Below, in pieces: positions 1 through 64,000 of a stretch of DNA of 64,000 nt. A program made the position numbers and the translations under genes. The notes below the pieces were generated by a model. That model ran no database searches, was not told where the DNA came from, and saw nothing but the letters and a program-made list of their open reading frames with translations. Numbering within the stretch: position 1 is the stretch's first letter; every line of letters starts with the position of its first letter. Origin of the DNA: a methanotrophic endosymbiont of Bathymodiolus puteoserpentis (Logatchev) (lineage in GTDB: Bacteria > Pseudomonadota > Gammaproteobacteria > Methylococcales > Methylomonadaceae); the NCBI RefSeq assembly GCF_900128525.1, contig NZ_FQTQ01000190.1, positions 1 through 64,000 of the forward strand. Direction: 5' to 3'.

Positions 1-46
1 GCGGTATATGCTCTTGCATAGCCGCTTTATTTTGATATGGACTCAT
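1..46 (-). CDS. Start of an unidentified gene running off the left edge
   Basis: Only the first 15 codons are inside the window, reading MSPYQNKAAMQEHIP from an ATG at 46-44 on the minus strand. A strong ribosome site GGAGG lies at 56-52, five bases before the ATG, which is the main support. It follows the truncated sensor gene on the same strand by 66 bases. Too little is visible to name the product. Confidence 0.5.
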   Translation of the reverse strand, partial: MSPYQNKAAMQEHIP

Positions 47-112
47 AAGTGCCTCCGAAATTAATTGAAGGGCTTAGTCTGCCATGTTTTATATTGGTTT
101 AGAATGTGTACT

Positions 113-1504
113 TTAATTGACGCTTACTGTTATATGGCCATATTGGTCATTGATAACTTTAAAATAGTCAATATCTAATACCATAATGGATAGGTTTTGT
201 TGATAGCGTTCGGCATTATGCCAAATAGTAGCTGCAGCTTCATTAAATGCACGTCGATTATATAACTTAGTTAAAGGATCAATACGTGACAGTTTTTCTG
301 CTTGTAACTTACCTTGTTGCAATAAGCGAAATTGCTCAGCCAAAGCAATAGACAGTAATATGGCATCGATTACGGTACCCATTTCTATAGCTCTAAATGT
401 GAGCTCTGAATAAGGGATTATTCCTAAAACTGCCATAGCCGTGACTGATGCACCAGAAAGCGTAGCAACTGAAGCAAAGAGAAAATATTTTACTTCACGC
501 TTATCAGAATTTAGACTTAAGAGCGCTAAACTTAAAGTGGAGACTGAGAAAAATATAACAAAAGTAACAGTTAAAATGACGCTTTCAGCTTGCATATCAA
601 GAAGTATAAAAATACCCAGCATGATAGTTAGAGCAATACTGATAGTTGCAATGAGAGTGAAAATACGTGGAAATAAATGACGAGTTTGTAAAAAAGATAA
701 GGCAAAAATAATTCCAGTAATGGAATAAAGCATGGTGCAAACCGGATTTGTCCAATGTTGCCACCAGGTATTATTTGGCCAGAATAACCAAAATCCATGG
801 CCTGTATAACCAATGTTATCAACTAAGAACATCGTGAGATAAATGACATAATATAAATACCGCTCTCGTTTTATATTGAAATACAATATAAAGTTATACA
901 GTAGTAAGGCAATAATAATTCCATAGATTAACCCATAGCTGTAGCCATACATTAAATCTTGTGTGGCAGAGTCACTAAGGCTACCGAAAAAAAGGGGTAC
1001 AACCATAGGGTCAGGGGTTTCGATACGGATGAAAACCTGACTATTTCCTGACGGATAGCTATAATCAAAAGCAAAGAAACGGTGATTAATTGGGCGGGTT
1101 GAGAAAGGGAACTGATCGCCAGCTTGCTGTTGATTAATTAACTTTCCCTTATTGAGGATATAGAGATCAATTAAATCTAGCCAAGAGTTTTCTATGATGA
1201 GGCGACGCAATAAGTCATTTTGTGTTGGGTTGTTTATTGTAAATGTAATCCAATGAGCAGGGCTACCATTACCAAGGCTTAAAACAGGTGTATTTGATAC
1301 AGAAAAAAGACCTTGAGCATAGGTTTCTTGGGCTTTATCTAGGGAAAGTTGAGGTCCTTTTTCTGCATATATAGCAGTGAATTTACCTATTGCGCTATAG
1401 GTTTTTTGCGCTGAAATCGTTTGTCTATTATCGGCATGAACAGTAATATTCATAAATAGACTTATGAATATGAGCAGAATTAATAATATCTGGCGATAAA
1501 GCAT
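113..1504 (-). CDS. 7TM-DISM diguanylate-cyclase-type sensor, truncated inside GGDEF
   Basis: The 463-residue protein has a signal peptide (about 1-24), an extracellular 7TMR-DISM-type sensor region (about 40-170), a seven-helix membrane block (about 185-390) and then the start of a GGDEF domain. The first GGDEF motifs are present (DPLTKLYNRRAF near 411-422, then MVLDIDYFK at 441-449 and DQYGH at 453-457). After YGH the sequence turns into ITVSVN and stops, before the GGD(E)EF active-site loop. I checked the other two minus-strand frames past the break and neither continues the domain. The membrane sensor may still be made, but no cyclase activity is expected. Family membership is well supported; the reading as a recombination scar is inference. 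Confidence 0.8.
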   Translation of the reverse strand: MLYRQILLILLIFISLFMNITVHADNRQTISAQKTYSAIGKFTAIYAEKGPQLSLDKAQETYAQGLFSVSNTPVLSLGNGSPAHWITFTINNPTQNDLLRRLIIENSWLDLIDLYILNKGKLINQQQAGDQFPFSTRPINHRFFAFDYSYPSGNSQVFIRIETPDPMVVPLFFGSLSDSATQDLMYGYSYGLIYGIIIALLLYNFILYFNIKRERYLYYVIYLTMFLVDNIGYTGHGFWLFWPNNTWWQHWTNPVCTMLYSITGIIFALSFLQTRHLFPRIFTLIATISIALTIMLGIFILLDMQAESVILTVTFVIFFSVSTLSLALLSLNSDKREVKYFLFASVATLSGASVTAMAVLGIIPYSELTFRAIEMGTVIDAILLSIALAEQFRLLQQGKLQAEKLSRIDPLTKLYNRRAFNEAAATIWHNAERYQQNLSIMVLDIDYFKVINDQYGHITVSVN

Positions 1505-1625
1505 ATATGCGTCATGATGGTTGCTGAGTCTATTTTAATAAATGAGAGGAGAGAGTGCTGCAATATAAGTTAGTTATTACATGGTATTCTTCACTCTTTT
1601 GTCAACGCCTACTAAAGCAGCCTAG

Positions 1626-2018
1626 TCAGTCGGTATTAATCATATGTGTCGCAAGATCTTGTAGTGCTTGTTTGATATTTTTTCTTAATTCATCTGGCAT
1701 GCTTACTTCATATAATGCTTTATTCATGCATAGCATCCATTCCTTGCTACCTTGTTCTGTGACTTTGAAAGGAAAGTGCCGTTGCTTAAGGCGAGGGTGA
1801 CCATATTCTTGGGCAAATAAATCAGGCCCTCCTAACCAACCAGATAAGAATTTGAATAGTTTAGATTTAGCTGATGATAAATCAGCTTGATGCAGGGACC
1901 TAACTTCACTTGCTTCGGGCAAGGTATCCATATAAAAATAAAATCGATCGACTAAGCTTAAAATAGCGGGTTCGCCGCCCATTAAAGAATAAGGCGTTAC
2001 TGGTTCTGGTTGTGTCAT
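1626..2018 (-). CDS. Group II truncated hemoglobin (GlbO/YjbI type)
   Basis: The 130-residue protein has the 2/2 globin layout: an early Gly-Gly (MGGEPAI), FYFYMD, then the FLSGWLGGP block, the GHPRLKQRHFPF motif that carries the proximal heme histidine, and a Trp in the G helix (WMLCM). Group II globins bind heme and oxygen or detoxify oxygen and NO species in the cytosol. Length is normal for the family. No clear ribosome site precedes the ATG. The gene is likely transcribed alone or with the sensor gene downstream of it on the same strand. The exact ligand in this organism cannot be read from the sequence. Confidence 0.9.
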   Translation of the reverse strand: MTQPEPVTPYSLMGGEPAILSLVDRFYFYMDTLPEASEVRSLHQADLSSAKSKLFKFLSGWLGGPDLFAQEYGHPRLKQRHFPFKVTEQGSKEWMLCMNKALYEVSMPDELRKNIKQALQDLATHMINTD

Positions 2019-2259
2019 GTGTGGTTATTTTTTTTGTAATAGATAAATAAAGGGAGGTACAAACTATTATTTTATGGCTTTCAGCATCTAGGTTTCAAGT
2101 TTAAAGCGAATTTATCATATAATTGATAGTAATTTACTCTTATTGGGTATCCCGATAAACAACGTGGAGAGTGATTTTTCTATGTTCACACTACACGGTT
2201 TACTGTACTCATTTGCTCAATGCTAGTCGCAAACATTTAATAATAAAATAACTAACCTG

Positions 2260-3957
2260 ATGGCAATAACTAAAAAACGTCCTTTACATACCACCTATGC
2301 AAATTTTGTGTTATTGGAAATTTCAATACTCAATAAAGGTACTGCATTTACAGCAAGAGAACGGCAAGAATTTGAATTGGATGGCTTTTTACCGGCGGTT
2401 ATTGAAACGATTGATGAGCAGGAAAGGCGGGTGTATTACCAGATATCTCAGTTGCACAATGACCTTAATAAGCATATTTTTTTGCGCAATATTCAAGATA
2501 TTAATGAAACACTATATTATAACTTACTAACGAAGCATCTTGAAGAGATGCTGCCCATTATTTATACCCCAACGGTGGGTTTAGCTTGCCAGAAATTTTC
2601 TCAAATTTATCGGCGTAAAAGAGGTTTATTTGTCTCATATCCTGACCGTGACAAGATCGCTGTGATGCTCAAAAACATGGATAAAAGAAATGTTAAAGTT
2701 ATAGTGGTGACCGATAGCGAGCGTATTCTTGGTTTAGGTGACCAAGGGATTGGTGGCATGAGCATACCTATTGGTAAGTTAGCTATTTATTCTAGTTGTG
2801 GGGGGATTAGTCCTGCCTATACTTTGCCTATTACCTTAGATGTAGGCACTAATAATCAAGCGTTATTGGATGACCCTATGTATATGGGGTGGCGCCATAA
2901 ACGGATTGTTGGTGATGATTATTATAATTTTGTCGATGAGTTTATTCAGCAGGTCACTACTCGCTGGCCAGGTGTTTTGGTGCAATTTGAAGACTTTGCT
3001 CAGGCTCATGCTACGCCATTATTAAAAAAATATGCACAGAAAATTCGTTGTTTTAATGATGATATTCAAGGCACAGCATCTGTTACGGTAGGGACTTTGT
3101 TGGCAGCTTGTCATGCTAATCATAGTGAACTTAAAAATCATCGTATTGTTTTTATTGGTGGTGGTTCCGCAGGCTGTGGCATTGCAACCCAAATTGTCGC
3201 GCATATGGTTAAAGAAGGGTTAACTGAAGCGCAGGCACTCAGTCGTATTTACTTATTTACTCACCAGGGCTTATTGACTGCTGAAATGGATCATTTGCTC
3301 GATTTTCAGAGAAAATTTGCGCGTGACCCTAATGAAGTGACTGATTGGAGTGGCGCAGGTGAAGCAATAGGTTTATTAAGTTTAGTGCGCGAGAGTAAAC
3401 CAACGATATTAATTGGTGTTTCTGGGCAAGCAGGTTTAATGACTGAGGAAGTTATTAAAGCGATGTATGCTAATTGTCGGAAACCTATTGTATTGCCATT
3501 ATCCAATCCAACCTCTCATGCTGAAGCTTTTCCTGAAGATATTATACGTTGGACTGAAGGTAATGCGATTGTTGCGACGGGGAGCCCTTTTAAGCCTGTT
3601 GACTTTGAAGGGGTACATTATGTTATAGCTCAATGTAACAATAGTTATATTTTTCCTGGTGTAGGTTTAGGGGTGATTGCTAGCCAAGCAAAGCATGTTA
3701 CGGAAAATATGTTTATGGCTGCCAGCAGCGCTTTAGCCAAAAGCTCGCCTTTAGTTAAGGGAACGGGAGATACTTTGTTACCCGCTTTAAGCCAAATAAG
3801 AGAGGTCAGTCTCTCTATTGCTTTAGCAGTAGGCTTGCAGGCTATGGAAGATGGTGTAGCTGAAGTAATTTCAGCGCAAGAGTTACAAGTAAAGATTAAA
3901 GATAATTTCTGGGAGCCTCAATACCGAGATTATCGTCGTAAGTTCTGTGATAAGTAG
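2260..3957 (+). CDS. maeA: NAD-dependent malic enzyme
   Basis: The 565-residue protein matches E. coli MaeA along its full length. It performs oxidative decarboxylation of malate to pyruvate with reduction of NAD. Visible landmarks are [11 protein letters not shown], the catalytic tyrosine block IYTPTVG (about 100-106), the lysine block PIGKLAIY (about 171), the metal-binding stretch FEDFAQ (about 243) and the nucleotide-binding loop GGGSAGCG (about 301). The C-terminal NFW..YRDYRR segment is intact. No convincing Shine-Dalgarno precedes the ATG, but homology starts immediately, so the start is sound. It stands alone between divergently placed and unrelated genes. Confidence 0.95.
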
Positions 3958-4071
3958 CGCTTTAAAAAGAACAAGTATTAAGCCGTGCAAGCGACATGTA
4001 TCGTTGTACAATATCCTTGGTTTTTATAACCTTTCTATCAACACGTTAAAAGTGAATTAAGAGATCTTATC

Positions 4072-4809
4072 ATGAACATACAAAGCCATATTGCCGACCT
4101 TAATACCCCGACTGGGGTGATGCGTACTTATATTCATCGTCCTGTAGGGGCAGGCAAATATCCCGCAATTTTATTTTATTCAGAAATATTTCAGCAAACC
4201 GGCCCTATTGAACGTGCGGCGCAAATAATGGCTAGTCACGGTTATGCCGTATTAGTGCCTGAGGTATTTCATGAGCTTAACCCTATTGGTACAGTGTTAG
4301 GTTATGACGATGCTGGCCGCGAGAAAGGCAATGCGGATAAAATGGCTAAAGATGTGCAAGGTTACGATACTGATAATGCTGCGCTTATTGATTTTGTTAA
4401 ACAACAAGATTGGTGCAACGGCAATATAGGTGCGATGGGATTTTGTATTGGCGGTCACTTGGCATTTCGTGCCGCATTACAGCCAGAAGTAAAAGGCACG
4501 GCTTGTTTTTATGCAACTGATTTACACACACATGTTATTCCTAATAAGCCTGGGCAACACAGCATGGAACGTTTGAATGATATTACCGGTGAGTTGCAGA
4601 TGATTTGGGGTAAGCAAGATTCACATATTCCAACGGCCGGGCGTGCTGAAATTTATCAAAAACTCAATGAAACAGACCTGACCTTTACTTGGCATGAATT
4701 CAATGCACAACATGCGTTTATGCGTGATGAAGGTGAGCGCTATGACGCACAAACTGCAATGTTAGGCTATCAGTTGGCATTAAATTTGTTTAGCAGAACA
4801 TTGCGTTAG
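4072..4809 (+). CDS. Dienelactone hydrolase family protein
   Basis: The 245-residue alpha/beta-hydrolase has the dienelactone hydrolase signature GFCIGGH with the nucleophilic cysteine at about residue 125. A later Asp and the histidine in NAQHAFMRD complete the expected Cys-Asp-His triad. Such enzymes cleave lactone rings or related esters. Here there are no aromatic-degradation genes nearby, so the substrate is unknown and a housekeeping hydrolase role is as likely. The gene has its own weak ribosome site (AGAG) and no operon partner. Confidence 0.9.
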   Translation: MNIQSHIADLNTPTGVMRTYIHRPVGAGKYPAILFYSEIFQQTGPIERAAQIMASHGYAVLVPEVFHELNPIGTVLGYDDAGREKGNADKMAKDVQGYDTDNAALIDFVKQQDWCNGNIGAMGFCIGGHLAFRAALQPEVKGTACFYATDLHTHVIPNKPGQHSMERLNDITGELQMIWGKQDSHIPTAGRAEIYQKLNETDLTFTWHEFNAQHAFMRDEGERYDAQTAMLGYQLALNLFSRTLR

Positions 4810-4923
4810 TGCTTGAAAAACAACTAGGATATTAAAAGCATAAAAATCCTAGGCCAGCGCGAGAATTCGATCATAGCTGGATCTGACTTTCTTTTAGGCT
4901 TCACCGGCTATTTTGAGAGAGTT

Positions 4924-5000
4924 AGGAATGCACTTTTATAAAACCGCAACTTTAGTTGATGCAGCACTGCCAGCTCTTTTAGGGCTGACAGTGCTGATGG
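4924..5000. repeat. Intergenic repeat ending in a stem-loop, related to 34168-34240
   Basis: The only structure in the 283-base gap before the ABC-class ATPase. AGGAATG, an AT-rich spacer and TTAGTTGATGCAGCACT are followed by a stem-loop: left arm CAGCACTGCCAGC at 4962-4974, right arm GCTGACAGTGCTG at 4984-4996, 12 of 13 pairs, nine-base loop. No U-run follows directly, so it is not a typical terminator. The same ordered blocks (AGGAATG, then TTAGTTGATG and AGC-CT) recur near 34168-34208, so this looks like a dispersed repeat family. Similarity was judged by eye. Confidence 0.55.
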
Positions 5001-5092
5001 GGTTATTAGATTTTTATTTTTAAGTAACTCTACTGAAACGATTTTATAAATGATTCCTTAGCTCAAATCTAGGCTTTATTTAGGAAAGGGGA

Positions 5093-6844
5093 ATGTATAA
5101 ATTAAAAAAATTAATTGATTCGCTTGCTAATAAACCTTACTCCCAAATACAGCAATTAACGGGTAATTTTCAGTTTTCACGATATCAGTTTCAATTCCTT
5201 AAAATACAAGGAAGTCCTGGAGCAAACCCAGCCTCAATTGCTAGCCTTAAGATTGACATGGGAGTAAGCGAGCTACCTCCAGAGTTTTTAAGTTCTGTGT
5301 ATTGTCGTGTAGCCGTTGCTGATTTTTTGATCCGCAGATTTAAACGAGGTATTGATAAATTTGCTCAACAGAACAGGGGTAAAGAGGGCAGTGGTTCCTT
5401 TTATACCATTGAACTCAGTCAGAAAATGTTGGAACGCGATAGTGTATTATTTTCTGAGCGGGACATCGAGCTACGTTTTATTTTTAGTTTACCCGGAAAA
5501 GGGAGAGGGGGCGGCCTGTTTGATGGACAGCAAGCATGGCTAATGTTTACCCAAGAGTTAGCGCTAATCGTTGATTATTCTTTGTATTATAAAGACTATA
5601 GTCCGGCAACAAAAAAACAACTCGCTGAATATTTAGAGGTGCAAATTAACCGACAGGCGATAAAAGACTATATGTTGCATAAAGGTTATATTGTTTTTAT
5701 TGCTAATGGCGCACACTTACCTAGGCGCAGTGGTATTGATGATAGGCCAGCAGAGAAGGGTGCAATAATATGTTTTCAATCCCCTAAAACTCTACTCGTC
5801 GATATTCCTTTGGCAAATCATTGTAGTATTCAAGGGATGGCGCTTAAAGCTGGGGTAACATGCATTACTGGTGGTGGCTATCATGGTAAATCTACCCTAC
5901 TACAGGCAATATTGGCGGGTGTATATGCCCATATACCGGGTGATGGAAGGGAATATATAGTGACCCGAGATGATGCGGTTTTTATTCGTGCTGAAGAAGG
6001 CCGAAGCATTCAGCATGTTGATATTAGTCCTTTTATAGGCTTGTTACCCAATGGTATAAATACTCAGCAGTTTTCTTCTGAAAATGCCAGTGGCAGTACG
6101 TCACAAGCGGCAAGTATAGTTGAGTCATTAGAGTTTGGCTCACGGTTATTGTTATTTGATGAGGACACTTGCGCCAGTAATTTTTTATTTAGAGACTCTC
6201 TTATAGAGAAGGTGCTGGGTTCTGCCAATGAACCGATTAAGCCACTTTACTCCGTCGTCCGTTCAATGTGGCAACAGCATGGCATTTCCATGATATTTGT
6301 CGTAGGGGGCTTAGGTAGTTTTTTACAAAAAGCAGATACTTGTTTGTTGATGGATAATTACCAGTGTAAAGATATAAGTACTAAAGTAAGGAGGGTGCTA
6401 GGAGAGATAGCTGGTGAAAGTACAGAGCCTTTACATTTTTCAGCACCTAGGCAGCTAATGGCAGATAATTTTCCCCCCGCCTATATCAATTACCGGCTAA
6501 AAAAAGAAGTGCCTATACGTATCAAGCCACTACGCAACGCTCCCAAGCAGTTAGAATATGGACTGGACTTAATCAACCTAGAGGCGTTACCGCAGATTGT
6601 TGAAGCACCGCAAATACTGAGTGTCGGTTATTGTTTATTACGCATTCGATATGCACTGCAAAACAGTGCAGATAAAGCACAAACAATGAATGATTGCTTG
6701 CGCTGGCTATACCAAAAGTTAGATCAGCAAGGCTTGTCTTTTTTGCAGCCTGAATATCCTGGTAACTTATCTATGCCAAGAAAGCAGGAAGTCGCCGCTG
6801 CAATTAATCGAATCAGGTCGTTGAAGGTTATAATAAATGACTGA
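5093..6844 (+). CDS. ABC-class predicted ATPase (PF09818-type)
   Basis: The 583-residue soluble protein belongs to the little-studied family of stand-alone ABC-class ATPases. It has an atypical Walker A GGGYHGKST at about 260-268, a signature-like stretch around SGSTSQAAS (about 333-342) and a Walker B LLLFDEDTC at about 352-360. There are no membrane segments and no transporter partner next to it. The length is usual for the family. The start is supported by a purine-rich ribosome site (GGAAAGGGG) just before the ATG. Its cellular role is not established. Confidence 0.85.
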   Translation: MYKLKKLIDSLANKPYSQIQQLTGNFQFSRYQFQFLKIQGSPGANPASIASLKIDMGVSELPPEFLSSVYCRVAVADFLIRRFKRGIDKFAQQNRGKEGSGSFYTIELSQKMLERDSVLFSERDIELRFIFSLPGKGRGGGLFDGQQAWLMFTQELALIVDYSLYYKDYSPATKKQLAEYLEVQINRQAIKDYMLHKGYIVFIANGAHLPRRSGIDDRPAEKGAIICFQSPKTLLVDIPLANHCSIQGMALKAGVTCITGGGYHGKSTLLQAILAGVYAHIPGDGREYIVTRDDAVFIRAEEGRSIQHVDISPFIGLLPNGINTQQFSSENASGSTSQAASIVESLEFGSRLLLFDEDTCASNFLFRDSLIEKVLGSANEPIKPLYSVVRSMWQQHGISMIFVVGGLGSFLQKADTCLLMDNYQCKDISTKVRRVLGEIAGESTEPLHFSAPRQLMADNFPPAYINYRLKKEVPIRIKPLRNAPKQLEYGLDLINLEALPQIVEAPQILSVGYCLLRIRYALQNSADKAQTMNDCLRWLYQKLDQQGLSFLQPEYPGNLSMPRKQEVAAAINRIRSLKVIIND

Positions 6845-6945
6845 CACCGCTGCGCTGGAAGCGAAAATTTGTTAGCTATGCAATAATCGGATTTTTACTG
6901 CCACCTAAGAGATTGTTATTTTTGTTTATGTAAATTTATGACCGG

Positions 6946-7386
6946 TTAAAACGGGACATCATCATAATTATCATTTTGTGCATAGCTAGGTTGTGCTTGT
7001 TGTTGAGGGTTGGTAGCAGCAGCTGGTTGATGGTAGTTTTGTTGTGGCTGTGCGACTTGGGCTGGTTCTGTGCGTTTACCACCAATAAGATCCAGAACAT
7101 TGGCATTTAGTTCTAAGCTAGTTTTAGTTGTGCCATCTTGTGCTTGGTATTCGTTTTGAGATAACTCACCTGAAACAAAAACTTGTTGGCCTTTTTTTAA
7201 GTAACTAGGGAATGAACCTTCTGCACGTCGTCCCCATAAGGCAACTCTAATCCAAATTGTTTGTTGTCTATCACCAAAACCAACATTGTTTGCTACAGTT
7301 ACATTTAATACTGTTTGTCCGCTTGGGGTTGATCTTACTTCAGCATCTCTACCAATAGTACCGGTGAAGCTAAAAACATTACTCAT
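6946..7386 (-). CDS. ssb: Single-stranded DNA-binding protein (first copy)
   Basis: This 146-residue OB-fold protein begins MSNVFSFTGTIGRDAEVRS and ends in the acidic tip DDVPF that recruits partner proteins in SSBs. Between them lies a Gln/Pro/Ala-rich linker. An in-frame ATG 57 bases further upstream exists, but the OB fold starts at the ATG chosen here and a ribosome site (AGGA) precedes it. The N-terminal half differs clearly from the second SSB at 40891-41403: it lacks the usual GN(L/V)G and the Trp-rich region around residue 55 is different. It could be the diverged or specialised paralogue. Confidence 0.88.
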   Translation of the reverse strand: MSNVFSFTGTIGRDAEVRSTPSGQTVLNVTVANNVGFGDRQQTIWIRVALWGRRAEGSFPSYLKKGQQVFVSGELSQNEYQAQDGTTKTSLELNANVLDLIGGKRTEPAQVAQPQQNYHQPAAATNPQQQAQPSYAQNDNYDDVPF

Positions 7387-7561
7387 GGGTTTTATTCCTG
7401 TTGATTTATTATTTGGATGAAAATATTTGTGCGAATTATACACTGTAATAGAGGGAAGGATGGAGTATCTATTTTTAGCTTTTTAACGGGAGCCTTTCCT
7501 TAAAAAATCTCCGCTAAAGTAGCTATTATGATATAACAAATATTTAATTTAGAGCTTACTT

Positions 7562-8026
7562 ATGACTAATAATGATATTTTACGCCGTCTTCGTTACACT
7601 TTCGATTTTGATGATTTTAAAATGATGGCTATTTTTGCCTTGGCTGATTATGAGGTAACGCGAGAGCAAGTGGTTAACTGGCTTAAAAAAGATGATGACC
7701 CTGCTTATAAGGCTTGTAAAGATGAGCAAATGGCAACTTTTCTAAATGGTTTGATTAATGAGAAGCGTGGAAAAAGAGACGGTGTGCAGCCTGAAATAGA
7801 AAAAAAGCTGACAAATAATATTATTTTTAGAAAGTTAAAGATAGCTTTAGATCTTAAAGATGAAGATATACTGCAGTTGATGGCATTGGCTGATTTCTCA
7901 ATGAGTAAGCATGAGTTGAGTGCCTTTTTTCGTAAGCCGGGACATAAAAATTACCGTGAATGCAAAGATCAGATTTTGCGTAATTTTTTACAAGGAGTAC
8001 AACTGAAATATCGCTCTGAGGCTTAA
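7562..8026 (+). CDS. DUF1456 family protein (YehS-like)
   Basis: The 154-residue cytosolic protein consists of two tandem DUF1456 repeats: NNDILRRLRY...DDFKMMAIFALADYEV in the first half and NNIIFRKLKIALDLKDEDILQLMALADFSM in the second. This is the typical two-repeat YehS architecture and length. The biochemical function of the family is unknown. It sits alone, 36 bases before the DoxX gene on the same strand. Confidence 0.88.
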   Translation: MTNNDILRRLRYTFDFDDFKMMAIFALADYEVTREQVVNWLKKDDDPAYKACKDEQMATFLNGLINEKRGKRDGVQPEIEKKLTNNIIFRKLKIALDLKDEDILQLMALADFSMSKHELSAFFRKPGHKNYRECKDQILRNFLQGVQLKYRSEA

Positions 8027-8061
8027 AGCTAGTATTTACTCTTTATTTGTGAATAAAAGAA

Positions 8062-8694
8062 ATGATTAATTTTTTAAATAAATTACATGATTACCTGAAT
8101 TTAACGCGAGCATTCGATTTTTTAGGACCTTTGGCAATGAGGTTGTATTTATTTCCCATTATGTGGATGGCAGGTATGCATAAGTATACTGGCTTTGAGA
8201 GTACAGTTGCCTGGTTTGGTAATGCTGAATGGGGTTTAGGTTTACCTTTTCCTACCCTTATGGCTGGATTAGTAACCGGAACTGAGCTTGTTGGTGCTGT
8301 ATTTTTATTGCTTGGTTTTGCTGTGCGTTGGGTTTCTATCCCTTTATTTATTATCATGATTGTTGCTGCCTATACTGTACACTTACCCAATGGTTGGTTG
8401 GCTGTTTCTGAAGGGAGTGGCTTTTTTGCTACAGATAGGACAATAGCTGCCGTAGAGCGACTAAGTCGAGCGAAGGAGATTCTTCAGCAGTATGGTGATT
8501 ATGATTGGCTTACAGAGCAGGGTAGTTTTGTGGTTTTAAATAATGGTGTCGAATTTGCTGTTACTTATGCGATTATGTTGTTAATGCTGTTTTTTGTAGG
8601 TGGTGGTCGTTATTTGAGTTTGGATTATTGGATTGCTAAAAAATTTCGTAGTCAAGCCTTTACCTATAAAACAAGCGTCTATAGTCGGTTTTAA
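8062..8694 (+). CDS. DoxX family membrane protein
   Basis: The 210-residue protein has a DoxX-like four-helix membrane layout, with hydrophobic stretches near 18-38, 70-90, 92-110 and 155-178 and the C-terminal motif GGGRYLSLDYW. It carries an insertion of roughly 45 residues with a polar, helical character between the third and fourth helices. DoxX relatives with such an insertion occur in copper-RiPP (HvfX-type) clusters, but no precursor or HvfA/B/C partner gene lies here, so that assignment is only a possibility. The glycosyltransferase gene begins two bases after its stop, so the two are co-transcribed. Confidence 0.8.
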   Translation: MINFLNKLHDYLNLTRAFDFLGPLAMRLYLFPIMWMAGMHKYTGFESTVAWFGNAEWGLGLPFPTLMAGLVTGTELVGAVFLLLGFAVRWVSIPLFIIMIVAAYTVHLPNGWLAVSEGSGFFATDRTIAAVERLSRAKEILQQYGDYDWLTEQGSFVVLNNGVEFAVTYAIMLLMLFFVGGGRYLSLDYWIAKKFRSQAFTYKTSVYSRF

Positions 8695-8695
8695 A

Positions 8696-9394
8696 GTGTA
8701 TAAATATAGTATTATCATTCCTACTTTAAATGAAGCGTCTTGCATAAATGAGTGCCTACTTGCATTGCAGGCATTAAGGCCAGAGTGCCAATTGATTGTT
8801 ACTGATGCTGGAAGTACCGACCAAACGAGGGAAATTGCTTTGCCGTTGGTTGATATATTTATTACAGCACCTAAAGGTCGAGCAGTACAAATGAATGCGG
8901 GTGCGCAAAAGGCATCGGCTGAGGTGTTGCTTTTTTTGCATGCAGATACTTTTTTGCCTAGAAATGCTCTGGGTTTTATTCAGCATGCCCTCAATAATGG
9001 AGCGCAGTGGGGGCGCTTTGATATGCAACTAGTGGGTAAGCATTTTATGCTTAAGGTGGTGGCAACAATGATGAATTGGCGTTCACGCTTAACGGGAATA
9101 GCGACAGGAGACCAAGTAATTTTTGTCAGGCGTGCAGCTTTTCGAAAGGTTGCTTGTTTTCCTGAAATTGCATTAATGGAAGATGTTGCCATCAGTAAAC
9201 GCTTAAAAAAAATATCCAAAGGTTATTGTTTGACGGCTCAGGTACAAAGTTCTGGGCGCAGGTGGGAAGACTTTGGTGTGTGGCGCACGATAGTATTGAT
9301 GTGGAGTTTACGTTTGCGCTATTTTTTGGGTACTGAGCCAGATACTTTGGCTCAATTATACCGGCAGGGTAAAATTTTTAACAAGACGCTTTGA
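8696..9394 (+). CDS. TIGR04283-type family 2 glycosyltransferase
   Basis: The 232-residue protein has a GT-A fold: YSIIIPTLNEAS at the N terminus, TDAGSTDQT, the FLHADTFLP metal/nucleotide motif and ALMEDVAISKRLKK. This matches the short glycosyltransferase group named for its link to arsenosugar genes, although none are present here. I place the start at the GTG directly after the DoxX stop, because the fold begins there. An ATG at 8633 inside the DoxX gene would add 21 unrelated residues. No strong ribosome site is visible, so translational coupling to the DoxX gene is likely. Acceptor and donor sugars are unknown. Confidence 0.82.
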   Translation: MYKYSIIIPTLNEASCINECLLALQALRPECQLIVTDAGSTDQTREIALPLVDIFITAPKGRAVQMNAGAQKASAEVLLFLHADTFLPRNALGFIQHALNNGAQWGRFDMQLVGKHFMLKVVATMMNWRSRLTGIATGDQVIFVRRAAFRKVACFPEIALMEDVAISKRLKKISKGYCLTAQVQSSGRRWEDFGVWRTIVLMWSLRLRYFLGTEPDTLAQLYRQGKIFNKTL

Positions 9395-9403
9395 TTTTCA
9401 AAT

Positions 9404-9462
9404 GTGTGGCTTCAGGCTTGTTAATAATTAATAGTCGTGTCAAAAGTGGGGTGAAGCCACAT
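9404..9462. other. Long stem-loop between convergent genes
   Basis: TGTGGCTTCA at 9405-9414 pairs perfectly with TGAAGCCACA at 9452-9461 across a 37-base loop. It lies between the ends of the glycosyltransferase gene and mnmA, which face each other. It could end transcription from either side or be a mobile palindrome. A clean U-run is absent. Confidence 0.4.
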
Positions 9463-9478
9463 CCCATGCTGTTTGTTT

Positions 9479-10570
9479 TTAAACATTGTATTTAGTTTCA
9501 ATAATCCCCCCGCCGAAACAAACGTCTTTATTATAAAATACTACTGATTGCCCAGGCGTAATTGCACGCTGTTGTTGAGCAAAAATAACTTTTACCCTAT
9601 TTTCTGGGAGCGGAATAACTTTGCAGGCTTGATCCGCTTGTCGATAGCGTGTTTTGGCTGTGCATTCAATTATTTCAGTTAAGGGCTGATTACTGCACCA
9701 ATCCAGTTGATTAGCTTCTAGTGTGTTATGCAGCATTAAAGGGTGATCATGTCCTTGACCTACAATTAAAATATTATTTTCCAAGTCTTTATCTAAGACA
9801 TACCATGGTTCATCGGGGGCATTCTTAACACCGCCTATGCCTAAGCCTTGGCGCTGGCCGAAGGTGTAATACATTAAGCCTGAGTGTTGCGCTATGTACT
9901 GTCCTTCTGGTGTGCGCATTTCTCCGGGTTGGGTCGGTAAATAGCGTTGTAAAAATTCTTTAAATTTACGTTCGCCTATAAAACAAATGCCCGTGCTGTC
10001 TTTTTTCTGATGATTGGCGAATCCGTATTTTTCTGCTAATTTTCTGATTTCAGTTTTATGTAAATGACCAATAGGAAATAAAGTTTTGGCTAGCGCTTTT
10101 TGGCCTAAAGTATATAAAAAATAGCTTTGTTCTTTGCTTGGGTCTAGCCCTTTTAGTAGGTAAAATTCACCGTTTTTTTCACTAACGCGAGCATAGTGAC
10201 CAGTAGCAATATATTCAGCGCCTAGGTCTTCTGTTGCATAGTTCAAGAAGGCTTTAAATTTTACGTGTTTATTGCATAAAATATCGGGGTTAGGTGTACG
10301 GCCTACAGCAAATTCAGATAAAAAAACTTCAAAAACCTCATCCCAATATTCGCTGGCAAAGTTTACCGTTTTTAGCTCTATACCAAGGGTGTCGCAAACT
10401 TGTTGGGCATCGGCTTGATCTTCTAAGGCGGTACATTCTTCTGTGCCATCATCTTCGTCCCAATTTTTCATAAAAACACCAGTCACTCGGTGACCTTGTT
10501 CTAATAATAGCGCGGCAGTGACAGATGAGTCGACGCCACCGGACATGCCGACGATGATATTTTTGCTCAT
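9479..10570 (-). CDS. mnmA: tRNA-specific 2-thiouridylase
   Basis: MnmA inserts sulfur at C2 of the wobble uridine of Lys, Glu and Gln tRNAs. The 363-residue protein has the ATP-pyrophosphatase PP-loop GMSGGVDSS (8-16), the catalytic cysteine C99 in [10 protein letters not shown], and the persulfide cysteine C196 in [10 protein letters not shown]. All lie at the positions expected from the E. coli enzyme. Its ATG overlaps the stop of the Nudix gene upstream, indicating a two-gene operon, an arrangement common in gammaproteobacteria. Confidence 0.97.
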
Positions 10571-11025
10571 TATTCTAAATCTAAAAAAGTTGTTAATAAG
10601 GTGAGGGGGTAATGCTCACCTGCTAAGTATTGGTCTATCGTAGTTAATACTAAAGGACTACGCAATTGGGATTTATGGTCTACAATTTCATTATAAGTTA
10701 ACCAGTGAGTGCGGATAATACCTTCATCTAAAGCTTGCTCAGGCTTATGGTTGTAACAGTGGCCAACAAAACAAACGCGCATGAAACTAGGAAAATCAGG
10801 ATTTTTACGCCATAGTTGGATACTGGTAAGGTATTCGGGTATAAATTGCCAAGCAGTTTCTTCATTAACTTCACGTTTTACAGCGTCTATTAAGCTTTCA
10901 CTGGGTTCTAAGTGTCCAGCGGGTTGGTTGAATGCTATGCCGGTGGGTGTTTTTTCCTCAACTAATAGAAAACGTTGATCTTGTTCGATAATAGCTGCGA
11001 CGGTGACATGCGGTTTCCAAACCAT
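10570..11025 (-). CDS. Nudix hydrolase (NudJ-like)
   Basis: The 151-residue protein contains a Nudix box starting at G37 (GHLEPSE...REVNEETAW), which follows GX5EX7REUXEE with Thr at the usual Gly position near the end. The N terminus [13 protein letters not shown] and the overlap with mnmA match NudJ, a nucleoside di- and triphosphate and thiamine-pyrophosphate phosphatase in E. coli. Substrate range here is inferred only from similarity and gene order. Confidence 0.88.
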
Positions 11026-11159
11026 TGTTTATCCACTTAGTTTAAAAAAAGGGCTGTAGTCTAACTGATTTAAGGCTATTATACTTTATTAGTGATTGAA
11101 TTTGAGGATTTGACCTCAAGATTAAGTATGATTAATTTAAATTGAAAGTGTAAATAGAA

Positions 11160-11483
11160 ATGAGTGACTTTGATCCATCCATAGATAATGATGATGCTTT
11201 GGCTGTTCAGGAGGCTGCGCCTAAATTAAAAAGGCCGCCATTATATAAAGTAGTTTTATTGAATGATGACTTTACGCCGATGGATTTTGTGATTGAAGTC
11301 CTAGTTGATTTTTTTGCTATGTCAGAAGAGCAGGCCACGCAGGTTATGTTGCATGTGCATACTCAGGGCGTAGGCATTTGTGGTGTATTTTCGCGCGATG
11401 TTGCGGAAACTAAAGTGGAATTGGTAAATACCTATTCTCGTGAGCATCAACACCCTTTATTGTGTGCGATGGAAGAAGCGTAA
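11160..11483 (+). CDS. clpS: ATP-dependent Clp protease adaptor ClpS
   Basis: ClpS delivers N-degron proteins to ClpAP. The 107-residue protein has a flexible N terminus followed by the core, with the conserved [20 protein letters not shown] and the acidic pocket residues in NDD that bind an N-terminal hydrophobic residue. It ends 12 bases before clpA with a ribosome site (AAGGAG) between, so both are one operon. Confidence 0.97.
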
Positions 11484-11495
11484 GGAGCTTATAGT

Positions 11496-13757
11496 ATGTT
11501 AAGTAAAGATCTTGAAGTAACATTGAATTTGGCATTTGTTTCTGCGCATGAGCAACGACACGAATTTATTACTGTTGAGCACTTGCTATTAGCCTTATTG
11601 GATAATGCAACGGCCGCTCAAGTTTTGGCTATATGTTCTTGTGATATTTCTCTGCTACGCAGTGAATTAACGCAATTTATAGATGAAACGATTAGCTTGC
11701 TAAGTGAGGAGGGGCGGCGCGAAACTCAGCCAACTCTTGGTTTTCAGCGAGTTTTGCAGCGGGCAGTTTTTCATGCTCAGGCATCGGATAAAAAGGAAGT
11801 TGATGGTGCTAATTTATTGGTCGCGTTATTTAGCGAGCAAGATTCACATGCTGTGTATTTATTAAATAAACAAGATATACAGCGCCTAGATGTAGTTAAT
11901 TACTTATCGCATGGCTTATCTAGCAATGATAAGGCTGCAGAAGAAAAAGTCGGTGCTGCTAGTGCGGTAGAGCAGGAGGCAGTTGAAAGCCCGTTAGATA
12001 AATATACAACGAATCTCAATCAAGAAGCTTTAGCGGGTAAAATTGATCCTTTAATTGGCCGTGAAAGTGAGTTAGAGCGAACTATTCAAGTTTTATGTCG
12101 TCGCCGTAAAAATAATCCTTTATTAGTGGGTGAGGCAGGTGTTGGTAAAACAGCGATTGCTGAAGGCCTAGCTAAGAAAATTATTGAGGAGGATGTGCCT
12201 GATGTTTTACAGGACTGTATTATTTATTCTTTAGATTTAGGCGCTTTAGTTGCAGGTACAAAATACCGTGGTGATTTTGAAAAGCGGCTTAAAGCTTTGA
12301 TGAATCAGTTGAAAAATGAAGAGAGTTCGATTTTATTTATTGATGAAATTCATACTATTATTGGGGCGGGTTCGGCGTCAGGTGGGGTGATGGATGCATC
12401 TAATTTAATTAAACCTGCTTTAGCTTCTGGTAGTTTACGGTGTATTGGTTCAACGACTTATCAAGAGTATCGGGGAATTTTTGAAAAGGATCACGCTTTA
12501 GCGAGGCGCTTTCAGAAAGTTGATGTTATAGAGCCAACAATTGATGAAACCTATTTAATTTTAAAAGGTTTAAAGGGCCGCTTTGAAGAGCACCATGAGC
12601 TTAAATATAGTTTAGAAGGGTTGCGTGTGGCGGCGGAATTATCAGCACGTCATATTACTGATCGATTTTTACCTGATAAAGCGATTGATGTGATTGATGA
12701 AGCGGGTGCTAGACAGCGTATGATGCCGGAAGGTGAGCGTAAGTCACTGATTGATGTGCATGAAGTTGAGGATATTGTCGCTAAAATAGCTAGAATTCCT
12801 GCTAAATCTGTTTCTAGTAATGATCAAGATAAATTAAAAAGTCTTGAGAAAAATTTAAAAATGTTAGTGTTTGGTCAGGATGAGGCGATTTCTGCTTTAT
12901 CATCAGCAATTAAGCTTTCTCGTGCAGGCCTACGTGACACCAGTAAAACCATTGGTTCTTTCTTATTTTCTGGGCCTACAGGTGTAGGAAAAACTGAAGT
13001 AACAAAGCAGTTGGCTAAGTTATTAGGCGTTGAATTGATTCGTTTTGATATGTCGGAATATATGGAGAGTCATACGGTTTCGCGTTTAATTGGTGCTCCT
13101 CCTGGTTATGTTGGTTACGATCAAGGAGGTTTGCTGACGGAGCAAGTTACTAAGCATCCTCATGCTGTTCTGTTGTTAGATGAATTGGAAAAAGCGCACC
13201 CTGACGTGTTTAATTTACTTTTACAAGTAATGGATCATGGCACGTTAACGGATAATAATGGGCGTAAAGCCGATTTTAGAAATATTATTTTGGTGATGAC
13301 CACGAATGCGGGGGCTGAGGAAGGAAGTCGCGCTTCTATAGGCTTTACTCAGCAGGAGCATTCTAGTGATAGTATGCGCGTGGTGGAAAAGACTTTTTCA
13401 CCAGAATTTAGGAATCGGTTGGATAGTATTATTCAGTTCAAGCCACTTGATATTGCTGTTGTGGGTAGTGTAGTGGATAAGTTTATCTTTGAGCTGGAAA
13501 CGTTATTATTAGAGAAAAATGTAACTTTCAGTTTAGATCCAGAAGCCAGGCTCTGGTTAGCAGAGAACGGTTGTGACCCTAAAATGGGAGCACGGCCGAT
13601 GGCTAGATTGATTCAGGAAAAAATCAAAAAGCCTCTGGCGAATGATTTATTATTTGGTAAACTGGAACGAGGCGGTCATGTTCATGTTATTGTTCAGGAC
13701 AAAGAGTTAGCGTTCACTATTGAAAGCAAAGAACTTAGTATCTCAGAAAAAAATTAA
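11496..13757 (+). CDS. clpA: ATP-dependent Clp protease ATPase subunit ClpA
   Basis: The 753-residue AAA+ unfoldase has an N-terminal ClpS-binding double repeat (1-145) and two nucleotide-binding domains with Walker A motifs GEAGVGKT (about 212) and GPTGVGKT (about 491). Sensor and arginine-finger regions are intact, and the D2 domain includes [11 protein letters not shown] in the pore loop region. It unfolds substrates for ClpP, which is not in this window. The length matches E. coli ClpA (758). The stop is followed by a T-run and a hairpin shared with infA. Confidence 0.97.
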
Positions 13758-13768
13758 TTTTTTTTGGT

Positions 13769-13792
13769 TGCGCTAACTTTTTGGTTAGCGCA
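13769..13792. terminator. Hairpin between convergent clpA and infA
   Basis: TGCGCTAAC at 13769-13777 pairs with GTTAGCGCA at 13784-13792, a perfect nine-base stem with a six-base loop. The right arm overlaps the final codons of infA. The T-run lies before rather than after the stem when read from clpA, so termination strength is uncertain. Confidence 0.4.
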
Positions 13793-14003
13793 TACGGAAT
13801 GTAATACGACCTTTAGTTAAGTCGTAAGGTGTCATTTCTACTTTAACTTTATCGCCTGTCAAAATGCGAATGTAATGTTTGCGCATTTTTCCAGAAATAT
13901 GTGCAGTAATAACATGTCCGTTTTCTAGTTCTACTCTAAACATTGTATTGGGAAGGGTATCGATAATCGTACCATCCATTTCAATTTGGTCTTCTTTTGC
14001 CAT
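13785..14003 (-). CDS. infA: Translation initiation factor IF-1
   Basis: The 72-residue protein [13 protein letters not shown]...ITFRMR is a textbook IF-1: one S1-like OB fold that occupies the ribosomal A site region of the 30S subunit during initiation. It faces clpA across a short gap, the same neighbourhood as in E. coli and Pseudomonas. Confidence 0.98.
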
Positions 14004-14081
14004 TTGTATTATGTACTCTAAAATATGTAATAAATTTCTTCATCATAGCAGATAAGTTTTATTGGGACTAGATATAAGAAT

Positions 14082-14117
14082 AAAAAAGGGCATATAGGGG
14101 GAATTCTCTTTATGCCC
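14082..14117 (-). terminator. Rho-independent terminator of rne
   Basis: On the minus strand GGGCATA (14117-14111) and TATGCCC (14094-14088) form a stem, which is followed by six U residues (14087-14082). It starts 15 bases after the rne stop codon, between rne and the infA upstream region. Confidence 0.8.
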
Positions 14118-14131
14118 TTTTCACTTAAATT

Positions 14132-16384
14132 CTAGTCTTTTTCTTTTACTGTTTCTACAATTGTACTAACTTCTTTACTGGGTGTGCTACTTTCTTTTTT
14201 CTCTGTTGGCGCAGGAACTGCTATTTCTGTTTTATTGGTTGTTATATTTTTTTGATAATCAGCGGCGTAAGACTGGGTGTTGGTGTTGCGCTTTTCCTGT
14301 GTAACTGGCTCGCTCTGGGTGAGATTTTTATTCTCAGTAGAGTTGTTAGATTTACCCGTATTAGATTGTGTTCCTTCAGTTTTCTCTCTTGGTTTTCTGT
14401 TGTGGTTCCTGCGGTTAGTTCTTTTTTGTTGATTCCTAGGTTTAGCTTCCGAGTTTGCTACACCGTTAGTTTCAATAACGGGTTCTTCTTTGCGTTCTTG
14501 AGGTTTAGTTGTAGCTGTAACGTTTGTATCGGTGCTTTTTCCCGTATTAGGTTTATTCCGGCGATCGCGGTTATTGTTTCTACTGCGATTTCTTGGGTTA
14601 TTATTTCTATTTCGGTTATTTTGCGGTCTTTCGGTACGCGTTTTCTCTGTTTTTGTATCATTAGTTGATGCAGGTTGATCGGCGCTTTCTTCTTCTGCAG
14701 GGCCAACAAGTTTGTTCCAGAAGCGACTGATTAGGCTAGCTGAATTTTTCTTGTTTTGTATAGTTTGTATCGGTGGTGCAGGTGCATCGGGGAGAAATTC
14801 TTTAAGTGCAGCTTGCTCGATTTTGGGTGCTGCTTCTTTAGCGAAGTCAGGTGCTGTAATCTCTTCATGTTGAATTTGGCTGTAGCTTGTTGTTTCTGTA
14901 GAGCCGTCTTCGTCTTTCAATTTAATACGTTCTATATCATACGCAGGCGTTTCTAAGTGCTTGCTAGGTAAGATGATGATGCGTACTTTTAAGCGAGATT
15001 CAATTTGGTCAATAGAAGGACGCTTTTCATTCAATAAGAAGGTTGCACATTCAATTGGTAAATGAGCGATCACTCTATCAGTGCCACCTTTCATTGCTTC
15101 TTCTTCCAGTATTCTTAGTACTGATAAAGCAACTGATTCAACATTGCGAATCTCACCTTGGCCGTTACAGCGCGGACAAGTTAGCTGGGTTGTGTCGCCT
15201 AGCGATGGGCGCAAGCGTTGGCGTGACATTTCTAATAGACCGAAGCGTGAGATACGGCTTGTTTGTACGCGTGCACGATCAATTTTTAATGCGTCACGCA
15301 TTCTGTTTTCTACAGCGCGTTGATTTTTATTGGCGAGCATGTCGATAAAATCAATAACAAATAGTCCACCTAAGTCACGTAGCCTTAATTGGCGCGCAAT
15401 TTCATCGGCAGCCTCAAGGTTGGTATTAAGGGCAGTTTCTTCTATATCACTGCCTTTAGTTGAGCGTGCCGAGTTAATATCGATAGATGTTAACGCTTCG
15501 GTATGGTCAATAACAAGCTCCCCACCAGAAGGGAGGGGGACTGAGCGGCTATAAGCTGTTTCGATTTGAGATTCGATTTGATAACGATTAAAGAGCGGCA
15601 CGTCATCACTATATAATTTTGCCTTATTCAGGTAGTGTGGCATGACTTGTTTTAAGAAGTTATGCACTAATTTGAATGAAGACTCCTTATCAATAAGAAT
15701 TTCATCTATATCGGCGCGTAAATGGTCACGTAGAGCGCGAATAATAACGTTGCTTTCCTGAAAAATAAGAAAGGGTTTATTTTTCTCTTTAGAGGTGCGA
15801 TCAATTGCTTCCCATAGCTGCAATAGGTAGTTTAAATCCCACTGCAGCTCGTCTGTACTTTTTCCGCAGCCTGCGGTACGGACAATAAGCCCCATATTTT
15901 CAGGAACTTCAAGGCCTGCCATTGCATCACGTAACTCATTGCGTGTTTCGCCTTCAATGCGACGTGAAATGCCACCGGCTTTGGGGTTGTTAGGCATGAG
16001 TACAAGGTATGTTCCAGCCAAACTGATGTAAGTCGTTAACGCAGCGCCTTTATTGCCGCGTTCTTCTTTTTCAATTTGAACGATAACTTCTTGGCCCTCT
16101 TTCAATAAGTCCTTTATTTTTTGGCGACTTAAGTTAGGGTCATCTGAATTTACAGCATTCGGTGAAACTTCTTTTAATGGTAAGAAGCCGTGTTTATCTG
16201 CTCCGTAGTTTACGAATGCAGCTTCTAAGCTAGGCTCAATACGAGTAATAATGCCTTTATAAATATTAGATTTTTTTTGTTCTTGTGAAGGGTGTTCAAT
16301 GTCAAAATCATAAAGTTTTTGACCATCTACCAATGCAACACGCAGTTCTTCAGGCTGCGTTGCGTTGATAAGCATTCTTTTCAT
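14132..16384 (-). CDS. rne: Ribonuclease E
   Basis: The 750-residue endoribonuclease begins [21 protein letters not shown] and has the S1 domain (about 38-120), the 5'-sensor/RNase H and DNase I-like core, the catalytic aspartates D302 (IDINSARS) and D345 (FVIDFIDM), and the Zn-link cysteines C403 and C406 (CPRCNGQG). These are within one residue of the E. coli positions. The C-terminal arm (about 500-750) is low-complexity, rich in Asn, Arg, Lys, Thr and Glu, and is shorter than in E. coli (1061 residues). It is the expected disordered scaffold for RNA binding and degradosome partners. A terminator follows and a long leader precedes it. Confidence 0.97.
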
Positions 16385-17052
16385 TAGTAATCCTTTTTTT
16401 GACCTTGCTAATCCGTGCGGAAGATGCGTATAAAGCTAGTTTATTATTGTTAGTATATTGGTCTACGGGTATGGGCATGAAATAATGCCCCTTGCTAAAA
16501 TTATTTTTTATATTCAGTTGTTTGTAAATTGTTTTACAAGTAATTTAAAGACTTGTTACAACACAGGATATAAATTGAAAAATCAGTGTCTCAGGGGTAA
16601 ATCACGCGTGCCTATACTAGATGTTTTGTTTTGCAAATAACATCTAGCTAACAACAGGCCGTTCAATCGACTGCTTGTCATGCTGTGTTGAAAACACATA
16701 TTCAGGAGCTGTGCTTGTACTGCTCTACTGGTGTTTTATTACAACATTTTGTACAGTTTCGATCGAAAGGCCATGTAAACTGTCTATCGTATCGTTCAGC
16801 CTTTATCAGGTCGAATATCGCTCATCATGGGTCGAGCGAAAAAACCCAAAAATTGTTATAGCTTTGTATTGCATTGGGTAATACTAAAAATGACGTATTA
16901 GTTCTTTATTAGTTCAAATAAAGGCCCAATGCCAGCTAATCATAGGGAGTGTTTTTTATTATATTGCCTACAACTTATTAATTATAACCTGTTACAGTGG
17001 CGAATGAAATTATCTTATAGTATGCAGTTATGAATTCCACTATTATATACCG
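16385..17052 (-). promoter_or_regulatory. Long rne upstream region with several hairpins
   Basis: The 668 bases between the divergent rne and rluC starts contain no credible gene. Close to rne, GGGCAT/ATGCCC pair at 16473-16478 and 16485-16490. Further out lie TGTGTT/AACACA near 16683, the 12-base palindrome TTTCGATCGAAA at 16757-16768, and ACAGTTT/AAACTGT at 16753-16759 and 16777-16783. In E. coli the rne leader is several hundred bases long and folds into stem-loops that RNase E itself recognises to limit its own synthesis. A similar leader here is inferred from position and length. The rluC promoter must also lie in this gap; I could not place either promoter with confidence. Confidence 0.45.
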
Positions 17053-18006
17053 ATGAAAAGAGAAGATACCTCAAATATACTTAAAGTGCAGTTTGTTGAA
17101 ATTACGGAAGCTCACGAAGGGCAGCGATTAGATAACTTGTTGATGAAACTACTTAAAGGTGTGCCTAAAAGTCGAATTTATCGCATTATCCGTAAAGGTG
17201 AAGTACGCATTAATAAAGGACGCTGTGATGCTAAACGTAAATTGATTATTGGTGATATTGTGCGTATTCCACCGATCCGTGTTGCCGAAGAAAAAGAACA
17301 ACTACCCGCGCCTGCGTTCCTTAAAAAGTGCTTGCAAGAGGGGATTTTATTTGAGGATAACGCTATCTTGGTTATTAATAAACCAGCGGGATTTGCTGTG
17401 CATGGTGGTTCAGGGCTTAGCACAGGAGTGATTGAAGCTTTACGTGAAATACGTCCTGAAAGTCATTTTTTGGAATTAGTACACCGTTTAGATAAAGAAA
17501 CTTCAGGTTGTTTGATTATTGCCAAAAAACGTAGTGCATTACGTACCTTGCATGAGTACTTTCGTGGGAGTGGGGTTAGAAAAAATTATTTAGCATTATT
17601 GGGAGGGCGCTGGGAACAGGAGAAAGTTATTGTTGATCAGCCTTTGCTAAAAAGCACTAATCAAAGTATAGAGCGCATGGTTAAGGTTAGCGCGGCAGGT
17701 AAAGCCTCAAAGACTTTATTTAAACGACTTAGCCTTTTGCAAAATGCTACTTTAGTTGAGGCATCTCCTTTTACGGGGCGTACGCATCAAATCCGTGTTC
17801 ATGCAGCATGGCTAGGACATGCTATTATTGCAGATGATCGTTATGGAGATAATGAAACTAATAAGAAATTTAAAAAACGCGGTTATAAGCGCTTGTTTTT
17901 ACATGCGCAAAAATTGCAATTTGCACATCCAATAAATGGTGAGCTGTTGAAGATCATTGCACCATTACCTAGTGATTTACAAACCTTGCTAGATAATGAA
18001 AAGTAA
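17053..18006 (+). CDS. rluC: 23S rRNA pseudouridine synthase RluC
   Basis: The 317-residue enzyme has an N-terminal S4 RNA-binding domain (about 20-85) and a RluA-type pseudouridine synthase domain with the catalytic-aspartate motif HRLDKETSG at about 143-151 and GRTHQIRVH near 240. RluC modifies U955, U2504 and U2580 of 23S rRNA in E. coli. Its position divergent from rne is the classical gammaproteobacterial arrangement. A terminator follows 36 bases after the stop. Confidence 0.95.
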   Translation: MKREDTSNILKVQFVEITEAHEGQRLDNLLMKLLKGVPKSRIYRIIRKGEVRINKGRCDAKRKLIIGDIVRIPPIRVAEEKEQLPAPAFLKKCLQEGILFEDNAILVINKPAGFAVHGGSGLSTGVIEALREIRPESHFLELVHRLDKETSGCLIIAKKRSALRTLHEYFRGSGVRKNYLALLGGRWEQEKVIVDQPLLKSTNQSIERMVKVSAAGKASKTLFKRLSLLQNATLVEASPFTGRTHQIRVHAAWLGHAIIADDRYGDNETNKKFKKRGYKRLFLHAQKLQFAHPINGELLKIIAPLPSDLQTLLDNEK

Positions 18007-18042
18007 ATTTGTTTTAATTGTCTGCTAATATTTAACGGACTA

Positions 18043-18071
18043 CTCACTTTAAGTCTAAGTGAGCCTTTTTT
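18043..18071 (+). terminator. Rho-independent terminator of rluC
   Basis: CTCACTT (18043-18049) and AAGTGAG (18057-18063) form a perfect seven-base stem with a seven-base loop, followed after CC by six T residues (18066-18071). It partly separates rluC from sppA and lies over the alternative upstream GTG at 18059, which argues against that codon as the sppA start. Confidence 0.8.
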
Positions 18072-18103
18072 GTTATAAAAATTTTAACCAGGAGAAAATT
18101 CAC

Positions 18104-19087
18104 GTGAGTGAAAACCAGTGGAATGAGCCAAGTTCAGACGTAACCGATAAAGCAAGCGGCTGGGAGCGAGAAGCAATTGAAAAACTGGCTTTTGCTGCTG
18201 TTACCGAGCAAAGACGTGCGCGGCGGTGGGGAATATTCTTTAAAAGTTTAATGTTTGTTTATCTTGCTGTTATTTTAGGTATAGGTATGTATCCGACATT
18301 CGAACAAAGCTTTGGTGAAGATAGCGATGAAGGACATACTGCTGTCATTAGTATTAATGGTGTTATTGCTGAAGGCAAGGAAGCAAATGCCGAGTCAATT
18401 ATTAAATCCTTACGCAATGCGGTAAAAAATAAAGATACCAAAGGTATTATTTTGCATGTGAATAGCCCTGGGGGTAGCCCAGTACAATCATCTTATGTTT
18501 ATGATGAAATTCGCAAAATCAAATCTAATCATCCTGATTTACCTATTTATGCAGTGGCTTCTGATATTTGCGCGTCAGGGTGTTATTTTATTATTTCTGC
18601 TGCCGATAAGATATTTGTCAATCCATCCAGTTTAATTGGTTCAATTGGCGTTATTATGGATGGCTTCGGCTTTGTGGGTACTATGAAGATGCTAGGTGTG
18701 GAGCGTAGGCTCGTTACTGCTGGTGCACATAAAGCTTTAATGGACCCTTTTTCTCCTGCCAAAGGAGAAGAGAAAAAATATATGGAAGGCCTTTTAGCGC
18801 AGGTACATCAACAGTTTATTACTGCTGTAAGGAATGGTCGCGGTGACCGACTAAAGGAAAATGAGGAGACTTTCTCAGGGCTAGTCTGGACTGGAGAGCA
18901 GGGAGTTAAAATTGGTCTAGCCGATGATTTTGGTACTGATGATAGCGTGGCAACGGATATTATTGGCGCTAAAAAACGTGTTGATTTTACTATTCAAGAG
19001 CGTTTAATTGATCGTTTGGCTGGAAAAATGGGCGCTTCATTTGCGCATTCATTGCGTAGTCTAGGACAGCAAATTACGCTGCAATAA
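18104..19087 (+). CDS. sppA: S49 family signal peptide peptidase (SppA, short form)
   Basis: The 327-residue membrane-anchored serine protease has one N-terminal transmembrane helix (about 47-67) and an S49 domain. The likely nucleophile is S158 in CASGCYFIISAAD and the general base K210 in GAHKALMDPF. Their spacing of 52 equals that of the Ser-Lys dyad in Bacillus SppA. It degrades cleaved signal peptides in the membrane. I take the GTG at 18104 because CAGGAG lies nine bases before it; the upstream GTG at 18059 lies inside the rluC terminator. Confidence 0.9.
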   Translation: MSENQWNEPSSDVTDKASGWEREAIEKLAFAAVTEQRRARRWGIFFKSLMFVYLAVILGIGMYPTFEQSFGEDSDEGHTAVISINGVIAEGKEANAESIIKSLRNAVKNKDTKGIILHVNSPGGSPVQSSYVYDEIRKIKSNHPDLPIYAVASDICASGCYFIISAADKIFVNPSSLIGSIGVIMDGFGFVGTMKMLGVERRLVTAGAHKALMDPFSPAKGEEKKYMEGLLAQVHQQFITAVRNGRGDRLKENEETFSGLVWTGEQGVKIGLADDFGTDDSVATDIIGAKKRVDFTIQERLIDRLAGKMGASFAHSLRSLGQQITLQ

Positions 19088-19117
19088 ATTGTTGTCATTA
19101 ATATGTTAACTAGAATC

Positions 19118-19147
19118 GTTATGCTCTATAGGTTTATAGAGCATAAC
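19118..19147 (+). terminator. Strong stem-loop after sppA
   Basis: GTTATGCTCTATA (19118-19130) pairs perfectly with TATAGAGCATAAC (19135-19147), 13 pairs around a four-base loop. It is followed by TTTATA, a weak U tract. Probably a terminator or 3'-end stabiliser between sppA and the mot operon. Confidence 0.6.
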
Positions 19148-19193
19148 TTTATACATGATTTTTAATTAGTATGTAGTAGTACGAGGATTTTTA

Positions 19194-19955
19194 GTGGATA
19201 TTGCTTCCTTAGTTGGGTTTTTATTAGGTGTTGGGATTATCATTGCGGCTATTGCTACCGGTGGTGATGTCATGCTGTTTGTTAATGTGCCATCACTACT
19301 GATTGTTATAGGTGGAACTTTGGGTGTGAGCCTAATGCGTATTCCCTTGGCAGATTTTATCCGCTCTTTTGGTGTCCTAGGTAAAGCCTTTTTAAATAAA
19401 AAAGAAGACCCAGTTGCACTTATTGAAGATGCAGTGCGTTTAGCTGATGTGGCTAGAAAAAATGGTTTACTTGCCTTGGAAGGCGAAGAAATTGCTAATC
19501 CTTTTATGAAAAAAGGCATAGGCTTTTGTGTGGATGGCCATGATCCTGCCTTTGTTAGAAAAATGCTACAGCAAGATATTGATCAAATGGTTAGCCGTAA
19601 TGAAACCGGGCAAGATATGTGGAAAGGGGTGGGAGATTTAGCGCCTGCTATGGGTATGATTGGTACCTTAGTAGGTTTAGTGCAAATGCTTGCTAATATG
19701 TCAGACCCAGCAAGTATTGGTCCGGCAATGGCGGTTGCGCTATTAACGACTCTATATGGTGCTATGGTTGCTAACTGCTTTGCTTTACCTATGGTGGATA
19801 AATTAGCTTATGTTTTATTATATGAACGTACTAATAAAGAACTTATTTTAGAAACAATTTCTGGCATACAAGAAGGGATGAACCCTAAAGTGCTTGAAAC
19901 TTTGTTAAATTCTTATATTTCTGAGAAAAAACGTAAGGTTGAAGGTGGAGATTAA
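19194..19955 (+). CDS. motA: Flagellar motor stator protein MotA/PomA
   Basis: The 253-residue protein has four transmembrane helices (near 3-22, 30-50, 150-172 and 182-203) with the motif PAMGMIGTLVGLVQML at the third helix and the large cytoplasmic loop that carries the rotor-facing charged residues. With MotB it forms the ion channel that drives flagellar rotation. The length and sequence resemble the sodium-type PomA more than E. coli MotA (295). Coupling ion is an inference. Start is GTG with GAGGA before it. motB begins two bases after the stop. Confidence 0.93.
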   Translation: MDIASLVGFLLGVGIIIAAIATGGDVMLFVNVPSLLIVIGGTLGVSLMRIPLADFIRSFGVLGKAFLNKKEDPVALIEDAVRLADVARKNGLLALEGEEIANPFMKKGIGFCVDGHDPAFVRKMLQQDIDQMVSRNETGQDMWKGVGDLAPAMGMIGTLVGLVQMLANMSDPASIGPAMAVALLTTLYGAMVANCFALPMVDKLAYVLLYERTNKELILETISGIQEGMNPKVLETLLNSYISEKKRKVEGGD

Positions 19956-19957
19956 CG

Positions 19958-20812
19958 ATGGCTGATTGTCCTAAATGTCCTCCTGCTGGAGCGCCGCTTT
20001 GGCTAGCAACCTTTGCTGATCTAATGTCCTTATTGATGTGTTTCTTTGTTTTATTGCTATCTTTTGCAACGATGGATGCCAAAAAATTTAAAGCAACGGC
20101 TGAATCATTAGAAAACGCATTTGGTGTACAGCGAGATATTGAAGCGGCTGAGATTCCAATGGGAACAAGCATTATTGCTCAGCACTTTTCTCCTGCATCA
20201 ACCAATCCAACTTTGCTAGAAGAGGTTAAACAATCCACTTCCCAGTCTTCAACTAGCTTGGATGTTTCTTTGGAAGAGAAAGAAAAAATAAAGCAAGAAA
20301 TTATGGAGCAAGCTTTAGACAATACGCAGGCGGAAGCAAAAAAAATAGAAGAGAGGTTAAAAGATGATATTAATAAAGGCCTTGTTTCAGTTGAAACGCA
20401 GGGCTTGAAAATTATTATTCGTATTAATGAGAAAGGCTCTTTTGGGTCCGGCTCCGCTATTTTGAAATCTGGATTTGAGCCAGTTATGAACAGGATTACA
20501 GAATCCGTTATTTCAGCCAAAGGTAAAGTTTTAGTTGCTGGGCATACCGATGATATTCCTATTTCGACTGATTGGTACCGCTCCAACTGGGAGTTATCAG
20601 CAGGGCGTTCAGTGAGTGTTGCTGAGTTTATGTTAAAAAATAAAAAGCTCGACCCGAAACGAATTATTATCGAAGGGCATGCCGATACACAACCTTTAGT
20701 ACCTAATACTTCAAGTGCAAATAGAGCAAAAAATCGGCGTGTAGAAGTTATTCTAGTACAAGATGATCCCACGCTTGAATTTGATAAAACCCAGACACAC
20801 GCGCAAGAATAA
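19958..20812 (+). CDS. motB: Flagellar motor stator protein MotB/PomB
   Basis: The 284-residue protein has a short cytoplasmic tail, one transmembrane helix containing the ion-binding aspartate D21 (LATFADLMSLLMCFFVLLLSF region), a plug/linker and a C-terminal OmpA-like peptidoglycan-binding domain (VLVAGHTDDIP, ELSAGRS, NRRVEVIL). It anchors the stator to the cell wall. Second gene of the motA-motB-PilZ operon. Confidence 0.94.
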   Translation: MADCPKCPPAGAPLWLATFADLMSLLMCFFVLLLSFATMDAKKFKATAESLENAFGVQRDIEAAEIPMGTSIIAQHFSPASTNPTLLEEVKQSTSQSSTSLDVSLEEKEKIKQEIMEQALDNTQAEAKKIEERLKDDINKGLVSVETQGLKIIIRINEKGSFGSGSAILKSGFEPVMNRITESVISAKGKVLVAGHTDDIPISTDWYRSNWELSAGRSVSVAEFMLKNKKLDPKRIIIEGHADTQPLVPNTSSANRAKNRRVEVILVQDDPTLEFDKTQTHAQE

Positions 20813-20829
20813 TAAGTGAGCATAAAATT

Positions 20830-21426
20830 ATGAGCCAAAAAAACGTAGCTGAAATGGATGAACGTAGACGTTTCTTTAGAATTGATGATGAAATTAATCT
20901 TTTTTATAAAAAAGTAGATTCTGCAGCAATAAGAAAGTATTCCGAAGTATCTAACGAACTACTGAGCCATTGTTCGCTTGCAGCAACTTTAGACGTTTTA
21001 AACCAAGAGTCGCAAATTATCTTTAATCGGATTGAGCGTAATAATCCTGATATTGCTGACTATTTAAAAGTCATGGATAGCAAAATTAATTTAATTGCTC
21101 GGACTGTATTGATGGATGGAACGGATCTTGTTAATGAGCAAACTCGTAATGTCAGTTTAAGTGCTTCAGGGGTAGCCTTTGAGTGTGAAGAATTAATTTC
21201 TGAAGGTGAATTCTTGGAAATTAAATTATTACTTACTTCTAGTATGGCTGTGATTGTTAGTTATGGTAATGTTGTTTATAGCCGTAAAAACCCAGATCCT
21301 AAGGCTGATATGGCTTATATAGTAGGTGTTGCCTTTAGCGAAATGAAAGAACAGGATAAGGAGTTATTAATTAAACATGTTGTTAAGCGACAAATGCAGC
21401 AAATTCGTGAACATAAAGAAAATTAA
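20830..21426 (+). CDS. PilZ domain protein in the mot operon
   Basis: The 198-residue protein starts with the PilZ arginine motif RRRFFR (R13-x-x-x-R17), has a helical insertion of about 85 residues, and then the second PilZ motif SLSASGVAF with Ser where Asp/Asn is usual. PilZ proteins bind c-di-GMP; the insertion and the Ser change leave binding here uncertain. It follows motB by 17 bases, so the likely role is control of the motor by c-di-GMP, an analogue of YcgR. That role is inferred from context. Confidence 0.8.
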   Translation: MSQKNVAEMDERRRFFRIDDEINLFYKKVDSAAIRKYSEVSNELLSHCSLAATLDVLNQESQIIFNRIERNNPDIADYLKVMDSKINLIARTVLMDGTDLVNEQTRNVSLSASGVAFECEELISEGEFLEIKLLLTSSMAVIVSYGNVVYSRKNPDPKADMAYIVGVAFSEMKEQDKELLIKHVVKRQMQQIREHKEN

Positions 21427-21434
21427 AACAACAC

Positions 21435-22430
21435 GTGAAATTTTCAGAAAAAAAGAAAAAATTGTTGAGCTTATTGGCTAATGGGGATTTTCACTCGGGT
21501 ACAGCGTTAGCTGAGAAATTAAAGTTCAGCCGTTCCGCACTTTGGAAACAAATAAATACCTTGGAGGAGTTGGGGATTGAAATTTTAGCCGTTAATGGCA
21601 AAGGTTATCGATTAAAATCACCTTTAGAATTACTTAATAAATCTCATATTATTAATAACTTGACGACTACAACACGGCAATTGATTTCTGTATTTGATAT
21701 TCATGATCAAATTGATTCCACTAACACTAATTTAGTTGCCTTAAGTAGAGCAATACCGAAATCAACCGGTGTAGTGTGTCTTGCTGAGCAGCAAACAGCC
21801 GGGCGGGGGCGACGAGGCCGAGAGTGGGTCTCGCCTTTTGGTAGTAACCTTTACTGCTCTGTTCTCTGGCAATTTCAGAGTGGTCCAGAAAGTCTGTCAG
21901 GATTAAGTTTGGCAATTGGTGTCGCGGTAATTAAAGCTTTGAATGCTCATGGTATTCAAGGGGTTGGTTTGAAATGGCCGAATGATATTTATTGGCAACA
22001 AAAAAAATTAGGTGGCATTTTGGTTGAAGTGTCGGGGGAAGTAAATGGTCCTTGTAGCGCGGTTATTGGGCTGGGTTTAAACCTTCATTTGTCGAGTGCT
22101 GAAGCATCAAGCATAGAGCAAGACTGGGTCGATATCAGTCAAATATTAGGTAGTGATCATAAAATTTCACGCAATGATTTACAGGCATCTCTATTGGAAC
22201 AGTTTTTTCAAGTCATTAGTCATTATACTGAGCAGTCATTTGCTCAATATAGAGATGAATGGCGACTTTATGATTGCATGCAGGGACAACTAGTTAATTT
22301 GTTTATTGGTAATCAAGTCATCTCAGGAACTGTACAAGGTATTAATGATGAGGGATTGCTATTATTGCAAACTCAAGATGGCAAGATGCAATGCTATGCC
22401 TCGGGTGAAGTCAGCTTTCGTCGTTTATGA
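21435..22430 (+). CDS. birA: Bifunctional biotin-[acetyl-CoA-carboxylase] ligase / biotin operon repressor
   Basis: The 331-residue protein has an N-terminal winged helix (KLLSLLANGDFHSGTALAEK, residues 7-60), the biotin ligase core with the ATP/biotin loop GRGRRGREW (about 121), KWPNDIYW and KLGGILVE, and a C-terminal SH3-like cap. It attaches biotin to AccB and can repress bio genes. Start is GTG. Its end overlaps coaX by four bases. Confidence 0.95.
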   Translation: MKFSEKKKKLLSLLANGDFHSGTALAEKLKFSRSALWKQINTLEELGIEILAVNGKGYRLKSPLELLNKSHIINNLTTTTRQLISVFDIHDQIDSTNTNLVALSRAIPKSTGVVCLAEQQTAGRGRRGREWVSPFGSNLYCSVLWQFQSGPESLSGLSLAIGVAVIKALNAHGIQGVGLKWPNDIYWQQKKLGGILVEVSGEVNGPCSAVIGLGLNLHLSSAEASSIEQDWVDISQILGSDHKISRNDLQASLLEQFFQVISHYTEQSFAQYRDEWRLYDCMQGQLVNLFIGNQVISGTVQGINDEGLLLLQTQDGKMQCYASGEVSFRRL

Positions 22431-23167
22431 ACTTATTGGTCGATATTGGTAATACTCGTTTGAAATGGGCGCTACAGCAATCTGGTACATTGGAATATTT
22501 CGGCGCCGCTAATCATAATCAAGATGATTTTTCCGCTACCTTAATCTCTGCTTGGCAGTTTCTGCCGATACCTGATTATATCTATATTGCTTGCGTTAGT
22601 TTCACTGAGCTAAAGCAGTTACTTACTACTATTATTAGGCAGCTATGGCCTCATTGCTCTATACAAGAAATCCATACGGAAAAATATTCTCATGGTATAA
22701 GTAATGCTTACCATCATCCAGAAAAATTAGGTGTAGATCGTTGGCTGGCAATGCTTGGAGCGGTCGAGCATTATTCTATGCCTGTCTGTATTGTTGATTT
22801 TGGTACTGCGATTACCCTAGATGTTATTGATGAACAAAGACGACATTTAGGGGGGATGATTATGCCTGGGTTGACCTTGCTAAAGCAGTCTTTAAGTAAC
22901 AATACGGCAGATTTAAATTTTTGCTCAGAGGTGTATAAGCAAGGCTTGGCTAAGGATACTCAAGCGGCTATTTATAATGGTTGCCTTTATGCTGTTAAAG
23001 GTTTTATTGAGGCAGGACTTATGCAAACTATATCACCTTCACGCTTAATTTTAACAGGAGGTGATGCTGAGTTTTTGGCGACTACTTTAGAGTTAGATGC
23101 TGTGGTTGATACCCAACTAGTTTTTAAAGGAATGGCTTTATTAAGTAGCGAGCAAAGTGTGCCGTGA
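22427..23167 (+). CDS. coaX: Type III pantothenate kinase
   Basis: The 246-residue protein begins with the phosphate-binding motif MNLLVDIGNTRLKWAL and contains DFGTAITLDVI and LTGGDAEFL of the ASKHA fold. It catalyses the first step of coenzyme A synthesis. The ATG overlaps the birA stop, and the next gene overlaps its own stop, so the three form one operon. Confidence 0.95.
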   Translation: MNLLVDIGNTRLKWALQQSGTLEYFGAANHNQDDFSATLISAWQFLPIPDYIYIACVSFTELKQLLTTIIRQLWPHCSIQEIHTEKYSHGISNAYHHPEKLGVDRWLAMLGAVEHYSMPVCIVDFGTAITLDVIDEQRRHLGGMIMPGLTLLKQSLSNNTADLNFCSEVYKQGLAKDTQAAIYNGCLYAVKGFIEAGLMQTISPSRLILTGGDAEFLATTLELDAVVDTQLVFKGMALLSSEQSVP

Positions 23168-24093
23168 GATTTCTATTTTTAAGTATTTTATTATGCAATA
23201 TTGTTTTTTTCTTTTGGGAGTATAGAAAAGGCGCACCGGAAATTTACTTACCCATCAGTAGTGAAAATAAGGTGAGTAACGATAATCCTTCGCAGATTTT
23301 TTTGCTCAGTGAGCTTCCAGTTAAAGTTTCCTCTTTTTTGGGGGGGGCTGCTGGTAATAGCGAAGTAAACCTTCCTGAGATACACTCTGAAAAATTATTG
23401 ATTGGGCCAAAGCAAACACTCATTGCTAATGATGATTTTATAGAGCCATTAAATAATATAGAGCAAGTTAATACTCGTGTAGCAGATCTCAATTTAGAAT
23501 TTATTGGCCCTTTGCTGCCTTCTGAAAATACTGCAGATAACTCTGAAGTCCTTAAAACTGCTAAGCAAGAGGCAGTAATTATTGAGCCTGATAGGCTACT
23601 TAGGGCTAGTGCTAAAGCTAAAGTATCGTTTGCCTGTTATCTATTGCAAGACGGTGAATATTCAGAGCGGATGTTCGCCACGAGCAATAAAAGTGAAACC
23701 TTTAAATTTGAACTCGTACGACAAGAACAGCAACATATTAGTAGTTATTTAGTACTTACTTTAGCTGCTAATTCTTATCAAGAAGCTAAAACGTGGGAAA
23801 AATCGATTAAGCAGCAAGGCATCAATGAGCTGTGGTTGTTTACACGAGGGAAATTTAAATGGCGAATTTCCTTAGGATTATTTAGTACGCAAAGCAAAGC
23901 AGAAAAAGTCAAAGCCTCTTTTACAAGGCGAATCTCAAGAGAGCTGGAAGTTGTGCCTAGTTATCAAACTAAGGTGCAGACAGAAATTAAAATAAGTGGT
24001 CTGGAAAAAGATATTTCTTTATTTAAAGATGAATTTTTTCAGTATTTTAAGCAAGAAAGTGAATGTGCTAAAGTCCAGGACGAAAATTTTTAG
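23164..24093 (+). CDS. Membrane-anchored protein, possible SPOR-like C terminus
   Basis: The 309-residue protein has an N-terminal membrane anchor (about 3-18), a long variable linker and a C-terminal segment with the alternating pattern of a SPOR fold (SYLVLTLAANSYQEAKTWEKS, then WRISLGLFSTQSKAEKVK). SPOR domains bind denuded peptidoglycan at division sites. SPOR-type genes commonly follow birA-coaX in gammaproteobacteria, which supports the call, but the match is weak by eye. Start is a GTG overlapping the coaX stop. Confidence 0.65.
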   Translation: MRFLFLSILLCNIVFFFWEYRKGAPEIYLPISSENKVSNDNPSQIFLLSELPVKVSSFLGGAAGNSEVNLPEIHSEKLLIGPKQTLIANDDFIEPLNNIEQVNTRVADLNLEFIGPLLPSENTADNSEVLKTAKQEAVIIEPDRLLRASAKAKVSFACYLLQDGEYSERMFATSNKSETFKFELVRQEQQHISSYLVLTLAANSYQEAKTWEKSIKQQGINELWLFTRGKFKWRISLGLFSTQSKAEKVKASFTRRISRELEVVPSYQTKVQTEIKISGLEKDISLFKDEFFQYFKQESECAKVQDENF

Positions 24094-24111
24094 AGTTTAT
24101 AAAAAGTGTTA

Positions 24112-24561
24112 CTATTTACGGGGAAAAGGAGTAGGGCGAGGTCTTACTATTGGTTTAGGGTTTATGACATAGTAAGGTCTAGTGTTTTGGTAGTAGTCGT
24201 TATGCCTTTCTAAAGCTTCTGCTTGACGGGCAGTTTGTTTGGCTTGCTCTTCGGCTGCGAGTGCCTGTCTATACGCAGCATCAGCTTTAGCCTCTTGAGC
24301 TCGAAGTATGCGCTCTTTGTCTTTGGCTTCTTGCGCGACTCTTTTTTGTTCATTGCGTAAGGCTAAATCTGATTTTAACTTTTCTGCTGCAGATTGTTGT
24401 TGCCTAGTACTAATGTCCTTACTTGGAGTAAATTCTATACTGCTTGTTTTACATGGCTTATCTTGATAACTTATTTGTCCATTTTGACCACATTTATATA
24501 TTTCTGCATAAGCCGCCGGTGCAATGAACATAAAAAAGGCTAATATAGTGCTTATTCTCAT
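24112..24561 (-). CDS. Exported DUF4124 domain protein
   Basis: The 149-residue protein has a signal peptide (about 1-19, ending AYA) and the short DUF4124 unit IYKCGQNGQISYQDKPC, with two cysteines that may pair in the periplasm. An alanine/glutamine/lysine-rich coiled coil (about 55-115) and a Pro/Arg-rich tail follow. Function unknown. It faces the preceding operon. Confidence 0.85.
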   Translation of the reverse strand: MRISTILAFFMFIAPAAYAEIYKCGQNGQISYQDKPCKTSSIEFTPSKDISTRQQQSAAEKLKSDLALRNEQKRVAQEAKDKERILRAQEAKADAAYRQALAAEEQAKQTARQAEALERHNDYYQNTRPYYVINPKPIVRPRPTPFPRK

Positions 24562-24871
24562 TGTTTTATCCTGTTAGGAACCTTAAAAGAATGAACTTAC
24601 CTGCTTGAGAGCCCCACTGCCATTAAGTTAAGAGTAATACAATAAATGGGGCGCAGTGCTTTAGCCTGCCTTCGTAGCCTAAAATAGCAGGCTAAAGCAC
24701 TGCGCCCCGATAAGCTCATTCTTTATAGCCAAATTATAATGATTGGGTATGAGCATTTTTATGAGATTCCTTAGCTTGCCCTGATAAGTGATATCAACCG
24801 CTTAACTGGGCAAGCAATAAAATAAATTTATGCAAAGAATGGGAGGTTTCTTGATTTATACTTGGAAGTTT
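24562..24871. other. Intergenic region holding a perfect palindrome
   Basis: The 310 bases between the DUF4124 gene and trxB, both on the minus strand, hold the 61-base palindrome described separately (24648-24708) and no credible open frame. The rest is AT-rich with no feature I can name. Confidence 0.6.
24648..24708. repeat. REP-like palindromic repeat, intact copy
   Basis: A perfect 22-base stem: 24648-24669 (starting GGGGCGCAGTGC) pairs with 24687-24708 (ending GCACTGCGCCCC), around a 17-base loop. No U-run follows, so it is not an ordinary terminator. A diverged copy sits at 56821-56878 in the same kind of intergenic position. Two copies in one window suggest a dispersed REP or miniature element family. 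Confidence 0.8.
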
Positions 24872-26987
<2,116 letters not shown>

Positions 26988-27119
26988 TGGTTGGACGAAG
27001 CCGCTAACGCGGAGAAAAGAACCACCACGCCGGTAATTAAAGTTGTAACCTCACTTCCTTCTATTCGCATAGGAAGGTAACCTGCAAGCTCATTAAACTA
27101 ACAATGAGGTTACGTCGTT

Positions 27120-28027
27120 ATGAAACCATCTCTTGAATCAAAATACAACCATTACTATTCTCTCCACTGCAAGCATTTAAAACTTCAGGGCTTACAACCT
27201 AAAACAATTGAGGCGTATTCACGGGCTATTCGTCGTATCGCCGCTTATTTTAACGGGCATCTGGATGACCTATCTCAAGATCAGCTGCTGGACTACTTTC
27301 ATGATCTGCTTGACCGCCTTTCCTGGAGTGCCGTTAAGCTGGATCTCTATGGATTGAAGTTTTTCTACACTCATGTCCTTGCTAAGCCTTGGGTCGATAT
27401 TCCGATGATAAAACCACCACGCTGTACGCGTATTCCCGATATCGTGACGGTTGCAGAGGCACAGCAGCTGTTTATGTCGACACGTCAGTTAAGCTACCGC
27501 GTATTCTATTTTACGGTTTACAGTATGGGCTTGCGTCTGGGCGAGGGCTTAAACCTGAAGGTAGGGGATATTGATGCCACGCGAATGCGGGTGCATATCC
27601 GCAATGCAAAAGGCAACAAGGATCGTCTTGTCCCTTTGCCCCTCGCTACCTTGCAGGTGCTACGTCAATTTTGGGCGCTGCATCGGCACCCCATATTGAT
27701 GTTCCCCAATCGGACGCGGGGGCTAAAAGGTGCGCATCTGGCTGAATCACCGCTTGATCGTGGAGGTGTGCAGAAGACAATTGGACTTGTGACTAAGGAA
27801 ATGGGACTAAAAAAAAGATTTCCTGTCACTCGCTACGTCACAGCTATGCCACACATCTTTTAGAATCCGGCGTTGGATTACTGGAACTCCAGCAGTTCTT
27901 GGGGCATAGTTCTCTGTTGACAACGGCACGCTATGCGCATCTGACCGATGTGAGCTGCGATCATTCTGAACAGCGTATCAATCAGCTGATCGGTGGTTTT
28001 AACGTGTCGTGGGGGGCGATTAGATGA
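27120..28027 (+). pseudogene. Tyrosine recombinase of the IS91-type element, frameshifted
   Basis: A 247-codon frame begins with a core-binding SAM-like domain (about 1-95) and a catalytic domain with the first active-site arginine in GLRLGEGLNL. At an A8 run (27809-27816) it shifts and stops at 27863. Adding one A restores the frame, giving the missing catalytic motifs [12 protein letters not shown] and [14 protein letters not shown] and a stop at 28025-28027 that overlaps the transposase ATG. This is either a disabling indel, a homopolymer error, or a slippage site. As read, the catalytic His, Arg and Tyr are lost. Confidence 0.82.
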
Positions 28028-29124
28028 TTTTACTTTCCTCTATCATTGATCAGTTTGAGGCGGATTTCCTTAACAGCTATCAAGGGCAGGTTCTGCCAGT
28101 TCAGCGAAAAGCGTTGAATGCGCTTAAAATCTGCCGAACAAAATTCAGCCCTGTTATGCAGGTCAGCTGTATCGACTGTGACCATCAATCTTTTGTTCCG
28201 CATTCCTGCGGTCATCGCAACTGTCCGCATTGCCAACATCATGAATCTCAGTTGTGGATTGAGAATCAGCTGAAGAAACAGGTGGCGGGCGACTACTTTA
28301 TGATCACGTTTACCTTACCTGCACAGCTGAGGCCTTTGGCTAAAAACCACCAGAAACGTGTTTATCAATTCATGTTTGACTGTGTTTGGGAGACCTTGCA
28401 ATCCTTCAGTCGCAATGACAAAAAATTAAGGGGAGATCCGGGGTTGATTGCCGTTTTACATACCCATGCTAGGAATCTGGACTATCACCCGCATATCCAT
28501 ACCGTCATGCCTGCTATTGCGGTTGATAAGCTCAATAAGCTTGTGCGTACCAAACACGGGAAATATTTGTTTAACCATAAAGCGCTCGCCAAAGTTTTTC
28601 GCGGTAAACTATTGTCAAAACTGGCCAAGGAAAACTTAGTTTTGCCTCAATCCGTGCCCCAAAAATGGATTGTTAATTGTAAAAAAGTCGGTTCAGGCGG
28701 CAAAGCGCTGGTCTATCTGGGGCGCTATCTTTATCGTGGTGTCATCCGCGAGCAGGATATTCTGTCTGTCCAGGATGGCAAGGTCACCTTCCGCTATCAG
28801 AACAGTGAGACCAAGCGTTGGGAAACCCGAACAGAAACAGGCGCAAAATTCTTATGGCGGGTATTACAGCATGTTCTGCCAACGGGATTTCGCCGTGCCA
28901 GAAACTATGGCTTTTTGCACCCTAATAGCAAGAAAATGATCAACATTCTACTTACCTTAGGTAAACTGACCCCCAAAAAGATGCTGGAAAAAATAGGCCT
29001 GCGACAGCGTCCCCAGATGACCTGTACTTGCTGTGGTGGAAAGATGCAAGTGGGTCGAACTCGGATTCCCATTGCCGAAGTATTCAGGGTAAAAATGAAC
29101 GGACAAGTCTTGGTGCCGACTTAA
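28024..29124 (+). CDS. IS91 family transposase (HUH rolling-circle type)
   Basis: The 366-residue protein has an N-terminal zinc-binding domain (CIDCDH...[10 protein letters not shown], about 49-72), the HUH metal motif in YHPHIHTV (about 153-160), the catalytic tyrosine region YLGRYLYRG (about 231-239) and a C-terminal zinc pair in CTCCGGKM. All essential parts are present, so it may be active. Such enzymes move DNA by nicking one strand and replacing it by rolling-circle replication. It follows the recombinase gene with an overlap. Confidence 0.92.
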
Positions 29125-29215
29125 GCACTGGAGGCATTTATTGATTATGTAATCTTCAATCACTCACCGGTAAAGGGGAAAAGTGGCCTATCTTGAGCCA
29201 AGGCAATTGTCTGCT

Positions 29216-31564
29216 CTAAAAACAGGGATAATAGGTGAAAATGAGTAAAAAAAGGGGCTTTATGGATGATCGCAATGAAAATCCATCCGTTTTCGGTAAA
29301 AGGGTTAAAAAATAGAAGCTCAATGCATTATTCGGGCTGTTCAGCAAAAAGCTATTTGCAATAGCGGAATTCATCTCAAAGGGTAAACCGGGCTTGTCCA
29401 ACAAACGGTTCAGATTGTGGCTCGCTTCGCGATCACAATCTAACCTTATTCGATAGGTACGGAGTGCTGCTGTGACTTTGATGCTGGCTTGCTCTAATAC
29501 GCTAATATCATGATGGGTGAGTTCTATGGTAATCGCTGAGCCTGAGCCTGGTCCGCCTGAGTCAGATTCAAAGACCAAGCTTTCTACACCAACTAATTCT
29601 CCCACCTCGGCACGCCAACGTTCACTAAAGCCATCGGTACTCATAATTTTATTGCGAATTTCTGGTGGTGCTAAATAGGTACGAATAGTCGCTTTATGAC
29701 TCCCATCTTTACCTATTTCGGCAAAAATACCTCGGATGAGTTGGTCACCCTGCTCAATCTTGTCGGCACTGCGGCGTGCTGCTGTTACTAAATAATCAAC
29801 AATAGCTTGGGTTTTTTCTACTGGTGTTCCATAAGGTAGGCTCAAAGTTGCTTGTGCAAAGTCGGATTCAGTTTTAGGGAACATCGACATACCCATACGT
29901 CCACTTAAAGCAAAAGATAGGGTGGTTATTAAAATTGAAAAAGCAATGATAACAGTTAAATAACGATGATTAAGGGTAAGCTCAAGAAAACTACCATAAC
30001 GGTGTACCACCCAATGGCGAAAAGCATGGCTAAATTTTTGTTGTTGCCTATGAAGCCAAAGGAACACGCCTGATTTAGGTTGGTCACTGATATGCGCTAA
30101 ATGTTGCGGTAAAACAAATAAACTTTCTGCTAATGAAAGTAAAAAAACGATGATAACAACTGTGGGGATCATAAAGAAAATTTTCCCCATTTGACCCGGC
30201 ATAAAAAATAAGGGCATAAAGGTCGCTATATTGGTTAAAATACTGAAGGTAACGGGTACCGCCATTTCTTGTGCTCCTTTAATTGCTGCGGTAAGTGCGG
30301 GATAACCTTCCTGCCGATAGTGATAGACATTTTCGCCAATAATAATGGCATCATCAACAACGATTCCTAAAGCAATAATAAAGGCAAATAGTGAGATCAT
30401 ATTTAATGAGACACCGAGCGCGGGTAAGATTAGAAAAGAGCCAAGGAAAGCAATCGGAATGCCAGTCATTACCCAAAAGGCTAAACGTAATTCTAAAAAT
30501 AAAGCTAAGGTAATAAAAACTAATGTTAAGCCCATAGCGCTGTTGCGTAGTAATAAGTCTATGCGTTGTGCATAAGAGACGGATGCATCATAACGAATTT
30601 CTACCTGTATACCTTCGGGTAAATTACTTAGTTCTATTTGTTCTTTAACGGTATCAGATATGCCGATAGGGGTTTGCTGGCCGACACGATAGACTTGCAG
30701 CATAATTGCTGGGACACCATTGTAATTGGCTGAATAATCAGTTTCTTCGTAGCCATCATGAATGGTCGCAATATCACCGAGTAACACAATTCCGCCAGAG
30801 GGCGTGGTGATAATGGGAAGTTGTGCGAATTGCTGGCCGGTATCTTTACGCTCTTGCATGCGAATTAATATTTCACCTGCTGTACTTTTAATGCTCCCAC
30901 CCGGTAATTCTAAGCTGGCATTACGAATCCGTTGCGTAATATCAGCGATAGAAATATGGTAGCGCTGTAAGTTAGCTTGAGAAATTTCAATACTAATTTC
31001 CAAGGGGCGAACACCGGTAAGATCAATTTGAGTAATATTGTCGGCTTGTAATAATTGTTCGCGAAAATTTTCAGCAAGTTTGTGTAATACGGCTTCTTCA
31101 GTACTGCCATACAGAACCAGAGAAACTGTTTTACGCTTACTGGCAACGATATTGACTTTAGGATCTTCAGCATCTTCAGGAAATGTGGTGATGCGATCAA
31201 TTTCTCGCTGTATATCCTGGGCTAATAGATTGATATCGGCATCGGTCATTACATCCACTAAAACAGTGGCATAGCCTTCTTGTGCTGATGAACTGATTTC
31301 ATCAATACCTTCTAAGCCAGAGATAGCATCTTCTATAGCAAGAACAATGCCTCGTTCGATTTCTTCAGGGCTAGCGCCTGTATAGGTCGTGCTAATACTG
31401 ATGGTATCGGTGACAAAATCAGGAAACACTTCTTGTTTCATGGTGTTTAAGAATAATAAACCACCGAGAATAAAGGCAGCCATCACTAAATTAGCGGCAA
31501 CCGGATGAATTGCCATCCAGCTAACAGGGTCATGATTATTGATATTCATGCCTTGATCACTCAT
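29216..31564 (-). pseudogene. RND efflux permease, N-terminal fragment
   Basis: The first 704 residues, down to position 29453, are a normal RND permease: N-terminal helix (VAANLVMAAFILGGLLFL), the periplasmic pore domain, the helical block with LGIVVDDAIIIGEN and the second half of the periplasmic domain to AALRTY. The remaining 78 codons of this frame, to 29216, are read from the insertion element. Its ATG overlaps the adaptor gene by eight bases, so it is the third gene of the efflux operon. Without the C-terminal part the pump cannot work. Confidence 0.88.
29412..29441. repeat. Terminal hairpin of the IS91-type element
   Basis: AGATTGTG (29412-29419) pairs with CACAATCT (29434-29441); inside, TCGC pairs with GCGA around a three-base loop. 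It lies 12 bases from the point where permease homology resumes, the place where IS91-type elements carry the structure recognised by the transposase. Confidence 0.6.
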
Positions 31565-32744
31565 GATTTGTAACCTTAGTGCGTAAAGTCATGCCTTGAA
31601 CGGGAGTACTTAAATTGCTGCTAATAATGCGTGCATTTTTAGGTATTTGCTTGGCATCAATAAATATTTGATTGTCACCTTTCCAGATGGGGGTAATGGT
31701 TTGTATTTCTAAAGTATTTTGTTTGCTAAGTAACCAGAGTTGTATACCGTTATGTACAACTGAATTAGGGAGGGCGATGACGTTGTGTAGCGTGTCACCG
31801 GTAATTTGCACACGTACAAAAGAGCCTAAAATTAAGACAGGTGCCCCCTTGTTTTTAGCTTGTTGGCTCAGAGGGTCTTTCACCTCAATAATTAATTCGG
31901 CTAAACGACCTGAGGCTTCTAATTCTGCTTTTAAGCGTTTAACTGTACCTTCACGTGAGCCTTGAGATCCCCATGCTGCGCTATGCGTGATGATGGCTTT
32001 AGATCCCGCGTTGCTATTAATACTGGGAATAGCTATTTTGCTTAGTTTGTTGATAGATAGTGAGGCGATGATCCAAAAGCTGTCAATCCCTGCTAATTTA
32101 ATTAAAGGGGTCCCTGTAGAAAAGGTTGAAACCCAAGAGCCAATTTGTGCATTTGTTTCTAAAACGATAGCATTAAAAGGCGATACAGTACGTGTGCGAC
32201 TTAAATCTAAGCGAGCTTGTGTTAGTGCAGCTTGTGCAGCTTTAATGGCACTTTTTGCTAAGGCAAGATGTGGTTTGCGTAACACAAGGTTTTTACTTTG
32301 CTTATCAAGGGGGGCATTTAATAAGGTAAATTCGCGTTGTGCAATGGCTTGCCGGCCTTGTTCTAGTGTCAGATTAAATTTCGCTTTTTCTAATTCGTTT
32401 TCTTTTTGTTGAACCAGTAATTTATAGTCAGTGGGGTCAAGCTGAATGATCTGCTCACCTTTCTTTAAAAACTCACCTGGCATAAAATGTGGACTAACAG
32501 ATGTAACCATACCATTAATTCGTGAAGTTAAATTAACTTTTTGGGCAGGTACAACACTCCCCATCGCGGTTATTGTTATGGGGTAATCAATCGCTTGTGC
32601 TGGAAAGACTTTGACTAATGGTGCGACTTTATTGGCATTAACACGCTTTGCTTTAGGTTTATTATTGAGCCAGTAATACGCTAAACTAAAGGTGATGGTT
32701 AAAATGACTAGGGCAGGTAGCCATGATAAAAGACGCTTAAGCAT
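31557..32744 (-). CDS. RND efflux periplasmic adaptor (membrane fusion protein)
   Basis: The 395-residue protein has an N-terminal membrane anchor (about 7-25), a lipoyl-like half motif (ITAMGSVVPAQKVNLTSRINGMV), a coiled-coil hairpin (about 95-170) and a beta-barrel. It links the inner-membrane pump to the outer-membrane channel. The start is the ATG at 32744 with AAGGAA upstream; the open frame extends 17 codons further without homology. It overlaps the neighbours on both sides, so OMF, adaptor and permease are one operon. With the permease broken it is probably an orphan. Confidence 0.9.
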   Translation of the reverse strand: MLKRLLSWLPALVILTITFSLAYYWLNNKPKAKRVNANKVAPLVKVFPAQAIDYPITITAMGSVVPAQKVNLTSRINGMVTSVSPHFMPGEFLKKGEQIIQLDPTDYKLLVQQKENELEKAKFNLTLEQGRQAIAQREFTLLNAPLDKQSKNLVLRKPHLALAKSAIKAAQAALTQARLDLSRTRTVSPFNAIVLETNAQIGSWVSTFSTGTPLIKLAGIDSFWIIASLSINKLSKIAIPSINSNAGSKAIITHSAAWGSQGSREGTVKRLKAELEASGRLAELIIEVKDPLSQQAKNKGAPVLILGSFVRVQITGDTLHNVIALPNSVVHNGIQLWLLSKQNTLEIQTITPIWKGDNQIFIDAKQIPKNARIISSNLSTPVQGMTLRTKVTNHE

Positions 32745-34134
32745 CGGTATTTTCCTTGTTATTAGCGAGTGTATTAAGTTCCCAACTACCAGCAAGTGCG
32801 CGATAGAGTTGTATGCGGTACTCTAATAATTGGCGTTTGGCTAAAATTTGACTGCGCTCTAGAGATTGTTGACTCACTTGCGTGGTTAAAACACGTAAAA
32901 AATCTATCGCGCCATACATATAGCGGAGTCGAATTTGTAGCGTGGCTTGTTCAGAGAGTTGATGTTGTTTATTTAAGCTAATAATTAATTTCTGCTGTTG
33001 ATGTTCTTGAATCAACGCGTCTTCGACTTCCTGTATGGCTTGTTGTAGTGCGGTTGCATAATTGTTTAAGGCTTCTGCAGCAACAGCTCGATTTCTATCG
33101 ACTTCAGCGACACGTCGTCCACCATCAACAATAGGTAAGATTAAATTACCTGCTAGCGTTGCAATCCAGTTATTAAATAAGGATTGTAAATTGGGTGCTG
33201 TGGTATCTATACCGACTGATAAGCTCAGTTTGGGAAAGCGATCAGCAATGGCGGCAGCGGTACGCTGATCTGCGGCTTGCACACGAAAATACGCAGAGCG
33301 TAGGTCAGGGCGGCGCTGTATAAGGTCGCTAGTTAATCCAGTTTGAGGTTGTGCGGGTAAGTCAGGTAATTGGTCTTGCTCGGGCAATACGAGCAAAGTA
33401 GGTGTATTACCGGTCAGAATTGCAAGTTGATATTCTAAAAGTTTAATACTAGAGAGTACATTATTTTGGTCGCCTCTTCTGGCTTCCAGTATTTGTTGTT
33501 GCTGGAAGACATCGGCAGCAGTCGCTTGTCCGCCAGCAAAACGTGAAGTAACGATGTCTACATTATCTTTATTAGTCTTAATCTGCTGTTTTAATAAAGC
33601 TAATTGGCTGCGTTGCTCGATTAAGCGGTACCAAGCAATCGCGACTTCAGCAGATAAAGAGATAGCTGCCGTATTTAAGTTTTCTTGGGCAATGCGAACA
33701 TCTAAGTCTGAAGCATTTCTATGGGCACGTATCCGCCCCCATAAATCGACTTCATAACTGGCATTCAAGCCTAAACTAAATTGACTTGCATCTGTGTGGG
33801 CACTGTAATTTTGTTGGCCTGTCAGTGCGGCAGTAATACTCGGAATTAAGTCCGCCTTGGTTTTGTTAGCAATCGCTTGTGCTTGCTCAAGGCGGTTGTA
33901 AGTCGATAACAGGCTGAAATTATTATCCAGTGCTGAGTCGATAAGTTGATTGAGTTGTGGGTCATTAAAAGCGAGCCACCAGTATTCTTGATATGTTGAT
34001 TTACCAGGTTGTGAGAATTTTTCGGGGGTTATTATCGGTGTGGGAATTTTATTTATTGGCATTGCACACGATTGGGCAAGCAGTGCAGTAATGATAATTA
34101 AGCGTGGTTTGATATCCATATATGCAAAAGACAT
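32737..34134 (-). CDS. Outer-membrane efflux channel (NodT/OprM family lipoprotein)
   Basis: The 465-residue protein has a lipoprotein signal with a cysteine after LLAQS (about residue 23), the TolC-like doubled OEP repeats with EYWWLAFNDPQLNQLIDSAL at the start of repeat one, and RRPDLRSAYFRVQAADQRTAAA opening repeat two. It forms the outer-membrane exit duct of the pump. First gene of the operon. Start may be 34134 or the ATG five codons later; neither has a clear ribosome site. Confidence 0.92.
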   Translation of the reverse strand: MSFAYMDIKPRLIIITALLAQSCAMPINKIPTPIITPEKFSQPGKSTYQEYWWLAFNDPQLNQLIDSALDNNFSLLSTYNRLEQAQAIANKTKADLIPSITAALTGQQNYSAHTDASQFSLGLNASYEVDLWGRIRAHRNASDLDVRIAQENLNTAAISLSAEVAIAWYRLIEQRSQLALLKQQIKTNKDNVDIVTSRFAGGQATAADVFQQQQILEARRGDQNNVLSSIKLLEYQLAILTGNTPTLLVLPEQDQLPDLPAQPQTGLTSDLIQRRPDLRSAYFRVQAADQRTAAAIADRFPKLSLSVGIDTTAPNLQSLFNNWIATLAGNLILPIVDGGRRVAEVDRNRAVAAEALNNYATALQQAIQEVEDALIQEHQQQKLIISLNKQHQLSEQATLQIRLRYMYGAIDFLRVLTTQVSQQSLERSQILAKRQLLEYRIQLYRALAGSWELNTLANNKENTDA

Positions 34135-34167
34135 TAAATGACGAGAGAGTGTAACAAGTCACTAGGA

Positions 34168-34240
34168 ATGTAGTTATAACTCCTGAAACGTTAGTTGATG
34201 TAGCGCTATTGGTTCTCTCAGGACTGACAAGGCTAGGGTA
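34168..34240. repeat. Diverged copy of the repeat at 4924-5000
   Basis: In the gap upstream of the efflux operon, AGGAATG, a 21-base spacer, TTAGTTGATG and AGC-CT occur in the same order and nearly the same spacing as at 4924-4968. The following part (TCAGGACTGACAAGGCT) corresponds to the second stem of the other copy, with a weaker fold. Judged by eye, not computed. Confidence 0.45.
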
Positions 34241-34302
34241 GCATGGAATTTTGATTTCTTTTTTCGTAGGATTTATATGTGCTATACGAGACTCACTCCT
34301 TA

Positions 34303-35898
34303 TTATGTAGAGGGTTGCGTGGTATCCACTTTGACCTTTAGTTTTTGTCCTAGTTTTAAGTATTTTCCTAAGCTATTTTTATTCCATTTACGTAAATCAG
34401 CGACACGTACATTAAATTTTTCTGAAATAGTTGATAAAGAATCACCACTACGTACTGTGTAACGAATAGGTTGAATGACTGACTTTCGTCGGGTATATTT
34501 TTTTGTTTCCTTATTGGTTTTTTTAATGATCAGCTTTTTCCCTAAAGGCAAAGGCGCTTTAAGTCTAATGTGATTCCAACGAGCAATATCTCTGCTATGT
34601 AAATCTAGCTTTCTAGCAATACTCCATAAGCTATCACCCGCTTGTACTGTGTAAGTAGAGTGTTTATTGTTAGGCTTAAGCTGACTGGCTTGAATAAATG
34701 GATTATTATTTATTTTACCTTGCGCTAAAGGAATAAGTAGGTAAGTTCCTGCACGAATTGTATTGTTACTTAAATGATTAACTTCACGAATAACTTTAAC
34801 TTGGGTTTTATAACGGTGAGCAATACGACTTAAACTATCGCCTGAAATAACTTTGTGACGTTGCCACTTAATGCGATCTTGATCTGCTAGCGAAGCTAGA
34901 TTTTCTTCAAAAAGATCTACTTTATCAATAGGAATTAATAAACGGTGCGGGCCTTTTGGTGGTGTGTAAGCGCGGTTACAGCCAGGGTTTAATTGAAATA
35001 ACTCATTTAATGAGGTATCAGAAAGCTTAGCAGCTAAAGATAAGTCAAGCTGTGAACCAATATTGACAGCAGAGAAGCTAGGTTTATGATCCAGTTTCAT
35101 TAAATCAACACCATAATGCTTCGCGTTAGCGAATATTTTGGCTAAAGCTAATAATTTAGGAACATAGCGCTCTGTTTCTCTAGGAAGGTCTAAACTCCAA
35201 AAATCAGTTGCTTTATTTTTAGCGCGGTTGCGTTTTATTGCGCGTTTTACATTTCCTTGGCCGGCATTATAGGAGGCGAGGGCGAGTAGCCAATCATGCT
35301 CAAATAGTTCGCCTAGATTTTTCAAGTAACTCGTTGCAGCCTCAGTTGAAGCATAAATATCACGCCTTCCGTCATACCACCAATTCTGTTCTAGGCCATA
35401 AATTTTACCTGTAGAGGGAATAAACTGCCACAACCCTGCAGCACGCGCATGTGAGTAGGCGTGTGCTTTAAAACCACTTTCGATTGCAGGCAATAAAGCA
35501 AACTCACCTGGTAAGCCTTTTGCCTCTACTTCTTTAATAATGGCATATAAATAAGGCTTGGCACGGGCTTGAATAGTTTCAATATATTTTGGGTGTGCTA
35601 AATACCAAGAAACAGCTTTATCAATGCGGGTATTATCCTCTTGTGGAATGGAAAAAAGAGAAATCAGGTATTGCCAGCTATCTTTAGGCTGGGCATTAAC
35701 ATCGATAGCAGGAGTAAAACCTTCTTGGTCGACTAATAAGGTTGATTGCAAAATTGTTTGAGGTGCGGGAGAGGCGTTAATGATGGCAGGCTCTATGCGC
35801 AGGTGTGCACTGTGATCAGAATTTTTTAGACTACAGCCATTAGCCAGTAGTAAGCTTAAAGTTCCAGAAATAATGGCGCGTTGCTTAAGTTTGTTCAT
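34303..35898 (-). CDS. mltD: Membrane-bound lytic murein transglycosylase D
   Basis: The 531-residue lipoprotein has a signal peptide ending LLANGC (Cys22), a lytic transglycosylase domain with the catalytic glutamate E140 (LLPAIESGFKAHAYS) and AGLWQFIPSTG, and three C-terminal LysM repeats (HKVISGDSLSRIAHRYKT, YTVQAGDSLWSIARKLDL, YTVRSGDSLSTISEKFNV). It cleaves peptidoglycan glycan strands at the outer membrane. Three LysM units exceed the two of E. coli MltD. Confidence 0.94.
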   Translation of the reverse strand: MNKLKQRAIISGTLSLLLANGCSLKNSDHSAHLRIEPAIINASPAPQTILQSTLLVDQEGFTPAIDVNAQPKDSWQYLISLFSIPQEDNTRIDKAVSWYLAHPKYIETIQARAKPYLYAIIKEVEAKGLPGEFALLPAIESGFKAHAYSHARAAGLWQFIPSTGKIYGLEQNWWYDGRRDIYASTEAATSYLKNLGELFEHDWLLALASYNAGQGNVKRAIKRNRAKNKATDFWSLDLPRETERYVPKLLALAKIFANAKHYGVDLMKLDHKPSFSAVNIGSQLDLSLAAKLSDTSLNELFQLNPGCNRAYTPPKGPHRLLIPIDKVDLFEENLASLADQDRIKWQRHKVISGDSLSRIAHRYKTQVKVIREVNHLSNNTIRAGTYLLIPLAQGKINNNPFIQASQLKPNNKHSTYTVQAGDSLWSIARKLDLHSRDIARWNHIRLKAPLPLGKKLIIKKTNKETKKYTRRKSVIQPIRYTVRSGDSLSTISEKFNVRVADLRKWNKNSLGKYLKLGQKLKVKVDTTQPST

Positions 35899-36112
35899 AG
35901 TCTAATAAGATAGCTACTTTTTTTATATAAATCTGACTATTCTACTGCGTTTATAGAAAAATTATTAGAAAAATATGACCTTTGCTATATGTACTCCTGT
36001 TTGTTTTTAGGTGTGAAGAGTCGTAAGACTCTCTTTTTTAATTTTAGCATTAATCAAATTGGCTTATAATAGTTGCTTTAGTTTTTACATTACTATCAAT
36101 TAGGAATTTAAT

Positions 36113-36709
36113 ATGAAAAAAATATCTTTTCTTGCGTTTTTCTTGTTTTTATTTAGTGCGGTTTCTTACGCACATGGCCCCGTTAGAGGGAAAATGACGG
36201 CAACTATAGATATTGAAGCGCCCGCTGAAGAAGTTTGGGAGATTATCAAAAATTTTGATGATATGTCATGGCACCCTGATATTAAGGTAATAAGTTCTAC
36301 CGGTGGTAATGAGAAAGGAGCTACGCGTGTTTTGTCTGTTCCTGGCGGTGAAATCACTGAGAAGTTAAAAAGCTATAATGATAAAAAAATGTCATATAAG
36401 TATAAAATTACCGATATGACTGCGGTAAAAACAATTCAACATTCTGGCCAAGATGAAATTGTTCCCGTACTTCCGGTTGATAACTATCAAGGTGTGATCA
36501 CAGTTAAGAAAAAAGGTAATAGCTCTGTTGTTACTTGGGTTGCTACTTATTACCGTGCTTATATGAATAATTATCCACCAGAAGAGTTAAATGAAGAAGC
36601 TGCTGATGCCGCTGTGACAGCTGTTTTAACATCAGGTTTAACAAGTTTATTACATAAGTTTGAACCCAATACATTATCTACAGCTATTACATTTACAATG
36701 AAAAGATAG
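36113..36709 (+). CDS. Exported SRPBCC (START-like) protein
   Basis: The 198-residue protein has a signal peptide (1-20, cleaved before HGP) and an SRPBCC fold: IDIEAPAEEVWEIIKNFDDM near the start of the mature part, a beta sheet core and a long C-terminal helix ending FEPNT. Such folds bind hydrophobic ligands. Periplasmic SRPBCC proteins next to YVTN propellers recur in some alcohol-oxidising bacteria; a link to such metabolism here is only a suggestion. Confidence 0.8.
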   Translation: MKKISFLAFFLFLFSAVSYAHGPVRGKMTATIDIEAPAEEVWEIIKNFDDMSWHPDIKVISSTGGNEKGATRVLSVPGGEITEKLKSYNDKKMSYKYKITDMTAVKTIQHSGQDEIVPVLPVDNYQGVITVKKKGNSSVVTWVATYYRAYMNNYPPEELNEEAADAAVTAVLTSGLTSLLHKFEPNTLSTAITFTMKR

Positions 36710-36717
36710 CTTTTTAG

Positions 36718-36741
36718 TAGGGCGGACTTTAGCCCGCCCTA
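36718..36741. repeat. TAGGGCGG...CCGCCCTA hairpin
   Basis: A perfect eight-base stem (36718-36725 with 36734-36741) and an eight-base loop, nine bases after the SRPBCC stop. It may end that transcript, although no U-run follows. It shares the TAGGGC core with the hairpin at 25892-25930. Confidence 0.55.
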
Positions 36742-36805
36742 TCAATGGTGCTTACTGAGCTAGAAACTCTAAACCCTTCCCAAACCCTTGATCAGTGGTT
36801 TCTTT

Positions 36806-37774
36806 GTGAATAATCCATGTAAAACTGTTTTACAATTCGTTATAGTCTTATGTTTCGCCTATAGCTCTAATATATTAGCGCAATCTTATGCTTTTATAAC
36901 GAACCAATTAGATAATAATGTAGCCGTTATTGATTTAGCAACCAATGAGGTTATTAAATCTATAACCGTTAAAGGCAAGCCCGTCGGTGTTGCCGTTAAC
37001 CATAAAAATAATCAAGTTTATATCAGTACGCCCCAAGGTGAAGGATTTACAATCATTGATGGCAACACCCTGGAAGTTATTAATCGGGTTAAAGTCGGTG
37101 GCGCATCAGTTGGTATAGCAGTAAGCCCGAATGGGAAACGTATTTTTGTGGCAGATTGGTATGAAAATAGTGTCTCTATCTTTAATAGTGCTGACTTACA
37201 TTTAGAAAAGAAAATGACGGTGGGGAAATCACCTTCTGGTTTGGCTGTTAGTCATGATAACCGCTGGTTATATGTAGCCAACCGTATGGATGATTCAATT
37301 TCTCAAATTGATTTAGATAAATTAAGCATTAGAAATACAACGAAAGTAGGTGCACATCCTTTTGGTATTTGTTTAGATAATAAAAGGCAACGACTTTATA
37401 GTGCTAATGTAGAAAGTAATGATATTTCTGTTTTAAGCACCCAAGGCGCTAATTTGAAACGTGTGGCGCGTATAAAAGTTGGCGGGCGTCCTTATGCTTC
37501 AGCTTTGGCACTAGGGGGCAAGTTGTTATTTGTGACCAATCAAGATGATAGTACTGTTTCTGTGGTTGATACAAAAACCTTAACTGAAATTAAGCAAATT
37601 GAAGTTGGTGAAAAACCTGAAGGGATAAGCACAAGTACTGATGATCGCCATGTTTATGTCGCCAATTGGTTTGATGGAACGGTTTCAGTGATTGATGCGC
37701 AAACACTTTCTGTTGTTAAAACAATCAGCGTTGCTGATGGTAGTCGTGCTTTTGGTGATTTTATTAGTCGCTGA
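36806..37774 (+). CDS. Exported YVTN/YncE-type beta-propeller protein
   Basis: The 322-residue protein has a signal peptide (ending ILAQ) and about seven blades each built on a pattern like VAVIDLATNEVIKSI..VGKSPSGLAVS, typical of YncE-like propellers that bind partners or redox cofactors in the periplasm. I prefer the GTG at 36806, which gives a clean signal peptide. The frame opens with a TTG at 36788, but that would put ISGFF before the positively charged region. Role unknown; paired with the upstream SRPBCC gene. Confidence 0.82.
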   Translation: MNNPCKTVLQFVIVLCFAYSSNILAQSYAFITNQLDNNVAVIDLATNEVIKSITVKGKPVGVAVNHKNNQVYISTPQGEGFTIIDGNTLEVINRVKVGGASVGIAVSPNGKRIFVADWYENSVSIFNSADLHLEKKMTVGKSPSGLAVSHDNRWLYVANRMDDSISQIDLDKLSIRNTTKVGAHPFGICLDNKRQRLYSANVESNDISVLSTQGANLKRVARIKVGGRPYASALALGGKLLFVTNQDDSTVSVVDTKTLTEIKQIEVGEKPEGISTSTDDRHVYVANWFDGTVSVIDAQTLSVVKTISVADGSRAFGDFISR

Positions 37775-37853
37775 GGTATTACCTTTAAAGGTAGAGCATG
37801 ACTTTAGCCCACCTTTAAGCAAGCGAAAAAATACTATTCATATAGTTACCAAT

Positions 37854-39083
37854 ATGCAGCCACAAGTAGAAATATTCTCTCAAGGTGAAGAGCTTATCAC
37901 CGGTCAAACAGTTGATAGCAATGCGACTTGGTTATCTCAAGAGCTAGTACAAATGGGTTTTATCATCAAGCGTCATACGACTGTCGGTGATAATTTATCT
38001 GATTTAAAAAAACTATTGCAAGAAATGTCATTACGTACCGACTGTTGTATTAGTACTGGAGGTCTAGGGCCAACAACAGATGACTTAACATCTCAAGCTG
38101 TTGCTGAAGCTTTTGCTCGACCTTTATCTTTAGATTCGGTGGCACTGGAGCAAATAAGCGCTTACTTTACGGGGCGTAAGCGGGCTATGGCTGACACTAA
38201 TCGTAAACAAGCCTTTTTCCCAGAAGGTGCGGAGCGTATTGATAATGAATGGGGCACTGCACCTGGTTTTGCTTTACAAGAAAATCGTTGCTGGTTTGTT
38301 TTTCTTCCCGGTGTTCCCTTTGAAATGAAAGCAATGTTTGCTGAGCAAATTACAACAAGATTAAAACAACGCTTTTCATTGCAAGCAAATCAATTGATCA
38401 CTTTACGATCTATAGGTATAGGAGAATCTGATTTGCAGGAGAGAATTAATACCATGTCTTTACCTGATGCCGTTCAGTTGGGTTTTCGAGCAGGTGCTGA
38501 TGAAGTTCAAACTAAGTTATTATTCCCCGCGGGCACAGATCAGGAGCAAGTTAAAAAGCTTGTGCAACAACTTGTTTCCAATATTGGTGATTATGTTTTT
38601 GCCATCGATGGGTTGAACAAGAAACAAGGTTCTCTTGTTGGTGTTATTAATCAGCTAATGCAGCAGCGAGAATTTACCTTATCAGTACAAGAAACGGCAT
38701 CCCAAGGTTTAATCGCTGCGAAATGCATTGGCCAGCCCTGGTTATTGGCATCATCTTTTAGTCAAACATTGCAGCAGTTAAGCAATAAACTTAGCCTGCA
38801 ACTTGGGTCTACTGCTAGTTTTAAAATAGCGGAAAGTATTGCCCATAAAATCCAGCAGCAAGAAGGTACTGATTTGGTGCTAGTTCAGTTGTATCAAGGG
38901 GGCGTTGAACAACTTCAGCACAAAGAGCAAAGTATTGTTATTTATAATCTACTATTAACGCCAGAGGGGGTTCGGCGCAGTGAATCTAATATGAATGGTT
39001 CGCAGCAACGAAAGCAAAACCAATCTGCACTATTAGCCTTGGATCTTTTAAGGCGTTATTTACAAAATAAAGGCTCAGCGTAA
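37854..39083 (+). CDS. cinA: CinA-like protein with degenerate amidase domain
   Basis: The 409-residue protein has an N-terminal molybdopterin-binding-like domain (QGEELITGQTVDSNATWL, GGLGPTTDD) that in CinA acts as an ADP-ribose pyrophosphatase. The C-terminal half has the size of the nicotinamide-nucleotide amidase (PncC) domain, but the usual ESCTGG is ETASQG and the TGIAGP loop is not recognisable, so that activity is probably lost. The start is the ATG at 37854; the frame is open 54 codons upstream only because it runs over the propeller gene. Confidence 0.88.
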   Translation: MQPQVEIFSQGEELITGQTVDSNATWLSQELVQMGFIIKRHTTVGDNLSDLKKLLQEMSLRTDCCISTGGLGPTTDDLTSQAVAEAFARPLSLDSVALEQISAYFTGRKRAMADTNRKQAFFPEGAERIDNEWGTAPGFALQENRCWFVFLPGVPFEMKAMFAEQITTRLKQRFSLQANQLITLRSIGIGESDLQERINTMSLPDAVQLGFRAGADEVQTKLLFPAGTDQEQVKKLVQQLVSNIGDYVFAIDGLNKKQGSLVGVINQLMQQREFTLSVQETASQGLIAAKCIGQPWLLASSFSQTLQQLSNKLSLQLGSTASFKIAESIAHKIQQQEGTDLVLVQLYQGGVEQLQHKEQSIVIYNLLLTPEGVRRSESNMNGSQQRKQNQSALLALDLLRRYLQNKGSA

Positions 39084-39091
39084 TGCTATTT

Positions 39092-39994
39092 TTAGATTTT
39101 ATTGCTTTTCGTATGTAGCCAAGCCCATAAACGATAAACGAGCATAAAAGCAATAACAGAAGATGCGCCTATAATAAATTCACGGTTATCTTTAATCAGC
39201 ACTTGTATTTGCAAAATAATGCTTTGATTAACTTCTTTGTAAAGTAAATAACTGCCTAATAGTAGTACGAAATAGCCAAAGCCTCGCTTTAAATGATGTG
39301 CAGGAATATAGCTTGAAGCATTTGCCCCAGCAAAACTGCCGATAATAGCTAGAGTAGTAATCATTAACGTCAAGACTGGGTCAATATCTAAATGATTAGC
39401 ATGGCCAGCAAGCGCTGCAGCTGTTTGTAAGGTAATAATAAATAAAGAAGTGCCAATCGCTCCATGAATGGGTAATTTAGCAAGGTGAGTTAAGGCTGGA
39501 ACTAGTAAAAATCCTCCGCCGACTCCTACTAAGCCAGTCACAATACCCAAGAAAAAACCATCGAATAAAATAGCCAGTACAGGCAATTCTAATGGACAAG
39601 TGGGTGTGTCACTTGAATCAGCACTAGTATCCTTGGATTGTTTGCTGTTTTTTAAAATCATAGAAAAAGCTGCAATCAGCATAACCACGCCTAGTAGTAC
39701 GAGTAATAAAGCACCAGGGATATAAGCTGTTAAACGTCCTCCTAAAAAAGCACCAAGCATGCCAGCGCTACCAAATACAGCCCCTGTTTTCCAGCAAACG
39801 TGGTCTTTACGAGCATGGTGATAAGTTGCAATTAAACTCGTGCAGCCAACGACAAAAAGAGACATGACAATAGCACTTTTAGCAGGAATATCGACTAAAT
39901 AAACTAGCACAGGAACCGTTAATATCGAGCCACCACCACCCAATAAACCCAGTAAAAAGCCAATAATAATGGCGAAGAAACTAGCTAAAAACAT
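39092..39994 (-). CDS. TauE/SafE family sulfite or sulfonate exporter
   Basis: The 300-residue membrane protein has about eight hydrophobic helices in two related halves, each with a glycine-rich start (FLLGLLGGGGSILTVPVLVY near 14-33 and LVGVGGGFLLVPALTHL near 164-180). The family exports sulfite and related organosulfur anions. It begins seven bases after the persulfide dioxygenase gene on the same strand, which points to sulfite as the cargo. Confidence 0.9.
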   Translation of the reverse strand: MFLASFFAIIIGFLLGLLGGGGSILTVPVLVYLVDIPAKSAIVMSLFVVGCTSLIATYHHARKDHVCWKTGAVFGSAGMLGAFLGGRLTAYIPGALLLVLLGVVMLIAAFSMILKNSKQSKDTSADSSDTPTCPLELPVLAILFDGFFLGIVTGLVGVGGGFLLVPALTHLAKLPIHGAIGTSLFIITLQTAAALAGHANHLDIDPVLTLMITTLAIIGSFAGANASSYIPAHHLKRGFGYFVLLLGSYLLYKEVNQSIILQIQVLIKDNREFIIGASSVIAFMLVYRLWAWLHTKSNKI

Positions 39995-40001
39995 AAGTTT
40001 A

Positions 40002-40718
40002 TTATCCTTGTCTTAGTGGTTCTTGGGATGTTTCTATTTTTCCACAAGCTTGGTTTGCTGGTAGGGCGGCATCAATATATTTAGGATAGGGTAAATTTAA
40101 ATTAGCCATAATTTCAATAAACTCAGCGCAGGTTTTTTGCTGCCCTAAGCGTGCATTTAATGCTATTTCTTGGGCAATATTAGACACCCGTTTGCCATTA
40201 TAATCATGTCCAGGATAGACTAATGTATCCGCCGGTAGGGTAAACAGCTTTTCGGTGACACTATTATATAAGGTGGCTGTATCGCCTTGCTGGAAGTCAG
40301 TGCGGCCGCAGCCATTAATCAGTAAGGAATCACCCGTAAACACACGGTCACCAATTAGGTAACTCACACAGCCACTCGTATGACCTGGTGTGTGTAATAT
40401 TTTAATTTCAATGTCACCCACTTGCAACACTACTCCATCTGTCACTAAGAGGTCAGCACACATAGCGCCTGCATCCCTATGAACTATGCTTTTGCAATTT
40501 AGCTGATCACGTAATAAACTAGCACCCGTCACATGATCTGCATGTACATGAGTTTCCAGCGTATAAATAAGAGTGAGATCTAAGCTGTCAAGTAGCTCTA
40601 TATAGTGTTTTAATTCTGTTGCAACGGTATCGATTAAGAGCGCTTTTTTGCTGACTTCACAAGCGATAAGATAAGTATAAGTACAGGTATCTGGTTCAAA
40701 AAGTTGTCTAAAGATCAT
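40002..40718 (-). CDS. Persulfide dioxygenase-like metallo-beta-lactamase protein
   Basis: The 238-residue protein has the MBL motif THVHADHVTGA (H57, H59, D61, H62) plus LHTPGHTSGC, TGDSLLING and YPGHDYNG, as in ETHE1/Blh-type enzymes. These oxidise glutathione persulfide to sulfite with an Fe(II) centre. The pairing with a sulfite exporter makes this activity likely over plain glyoxalase II. No rhodanese domain is fused. Confidence 0.88.
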   Translation of the reverse strand: MIFRQLFEPDTCTYTYLIACEVSKKALLIDTVATELKHYIELLDSLDLTLIYTLETHVHADHVTGASLLRDQLNCKSIVHRDAGAMCADLLVTDGVVLQVGDIEIKILHTPGHTSGCVSYLIGDRVFTGDSLLINGCGRTDFQQGDTATLYNSVTEKLFTLPADTLVYPGHDYNGKRVSNIAQEIALNARLGQQKTCAEFIEIMANLNLPYPKYIDAALPANQACGKIETSQEPLRQG

Positions 40719-40890
40719 TATTATTTATCCATTAATATAATCAAATGCTAATTAAAGGTTAGCGATAATAGCGCTTAATTGCAAGGCAAAGTTACCACGA
40801 ATTTATATTGTAGGCACAGAATTAAATTGAATAGTGGTAAACTAGTTTGATACAACATTAGCAACATAATTGAATCATTTGGAGTAATAA

Positions 40891-41403
40891 ATGCTGAATA
40901 AAGTAACCTTAATAGGAAATTTAGGCGCTGACCCTGAAGTGCGATATATGCCTACAGGTGGAGCAGTTACCAATATTCGTTTGGCGACAACGGAACGCTG
41001 GAAAGATAAACAAACGGGTGAGCGTAAAGAAAGTGTTGAATGGCATCGTGTTGTTTTTTTTAATCGCTTGGCAGAAATTGCAGGTGAGTATTTAAGAAAA
41101 GGTAGCCAAGTCTATATAGAAGGGCGTATTCGCACGCAAAAATGGCAAGATCAAAGTGGCCAAGATCGCTATACGACTGAAATTGTTGCTGCTGAAATGA
41201 AAATGTTAGGGAGTCGCTCAGGAGGTACAGCACCTTTGGGTAATCATTCACCTGCGCAGCAACATGCTACAGCACAAAATACTTCGCCCCCTGCCCAGAG
41301 TCAGAGTAATCCGGCCTCTACTCCTGCATCACAATCTCGGCCTATGTCTGAACAACCGCCAGCTGCGGCTTATGAGGATTTTGATGATGATATTCCTTTT
41401 TAG
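40891..41403 (+). CDS. ssb: Single-stranded DNA-binding protein (second copy)
   Basis: The 170-residue protein has the canonical SSB start [21 protein letters not shown], the Trp-bearing strand EWHRVVFFN, a Gln/Pro/Ser-rich linker and the acidic tip DDDIPF. It fits the main replicative SSB better than the copy at 6946-7386. A terminator follows. Confidence 0.97.
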
Positions 41404-41440
41404 GAGACACCTAACACTAATTGTGTAAAAGATATTTATA

Positions 41441-41466
41441 AGCCTCTATTTATAGGGGCTTTTTTT
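41441..41466 (+). terminator. Rho-independent terminator of the second ssb
   Basis: AGCCTCTA (41441-41448) pairs with TAGGGGCT (41453-41460), eight pairs including one G-U, followed by six T residues. Confidence 0.8.
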
Positions 41467-41882
41467 ATGGTGAAATGATTTTTTTTGTAAAATTTATATT
41501 TGCTGGGATATTGAAGACTAATTTTATATTTAAAAAATAAACTGACTATTCTCTATGTTGCTATTCAGAATTCCCTTCGAATACATACAATACCCAGCTC
41601 TAAATCTAGAGAGTAAAGAGAAATATCAAGTTTAATGAGTCAGGATGAAAAATTTTTTCTAAAGAATTTGATGATTAAGTCGATAAGTATATAAATCATT
41701 TTTGCCTTAAGTCCTTTAAATTTGTGTCGTCAAGCTTGTCATCATCACCCATTTGAATACTAAATCTTATATGTTTGAAGCAAGTCACAATAATAAATGT
41801 TAAAGTTCTTTTTTTGCTGTTCTTTCCTGTATCATTCAAGAAAGTTAAAAAATTATTCATAATATTACCTTAGGAGAAATAG
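41467..41882 (+). other. Upstream region of the che cluster
   Basis: About 415 bases of AT-rich sequence between the ssb terminator and cheY, with no credible gene. It should hold the promoter of the che cluster. I see a short CTCTA/TAGAG palindrome near 41599 and a ribosome site (AGGAGA) just before cheY, but no clear sigma-28 or sigma-54 box. Confidence 0.4.
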
Positions 41883-42245
41883 ATGGCTAGCATACTAGCA
41901 GTTGATGATTCAGCATCAATGAGACAAATGGTCGCCTTTACCTTAAAAGGCGCTGGTTATACAGTTGTTGATGCTGTAGATGGTATAGATGCACTTAATA
42001 AAGCAAAAACACAAAAGTTTGACTGTGTAGTAACTGATGTGAATATGCCAAATATGGACGGCATCACATTAATTAAAGAGTTAAGAGCCTTACCTAATTA
42101 CAAGTTTGTCCCTATGTTAATGTTAACCACAGAATCTGGTATGGATAAAAAGCAACAAGGTAAAGCTGCAGGCGCAACAGGTTGGATCGTTAAACCTTTT
42201 AACCCTGATCAGTTATTAAAGACTATAAAAAAAGTTTTAGGCTAG
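41883..42245 (+). CDS. cheY: Chemotaxis response regulator CheY
   Basis: The 120-residue single receiver domain has the acidic pair in AVDDSAS, the phosphorylation site D52 (CVVTDVNMPNMDG), the switch Thr (LMLTTE) and the Lys in WIVKPFNPD. It carries the signal from CheA to the flagellar motor or another output. First gene of the cluster, 116 bases before cheA. Confidence 0.95.
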   Translation: MASILAVDDSASMRQMVAFTLKGAGYTVVDAVDGIDALNKAKTQKFDCVVTDVNMPNMDGITLIKELRALPNYKFVPMLMLTTESGMDKKQQGKAAGATGWIVKPFNPDQLLKTIKKVLG

Positions 42246-42361
42246 ACAGTAAGTTTAGGTTTGCATTCTCAAAGCTTAATAGGTCAAGGTTGGGTTATAT
42301 AGTGATATAAACAATAAGGTCGGCTGGTTTTTTACTTAATTTAAAGTATACAGGTTATTCA

Positions 42362-44440
42362 ATGTCAATTGATATGGCGCAGTTTCACCAGGTTTTCTTC
42401 GAAGAAAGTTTTGAAGGCTTGGATATTATGGAGTCAGGATTATTAAACCTGGATATGGGCGATGTTGATTCTGAAGTTATTAATACAATTTTCAGGGCAG
42501 CTCATTCAATAAAAGGCGGTAGCGGAACTTTTGGTTTTACTGCGGTATCGGATTTTACCCATGTGATGGAAACGCTCTTGGATGAGATGCGTGATGGGCG
42601 CAGGCAAATCACTCAAGCGGCTGTTGATGTCTTGCTTGGTTCGGTTGATTGCTTGCGTGAAATGTTGTCGGCCATACAAGATGAAAATGATATTGATGAG
42701 GTTAGTGTCGCAGAGCATAAAAAGGCTTTGGAAATTGAGCTAAATGGTGCAAGTGGTAAGGATAATTCACCAGCCACTCCTGTTGAGTCGCCTGAAACAG
42801 TGGTTATTAAGGAGATGGAAAGTGCCACTGAAAGCGGATGGAAGATTTCTTTTTGTCCTCATGCGGATTTACTAAAAACAGGTAATGATCCTGTGCGCAT
42901 GTTTCGAGAGTTATCGGAGCTAGGTGATTTAGAGGTTATTGTTGATTTGCACGGCGTTCCAGCACTCTTTGAACTGGATCCTGAAGAGTGTCATTTGTCT
43001 TGGACTTTGATTCTTAAAGGAAATGTTAAAAGAGAAGAGATTGATGATATTTTTGATTGGGTTGAAGGTGAGTGTGACTTATCTATTCAAGAATTAAACT
43101 TAGGTGAAGCGTTAGTTAATATGCAACAGACTGAGCCTTCTAGTTTGGTTGAGCAAACAACTCCAAGTGACAGTCTAATCACTGAAAATCAGGAAAACCC
43201 TGAGCTGAAGAAAAATATTCCAACATCATCTAAACCCGTTCAAGCTAAGGAGAAAAAATCAAAAGGAGCTGCTTCGACTTCCATTCGAGTAGATACCGGG
43301 AAGATAGATACGCTCATTAATATGGTTGGTGAACTGGTTATTACTCAGTCTATGTTGAGCTTAGTCGGCGAACATTTCTCCCCTGACAAAATCGATCACC
43401 TAAAAAATGGCTTAGTGCAATTAGAAAGACACACGCGTGAGTTACAAGAAAGTGTCATGAATATCCGCATGCTACCCATCAGTTTTGTCTTTAGTCGCTT
43501 TCCTCGGCTGGTACATGATTTGAGCACTAAGCTGGATAAAAAAATTGAGCTAAAGTTAGTCGGTGAACATACAGAAGTTGATAAAACAGTTGTTGAACTT
43601 ATTAGTGATCCGCTGGTTCATTTAGTACGTAATAGTTTGGATCATGGTATTGAAATGCCCGCTGACCGAATTGCCGCCGGCAAGCCTGAAGTGGGTTTGA
43701 TAACTCTAGAAGCTTACCATCGGGGAGGTAATATTGTTATCGAGGTAAAAGATGATGGGAAAGGGCTAAATAAGGATTTTTTACGCAACAAAGCAATAGA
43801 AAAAGGGCTTTTAGACCCAGATGCCGTACTAACTGATAAGCAATGTTATGAACTGATATTTATGGCTGGATTTTCAACAGCAGAAAAAGTAACTGATGTT
43901 TCAGGGCGTGGCGTAGGCATGGATGTGGTACGCCGAAATATCCAGTCTTTAGGCGGGAATATTGAGATAACATCTCATTTAGGGGTTGGTTCAACTATAT
44001 CAATTAACTTACCTTTAACCTTAGCTATTTTAGATGGGCAGTCTATTGCTGTGGGAGATGAGACATTTATTGTGCCACTTGGCTCTATTATTGAGTCCAT
44101 TAAAATTAACGATAATATGGTTAATCGTGTCGCTGGAAAGGGCGAGACATTTCGCTTGCGTGATGAATATCTGCCTATAGTACGAATGCATCATGTTTTT
44201 AATGTTAAATCAGCTAAAGCAACTAAATTAACCGAAGGCTTATTAGTTGTTGTTGATGGGCAAGGCGTACGCTGTGGCTTGTTTGTCGATGATTTATTAG
44301 GCCAACAACAAGTGGTTATTAAGTCGTTAGAAGCAAACTATCGGCGTGTGGAGGGGGTATCAAGTGCAACTATACTGGGTGATGGTTCAGTTGCGTTAAT
44401 TTTGGATATTCCTGGTTTAGTACGTTTATCAAATCAGTAA
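42362..44440 (+). CDS. cheA: Chemotaxis histidine kinase CheA
   Basis: The 692-residue kinase has an N-terminal Hpt domain with H48 (AAHSIKGGSGTFGF), a second ferredoxin-like domain (about 155-245) for response-regulator docking, a linker, the dimerisation helix, the HATPase domain (HLVRNSLDHGIE, DDGKGLN, GRGVGMDVVRRNI) and a C-terminal CheW-like domain. It phosphorylates CheY and CheB under receptor control. Confidence 0.97.
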   Translation: MSIDMAQFHQVFFEESFEGLDIMESGLLNLDMGDVDSEVINTIFRAAHSIKGGSGTFGFTAVSDFTHVMETLLDEMRDGRRQITQAAVDVLLGSVDCLREMLSAIQDENDIDEVSVAEHKKALEIELNGASGKDNSPATPVESPETVVIKEMESATESGWKISFCPHADLLKTGNDPVRMFRELSELGDLEVIVDLHGVPALFELDPEECHLSWTLILKGNVKREEIDDIFDWVEGECDLSIQELNLGEALVNMQQTEPSSLVEQTTPSDSLITENQENPELKKNIPTSSKPVQAKEKKSKGAASTSIRVDTGKIDTLINMVGELVITQSMLSLVGEHFSPDKIDHLKNGLVQLERHTRELQESVMNIRMLPISFVFSRFPRLVHDLSTKLDKKIELKLVGEHTEVDKTVVELISDPLVHLVRNSLDHGIEMPADRIAAGKPEVGLITLEAYHRGGNIVIEVKDDGKGLNKDFLRNKAIEKGLLDPDAVLTDKQCYELIFMAGFSTAEKVTDVSGRGVGMDVVRRNIQSLGGNIEITSHLGVGSTISINLPLTLAILDGQSIAVGDETFIVPLGSIIESIKINDNMVNRVAGKGETFRLRDEYLPIVRMHHVFNVKSAKATKLTEGLLVVVDGQGVRCGLFVDDLLGQQQVVIKSLEANYRRVEGVSSATILGDGSVALILDIPGLVRLSNQ

Positions 44441-44452
44441 TACGAAACAGTA

Positions 44453-44974
44453 ATGACTCAAGAAACTGATACACAAGAACTAGAAGAAACTCAGCTTGAG
44501 AACTCTATGCAGTTTTTAAGCTTTACTCTGGGTGAAGAAGAATACGGTGTTGATATATTAAGTGTTCAAGAAATACGCAGTTGGGAGCCTGTTTCTAGAA
44601 TACCTAATGTACCCAGTTATGAAAAAGGAGTGGTGAATTTACGAGGTGCTATCGTTCCGATTATTGATTTACGAGAAAGATTTAACTTAGAGCATTCTGA
44701 ATATACTAACTTAACCGTTGTGGTTGTTTTGCAGACAATTTTACAAGGTAGAAGTCGTACTATGGGGCTTGTTGTTGACTCGGTTTCTGATGTCAATAAT
44801 ATTGATCTGCAATCAATTCAAAGTGCACCTGATTTTGGGACAAAAGTTAGTACCGAATTTATTAGTGGCTTAGCATTAGTTGAGGAGCGAATGCTAATAC
44901 TACTCGATGTTAAAAAATTATTGAAATTAGATGGTGTGGACGATGCTGCAGAGGATGATAATGATGAAAGTTAA
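44453..44974 (+). CDS. cheW: Chemotaxis coupling protein CheW (first copy)
   Basis: The 173-residue protein has a CheW fold (YGVDILSVQEIRSWEPVSRIPNVP, VNLRGAIVPIIDLRERF, VSDVNNIDLQSIQ) flanked by acidic tails. It bridges receptors and CheA. A second copy follows the receptor gene at 47465. Confidence 0.95.
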   Translation: MTQETDTQELEETQLENSMQFLSFTLGEEEYGVDILSVQEIRSWEPVSRIPNVPSYEKGVVNLRGAIVPIIDLRERFNLEHSEYTNLTVVVVLQTILQGRSRTMGLVVDSVSDVNNIDLQSIQSAPDFGTKVSTEFISGLALVEERMLILLDVKKLLKLDGVDDAAEDDNDES

Positions 44975-45016
44975 ACTGCTTAAATTAACAAAGTTGACTG
45001 GTAAGGAGAATGCATA

Positions 45017-47371
45017 GTGAAAGTTAACATGCCTGTGACTGAGAATGAAGTCATGATGAAAGACGGGACTATATTAGTTACGCGTACTAATTTAAAAGGC
45101 GTTATTACTTATGCCAATGATGCTTTTGTTGAAATAAGTGGGTTTTCTTATGATGAATTAATTGGTAAAAATCATAATATGGTAAGGCATCCGGATATGC
45201 CAGCGGTTGCTTTTCAGGATTTATGGGAATCTGTTAAGGCATTGAGGCCCTGGTCTCAACTAGTTAAAAACCGAACTAAATCAGGTGATTATTATTGGGT
45301 AGAAGCACATGTTACACCTGTTTATAAACAAGGGGTTCCTGTTGAATATCTTTCTGTTCGTTATGCACCTAGCCGTGCACAGGTTAATGAAGCAGATACT
45401 TTTTATCGGGAGTTAAATGGCCGTCGCGCAACAACGATTAGACCTGTTGGTTTAGCAAAAGTAATAAAAGCAATTAAAGAAATTTCGATCAATAAAAAAG
45501 CGGGAATGATTGCAGGCGCATTTCTTTTACCTAATATTTTTTTAATGAAGCAGTTTTATGATGCCCAACAACTATTACCACTTGCAATAGTCGCTTTGCT
45601 CTCTACTTTAGCTTGTATATTAGGGTATAGGTTGGTACGTGATGTCACTGGCTCCTTGGGTAAAGCAACTAATATGTGTTATCAAATGACGGATAATAAT
45701 TTCCGAAATAAGACAGATATTGATCGTAATGATTTAATTGGTGATTTCAATCGAGCACTGTATGGCATGCAAGTTAAATTAAATGCAGACATGGCTTATA
45801 TGAAACAAACAGGGAGTGAGTCTTTACGTATTAAACAAGCATTAGATAATGTCAGCTCTTGTGTCATGGTGGCGAATACTAATCTGGAAATCATTTATAT
45901 GAATGATACCGTGAAAAGTATGTTCAAAAATGCTGAGAAAGATATACAGCAGCAATTACCTAATTTTGATGCAGATAAGCTTTTAGGGGCTAATATTGAT
46001 CAGTTCCATAAAAATCCAGCTCATCAAAGAGGCATGGTGCCTAATTTACAAGGTACTTTAACATCGGAATTAGTCATTGGCTCACGACATATGAATTTTG
46101 TTGCTAACCCTGTTTTAGATGAAAGCGGAAGTCGAATTGGCACGGTAGTTGAGTGGTTGGATAGAACGCATGAAGTTAAAATAGAAAAAGAAATTGAAAA
46201 TTTAGTTGAAGGCGTTAAAACAGGGAATTTATCTGCTCGGATTGAAATGGCAGATAAAGACGGTTTCTTTGAAAAGCTAAGTCAAGGAATTAATGAATTA
46301 ACAGATGGTATCGAAGGCGTTTTTTCGGATATTAATAATACGATGCACAGCATGGCAACAGGTGATTTATCAAATAAAATTACTAATGAGTATGAGGGGG
46401 TTTACGATGACTGTAAAGGCAGTATAAATGCCACGATCGATAAATTAGCGGATACTGTAGGACAAATAAGAGAGTCGGCGGATTTTATTAATAATTCCTC
46501 ACAAGAGATTGCCAGTGGTAATAATAACTTATCTGAGCGTGTAGAAGCGCAAGCGGCGAGTTTGGAAGAAACAGCTTCGAGCATGGAGGAGCTGACTAGT
46601 ACCGTTAAAAATAACGCAGATAATGCCCAACAAGCTAATCAGGTAGCGAGTAGTGCTAGAGAATTGGCAGAAAAAGGTGGCACAGTCGTTATTTCAGCAG
46701 TTAATGCAATGGCTGAAATTAATGAAAGTAGTAATAAAATTGCTGAAATTATTGGTGTTATCGATGAAATTGCCTTTCAGACGAATTTACTTGCCTTAAA
46801 TGCTTCCGTTGAAGCAGCAAGGGCAGGTGAGCAAGGGCGTGGATTTTCTGTTGTAGCGACTGAAGTGCGTAATCTAGCACAACGTAGTGCCGCCGCTGCA
46901 CGTGAAAGTAAAGAGCTAATTCAAACCAGTATACAAAGAGTACGTACAGGAACTGAGTTCGTTAATGAGACAGGTGTATCATTAAATGAAATTGTCGGAG
47001 GCGTGAAAAAAGTCGGTGATATTATTTCTGAAATTGCGGCGGCTAGTATTGAGCAGTCTCAAGGAATTGAACAAGTTAACCAAGCTGTTTCAGAAATGGA
47101 CGAAATTACTCAGCAGAATGCCGCTTTAGCTGAAGAAGCTTCAGCAGCAAGTGTATCTATGAGTGACCAATCGACTAATATGATTAATTTATTACAATTC
47201 TTTAGTTTTAATGGGGCACCAAGTCCAGTAAATAGAGCCGTTGATCAACAGGCTCCCCCTCCAGTTTCCCCCAAACCTACTCTGCATAGGATGAATAAAT
47301 CACAAGCAAAAGACATGGTAGGAAAGTCTTTTGTAGAAACAAGTGAGGATGATGAGTGGGATGAGTTTTAA
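45017..47371 (+). CDS. Methyl-accepting receptor with Aer-like PAS domain
   Basis: The 784-residue receptor starts with a PAS domain close to the FAD-binding one of Aer (NHNMVRHPDMP, then VKNRTKSGDYYWVEAHVTP). Next come a membrane hairpin (about 162-205), a second PAS-like region (about 278-390), HAMP-type segments and the kinase-control tip LLALNASVEAARAGEQGRGF. There is no periplasmic sensor, so it likely reads redox or oxygen from the cytosol. The C terminus EDDEWDEF fits the xWxxF peptide that docks CheR/CheB. Start is GTG with AAGGAG before it. Confidence 0.92.
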   Translation: MKVNMPVTENEVMMKDGTILVTRTNLKGVITYANDAFVEISGFSYDELIGKNHNMVRHPDMPAVAFQDLWESVKALRPWSQLVKNRTKSGDYYWVEAHVTPVYKQGVPVEYLSVRYAPSRAQVNEADTFYRELNGRRATTIRPVGLAKVIKAIKEISINKKAGMIAGAFLLPNIFLMKQFYDAQQLLPLAIVALLSTLACILGYRLVRDVTGSLGKATNMCYQMTDNNFRNKTDIDRNDLIGDFNRALYGMQVKLNADMAYMKQTGSESLRIKQALDNVSSCVMVANTNLEIIYMNDTVKSMFKNAEKDIQQQLPNFDADKLLGANIDQFHKNPAHQRGMVPNLQGTLTSELVIGSRHMNFVANPVLDESGSRIGTVVEWLDRTHEVKIEKEIENLVEGVKTGNLSARIEMADKDGFFEKLSQGINELTDGIEGVFSDINNTMHSMATGDLSNKITNEYEGVYDDCKGSINATIDKLADTVGQIRESADFINNSSQEIASGNNNLSERVEAQAASLEETASSMEELTSTVKNNADNAQQANQVASSARELAEKGGTVVISAVNAMAEINESSNKIAEIIGVIDEIAFQTNLLALNASVEAARAGEQGRGFSVVATEVRNLAQRSAAAARESKELIQTSIQRVRTGTEFVNETGVSLNEIVGGVKKVGDIISEIAAASIEQSQGIEQVNQAVSEMDEITQQNAALAEEASAASVSMSDQSTNMINLLQFFSFNGAPSPVNRAVDQQAPPPVSPKPTLHRMNKSQAKDMVGKSFVETSEDDEWDEF

Positions 47372-47415
47372 GCTAATACGCAATAAAATTAAGATAAACA
47401 AGTAGTTTGTAAACC

Positions 47416-47442
47416 GTATGTTTTTACACGCGTAAAACATAC
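47416..47442 (+). other. Hairpin between receptor gene and second cheW
   Basis: GTATGTTTTTAC (47416-47427) pairs with GTAAAACATAC (47432-47442) with one bulged T and a four-base loop. No U-run follows, so an mRNA processing or stability element inside the operon is more likely than termination. Confidence 0.45.
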
Positions 47443-47464
47443 AGCTAATGATTAGGAAGTGAAT

Positions 47465-47959
47465 ATGGCTAATGACGCTATGGGTAATCAATCGAATATG
47501 AGCGGACAGTATTTGACTTTTGATTTAGCAGGAGAAATGTATGGCGTTGAAATCTTGAAGGTACAAGAAATTCGAGGTTGGGAAAAGGTGCGTAATATTC
47601 CTAATGCGCCAGATTATATTAAGGGAGCACTAAATTTGCGCGGAGAAGTCGTCCCTATCATTGATTTACGCGTACGTTTTGCAATGGAAAATAGGGAGTT
47701 CACCCCCGTTACCGTGGTTATTATTTTGTGTGTTGAATCTGAGCAAGGGACTAATGTTATTGGTGTTGTTGCAGATGCGGTTTCGGATGTTTTAGATATT
47801 AAATTAGCAGATATTAAAGAAAAACCAAATTTAGGCAGCAAAATTGATACCCGCTTTATGCGTGGTATTTATGTGTATAAACACAATATGATTATGCTTT
47901 TAAATGTCGATAAGCTACTTAACCCTGATGAGTTTGAAGGATTACCTAGTTTATTATGA
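47465..47959 (+). CDS. cheW: Chemotaxis coupling protein CheW (second copy)
   Basis: This 164-residue CheW keeps the core motifs (YGVEILKVQEIRGWEKVRNIPNAP, LNLRGEVVPIIDLRVRF, VSDVLDIKLADIK). I prefer the ATG at 47465, which has AGGAAG at a proper distance; a GTG two codons earlier sits too close to it. The stop overlaps the parA start by four bases. Two different CheW proteins allow distinct receptor groups to be coupled. Confidence 0.94.
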   Translation: MANDAMGNQSNMSGQYLTFDLAGEMYGVEILKVQEIRGWEKVRNIPNAPDYIKGALNLRGEVVPIIDLRVRFAMENREFTPVTVVIILCVESEQGTNVIGVVADAVSDVLDIKLADIKEKPNLGSKIDTRFMRGIYVYKHNMIMLLNVDKLLNPDEFEGLPSLL

Positions 47960-48717
47960 GTGTTAGAGTGGTTGCTATTATTAATCAAAAAGGGGGCGTT
48001 GGTAAAACGACTACCTCGACGAATCTCACGCATGCTTTAGCTAAAAAAGGCTATAAAGTGACTGTTATTGATCTAGACCCACAAGGGCATTTAGCGGTCT
48101 CTTTTGGGGTAACATCGCCTCAGATTAATGGTGTTGATGCAGTGATGTTAGATGAAAAAAATATTGAGCAGCAGGTGATTGCAGCACGTGATAATTTGCA
48201 ACTTATTGTTGCAGGCCCAAGGCTGCAAGAAATTGAACAGTTGACCGATGGCGGTGCGCAACGAGGGGATTTATTGCGCAAAGCATTGCATGAGAATTTA
48301 CAAGACCAAGATTTTGTTTTTGTTGATTGTCCACCTTCATCGGGTGTATTGGTCGCAAATGCATTATTTGCAGCGGATGAGGTTTTAATTCCGATGACGA
48401 GTGACTTTTTGGCACTACAAGGTTTGTCGCATTTAGTTGCTACTTTAAAGCGCTTTGAAAGTGCATTAAAGAAAAAATATAAAATCTCTTTAGTGATGTC
48501 TCGCTATGTAACGACAAGACGTATATCTAAAGAAGTTTTAAATACTATGTTAAAACATTTTCCCAATCAGGTACTAGCGACTGTTATTCGAGAAGCTTCG
48601 GTATTAGCCGAGTGTCCTAGTTTTGGTAAAACAATTTTAGAGTATCGACCTGGAAGCCGTTCAGCACGAGATTTTCGTGATTTAGCGAATGCTTTTCTTG
48701 AAGGTAAGGTGATGTAA
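47956..48717 (+). CDS. ParA family ATPase of a chemotaxis cluster (ParC type)
   Basis: The 253-residue protein has the deviant Walker A KGGVGKTTTSTNL near residue 11 and the Walker B VFVDCPP. In Vibrio and Pseudomonas a ParA-like ATPase in the che operon (ParC) places the chemoreceptor array at the cell pole. It overlaps the second cheW and abuts the next gene, so the same role is likely. No ParB or plasmid-type centromere is near. Confidence 0.93.
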   Translation: MSVRVVAIINQKGGVGKTTTSTNLTHALAKKGYKVTVIDLDPQGHLAVSFGVTSPQINGVDAVMLDEKNIEQQVIAARDNLQLIVAGPRLQEIEQLTDGGAQRGDLLRKALHENLQDQDFVFVDCPPSSGVLVANALFAADEVLIPMTSDFLALQGLSHLVATLKRFESALKKKYKISLVMSRYVTTRRISKEVLNTMLKHFPNQVLATVIREASVLAECPSFGKTILEYRPGSRSARDFRDLANAFLEGKVM

Positions 48718-49203
48718 ATGACGACAAAAAATAAAGACAGTTTAATTGGTTTTGACCCACTTGCCTGGATCAATGACGATGATAAACCACCAGATCAAGA
48801 AGAAACCTTGGTCGAGCAAGCCGTTGACAACGCAAGCGTCGATAAGCCAGAGAATGAAGTTTTAATTGCTGAAGTAAGCAATCAAATATCGGAAGTTAGT
48901 GAGTTTATAGATAATTCAAAAATTCTCTTAGAGAATACCCTCAATATTAGTACAGTGGCAGAATTACATAGTCAGTTAGTACAAGCTTTACAAGGTAATG
49001 AATGTTTAGAAATTGATGCTGCGAATGTGAATAGTATTGATACTGCAAGTTTACAGTTGTTTGTTGTTTTAAAGCAGGAGGCACTCAAGTTAAATAAGGA
49101 TATTATTTTTGATTTTCCATCGGATAAATTTATAGAAGCGGCGAAATTGCTAGGTATCGATAATATGCTAGGGGTTGATCAGGCTGCTGCTGGTTTTTTC
49201 TGA
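48718..49203 (+). CDS. STAS domain protein with N-terminal extension
   Basis: The 161-residue protein has an acidic N-terminal region with the motif GFDPLAWINDDD (about 11-22), a linker, and a C-terminal STAS domain (about 75-161) with the signature INS(I)DTASLQLFVVLKQEA. Its ATG abuts the parA stop. I suspect it links the ParA ATPase or CheA with partner-switch proteins, but this is inference. Confidence 0.75.
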   Translation: MTTKNKDSLIGFDPLAWINDDDKPPDQEETLVEQAVDNASVDKPENEVLIAEVSNQISEVSEFIDNSKILLENTLNISTVAELHSQLVQALQGNECLEIDAANVNSIDTASLQLFVVLKQEALKLNKDIIFDFPSDKFIEAAKLLGIDNMLGVDQAAAGFF

Positions 49204-49232
49204 TCAGAGTATATAAAGAAAGGATAAAAACG

Positions 49233-50063
49233 ATGGAAAAACAGCGTGAATTTAACTATACCCGAGCAGATTTTGAGGTTTTGAGAAAAATATCAAATAG
49301 TCATTCCGGCATTATTGTTACAGATGATAAGTTTGATATGTTTTATTCTCGCTTATCAAAGCGGATAAGAATGCTAGGCTTAAGGGATTTTCAGGAATAT
49401 TGTCAGTATTTAAAAAACAACGAAGCACATGAGTTTACAGAATTTATTAATGCGATCACGACAAATTTAACTGCTTTTTTTCGTGAAAATCACCATTTTG
49501 AGTATGTAAAAAATACGATTATCCCTGAATTACTTAAACGTAATCATATGAGTAGGGAAATTAAGGTATGGTCTGCTGGCTGTTCTACTGGAGAAGAGCC
49601 TTATTCTATCGCGATGACATTATTGGAAAACTTACCTAAGGACTGGAATGTAAAGATTTTGGCCACAGATTTAGATACGAATGTTTTACAAACTGCTGCA
49701 ACAGGTATTTATGGAGATGATCGTGTCAGTGGTTTATCAACAGATCGCTTAAAAAGATGGTTTAAAAAAGGCATTGGCAGGAATGCGAGTAAAGTAAAAG
49801 TTAAACCTGAACTACAAGCCTGCATTCGTTTTAAACAACTTAATTTGATGAATGAATGGCCTATGAAAGGGCATTTTGATTTTATTTTTTGTCGTAATGT
49901 AATTATTTATTTTGATCGAGATACAAAGGAAAAGCTCGTTAATCGTTACAGTACTTTATTATTTACAGGCGCACATTTATTAATTGGTCACTCGGAGTCT
50001 TTACATCAAATTGAGACTGATTTTGATTTAATTGGTAATACTATTTATCGAAAAATAAGATAA
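49233..50063 (+). CDS. cheR: Chemotaxis protein methyltransferase CheR
   Basis: The 276-residue enzyme methylates receptor glutamates using S-adenosylmethionine. It has the N-terminal helical domain, the binding loop VWSAGCSTGEEPYS, FDFIFCRNVIIYFD and HSESLHQI. The beta-subdomain that binds the receptor xWxxF peptide is present. Confidence 0.96.
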   Translation: MEKQREFNYTRADFEVLRKISNSHSGIIVTDDKFDMFYSRLSKRIRMLGLRDFQEYCQYLKNNEAHEFTEFINAITTNLTAFFRENHHFEYVKNTIIPELLKRNHMSREIKVWSAGCSTGEEPYSIAMTLLENLPKDWNVKILATDLDTNVLQTAATGIYGDDRVSGLSTDRLKRWFKKGIGRNASKVKVKPELQACIRFKQLNLMNEWPMKGHFDFIFCRNVIIYFDRDTKEKLVNRYSTLLFTGAHLLIGHSESLHQIETDFDLIGNTIYRKIR

Positions 50064-50118
50064 AAAGCATACAATTTCTCATCACACATGGACACGTTGA
50101 TGTAGGATACACTAGAAA

Positions 50119-50835
50119 ATGCAGCGCAACATTTACCTTGATTTTTCGAGCTTAATTATTCAAACGTCAGTAGATAATGAGACATTACAAAAATACGTTA
50201 TTATGAATGAAAATATAGCCCCCCCTTCAGTTGAAGGGTTTGAGTCAATAAAACGTTACTGGGATAAACAAAATAATATTGTTACTGCCAAAGTATTACC
50301 TGGCGAGTATTATGTAACTAGGGAAAATGAACTTATTACCACTGTCCTGGGTTCTTGTATTTCAGCTTGTATTCGCGATCCTATCTCCGGTATAGGTGGT
50401 ATGAATCATTTTATGTTGCCTGAAACAAGCAAAGCGCGATTACAAGCGGGTGATGAGGCGGTTGTGGGTAATGCTACGCGTTATGGAAATTATGCCATGG
50501 AGCATTTAATTAATATTATTTTATCTAACGGTGGTAAACGAAAAAACCTTGAAGTTAAGTTATTTGGCGGCGGCAAAATTATCCCAACTATGAGTGATGT
50601 GGGAGCAAGAAATATACAGTTTGTATTAGATTATGTCGATGCTGAGGCTTTGCGATTGCTTGCCCAAGATTTAGGCGATATTTATCCACGTAAAGTGAAC
50701 TATTACCCCCAAACGGGTAAAGTTAAAATGAAAAAAATTCAAGATATACATAATGAAACGCTTGCTATTAGAGAGAAGCGATACTTTAATAGTATTAAAG
50801 ATATGCCTGTTGAAAGTGATATTGAATTATTTTAA
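50119..50835 (+). CDS. cheD: Chemoreceptor glutamine deamidase CheD
   Basis: The 238-residue protein has the CheD active site: the cysteine in TTVLGSCISACI and the histidine in GGMNHFMLPE, which deamidate receptor glutamines. It carries an N-terminal extension of about 55 residues; a later ATG at 50203 is possible but has no ribosome site. The C terminus SDIELF resembles the tail of the second receptor. Confidence 0.93.
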   Translation: MQRNIYLDFSSLIIQTSVDNETLQKYVIMNENIAPPSVEGFESIKRYWDKQNNIVTAKVLPGEYYVTRENELITTVLGSCISACIRDPISGIGGMNHFMLPETSKARLQAGDEAVVGNATRYGNYAMEHLINIILSNGGKRKNLEVKLFGGGKIIPTMSDVGARNIQFVLDYVDAEALRLLAQDLGDIYPRKVNYYPQTGKVKMKKIQDIHNETLAIREKRYFNSIKDMPVESDIELF

Positions 50836-50848
50836 GGGAATATGTTAG

Positions 50849-51937
50849 ATGGAAAAAATACGCTTATTAATTATTGATGATTCAGCACTTATTCGTACGA
50901 TGTTGAGCAAAATATTTGAGTCTTCAGCTGCAATTGAGGTCGTTGGGACTGCTGCAGACCCTATTATCGCCAGAGATAAGATTAAGAAACTAAAACCTGA
51001 CGTTTTAACTTTGGATATTGAAATGCCGCGTATGGATGGGCTAACTTTTTTGCGTAATTTAATGCGCTTAAGACCTATGCCGGTGGTTATGATTTCCACT
51101 CTAACTGAGAAGGGTGCTGAGGTAACTTTAGAAGCGCTAGCTATAGGCGCTGTCGATTTTGTTGCTAAGCCAAAAGTAGATGTGGCCAATACACTGAATG
51201 CCTACGCCGAAGATTTAATTGCAAAAGTTAAAGCAGCAGCTAAAGCAAATGTACGATCTGGATCTAGCTCAGTCAGTAATCAAAGCAATCATAAACAGGC
51301 AGCTAATATTTCTACAAAATTAAACATCCAAGATAAACAAGCGACGACTCCGAAAAAACATTTTGTTACTACGGAAAAAATTATTGCTATAGGTTCATCG
51401 ACAGGGGGAACAGAAGCGGTTAAAAATGTAGTAAAAGGTTTACTAACAACAACCCCTGCCATTGTTATTACCCAGCATTTACCCATTGCTTTTAGTGCTT
51501 CTTTTGCTAAGCATGTTAATGAGGTAACTGAAATGAAAGCCTGTGTTGCTGAAGAAGGCCAAGTGATTAAGTCAGGGCATATTTATATTGCGCCAGGAGA
51601 TAGGCACTTACTCGTGATTAGGCATGGTACACATTATGTCTGCCAGTTAAATGATGGCCCGCTTGTGAATAGGTTTAAGCCTTCTGTGGAAGTGATGTTT
51701 CGTTCCATCGCACAAAATGTTGGCAGTAATGCCATAGGTGTCATGCTTACAGGAATGGGAGCCGATGGTGCTGTGGCGATGAAAGAAATGCGTGATGCTG
51801 GATCAACAAATATCATTCAAGATGAAGCCAGTAGTGTCGTATGGGGTATGCCAGGCGAAGCTTATCGCCAAGGTGCAGCGCATTATGTACAGCCTCTCGA
51901 TCAAGTTGCTGCACAAATACTTGCGTTAGTTAAATAA
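50849..51937 (+). CDS. cheB: Chemotaxis methylesterase CheB
   Basis: The 362-residue protein has a receiver domain with D56 ([12 protein letters not shown]) and a C-terminal methylesterase with the Ser-His-Asp triad seen in [17 protein letters not shown] and [10 protein letters not shown]. It removes receptor methyl groups when phosphorylated by CheA. AAGGGA precedes the ATG. Confidence 0.96.
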
Positions 51938-51950
51938 TCTGGAAATTAAA

Positions 51951-53156
51951 ATGTCGCTTTTTTTGAAAAAAATCATTTGGCCTTTTTTGTTGACATTAGC
52001 TGCTTTGTTTTTGCCGCTATTTTTTTCTATAGAAACCTTGTATTGGATTGTTATTCCAAGTTTATTTGGGCTTTTCTGTGTACTTATTTATCAAGTTCAG
52101 CAAGCTAATTTTATAAAGGATGGAGAAGCTGAGGATGAAAATTCTTCTGTAGAAGGGGCAGTTGATCAGTATTTACAGACATTACAGCACTGTACTGAAC
52201 AAGAAGTTATTGATTTTGTTGGTGAGTTAGAACAAGTGAAGCAAGTTGTTTCGGATGCCGTTGTTACTATGTCGAATAGTTTTACTGAAATGCATAATCT
52301 TTCGGTTCAGCAGGCAAACGCAATGCATTCATTAGTCAATAATTTAGAAGGCACTTCTACTGAAGAAGGTGAAAAAAAATCAGTAAATTTTCAACAATTT
52401 GCAGAAGAAACTGATGGGGTTTTAGCTTATTTTATCGAGCATATTTTAGAGGTTAGTAAACAAAGCATGGAGATGGTTGCCGTTGTAAGTGATGTTGATG
52501 AGCATATGAAAAAAATTGTCGTCTTATTGGCTGATGTACAAGGTATTGCGGATCAAACTAATCTACTAGCACTCAATGCGGCGATCGAAGCAGCAAGAGC
52601 CGGCGAGGCTGGGCGTGGTTTTGCTGTAGTTGCTGATGAGGTTAGAAATTTATCTAAACATTCTGATAAATTTAGTGAAGAAATCAAGAAAGTAGTGGGG
52701 GAGTCGCGTACAAATATTAATAATGCCAAACAAATGATTGAAAAAATGGCATCAAGAGACATGAATATAGCCATTACTTCCAAATCGCATATTGACGAGA
52801 TGATGCGCGATATCGGTACGATGAATGCAAATATGTCGGTACAATTAACGCAAGTATCAGGACTTTCTAATCAAATGGAGCAAGCAGTTGGGGGTGCTAT
52901 TCGAGCTTTACAGTTTGAAGATATGGCACGCCAGCAAATCGAATTTTTACAAAGCAATGTACATCATTTTCAAGCACTCAATGACGAAGTTAAAATCGGT
53001 TTAGGAAGTTTCAAAATATCTGATATTCTGATGCAAAAAAATGAATTAGAAGCAGGGGTGCAGCGCTTTAAAGATATGCAGGCGCTATGGCAAATTAAAG
53101 AAAAGAAAACTGTTGCGCAGAACACAATGGAAGAAGGTGAGATTGATTTGTTTTAG
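51951..53156 (+). CDS. Short membrane-bound chemoreceptor without sensor domain
   Basis: The 401-residue protein has two adjacent N-terminal membrane helices (about 9-27 and 29-46) with almost no loop between them, then a signalling coiled coil with the kinase-control tip [21 protein letters not shown]. There is no periplasmic sensor, no HAMP and no xWxxF tail; it ends GEIDLF. It probably needs a separate sensor, for which the di-iron protein downstream is a candidate. Confidence 0.88.
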
Positions 53157-53211
53157 CTTATGATAGATAACTTTTACTCCTCCTTTTTCTGTTAGATACT
53201 AAGTCATGTAA

Positions 53212-53236
53212 GATGTGCTGAGGAACGAAGCGCATC
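53212..53236. repeat. GATGTGCT...AGCGCATC hairpin
   Basis: Eight-base stem with one G-U (53212-53219 with 53229-53236) and a nine-base loop, in the 182-base gap before the partner-switch genes. It could be an attenuator between the che genes and that set, or a dispersed palindrome. Confidence 0.4.
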
Positions 53237-53338
53237 ACATAAAAACTATAACCTTGATAGATCTTACTGTTGTATGGCTTATTTTGGGACTACTGTACTA
53301 CGCTAGTGAATGATTAATTAATATTTTAGGAATATAAC

Positions 53339-53644
53339 ATGACAGTTGAAGTTTTTTTAAATAAAAGTAATAACGAATTACAAGTAAAGGTTATAGGACG
53401 TTTTGACTTTAGCTTGCACCAAGATTTCCGTAAATTATCAGAACAAGCAGCGAAAGGTGTTAGTTCGATTAGTATCGACCTTGGTAGAACCGAATATGTG
53501 GATAGCTCCGCTTTAGGTATGCTTTTAGTGTTACGTGATAAAGTGAGTAACCAACAAAGTGCGATAAAAATCATCAATGCTTGCCCTGATGTCAAAAAAA
53601 TATTGATCATTGCTAATTTTGATAAATTATTTACAGTAATGTAA
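53339..53644 (+). CDS. STAS anti-sigma-factor antagonist (HsbA-like)
   Basis: The 101-residue protein is a single STAS domain with the phosphorylatable serine in YVDSSALG (S56/S57). Partner-switch antagonists of this size (RsbV, HsbA) are phosphorylated by a kinase and dephosphorylated by a PP2C enzyme. The next gene encodes exactly such a combined enzyme 19 bases away, as in the Pseudomonas hsbR-hsbA pair. Confidence 0.9.
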   Translation: MTVEVFLNKSNNELQVKVIGRFDFSLHQDFRKLSEQAAKGVSSISIDLGRTEYVDSSALGMLLVLRDKVSNQQSAIKIINACPDVKKILIIANFDKLFTVM

Positions 53645-53663
53645 AGTAAAAAAACACAAGCTA

Positions 53664-55364
53664 ATGATTTTAGAAAAAAAAACACAATATAAATCAAAGA
53701 TCTTAGTTGCAGATGATAGCCAACTGCAACGCATATTGTTAGAAAAAATATTCTCCCAAGCAGGATATAAAGTTTTTGTGGCTGAGGATGGAGATGAGGC
53801 ATTACAACTTTTTAAGAAAGAAAGGCCAGATCTTGTTGTTTTAGATATTCTGATGCCAAAAATGAATGGAATTGAGGCAGCGACTAAAATAAAGAAAATT
53901 TCAGGTACTGAGTATGTGCCTATTATTTTTATTACTGGGGATAGTCGTGAGGAATACTTGCAGTATTGTATAGATGCTGAAGGCGATGATTTTATTTATA
54001 AACCAATTAATGAATTGGTATTAAAAGCAAAAGTAAATTCTTTGTTGCGTTTTCGGCAGCTTTGTCAGAAGCAATATAGCCAAAAGCAACAGCTATTAGA
54101 ATATCAGCACAAAATGGATCAAGAGCAAGAAATTGCCGCAACATTGTATAAAAATATTGTTCACGCTGGGTTTTATGATACACCAGAAGTGAAATATCGC
54201 TTATCTCCCATGGCTTTGTTTAATGGTGATATATTTTTGGTGGCTAAATCGCCAGGTAATCAACTTTATGTTTTATTAGGTGATTTTACAGGGCATGGTT
54301 TAGCCGCCTCGGTAGGTGCTGGTCCTGCGGCAGAAATTTTCTATGGTATGACAGAAAAAGGGTTTGGCTGTAGCGAAATTATTGTTGAAATTAACCGTAA
54401 AATGCATAAATTGCTACCTGTTAATATGTTTTTAGCAGCTACGGTTGTGGTTTTTTTTCCGGATACTAACTCCATGAGCTTGATCACTTGTGGTTTACCC
54501 GATCATTATTTATTTAATCATAAGACTAAGCAGTTACAGACTATTATTTCCAAAAACTTACCTTTAGGTATTATTGATAGCTTTGTGCCCGACATGCAAC
54601 ATATGCCGATTAGCAAAGATAGCTTTTTGTACTTGTTTACCGATGGTGTTATTGAGGCTGAAAACACACAAGGTGAGCAGTTTGATGCACCTAGTGTGAT
54701 TAACAGTATTGATGGTGGTATTGATGGTTATACTGCGGTTTTAAGTGCATTAGATAAGCACACTAAGGGAATGGGGCAGCAAGATGATATTACTTTTGTT
54801 GAGTTAAACTGTAATGTTTCAGATGCTCAATGGATGCAAGTAGCAACTAAAGAAACACATAAAAAGTTACAAGCGCTTTCTTGGAAGGGATCTATGGAGT
54901 TCCAGAGCTCCTCCTTACGACATGCTAACCCCGTTCCTGTCGTGATTAATTTAATTATGGAAATTCAAGGGTTAATTGAGCACCGTGAGTCTATTTTTTT
55001 AATTGTTACTGAGTTATTTGCTAATGCTTTAGAGCATGGGTTATTAGGATTGGATTCCAAAATGAAACAAAGTGCTGATGGTTTTATGCAATATTATTCA
55101 ACTCGAGAGGAGAGGCTAGCGCAATTAAGTGATGGCTATATAAAAATGAGTTTTAATCATCAGCCGACGAAGACAGGTGGAAAATTAGTGATTAGAATGC
55201 AAGATTCTGGGCCAGGATTTGATTTTTCAAAGGTATCATCAGACTTAAAGCAGAATGAACAAAACTTTGGGCGTGGCATAAGTCTCTTATTTAACTTATG
55301 TAAGACCGTTGAGTACAGTGGTAATGGTAATCGTGTGAAAGCAGTTTATGAGTGGACTGCATAA
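53664..55364 (+). CDS. REC-PP2C-HATPase partner-switch regulator (HsbR-like)
   Basis: The 566-residue protein has a receiver domain with D61 (LVVLDILMPKMNG), a PP2C/SpoIIE phosphatase domain (about 170-395; LLGDFTGHGLAAS, FTDGVIEAE, QDDITFVEL) and a C-terminal HATPase_c_2 domain (LFANALEHG, GRGISLL). This is the HsbR architecture: one arm phosphorylates and the other dephosphorylates a STAS antagonist according to the receiver state. In Pseudomonas the route controls flagellar gene expression and c-di-GMP. Confidence 0.92.
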   Translation: MILEKKTQYKSKILVADDSQLQRILLEKIFSQAGYKVFVAEDGDEALQLFKKERPDLVVLDILMPKMNGIEAATKIKKISGTEYVPIIFITGDSREEYLQYCIDAEGDDFIYKPINELVLKAKVNSLLRFRQLCQKQYSQKQQLLEYQHKMDQEQEIAATLYKNIVHAGFYDTPEVKYRLSPMALFNGDIFLVAKSPGNQLYVLLGDFTGHGLAASVGAGPAAEIFYGMTEKGFGCSEIIVEINRKMHKLLPVNMFLAATVVVFFPDTNSMSLITCGLPDHYLFNHKTKQLQTIISKNLPLGIIDSFVPDMQHMPISKDSFLYLFTDGVIEAENTQGEQFDAPSVINSIDGGIDGYTAVLSALDKHTKGMGQQDDITFVELNCNVSDAQWMQVATKETHKKLQALSWKGSMEFQSSSLRHANPVPVVINLIMEIQGLIEHRESIFLIVTELFANALEHGLLGLDSKMKQSADGFMQYYSTREERLAQLSDGYIKMSFNHQPTKTGGKLVIRMQDSGPGFDFSKVSSDLKQNEQNFGRGISLLFNLCKTVEYSGNGNRVKAVYEWTA

Positions 55365-55409
55365 AAGTAAATGCGATTGTATTTTATAGGCTAAAAGCTG
55401 GATTAATTA

Positions 55410-56027
55410 ATGAATAAACCGAATCATGCAAAATCTAAATTTGTAGCCGTGGCATCTATTGCTGCTGAACTAAGTGCTGTTATGCATGTGGCAAAAGAAA
55501 TTTCCTTAGCGGCTGCCAATGCTAAAGCTATTGCTTTTAGAGCCGGTGAAAAGGCAAAAGGTTTTCAACCGATTACTGATTTTATTAATGAGTTGGCTAA
55601 AGAAACGATTGAGTTAGTTAATGATATCAATGAACATGCCTTATTACTTTACCAGATGACAGTTGATGAGCATAGAATGACTGACGCATGCCATTCTTTT
55701 GAGAAAGTAGTGATATTGGCTGAAGGTGCGCCTTATGCAAGTTCATTAGATAAATCGGTGGAACTAGCGCAACAGCGTATGCAGTTTTGTCGTACTCAAT
55801 TTAGAATACACGTTAATCAACTTTTAGACCAACTCGAAGGCGTTATGCATCCTGCTAGAGCTGCGCGCGTTATTGCGGCTAACTCAAGGATTGAAGCTTC
55901 ACAAGCAGGGGAATACTTACAAAGTTTACAAGCCGTAGCAGAAAGTGTCGATAATGCGGCGCAAGTTATTCATGATAATGTGCAGCGTTGCCGAAGCGCA
56001 TTATCCATTCTTAATGTTACAGAATAG
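55410..56027 (+). CDS. Soluble, degenerate chemoreceptor-like protein
   Basis: The 205-residue all-helical protein has no membrane segment. Two stretches resemble the conserved chemoreceptor tip: AAANAKAIAFRAGEKAKGF (about 34-52) and IAANSRIEASQAGEYLQSL (about 150-168). The second has lost the GRGF end. It may be a coupling or adaptor protein that mixes with receptor arrays. I do not recognise a named family. Confidence 0.7.
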   Translation: MNKPNHAKSKFVAVASIAAELSAVMHVAKEISLAAANAKAIAFRAGEKAKGFQPITDFINELAKETIELVNDINEHALLLYQMTVDEHRMTDACHSFEKVVILAEGAPYASSLDKSVELAQQRMQFCRTQFRIHVNQLLDQLEGVMHPARAARVIAANSRIEASQAGEYLQSLQAVAESVDNAAQVIHDNVQRCRSALSILNVTE

Positions 56028-56049
56028 TTGCTAAAAGAGATTATTTATT

Positions 56050-56778
56050 ATGAAAATGACTAAGCTTTACGATGGATCGTACCAATGGATTATGTACGGG
56101 CGGGATAAAAATAAACCTAGCAATATTATTGATACCAATCAATATATCATTCGCACGGCGAAGCGTTGCTTGGTGCTTGATCCAGGGGGAATAGAATTAT
56201 TTGCACCGATGTTAGCCGCTGTATTGCATCATGCGCCTGTAGAAGAAATTACCGATTTATTTGCCTCACATCAAGATCCGGATATTATTTCGTCCTTAGG
56301 GCTTTGGGACCAAGCTTTACCGCACGCAAAACTACATGCACCTGCCTTGTGGGAAGGGTTTTTGCGACATTTCGGTTGTGAAACGATTGAATATGTTGGT
56401 ATTCCTGATAATGGCGGCGTTATTCAATTGGATGGTGCGGATTTAAAAATTATCCCTGCACATTATTTACATTCTTCAGCTAATTTTCATATTTATGACC
56501 CAAAAGCAAAAATCCTGATGTCAGGTGATGTAGGCGCGGCATTAGAGGAGGATGGAGCTCCCATCTTTGTTGATGATTTTAATGCACATGTAGAAAAAAT
56601 GCGCTTTTTTCATCAACGCTGGATGCCATCTAACCAAGCAAAACGTGATTGGATTGATCGAGTACGTAAACTTGATATTGATATTATGGCCCCCCAACAT
56701 GGGCGAATCTTTAGAGGCGATGATGTGAATCGATTTTTAGATTGGTTTGAGTCACTACAAGTAGGAATTGCTGTTTAA
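56050..56778 (+). CDS. Stand-alone di-iron beta-lactamase-fold protein (ODP-like)
   Basis: The 242-residue protein is the metallo-beta-lactamase half of a flavodiiron protein without flavodoxin. Likely ligands are H74, D76, D78, H141, D160 and H217, whose spacing follows the flavodiiron set; the histidine after D78 is replaced by Ile79. Similar free-standing di-iron proteins (ODP) bind oxygen, and one serves chemotaxis in Treponema. Its place at the end of the che cluster suggests an oxygen or redox sensor. Confidence 0.85.
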   Translation: MKMTKLYDGSYQWIMYGRDKNKPSNIIDTNQYIIRTAKRCLVLDPGGIELFAPMLAAVLHHAPVEEITDLFASHQDPDIISSLGLWDQALPHAKLHAPALWEGFLRHFGCETIEYVGIPDNGGVIQLDGADLKIIPAHYLHSSANFHIYDPKAKILMSGDVGAALEEDGAPIFVDDFNAHVEKMRFFHQRWMPSNQAKRDWIDRVRKLDIDIMAPQHGRIFRGDDVNRFLDWFESLQVGIAV

Positions 56779-56820
56779 GTTTTTCGTAGGGCCCTCTTTC
56801 ATAGAGTCAATTATACTTTT

Positions 56821-56878
56821 GGGAGTAGTGCTTTAATCTGCCTTTATAGCTGGAAATAGAGGCTGAATTACTGTTCCC
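56821..56878. repeat. Diverged copy of the palindromic repeat at 24648-24708
   Basis: Read in the same direction, GGGAGTAGTGCTTTAATCTG continues as CCTTTATAGC, AAATAGAGGCTGAATTACTG and CCC, matching the intact copy block by block with point changes. It still folds, imperfectly. It lies between the convergent ODP-like and uvrA genes. Confidence 0.65.
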
Positions 56879-56896
56879 GCTATACCCTATAAAAAA

Positions 56897-59734
56897 CTAA
56901 TTGGATTTTATGATTGCTGTAAAAAAGCGTTTTAAGTATTGGCCTGTATAGGATGCTTCAATGTGAGAAACTTGTTCAGGCGAACCTTCGGCAACGACCA
57001 TCCCGCCCCCATTACCACCTTCTGGTCCTATATCAACCACCCAGTCTGCCGTTTTAATGACATCTAGGTTATGTTCAATCACAATCACTGTATTCCCATG
57101 ATCACGCAAAGTATGTAGTACATTGAGTAATTGCTGAATATCATGGAAATGTAAGCCTGTCGTCGGTTCATCAAGTATATAAAGTGTTTTTCCGGTATCG
57201 CGTTTAGATAATTCTTTAGCTAATTTAACGCGTTGCGCTTCTCCACCTGATAAGGTGGTCGCATTTTGCCCCAAGGTAATATAACTTAAACCGACATCTA
57301 ATAAAGTTTGTAGTTTGCGCGCTAAAGTAGGTACAGGACTAAAGAAGGTATAGGCTTCTTCGATAGTCATATTTAATATTTCATTAATCGTTTTGCCTTT
57401 ATAGCGGATCTCTAGCGTTTCACGGTTGTAGCGTTTGCCTGCGCAGGTATCGCAATGCACAAAAACATCAGGGAGGAAGTGCATCTCTACTTTAACCACA
57501 CCATCACCTTTACAGGCCTCACAGCGACCACCTTTGACGTTAAAGCTAAAACGACCAGGTGTATAGCCACGAGAGCGTGACTCGGGGGTTGCTGCAAATA
57601 GTTCACGAATGGGTGTGAATAACCCCGTATATGTGGCTGGATTCGAACGTGGAGTACGACCAATTGGACTTTGATCTATATCGATAATTTTATCAAATTG
57701 CTCCAAGCCCTCGACATCATCACAAGGTGCTGGCAGTGTGGATGCACGGTTAATTGCGCGGGCAGCATATCGATATAAAGTATCATTGATTAATGTCGAT
57801 TTGCCTGAGCCGGAGACACCTGTGACACAAGTTAATAAACCCACTGGAAAGCTGACATCAATGTTTTTTAAATTATTACCCTGCGCATTGCGCACTGTAA
57901 TAAGGTGCTTTTCATCACGCGGCGTGACCTGCTTAGGTATGCTAATTTCCAGCTTACCTGATAAATATTGCCCTGTGATTGATTGTTCATTATTAATTAC
58001 TTCATCAGGTGTGCCTTGAGCAATAATTTGCCCACCATGAACGCCGGCACCAGGACCAATATCAACCACATATTGTGCAGCACGAATAGCATCCTCATCA
58101 TGCTCGACTACAATGACTGTATTGCCTAAGTCACGCAGTCTGAATAAGGTTTTTAATAAACGCTCATTATCGCGCTGGTGTAAACCTATAGACGGTTCAT
58201 CTAAGACATACATAACGCCGACTAAGCCCGCCCCAATTTGGCTTGCAAGGCGAATACGTTGTGCTTCTCCACCAGATAAAGTATCTGCACTACGATCTAG
58301 ACTAAGGTAGTCCAGGCCAACATTGACTAAAAATTCTAATCTTTGTTGAATTTCAGTATTAATTTTTTCTGCTATTTGTCCGCGTTGACCGGGTAAATTC
58401 AGAGCTTGAAAAAATTGCAAAGCTTGCCGAATAGGGAGGCTGGTAATTTCATAGAGCGGTTTTGAAGCGATAAAAACATTTCGTGCCGCTGTATTTAAAC
58501 GTGAGCCATGGCAGCTAGAACAGGGTTTATTCGTTTGGTATTTGGCTAATTCATCACGTACAACTTGTGATTCTGTTTCTTGATAACGGCGCTCCATATT
58601 GGCAATAATACCTTCGAAGCTATGGCGTTTTTTGCGTTTTTTTCCATTAGCCGTGATAAAATTGAAATCTATAGCTTTGCGGCCACTGCCATATAAAATG
58701 ATATGCTGTATGTCATCACTCAGTTCATTGAAGGGTGTCTCAGGGTCAAAGCCATAGTGCTCTGCCAGAGAACAAATAAGTTGATAATAATAAGCATTAC
58801 GCCTATCCCAACCTCTGACAGCACCTGCTGCTAAGCTTATTTCTTTATTATGCACAACCAATTCAGGGTCAAAATGCTGTTTAACGCCTAAACCATCACA
58901 AGCACTACAAGCGCCTTTCGGGTTGTTGAAGGAAAAAATTCGAGGTTCTAATTCGGTAATGCTATAACCGCATTTTGAGCAAGCATATTTTTCTGAAAAA
59001 ACTAACTGTTTTTTCGGATCATCCATGCTTATTACTGTCGCTATTCCGTCAGCAATTCTCAGGGCTGTTTCAAAAGATTCTGCTAAACGCAGACTCATAT
59101 CGGGACGAATTTTGAAACGGTCAATGATGACTTCGATAGTATGCTTTTTTTTGCCATCTATTTCGGGTAGTGCATCGAGCTCATAGACTACGCCGTCAAT
59201 ACGTACGCGTATAAAACCTTGTGCTTGTAGGTCCTCTAATAGCTGAATATGTTCGCCTTTGCGCTCATTAACTATAGGCGCTAATAGCATCCAACGCTCA
59301 TCTTGTTTTTGCTCTAAAACATGATCAACCATTTGGCTAATCGTTTGCGCCTCCAAGGATAGCTCATGGGTAGGGCAGCAAGGTGTACCTGACCGAGCAT
59401 AGAGCAGTCTTAGATAATCATATATTTCGGTGATTGTGCCAACGGTTGAGCGAGGGTTATGTGAGGTAGATTTTTGTTCAATGGAGATTGCCGGGGATAA
59501 GCCTTCAATATGGTCGACATCAGGCTTTTCCATCATAGATAAAAACTGACGGGCGTAGGCTGATAAAGATTCTACGTAACGCCTTTGGCCTTCAGCATAA
59601 ATAGTATCGAATGCAAGCGATGATTTTCCTGAGCCAGATAAACCAGTAATCACGATTAATGAATCTCTAGGTAAGTCAAGATCAATATTTTTTAAATTAT
59701 GCGTTCTTGCACCACGAATGCTGATTGTATCCAT
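56897..59734 (-). CDS. uvrA: Excinuclease ABC subunit A
   Basis: The 945-residue damage-recognition ATPase of nucleotide excision repair has two ABC modules with Walker A motifs [10 protein letters not shown] (about 31-40) and [10 protein letters not shown] (about 640), two LSGGEAQR signatures and zinc cysteines ([21 protein letters not shown]). Length equals the family norm. It is the last gene of the minus-strand block starting at cysD. Confidence 0.97.
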
Positions 59735-59768
59735 TGGGGATTATAAATAAGGGAGGGGAAGTAAGAGG

Positions 59769-59797
59769 CTCTTATCCACAGTTGTTATGGATAAGAG
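59769..59797 (-). terminator. Stem-loop between galU and uvrA
   Basis: CTCTTATCCA (59769-59778) pairs perfectly with TGGATAAGAG (59788-59797), ten pairs and a nine-base loop, 17 bases after the galU stop. The minus strand continues CCTCTTACTTCC, not a pure U-run, so it may act as a weak terminator or processing site. Confidence 0.5.
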
Positions 59798-59813
59798 TCT
59801 ATATCTACGTAAT

Positions 59814-60704
59814 TTATTTGGTATATTTTTTAGCTAAGGTTTTAAGGTAATCTAGAAAGTCATCTTTTAATTCTTCATGTAATAACGCTTGCTCAACTGT
59901 GGCCATTAAAAAACCTAATTTAGCACCACAGTCATAACGTTTTCCTTCAAATTCATAAGCAAGCACTTTTTCTTTAGCTAATAATGAAGCAATCGCATCA
60001 GTTAGTTGAATTTCATTTCCAGCACCTCTACCTGTATTTTCAATTTCGGCAAAAATGGCAGGTGTTAAAATATAACGACCAATAACGCCTAAATTGGTTG
60101 GAGCCACATCAGGTTTTGGCTTTTCGACGATAGATTGCACTTCACCGATTTTATCATTGTCGGTGCTCGTGGTTTTTACGATACCATATTTGTCAGTTTC
60201 ATTCGGGTCAACACGCTCTACAGCAAGAAGTGAATGTGGTGTTTTGGTAAATTGTTGGGTCATTTGTGCTATGCATCCGCGCTTGCCATCCTCTACCAAA
60301 TCGTCGGCTAAAAGAACAGCAAAAGGCTCATCACCAACAACAGGTTTTGCACATAATACCGCATGACCTAAACCTAAGGCTTCGGACTGGCGTATAAAGA
60401 TACAGGAAACGTGAGAGGGTAGAATATTTCTAACCATATCTAATACTCGAAGCTTATTTTTTGCCTCAAGCTCTTTTTCAAGTTCATAAGATTTATCAAA
60501 ATGATCGGGAATAGCACGTTTGTTGCGCCCAGTGACAAAAATCATGGTATCAATTCCCGCTGCTACCGCTTCTTCCACGGCATATTGAATCAGTGGCTTA
60601 TCAACGATAGGTAGCATTTCTTTCGGGCTAGCCTTTGTTGCAGGTAGGAAACGAGTGCCTAAGCCAGCAACAGGGAAAACAGCTTTTGTAATTTTTTGCG
60701 TCAT
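59814..60704 (-). CDS. galU: UTP-glucose-1-phosphate uridylyltransferase
   Basis: The 296-residue enzyme makes UDP-glucose for polysaccharides and glycogen-type pathways. The nucleotide loop [20 protein letters not shown] (about 12-31), the lysine block in [11 protein letters not shown] and VEKPKPD are present. It follows cysN by 63 bases. Confidence 0.96.
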
Positions 60705-60767
60705 TTATCAGATCCTTATAGGGGTAATAGGGCATTAATATATCCCCATTACATTGGCGCTACTTTA

Positions 60768-62387
60768 TTAGTGAATAATGTTTTTATCTTTCAAGGCTAA
60801 ATGAATGTCATCAACCGATAAGGTGTCGGTATCAAAACTTAAATCACAGCCTGAGTCTGCCGTACAAATGCAAATTAATCCCGCCTGTTTAACAACTGTA
60901 ATTGCTTCTTCTAAATGAGACGTTAATACGATTGTGGCATGGCCATTATCAAATAGTTTTCTTTCTAATTGATAAGCGACAGAGTCTTTATTTTTCCCTG
61001 TTAAGGCAATAGAAGTGGCTTTTTGAGCAAATCGCGCGGCACGCTCTTCAGCCGAGACATGAGTTAATTCCAGCTCTGAACTAGAACCTGTAATCATACC
61101 AGCGCCAACAGTAACATTGGTCAGGCGGTCGATAATAATAAAGGACCCTGTGCCTTTGCTACGATGATAAGCATCAAATACGACAGGCGCATTGACTGAA
61201 ACGGTACACAGGCCAATTTCATTGAGCTGTAGTTTTTTAGCATCATGATGCTCAAGGGTGTTCACATCAATGCGGTGCTGAATATTCGTAATTGAACCTG
61301 AAACGCTACGTGTTGCCAGTTTTAAAATATATTGCTTGCTGGGGGTCAGTGCACTCTCTGCCATCCAAACGATATTGGCATCAAATTTATCAGCAACGCT
61401 GGGTAGATTATCGCTACTGACAATCGTATCGCCGCGGCTAATATCAATTTCATCATCCAAGGTTAAAGTAACGGCCATGGGCGGGAAAGCTTCTTTTAAT
61501 TCGCCATCGAAAGTAACAATAGATTTGATCGTGCTGGTTTTTCCAGAAGGTAAGGCGGTAATTTTATCGCCTTTATGGAAAATACCAGCAGCCACCGTAC
61601 CGCAGAAGCCTCGGAAATTGAGGTTAGGCCGGTTGACATATTGCACTGGAAAGCGTGGGTCCTGGAAATTTTCATCCCCCGCAATTTCTACTGTTTCCAG
61701 TGTTTCCATCATGGTTTTACCCGTGTACCATGGCATTTTTTCACTTTTATTGACGACATTATCCCCATCTAAAGCGGACAGAGGAATAAAGTGAATATCA
61801 TTTAAACCATCAAGATTATTCACAAAATCCAAATAATCCGTTTTAATTTTTTCGTAGGTTGCTTTGCTGTAATCGACCAGGTCCATTTTATTGATAGCCA
61901 CAACGATATGTTTAAGACCTAATAAAGAAGCGATAAAGCTATGGCGTTTGGTTTGTGTTTGCACCCCATAACGCGCATCAATTAAGATCACGGCTAAGTC
62001 ACAAGTCGAAGCACCCGTCGCCATATTGCGCGTGTATTGCTCATGCCCTGGGGTGTCAGCAATAATAAATTTTCGTGTTGAAGTTGAGAAGTAGCGGTAA
62101 GCCACGTCAATAGTAATACCTTGCTCGCGCTCTGCTTGCAAGCCATCAACTAATAAGGCTAAATCAATTTTCCCAGCACCGGTAGTGCCTGATTTAACGC
62201 TGTCAGATTGCACAGCGGCTAACTGGTCTTCATAAATCATTTTAGAGTCGTACAGCAAACGCCCGATAAGCGTACTTTTGCCATCATCAACATTACCGCA
62301 GGTTAAAAAACGTAATAATTCTTTACGTTCGTGTTGTGCTAAATACGCATCTATATCGCTACTAATAAGATCTGACTGGTGTGACAT
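60768..62387 (-). CDS. cysN: Sulfate adenylyltransferase subunit 1 with vestigial APS-kinase tail
   Basis: The 539-residue GTPase activates ATP sulfurylase with CysD. G-domain motifs are [27 protein letters not shown] and NKMDLVD. It is about 65 residues longer than E. coli CysN. The extra tail ([17 protein letters not shown]..., then [16 protein letters not shown] and [16 protein letters not shown]) resembles a CysC kinase with its P-loop destroyed and its middle deleted. Vestige is inference; the CysN part is certain. Confidence 0.93.
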
Positions 62388-62414
62388 GAGAAAATTTTTC
62401 CTTTAAAAATTTTA

Positions 62415-62797
62415 GGCTAAAGGTGAAAGGTTAAGAGCTTCTTGATTTAATGAGGGCAGATAGCATTTTTGATAACTGTTCCGCTTCATTTTTCCATTGA
62501 AAGCCTATGTCTTTCTTTATATAACCAATTTCAATACCTATGTAAATTTGAGTTCGTAGTTCACCACAAGAGCCTTTGGCATAGTAAAAAAATCGAATGC
62601 TATCTTTATCTGTTCCCCGTTCATATCCTTCAGCAATATTGCTAGGAATAGATAAGCTACAACGTGTAATCTGATCTTTAAAACCAAAGTCCTTGCAACA
62701 AGCAAGTTCTTTATAAACACTTACACAAAGCCGAGAAGAACGTTTCCAAACATCCAAGTCTTCAAATCGTCGCATGTTCTTCCTTTTGCCTTTAGCC
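62415..62797. repeat. Inverted repeats bracketing the four-helix-bundle gene
   Basis: GGCTAAAGGTGAAAGG at 62415-62430, directly beyond the stop codon, is matched in inverted orientation by CCTTTTGCCTTTAGCC at 62782-62797, just before the start (14 of 16 bases). The pair encloses the small gene exactly, as expected for an inserted cassette or for a transcript folded end to end. Confidence 0.6.
62431..62775 (-). CDS. Four-helix-bundle (S23-like) protein
   Basis: The 114-residue helical protein (RRFEDLDVWKRSSRLCVSVY, ITRCSLSIPSNIAEGYERG, KGSCGELRTQI) belongs to the four-helix-bundle family first met in 23S rRNA intervening sequences and often found as stray genes. Function is unknown. It sits between cysD and cysN, which are normally adjacent, and is bracketed by inverted repeats. 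AGGAAGAAC before the ATG serves as the ribosome site. Confidence 0.9.
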   Translation of the reverse strand: MRRFEDLDVWKRSSRLCVSVYKELACCKDFGFKDQITRCSLSIPSNIAEGYERGTDKDSIRFFYYAKGSCGELRTQIYIGIEIGYIKKDIGFQWKNEAEQLSKMLSALIKSRSS

Positions 62798-62816
62798 TTG
62801 TGTCTTTCGTCTGCTC

Positions 62817-63725
62817 TTAAAAATACCCTTCACGTTTTTTCTGTTCCATTGAGCCTGACTGGTCATGATCAATCAATCGACCTTGGCGCTCAGACGTGGT
62901 GGTTAATAACATTTCTTGAATAATTTCAGGTAGCGTTGTTGCGCTTGATTCCACAGCCCCCGTTAATGGATAGCAACCTAAAGTACGAAATCGTACCATT
63001 TTCATTTCTACTTTTTCATCAGGGCCGATAGGCATACGCTCATCATCGACCATAATTAACATGCCATCTTTCTCGACAACGGGGCGTTTTTTAGCAAAAT
63101 AAAGCGGTACAATCGGGATATTTTCTAAATGGATATATTGCCAGACATCTAGCTCAGTCCAGTTGGAGATTGGAAATACACGAATACTTTCACCTTGATC
63201 AATTCTGCCGTTATAGATATTCCATAGTTCTGGGCGTTGATTTTTAGGATCCCAGCCATGATTTTTATCACGGAATGAATACACGCGTTCTTTAGCGCGT
63301 GATTTTTCTTCATCACGACGCGCGCCCCCAAAAGCGGCATCAAATTTATATTTGTTCAATCCTTGCTTTAATGCTGTGGTTTTCATCACATCAGTATGGT
63401 TTTTACTGCCATGCGTAAAGGGGCCAACACCTTGGTCAATACCCTCTTGGTTTGAGTGAACCAATAAATCCCAGCCTAGTTCTTTGATATATTTATCACG
63501 AAATTCAATCATTTCTTTGAATTTCCATGTGGTATCAACATGCATCAAGGGAAAAGGCGGTTTGCCAGGATAAAACGCTTTACGCGTTAAATGCAACATA
63601 ACAGCCGAATCTTTACCGACGGAATAAAGCATGACAGGGCGATCAAATTCAGCAGCAACTTCACGAATAATATGAATGCTTTCGGCTTCGAGTTCTTTTA
63701 GGTGGGTAAGTTTATGGACGGTCAT
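62817..63725 (-). CDS. cysD: Sulfate adenylyltransferase subunit 2
   Basis: The 302-residue catalytic subunit makes adenylyl sulfate from ATP and sulfate. It has the PP-loop [12 protein letters not shown] (about 36-47), [16 protein letters not shown] and the C-terminal [12 protein letters not shown]. It is the first gene of the cysD - four-helix protein - cysN - galU - uvrA series on the minus strand. Confidence 0.97.
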
Positions 63726-64000
63726 TAGTAAATATCTAAGTCAAAGTGAGAAGTTAATAAGAGATGATGTAGTACAACACGTAAGTTTATTATGCCATTT
63801 TAATTTGAATCAGCTTTTAATGCTAGAATCATTACTATTTTAATGATTAGTGATAGACCTATTATGCGTTAAATTTTGAGTTTGGAGGTGTTTTTAAATG
63901 TAAATAAAGAGGCACATCAAAAGATGTATTAGTTGGATTATGCCGAGCCTTGTAAGAGTCAAAAATAGGGCACTTTCTTAGGCTTATTTTATGGAACTCA

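Follow-up and report, generated by a model that had tools for sequence, protein, structure and literature searches.

Through in silico analysis of the window, a 64,000-nucleotide stretch of DNA from a methanotrophic endosymbiont of Bathymodiolus puteoserpentis, a protein of 205 residues, here named MINI, has been found to possess two chemoreceptor tips within a single chain predicted to fold as tandem hairpins. The tips are conserved, the gene is followed directly by that of an oxygen-binding di-iron protein (ODP) homologue, and its presence is associated with an F7-like CheA. The reading we favour, with moderate confidence, is that MINI acts as a dedicated ODP partner, a single-chain pseudo-dimeric mini-receptor relaying the Fe/O2 state of ODP to CheA. 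The genes concerned are arranged in the window as follows:

41883..44974, forward strand: cheY, cheA and cheW of the F7 cluster (open reading frames; gene order as in stage-1 F7, PMC7184735)
45017..47371, forward strand: Aer2-like receptor (NF041847 Aer2, E=4.5e-154)
47459..49203, forward strand: second cheW, ParA-like ATPase and STAS protein
49233..51937, forward strand: cheR, cheD and cheB (CheD E=1e-26)
51951..55364, forward strand: McpA-like receptor, STAS protein and receiver-SpoIIE phosphatase-HATPase protein
55410..56027 (stop included), forward strand: MINI, two-tip mini-receptor, 205 aa (open reading frame; MCPsignal E=3.8e-6)
56050..56778, forward strand: ODP, oxygen-binding di-iron protein homologue (PF19583 E=2.5e-70; PDB 6qrq and 6qnm)

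The stage-1 F7 set is complete in the window (cheY, cheA, two cheW, aer2, cheR, cheD, cheB, mcpA, STAS and serine phosphatase), with the same gene content and order as published (PMC7184735). In its published form the stage-1 F7 cluster of gammaproteobacteria has the serine phosphatase as its last gene (Ortega et al. 2020, PMC7184735), and the main text of that paper does not mention ODP. In contrast, the window cluster continues directly after the phosphatase with MINI and ODP, MINI starting 45 bp after the receiver-SpoIIE-HATPase gene.

Two products of the cluster, CheD (50119-50835) and the McpA-like receptor (51951-53156), have a C-terminal tail in common. The 52 CheD relatives read all terminate in [VI]ELF, with an acidic residue almost always in front, and the 15 McpA relatives all terminate in [DE]I[DE][LM]F; the sequences of these tails suggest a common docking partner. 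The Aer2-like receptor (45017-47371) ends in EWDEF, which fits the CheR-tether pentapeptide pattern of PMC7184735.

The ODP assignment is well above the family threshold (236.7 bits against PF19583, cut-off 27.2) and extends to solved structures (6qrq, E=1e-61; 6qnm, E=2e-55). The ligand motifs HQDPD (residues 74-78), H138, D160 and H217 are retained, with H74, D76, D78, H138, D160 and H217 aligned to 6qrq. The ODP gene starts 22 bp after MINI in the window and, at a median gap of 29 bp, lies immediately 3' of MINI in 152 of 155 loci, the remaining three being contig ends; these loci include several per genome and are not 155 independent cases. The distances between MINI sequences follow those between their ODPs (r=0.91 over 49 loci), a correlation to which shared species history contributes. 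The ODPs linked to MINI form one clade (43 rows, support 100/99), whereas other ODPs (loci L144, L146, L151, L156-L159, L161-L164, L167, L168 and L173) form a separate, strongly supported clade with no mini-receptor adjoining, where flanks were read. In gammaproteobacteria, ODP thus appears to occur in two contexts or more. In two genomes (L190 and L191), another ODP lies directly 3' of a protein of about 125 residues, roadblock-like by eye, instead of a mini-receptor.

The closest named records come mostly from Methylococcales-type MAGs and isolates, and orthologues are present in many Methylococcales, where the MINI-ODP pair closes the F7 cluster, inside or beside it; at L021-L023 the pair is located at the opposite end of the cluster. 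The cultured methanotroph Methylotuvimicrobium buryatense 5G (L033) is among the carriers of the pair. Of 61 relatives, 36 give a match at E<=0.001, and about 25 of these are full orthologues. In a draw of 369 genomes across the class, 20 carry an orthologue, as do five of 398 across the phylum, all five from the same class. In distant genomes MINI and ODP form a free two-gene cassette with varied neighbours, judged by reading to be mostly housekeeping-like, and in most genomes outside Methylococcales this cassette is unlinked to che genes. Read by eye, the neighbours of the free cassettes differ from genome to genome and no recurring third partner stood out among them.

CheA is encoded by all 24 MINI genomes tested, whereas 236 of the 369 genomes of the class draw encode one. 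An F7-like CheA, defined by at least 669 bits to the window CheA (a cut-off set after the list had been viewed), is present in 18 of 20 MINI genomes and in 54 of 349 others, related genomes among those compared not being independent (Fisher 3.5e-12; 1.1e-8 among CheA-bearing genomes only). The association extends beyond the family of the window: 16 of the 18 MINI genomes outside it encode an F7-like CheA, and the 18 fall in 12 families, 10 of which have it. For ODP without MINI the association is weaker (16 of 52 against 38 of 297, p=0.002), in a set that includes some genomes later found to carry a divergent mini-receptor. One genome, G181, has the MINI-ODP pair and a single CheA, with no close F7 match.

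The divergent form has been recognised next to five ODPs, four of them first labelled as solitary and the fifth placed apart in the tree, each of which has a protein of about 200 residues directly upstream. Eight such proteins, drawn from these genomes and others, align with the MINI profile along their length (E=1e-11 to 3e-21). At L179, L180, L183, L192 and L197 the divergent two-tip mini-receptor is located between CheW and ODP in a second, non-F7-like type of che cluster, with a CheA at 433-459 bits to the window CheA and cheR/cheD/cheB alongside. An apparent MINI-ODP fusion at L165/L183 (a 453-aa frame) has been rejected, its N-terminal part being out-of-frame noise and a separate MINI-like frame being present there. 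That the same pair occurs in two kinds of che cluster argues more strongly than anything else for a role in the service of CheA, and it answers the concern that homologues might not occur near che genes. Among the three roles offered in the preliminary description (array adaptor, decoy, or link between ODP and CheA), the last is the best supported by the ODP pairing, the F7-like CheA association and the two cluster kinds, while contact with CheA or CheW is a matter of inference.

As a dedicated partner, MINI would be docked by ODP, perhaps near the base of MINI, and the Fe/O2 state of ODP, whose di-iron site takes up iron and oxygen in other systems, would alter the conformation of MINI or of its paired tips. 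These tips would be placed in the CheA/CheW layer, within an F7-type array or, in the divergent branch, within an array of a second type, and by contact with CheA/CheW would make CheA either more or less active. That oxygen and iron matter is suggested by analogy with Treponema. A more specific form of this proposal is advanced only tentatively: MINI may be a fused asymmetric receptor "dimer", stripped to two differently specialised kinase-control tips, and the soluble ODP di-iron input port of F7 arrays, providing oxygen or iron input without a receptor body, membrane anchor or methylation.

The same genomic pattern bears on a different role, in which a receptor-derived bundle has been rebuilt as an ODP-binding stabiliser or oligomerisation scaffold that has lost contact with CheA and CheW. 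ODP always adjoins MINI, che genes only in some genomes, and the tip surface is re-specialised, as described below, both of which would suit such a scaffold. However, the F7-like CheA association holds across about 10 families with unlinked genes, and the divergent form is placed between CheW and ODP in the second che cluster, so that a role confined to ODP appears unlikely.

The two tips themselves have been identified by splitting the MINI family alignment into an N-half and a C-half, each made into a profile. Against solved chemoreceptors both halves independently find a Thermotoga soluble receptor entry as their best match (E=2e-9 for the N-half, E=8e-7 for the C-half). N37 and N158 of MINI share one receptor column, that of an invariant asparagine (Tsr N381). 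The presence of two chemoreceptor tips is thereby confirmed, as had been supposed from the likeness of residues 34-52 and 150-168 to the kinase-control hairpin; the second of these intervals began about five residues early, its register-matched counterpart being about 155-173. The tips are delimited as follows:

55509..55586, forward strand: tip 1, residues 34-59 (AAANAKAIAFRAGEKAKGFQPITDFI) (half-profile match, profile-profile alignment, conservation)
55872..55949, forward strand: tip 2, residues 155-180 (IAANSRIEASQAGEYLQSLQAVAESV) (half-profile match, profile-profile alignment, conservation)

The tips are the most conserved segments of MINI and the base is variable. Tip 1 retains the equivalents of N381, R388, G390, G395 and F396 at 92-100% and has lost those of E385, V398, E402 and R404. 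Its replacements are E385 to Ile in most members, V398 to Pro (98%), A400 to Thr (98%) and E402 to Phe (90%). Tip 2 retains the equivalents of N381 and E391, of E385 (92%) and A400 (100%), and of V399 as Val or Ile, and has lost the R388 equivalent and the G393-F396 (G-R-G-F) pattern. The portions of the ancestral motif that survive thus differ between the tips, and each tip has acquired conserved residues of its own, which points to a re-specialised pair rather than decay. The earlier impression of two worn copies does not hold, since conservation is highest in the tips, which have invariant residues specific to the family. Some of the replaced positions are trimer and CheW contacts in Tsr, and with such contact positions replaced, ordinary array packing of MINI may be impossible.

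The loss of the E385, V398 and E402 equivalents keeps alive both the ODP-only role and a second alternative, in which MINI would be a decoy or damper filling CheW or CheA P5 sites without activation, the state of ODP titrating free baseplate components. A tip that keeps part of the receptor motif and replaces these residues would suit such a competitor, as would the lack of a methylation segment, which leaves no adaptation in the usual way. The replacements are nevertheless strongly conserved (Pro in 98%), pointing to a specific partner and not a weak competitor; signalling is implied by the constant presence of ODP beside MINI, although a decoy under regulation would fit as well. On balance, a damping function is regarded as rather improbable.

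In terms of family membership, Pfam MCPsignal matches MINI over residues 16-77 only, and the profile search proposed in the preliminary description thus recovers the MCP signalling domain (E=3.8e-6), though at 27.3 bits against a gathering cut-off of 34.6. The domain is matched individually by 41 of 51 MINI homologues. No membrane-like stretch is present in MINI (best 19-residue hydropathy 1.5). A methylation segment is absent, the helices of the AlphaFold2 model extending only about 37-54 residues from each turn; the methylated residues of Tsr lie about 80-100 residues from the turn. The protein is thus soluble and free of methylation segments, as first described. The full kinase-control consensus (Q374-N376, E385, R388, E391, G393-F396, V398, E402 and R404) is found in neither tip. 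Strictly, MINI is not an MCP, because it falls below the cut-off, has no methylation segment and carries an incomplete consensus; it probably acts like a minimal receptor and is not a receptor in the usual sense.

The fold has been predicted by AlphaFold2 with an alignment of 51 sequences, including relatives at 24-42% identity (pLDDT 92.3, pTM 0.84), and consists of four helices (residues 4-49, 52-103, 110-163 and 167-203):

55419..55556, forward strand: helix 1, residues 4-49, descending arm of hairpin 1 (AlphaFold2, pLDDT about 90-96)
55563..55718, forward strand: helix 2, residues 52-103, ascending arm of hairpin 1 (AlphaFold2)
55719..55736, forward strand: base loop, residues 104-109, linking the hairpins, in the least conserved surrounding segment (AlphaFold2, conservation)
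55737..55898, forward strand: helix 3, residues 110-163, descending arm of hairpin 2 (AlphaFold2)
55908..56018, forward strand: helix 4, residues 167-203, ascending arm of hairpin 2 (AlphaFold2)

A first run with 23 sequences (pLDDT 88) had drawn helix 1 straight through tip 1, a model superseded by that from the deeper alignment. MINI is accordingly predicted to form two tandem antiparallel hairpins, the arrangement whose absence would have spoken against a receptor-like protein. Helices of 37-54 residues joined by a six-residue base loop would bring both turns to one end, and the simplest reading of the model is a single chain standing in for a receptor dimer, with both tips at that end. From the helix boundaries and weak Foldseek matches we infer that the tips may pack side by side. 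These matches are to single-chain designed four-helix bundles (TM about 0.5), with receptors only further down.

That designed bundles head the Foldseek matches, and that members of the C-half also weakly match scattered other coiled-coil families, would be expected if MINI were a generic four-helix bundle whose Ala-rich heptads mimic receptors by chance. Against receptor tips, however, the two halves score 43.4 and 44.6 in profile-profile comparison, scores never approached for either half by 150 shuffles preserving the heptad phase (means 15-17, sd about 3, maximum 26). The N-half and C-half score 25.0 against each other, with a maximum of 24.3 in 150 such shuffles. The best seven PDB matches of the C-half profile are all receptors, at the tip and in register. 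Chance likeness is rejected by the heptad-phase shuffles and is close to refuted, with very little probability left to it. Weaker still is the notion of a decaying MCP gene remnant, which would explain tips short of the full consensus and is rejected with near certainty, since orthologues are intact in many families and the tip columns are conserved at 24-42% overall identity.

Relatives of the proposed arrangement are known. ODP-coupled cytoplasmic receptors without a sensor have already been described in Treponema (PMC7666581): the ODP of Treponema denticola (TDE2498) is coupled to TDE2496, a cytoplasmic receptor homologue devoid of membrane and sensing modules, which modulates CheA. MINI resembles TDE2496 in its gene coupling to ODP and in the lack of a membrane or sensing module. 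It differs from TDE2496, as the latter is described, in having only two tip hairpins per chain, in falling below the MCPsignal cut-off, and in occurring in gammaproteobacteria with an F7-like CheA. Tm14 of Thermotoga maritima (PDB 3g67, 3g6b, 3ur1 and 4jpb), the best match of both halves, is likewise soluble and devoid of a sensing domain, and its canonical methylation sites are missing (PMC12871147); a Tm14 chain has a single tip and dimerises, whereas each MINI chain carries two tips, and its helices are shorter. A polypeptide with two signalling tips is also known in the F9 arrays of Vibrio cholerae, namely the double-signalling-domain receptor DosM (PMC7534058). DosM, however, is a long rod with a tip at each end, bridging two baseplates, while MINI is a protein of about 205 aa with hairpins predicted to be adjacent, accompanied by ODP and an F7-like CheA. 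Campylobacter CheO, considered as an ODP relative, has been rejected, as it is published as being without a known sensory domain. The tandem two-tip single-chain form appears to be undescribed in the literature searched, which lacked a main ODP chemotaxis paper.

Work on receptor tips normally concerns symmetric homodimers at the ends of long coiled coils. A natural single chain with two non-identical tips would make the two protomer roles in kinase control separately mutable, and MINI may show how little of a receptor a soluble metal sensor needs for its coupling to CheA. The function of the ancestral F7 array has been described as unclear (PMC7184735); the input proposed here for such arrays is ODP, and so perhaps oxygen or iron.
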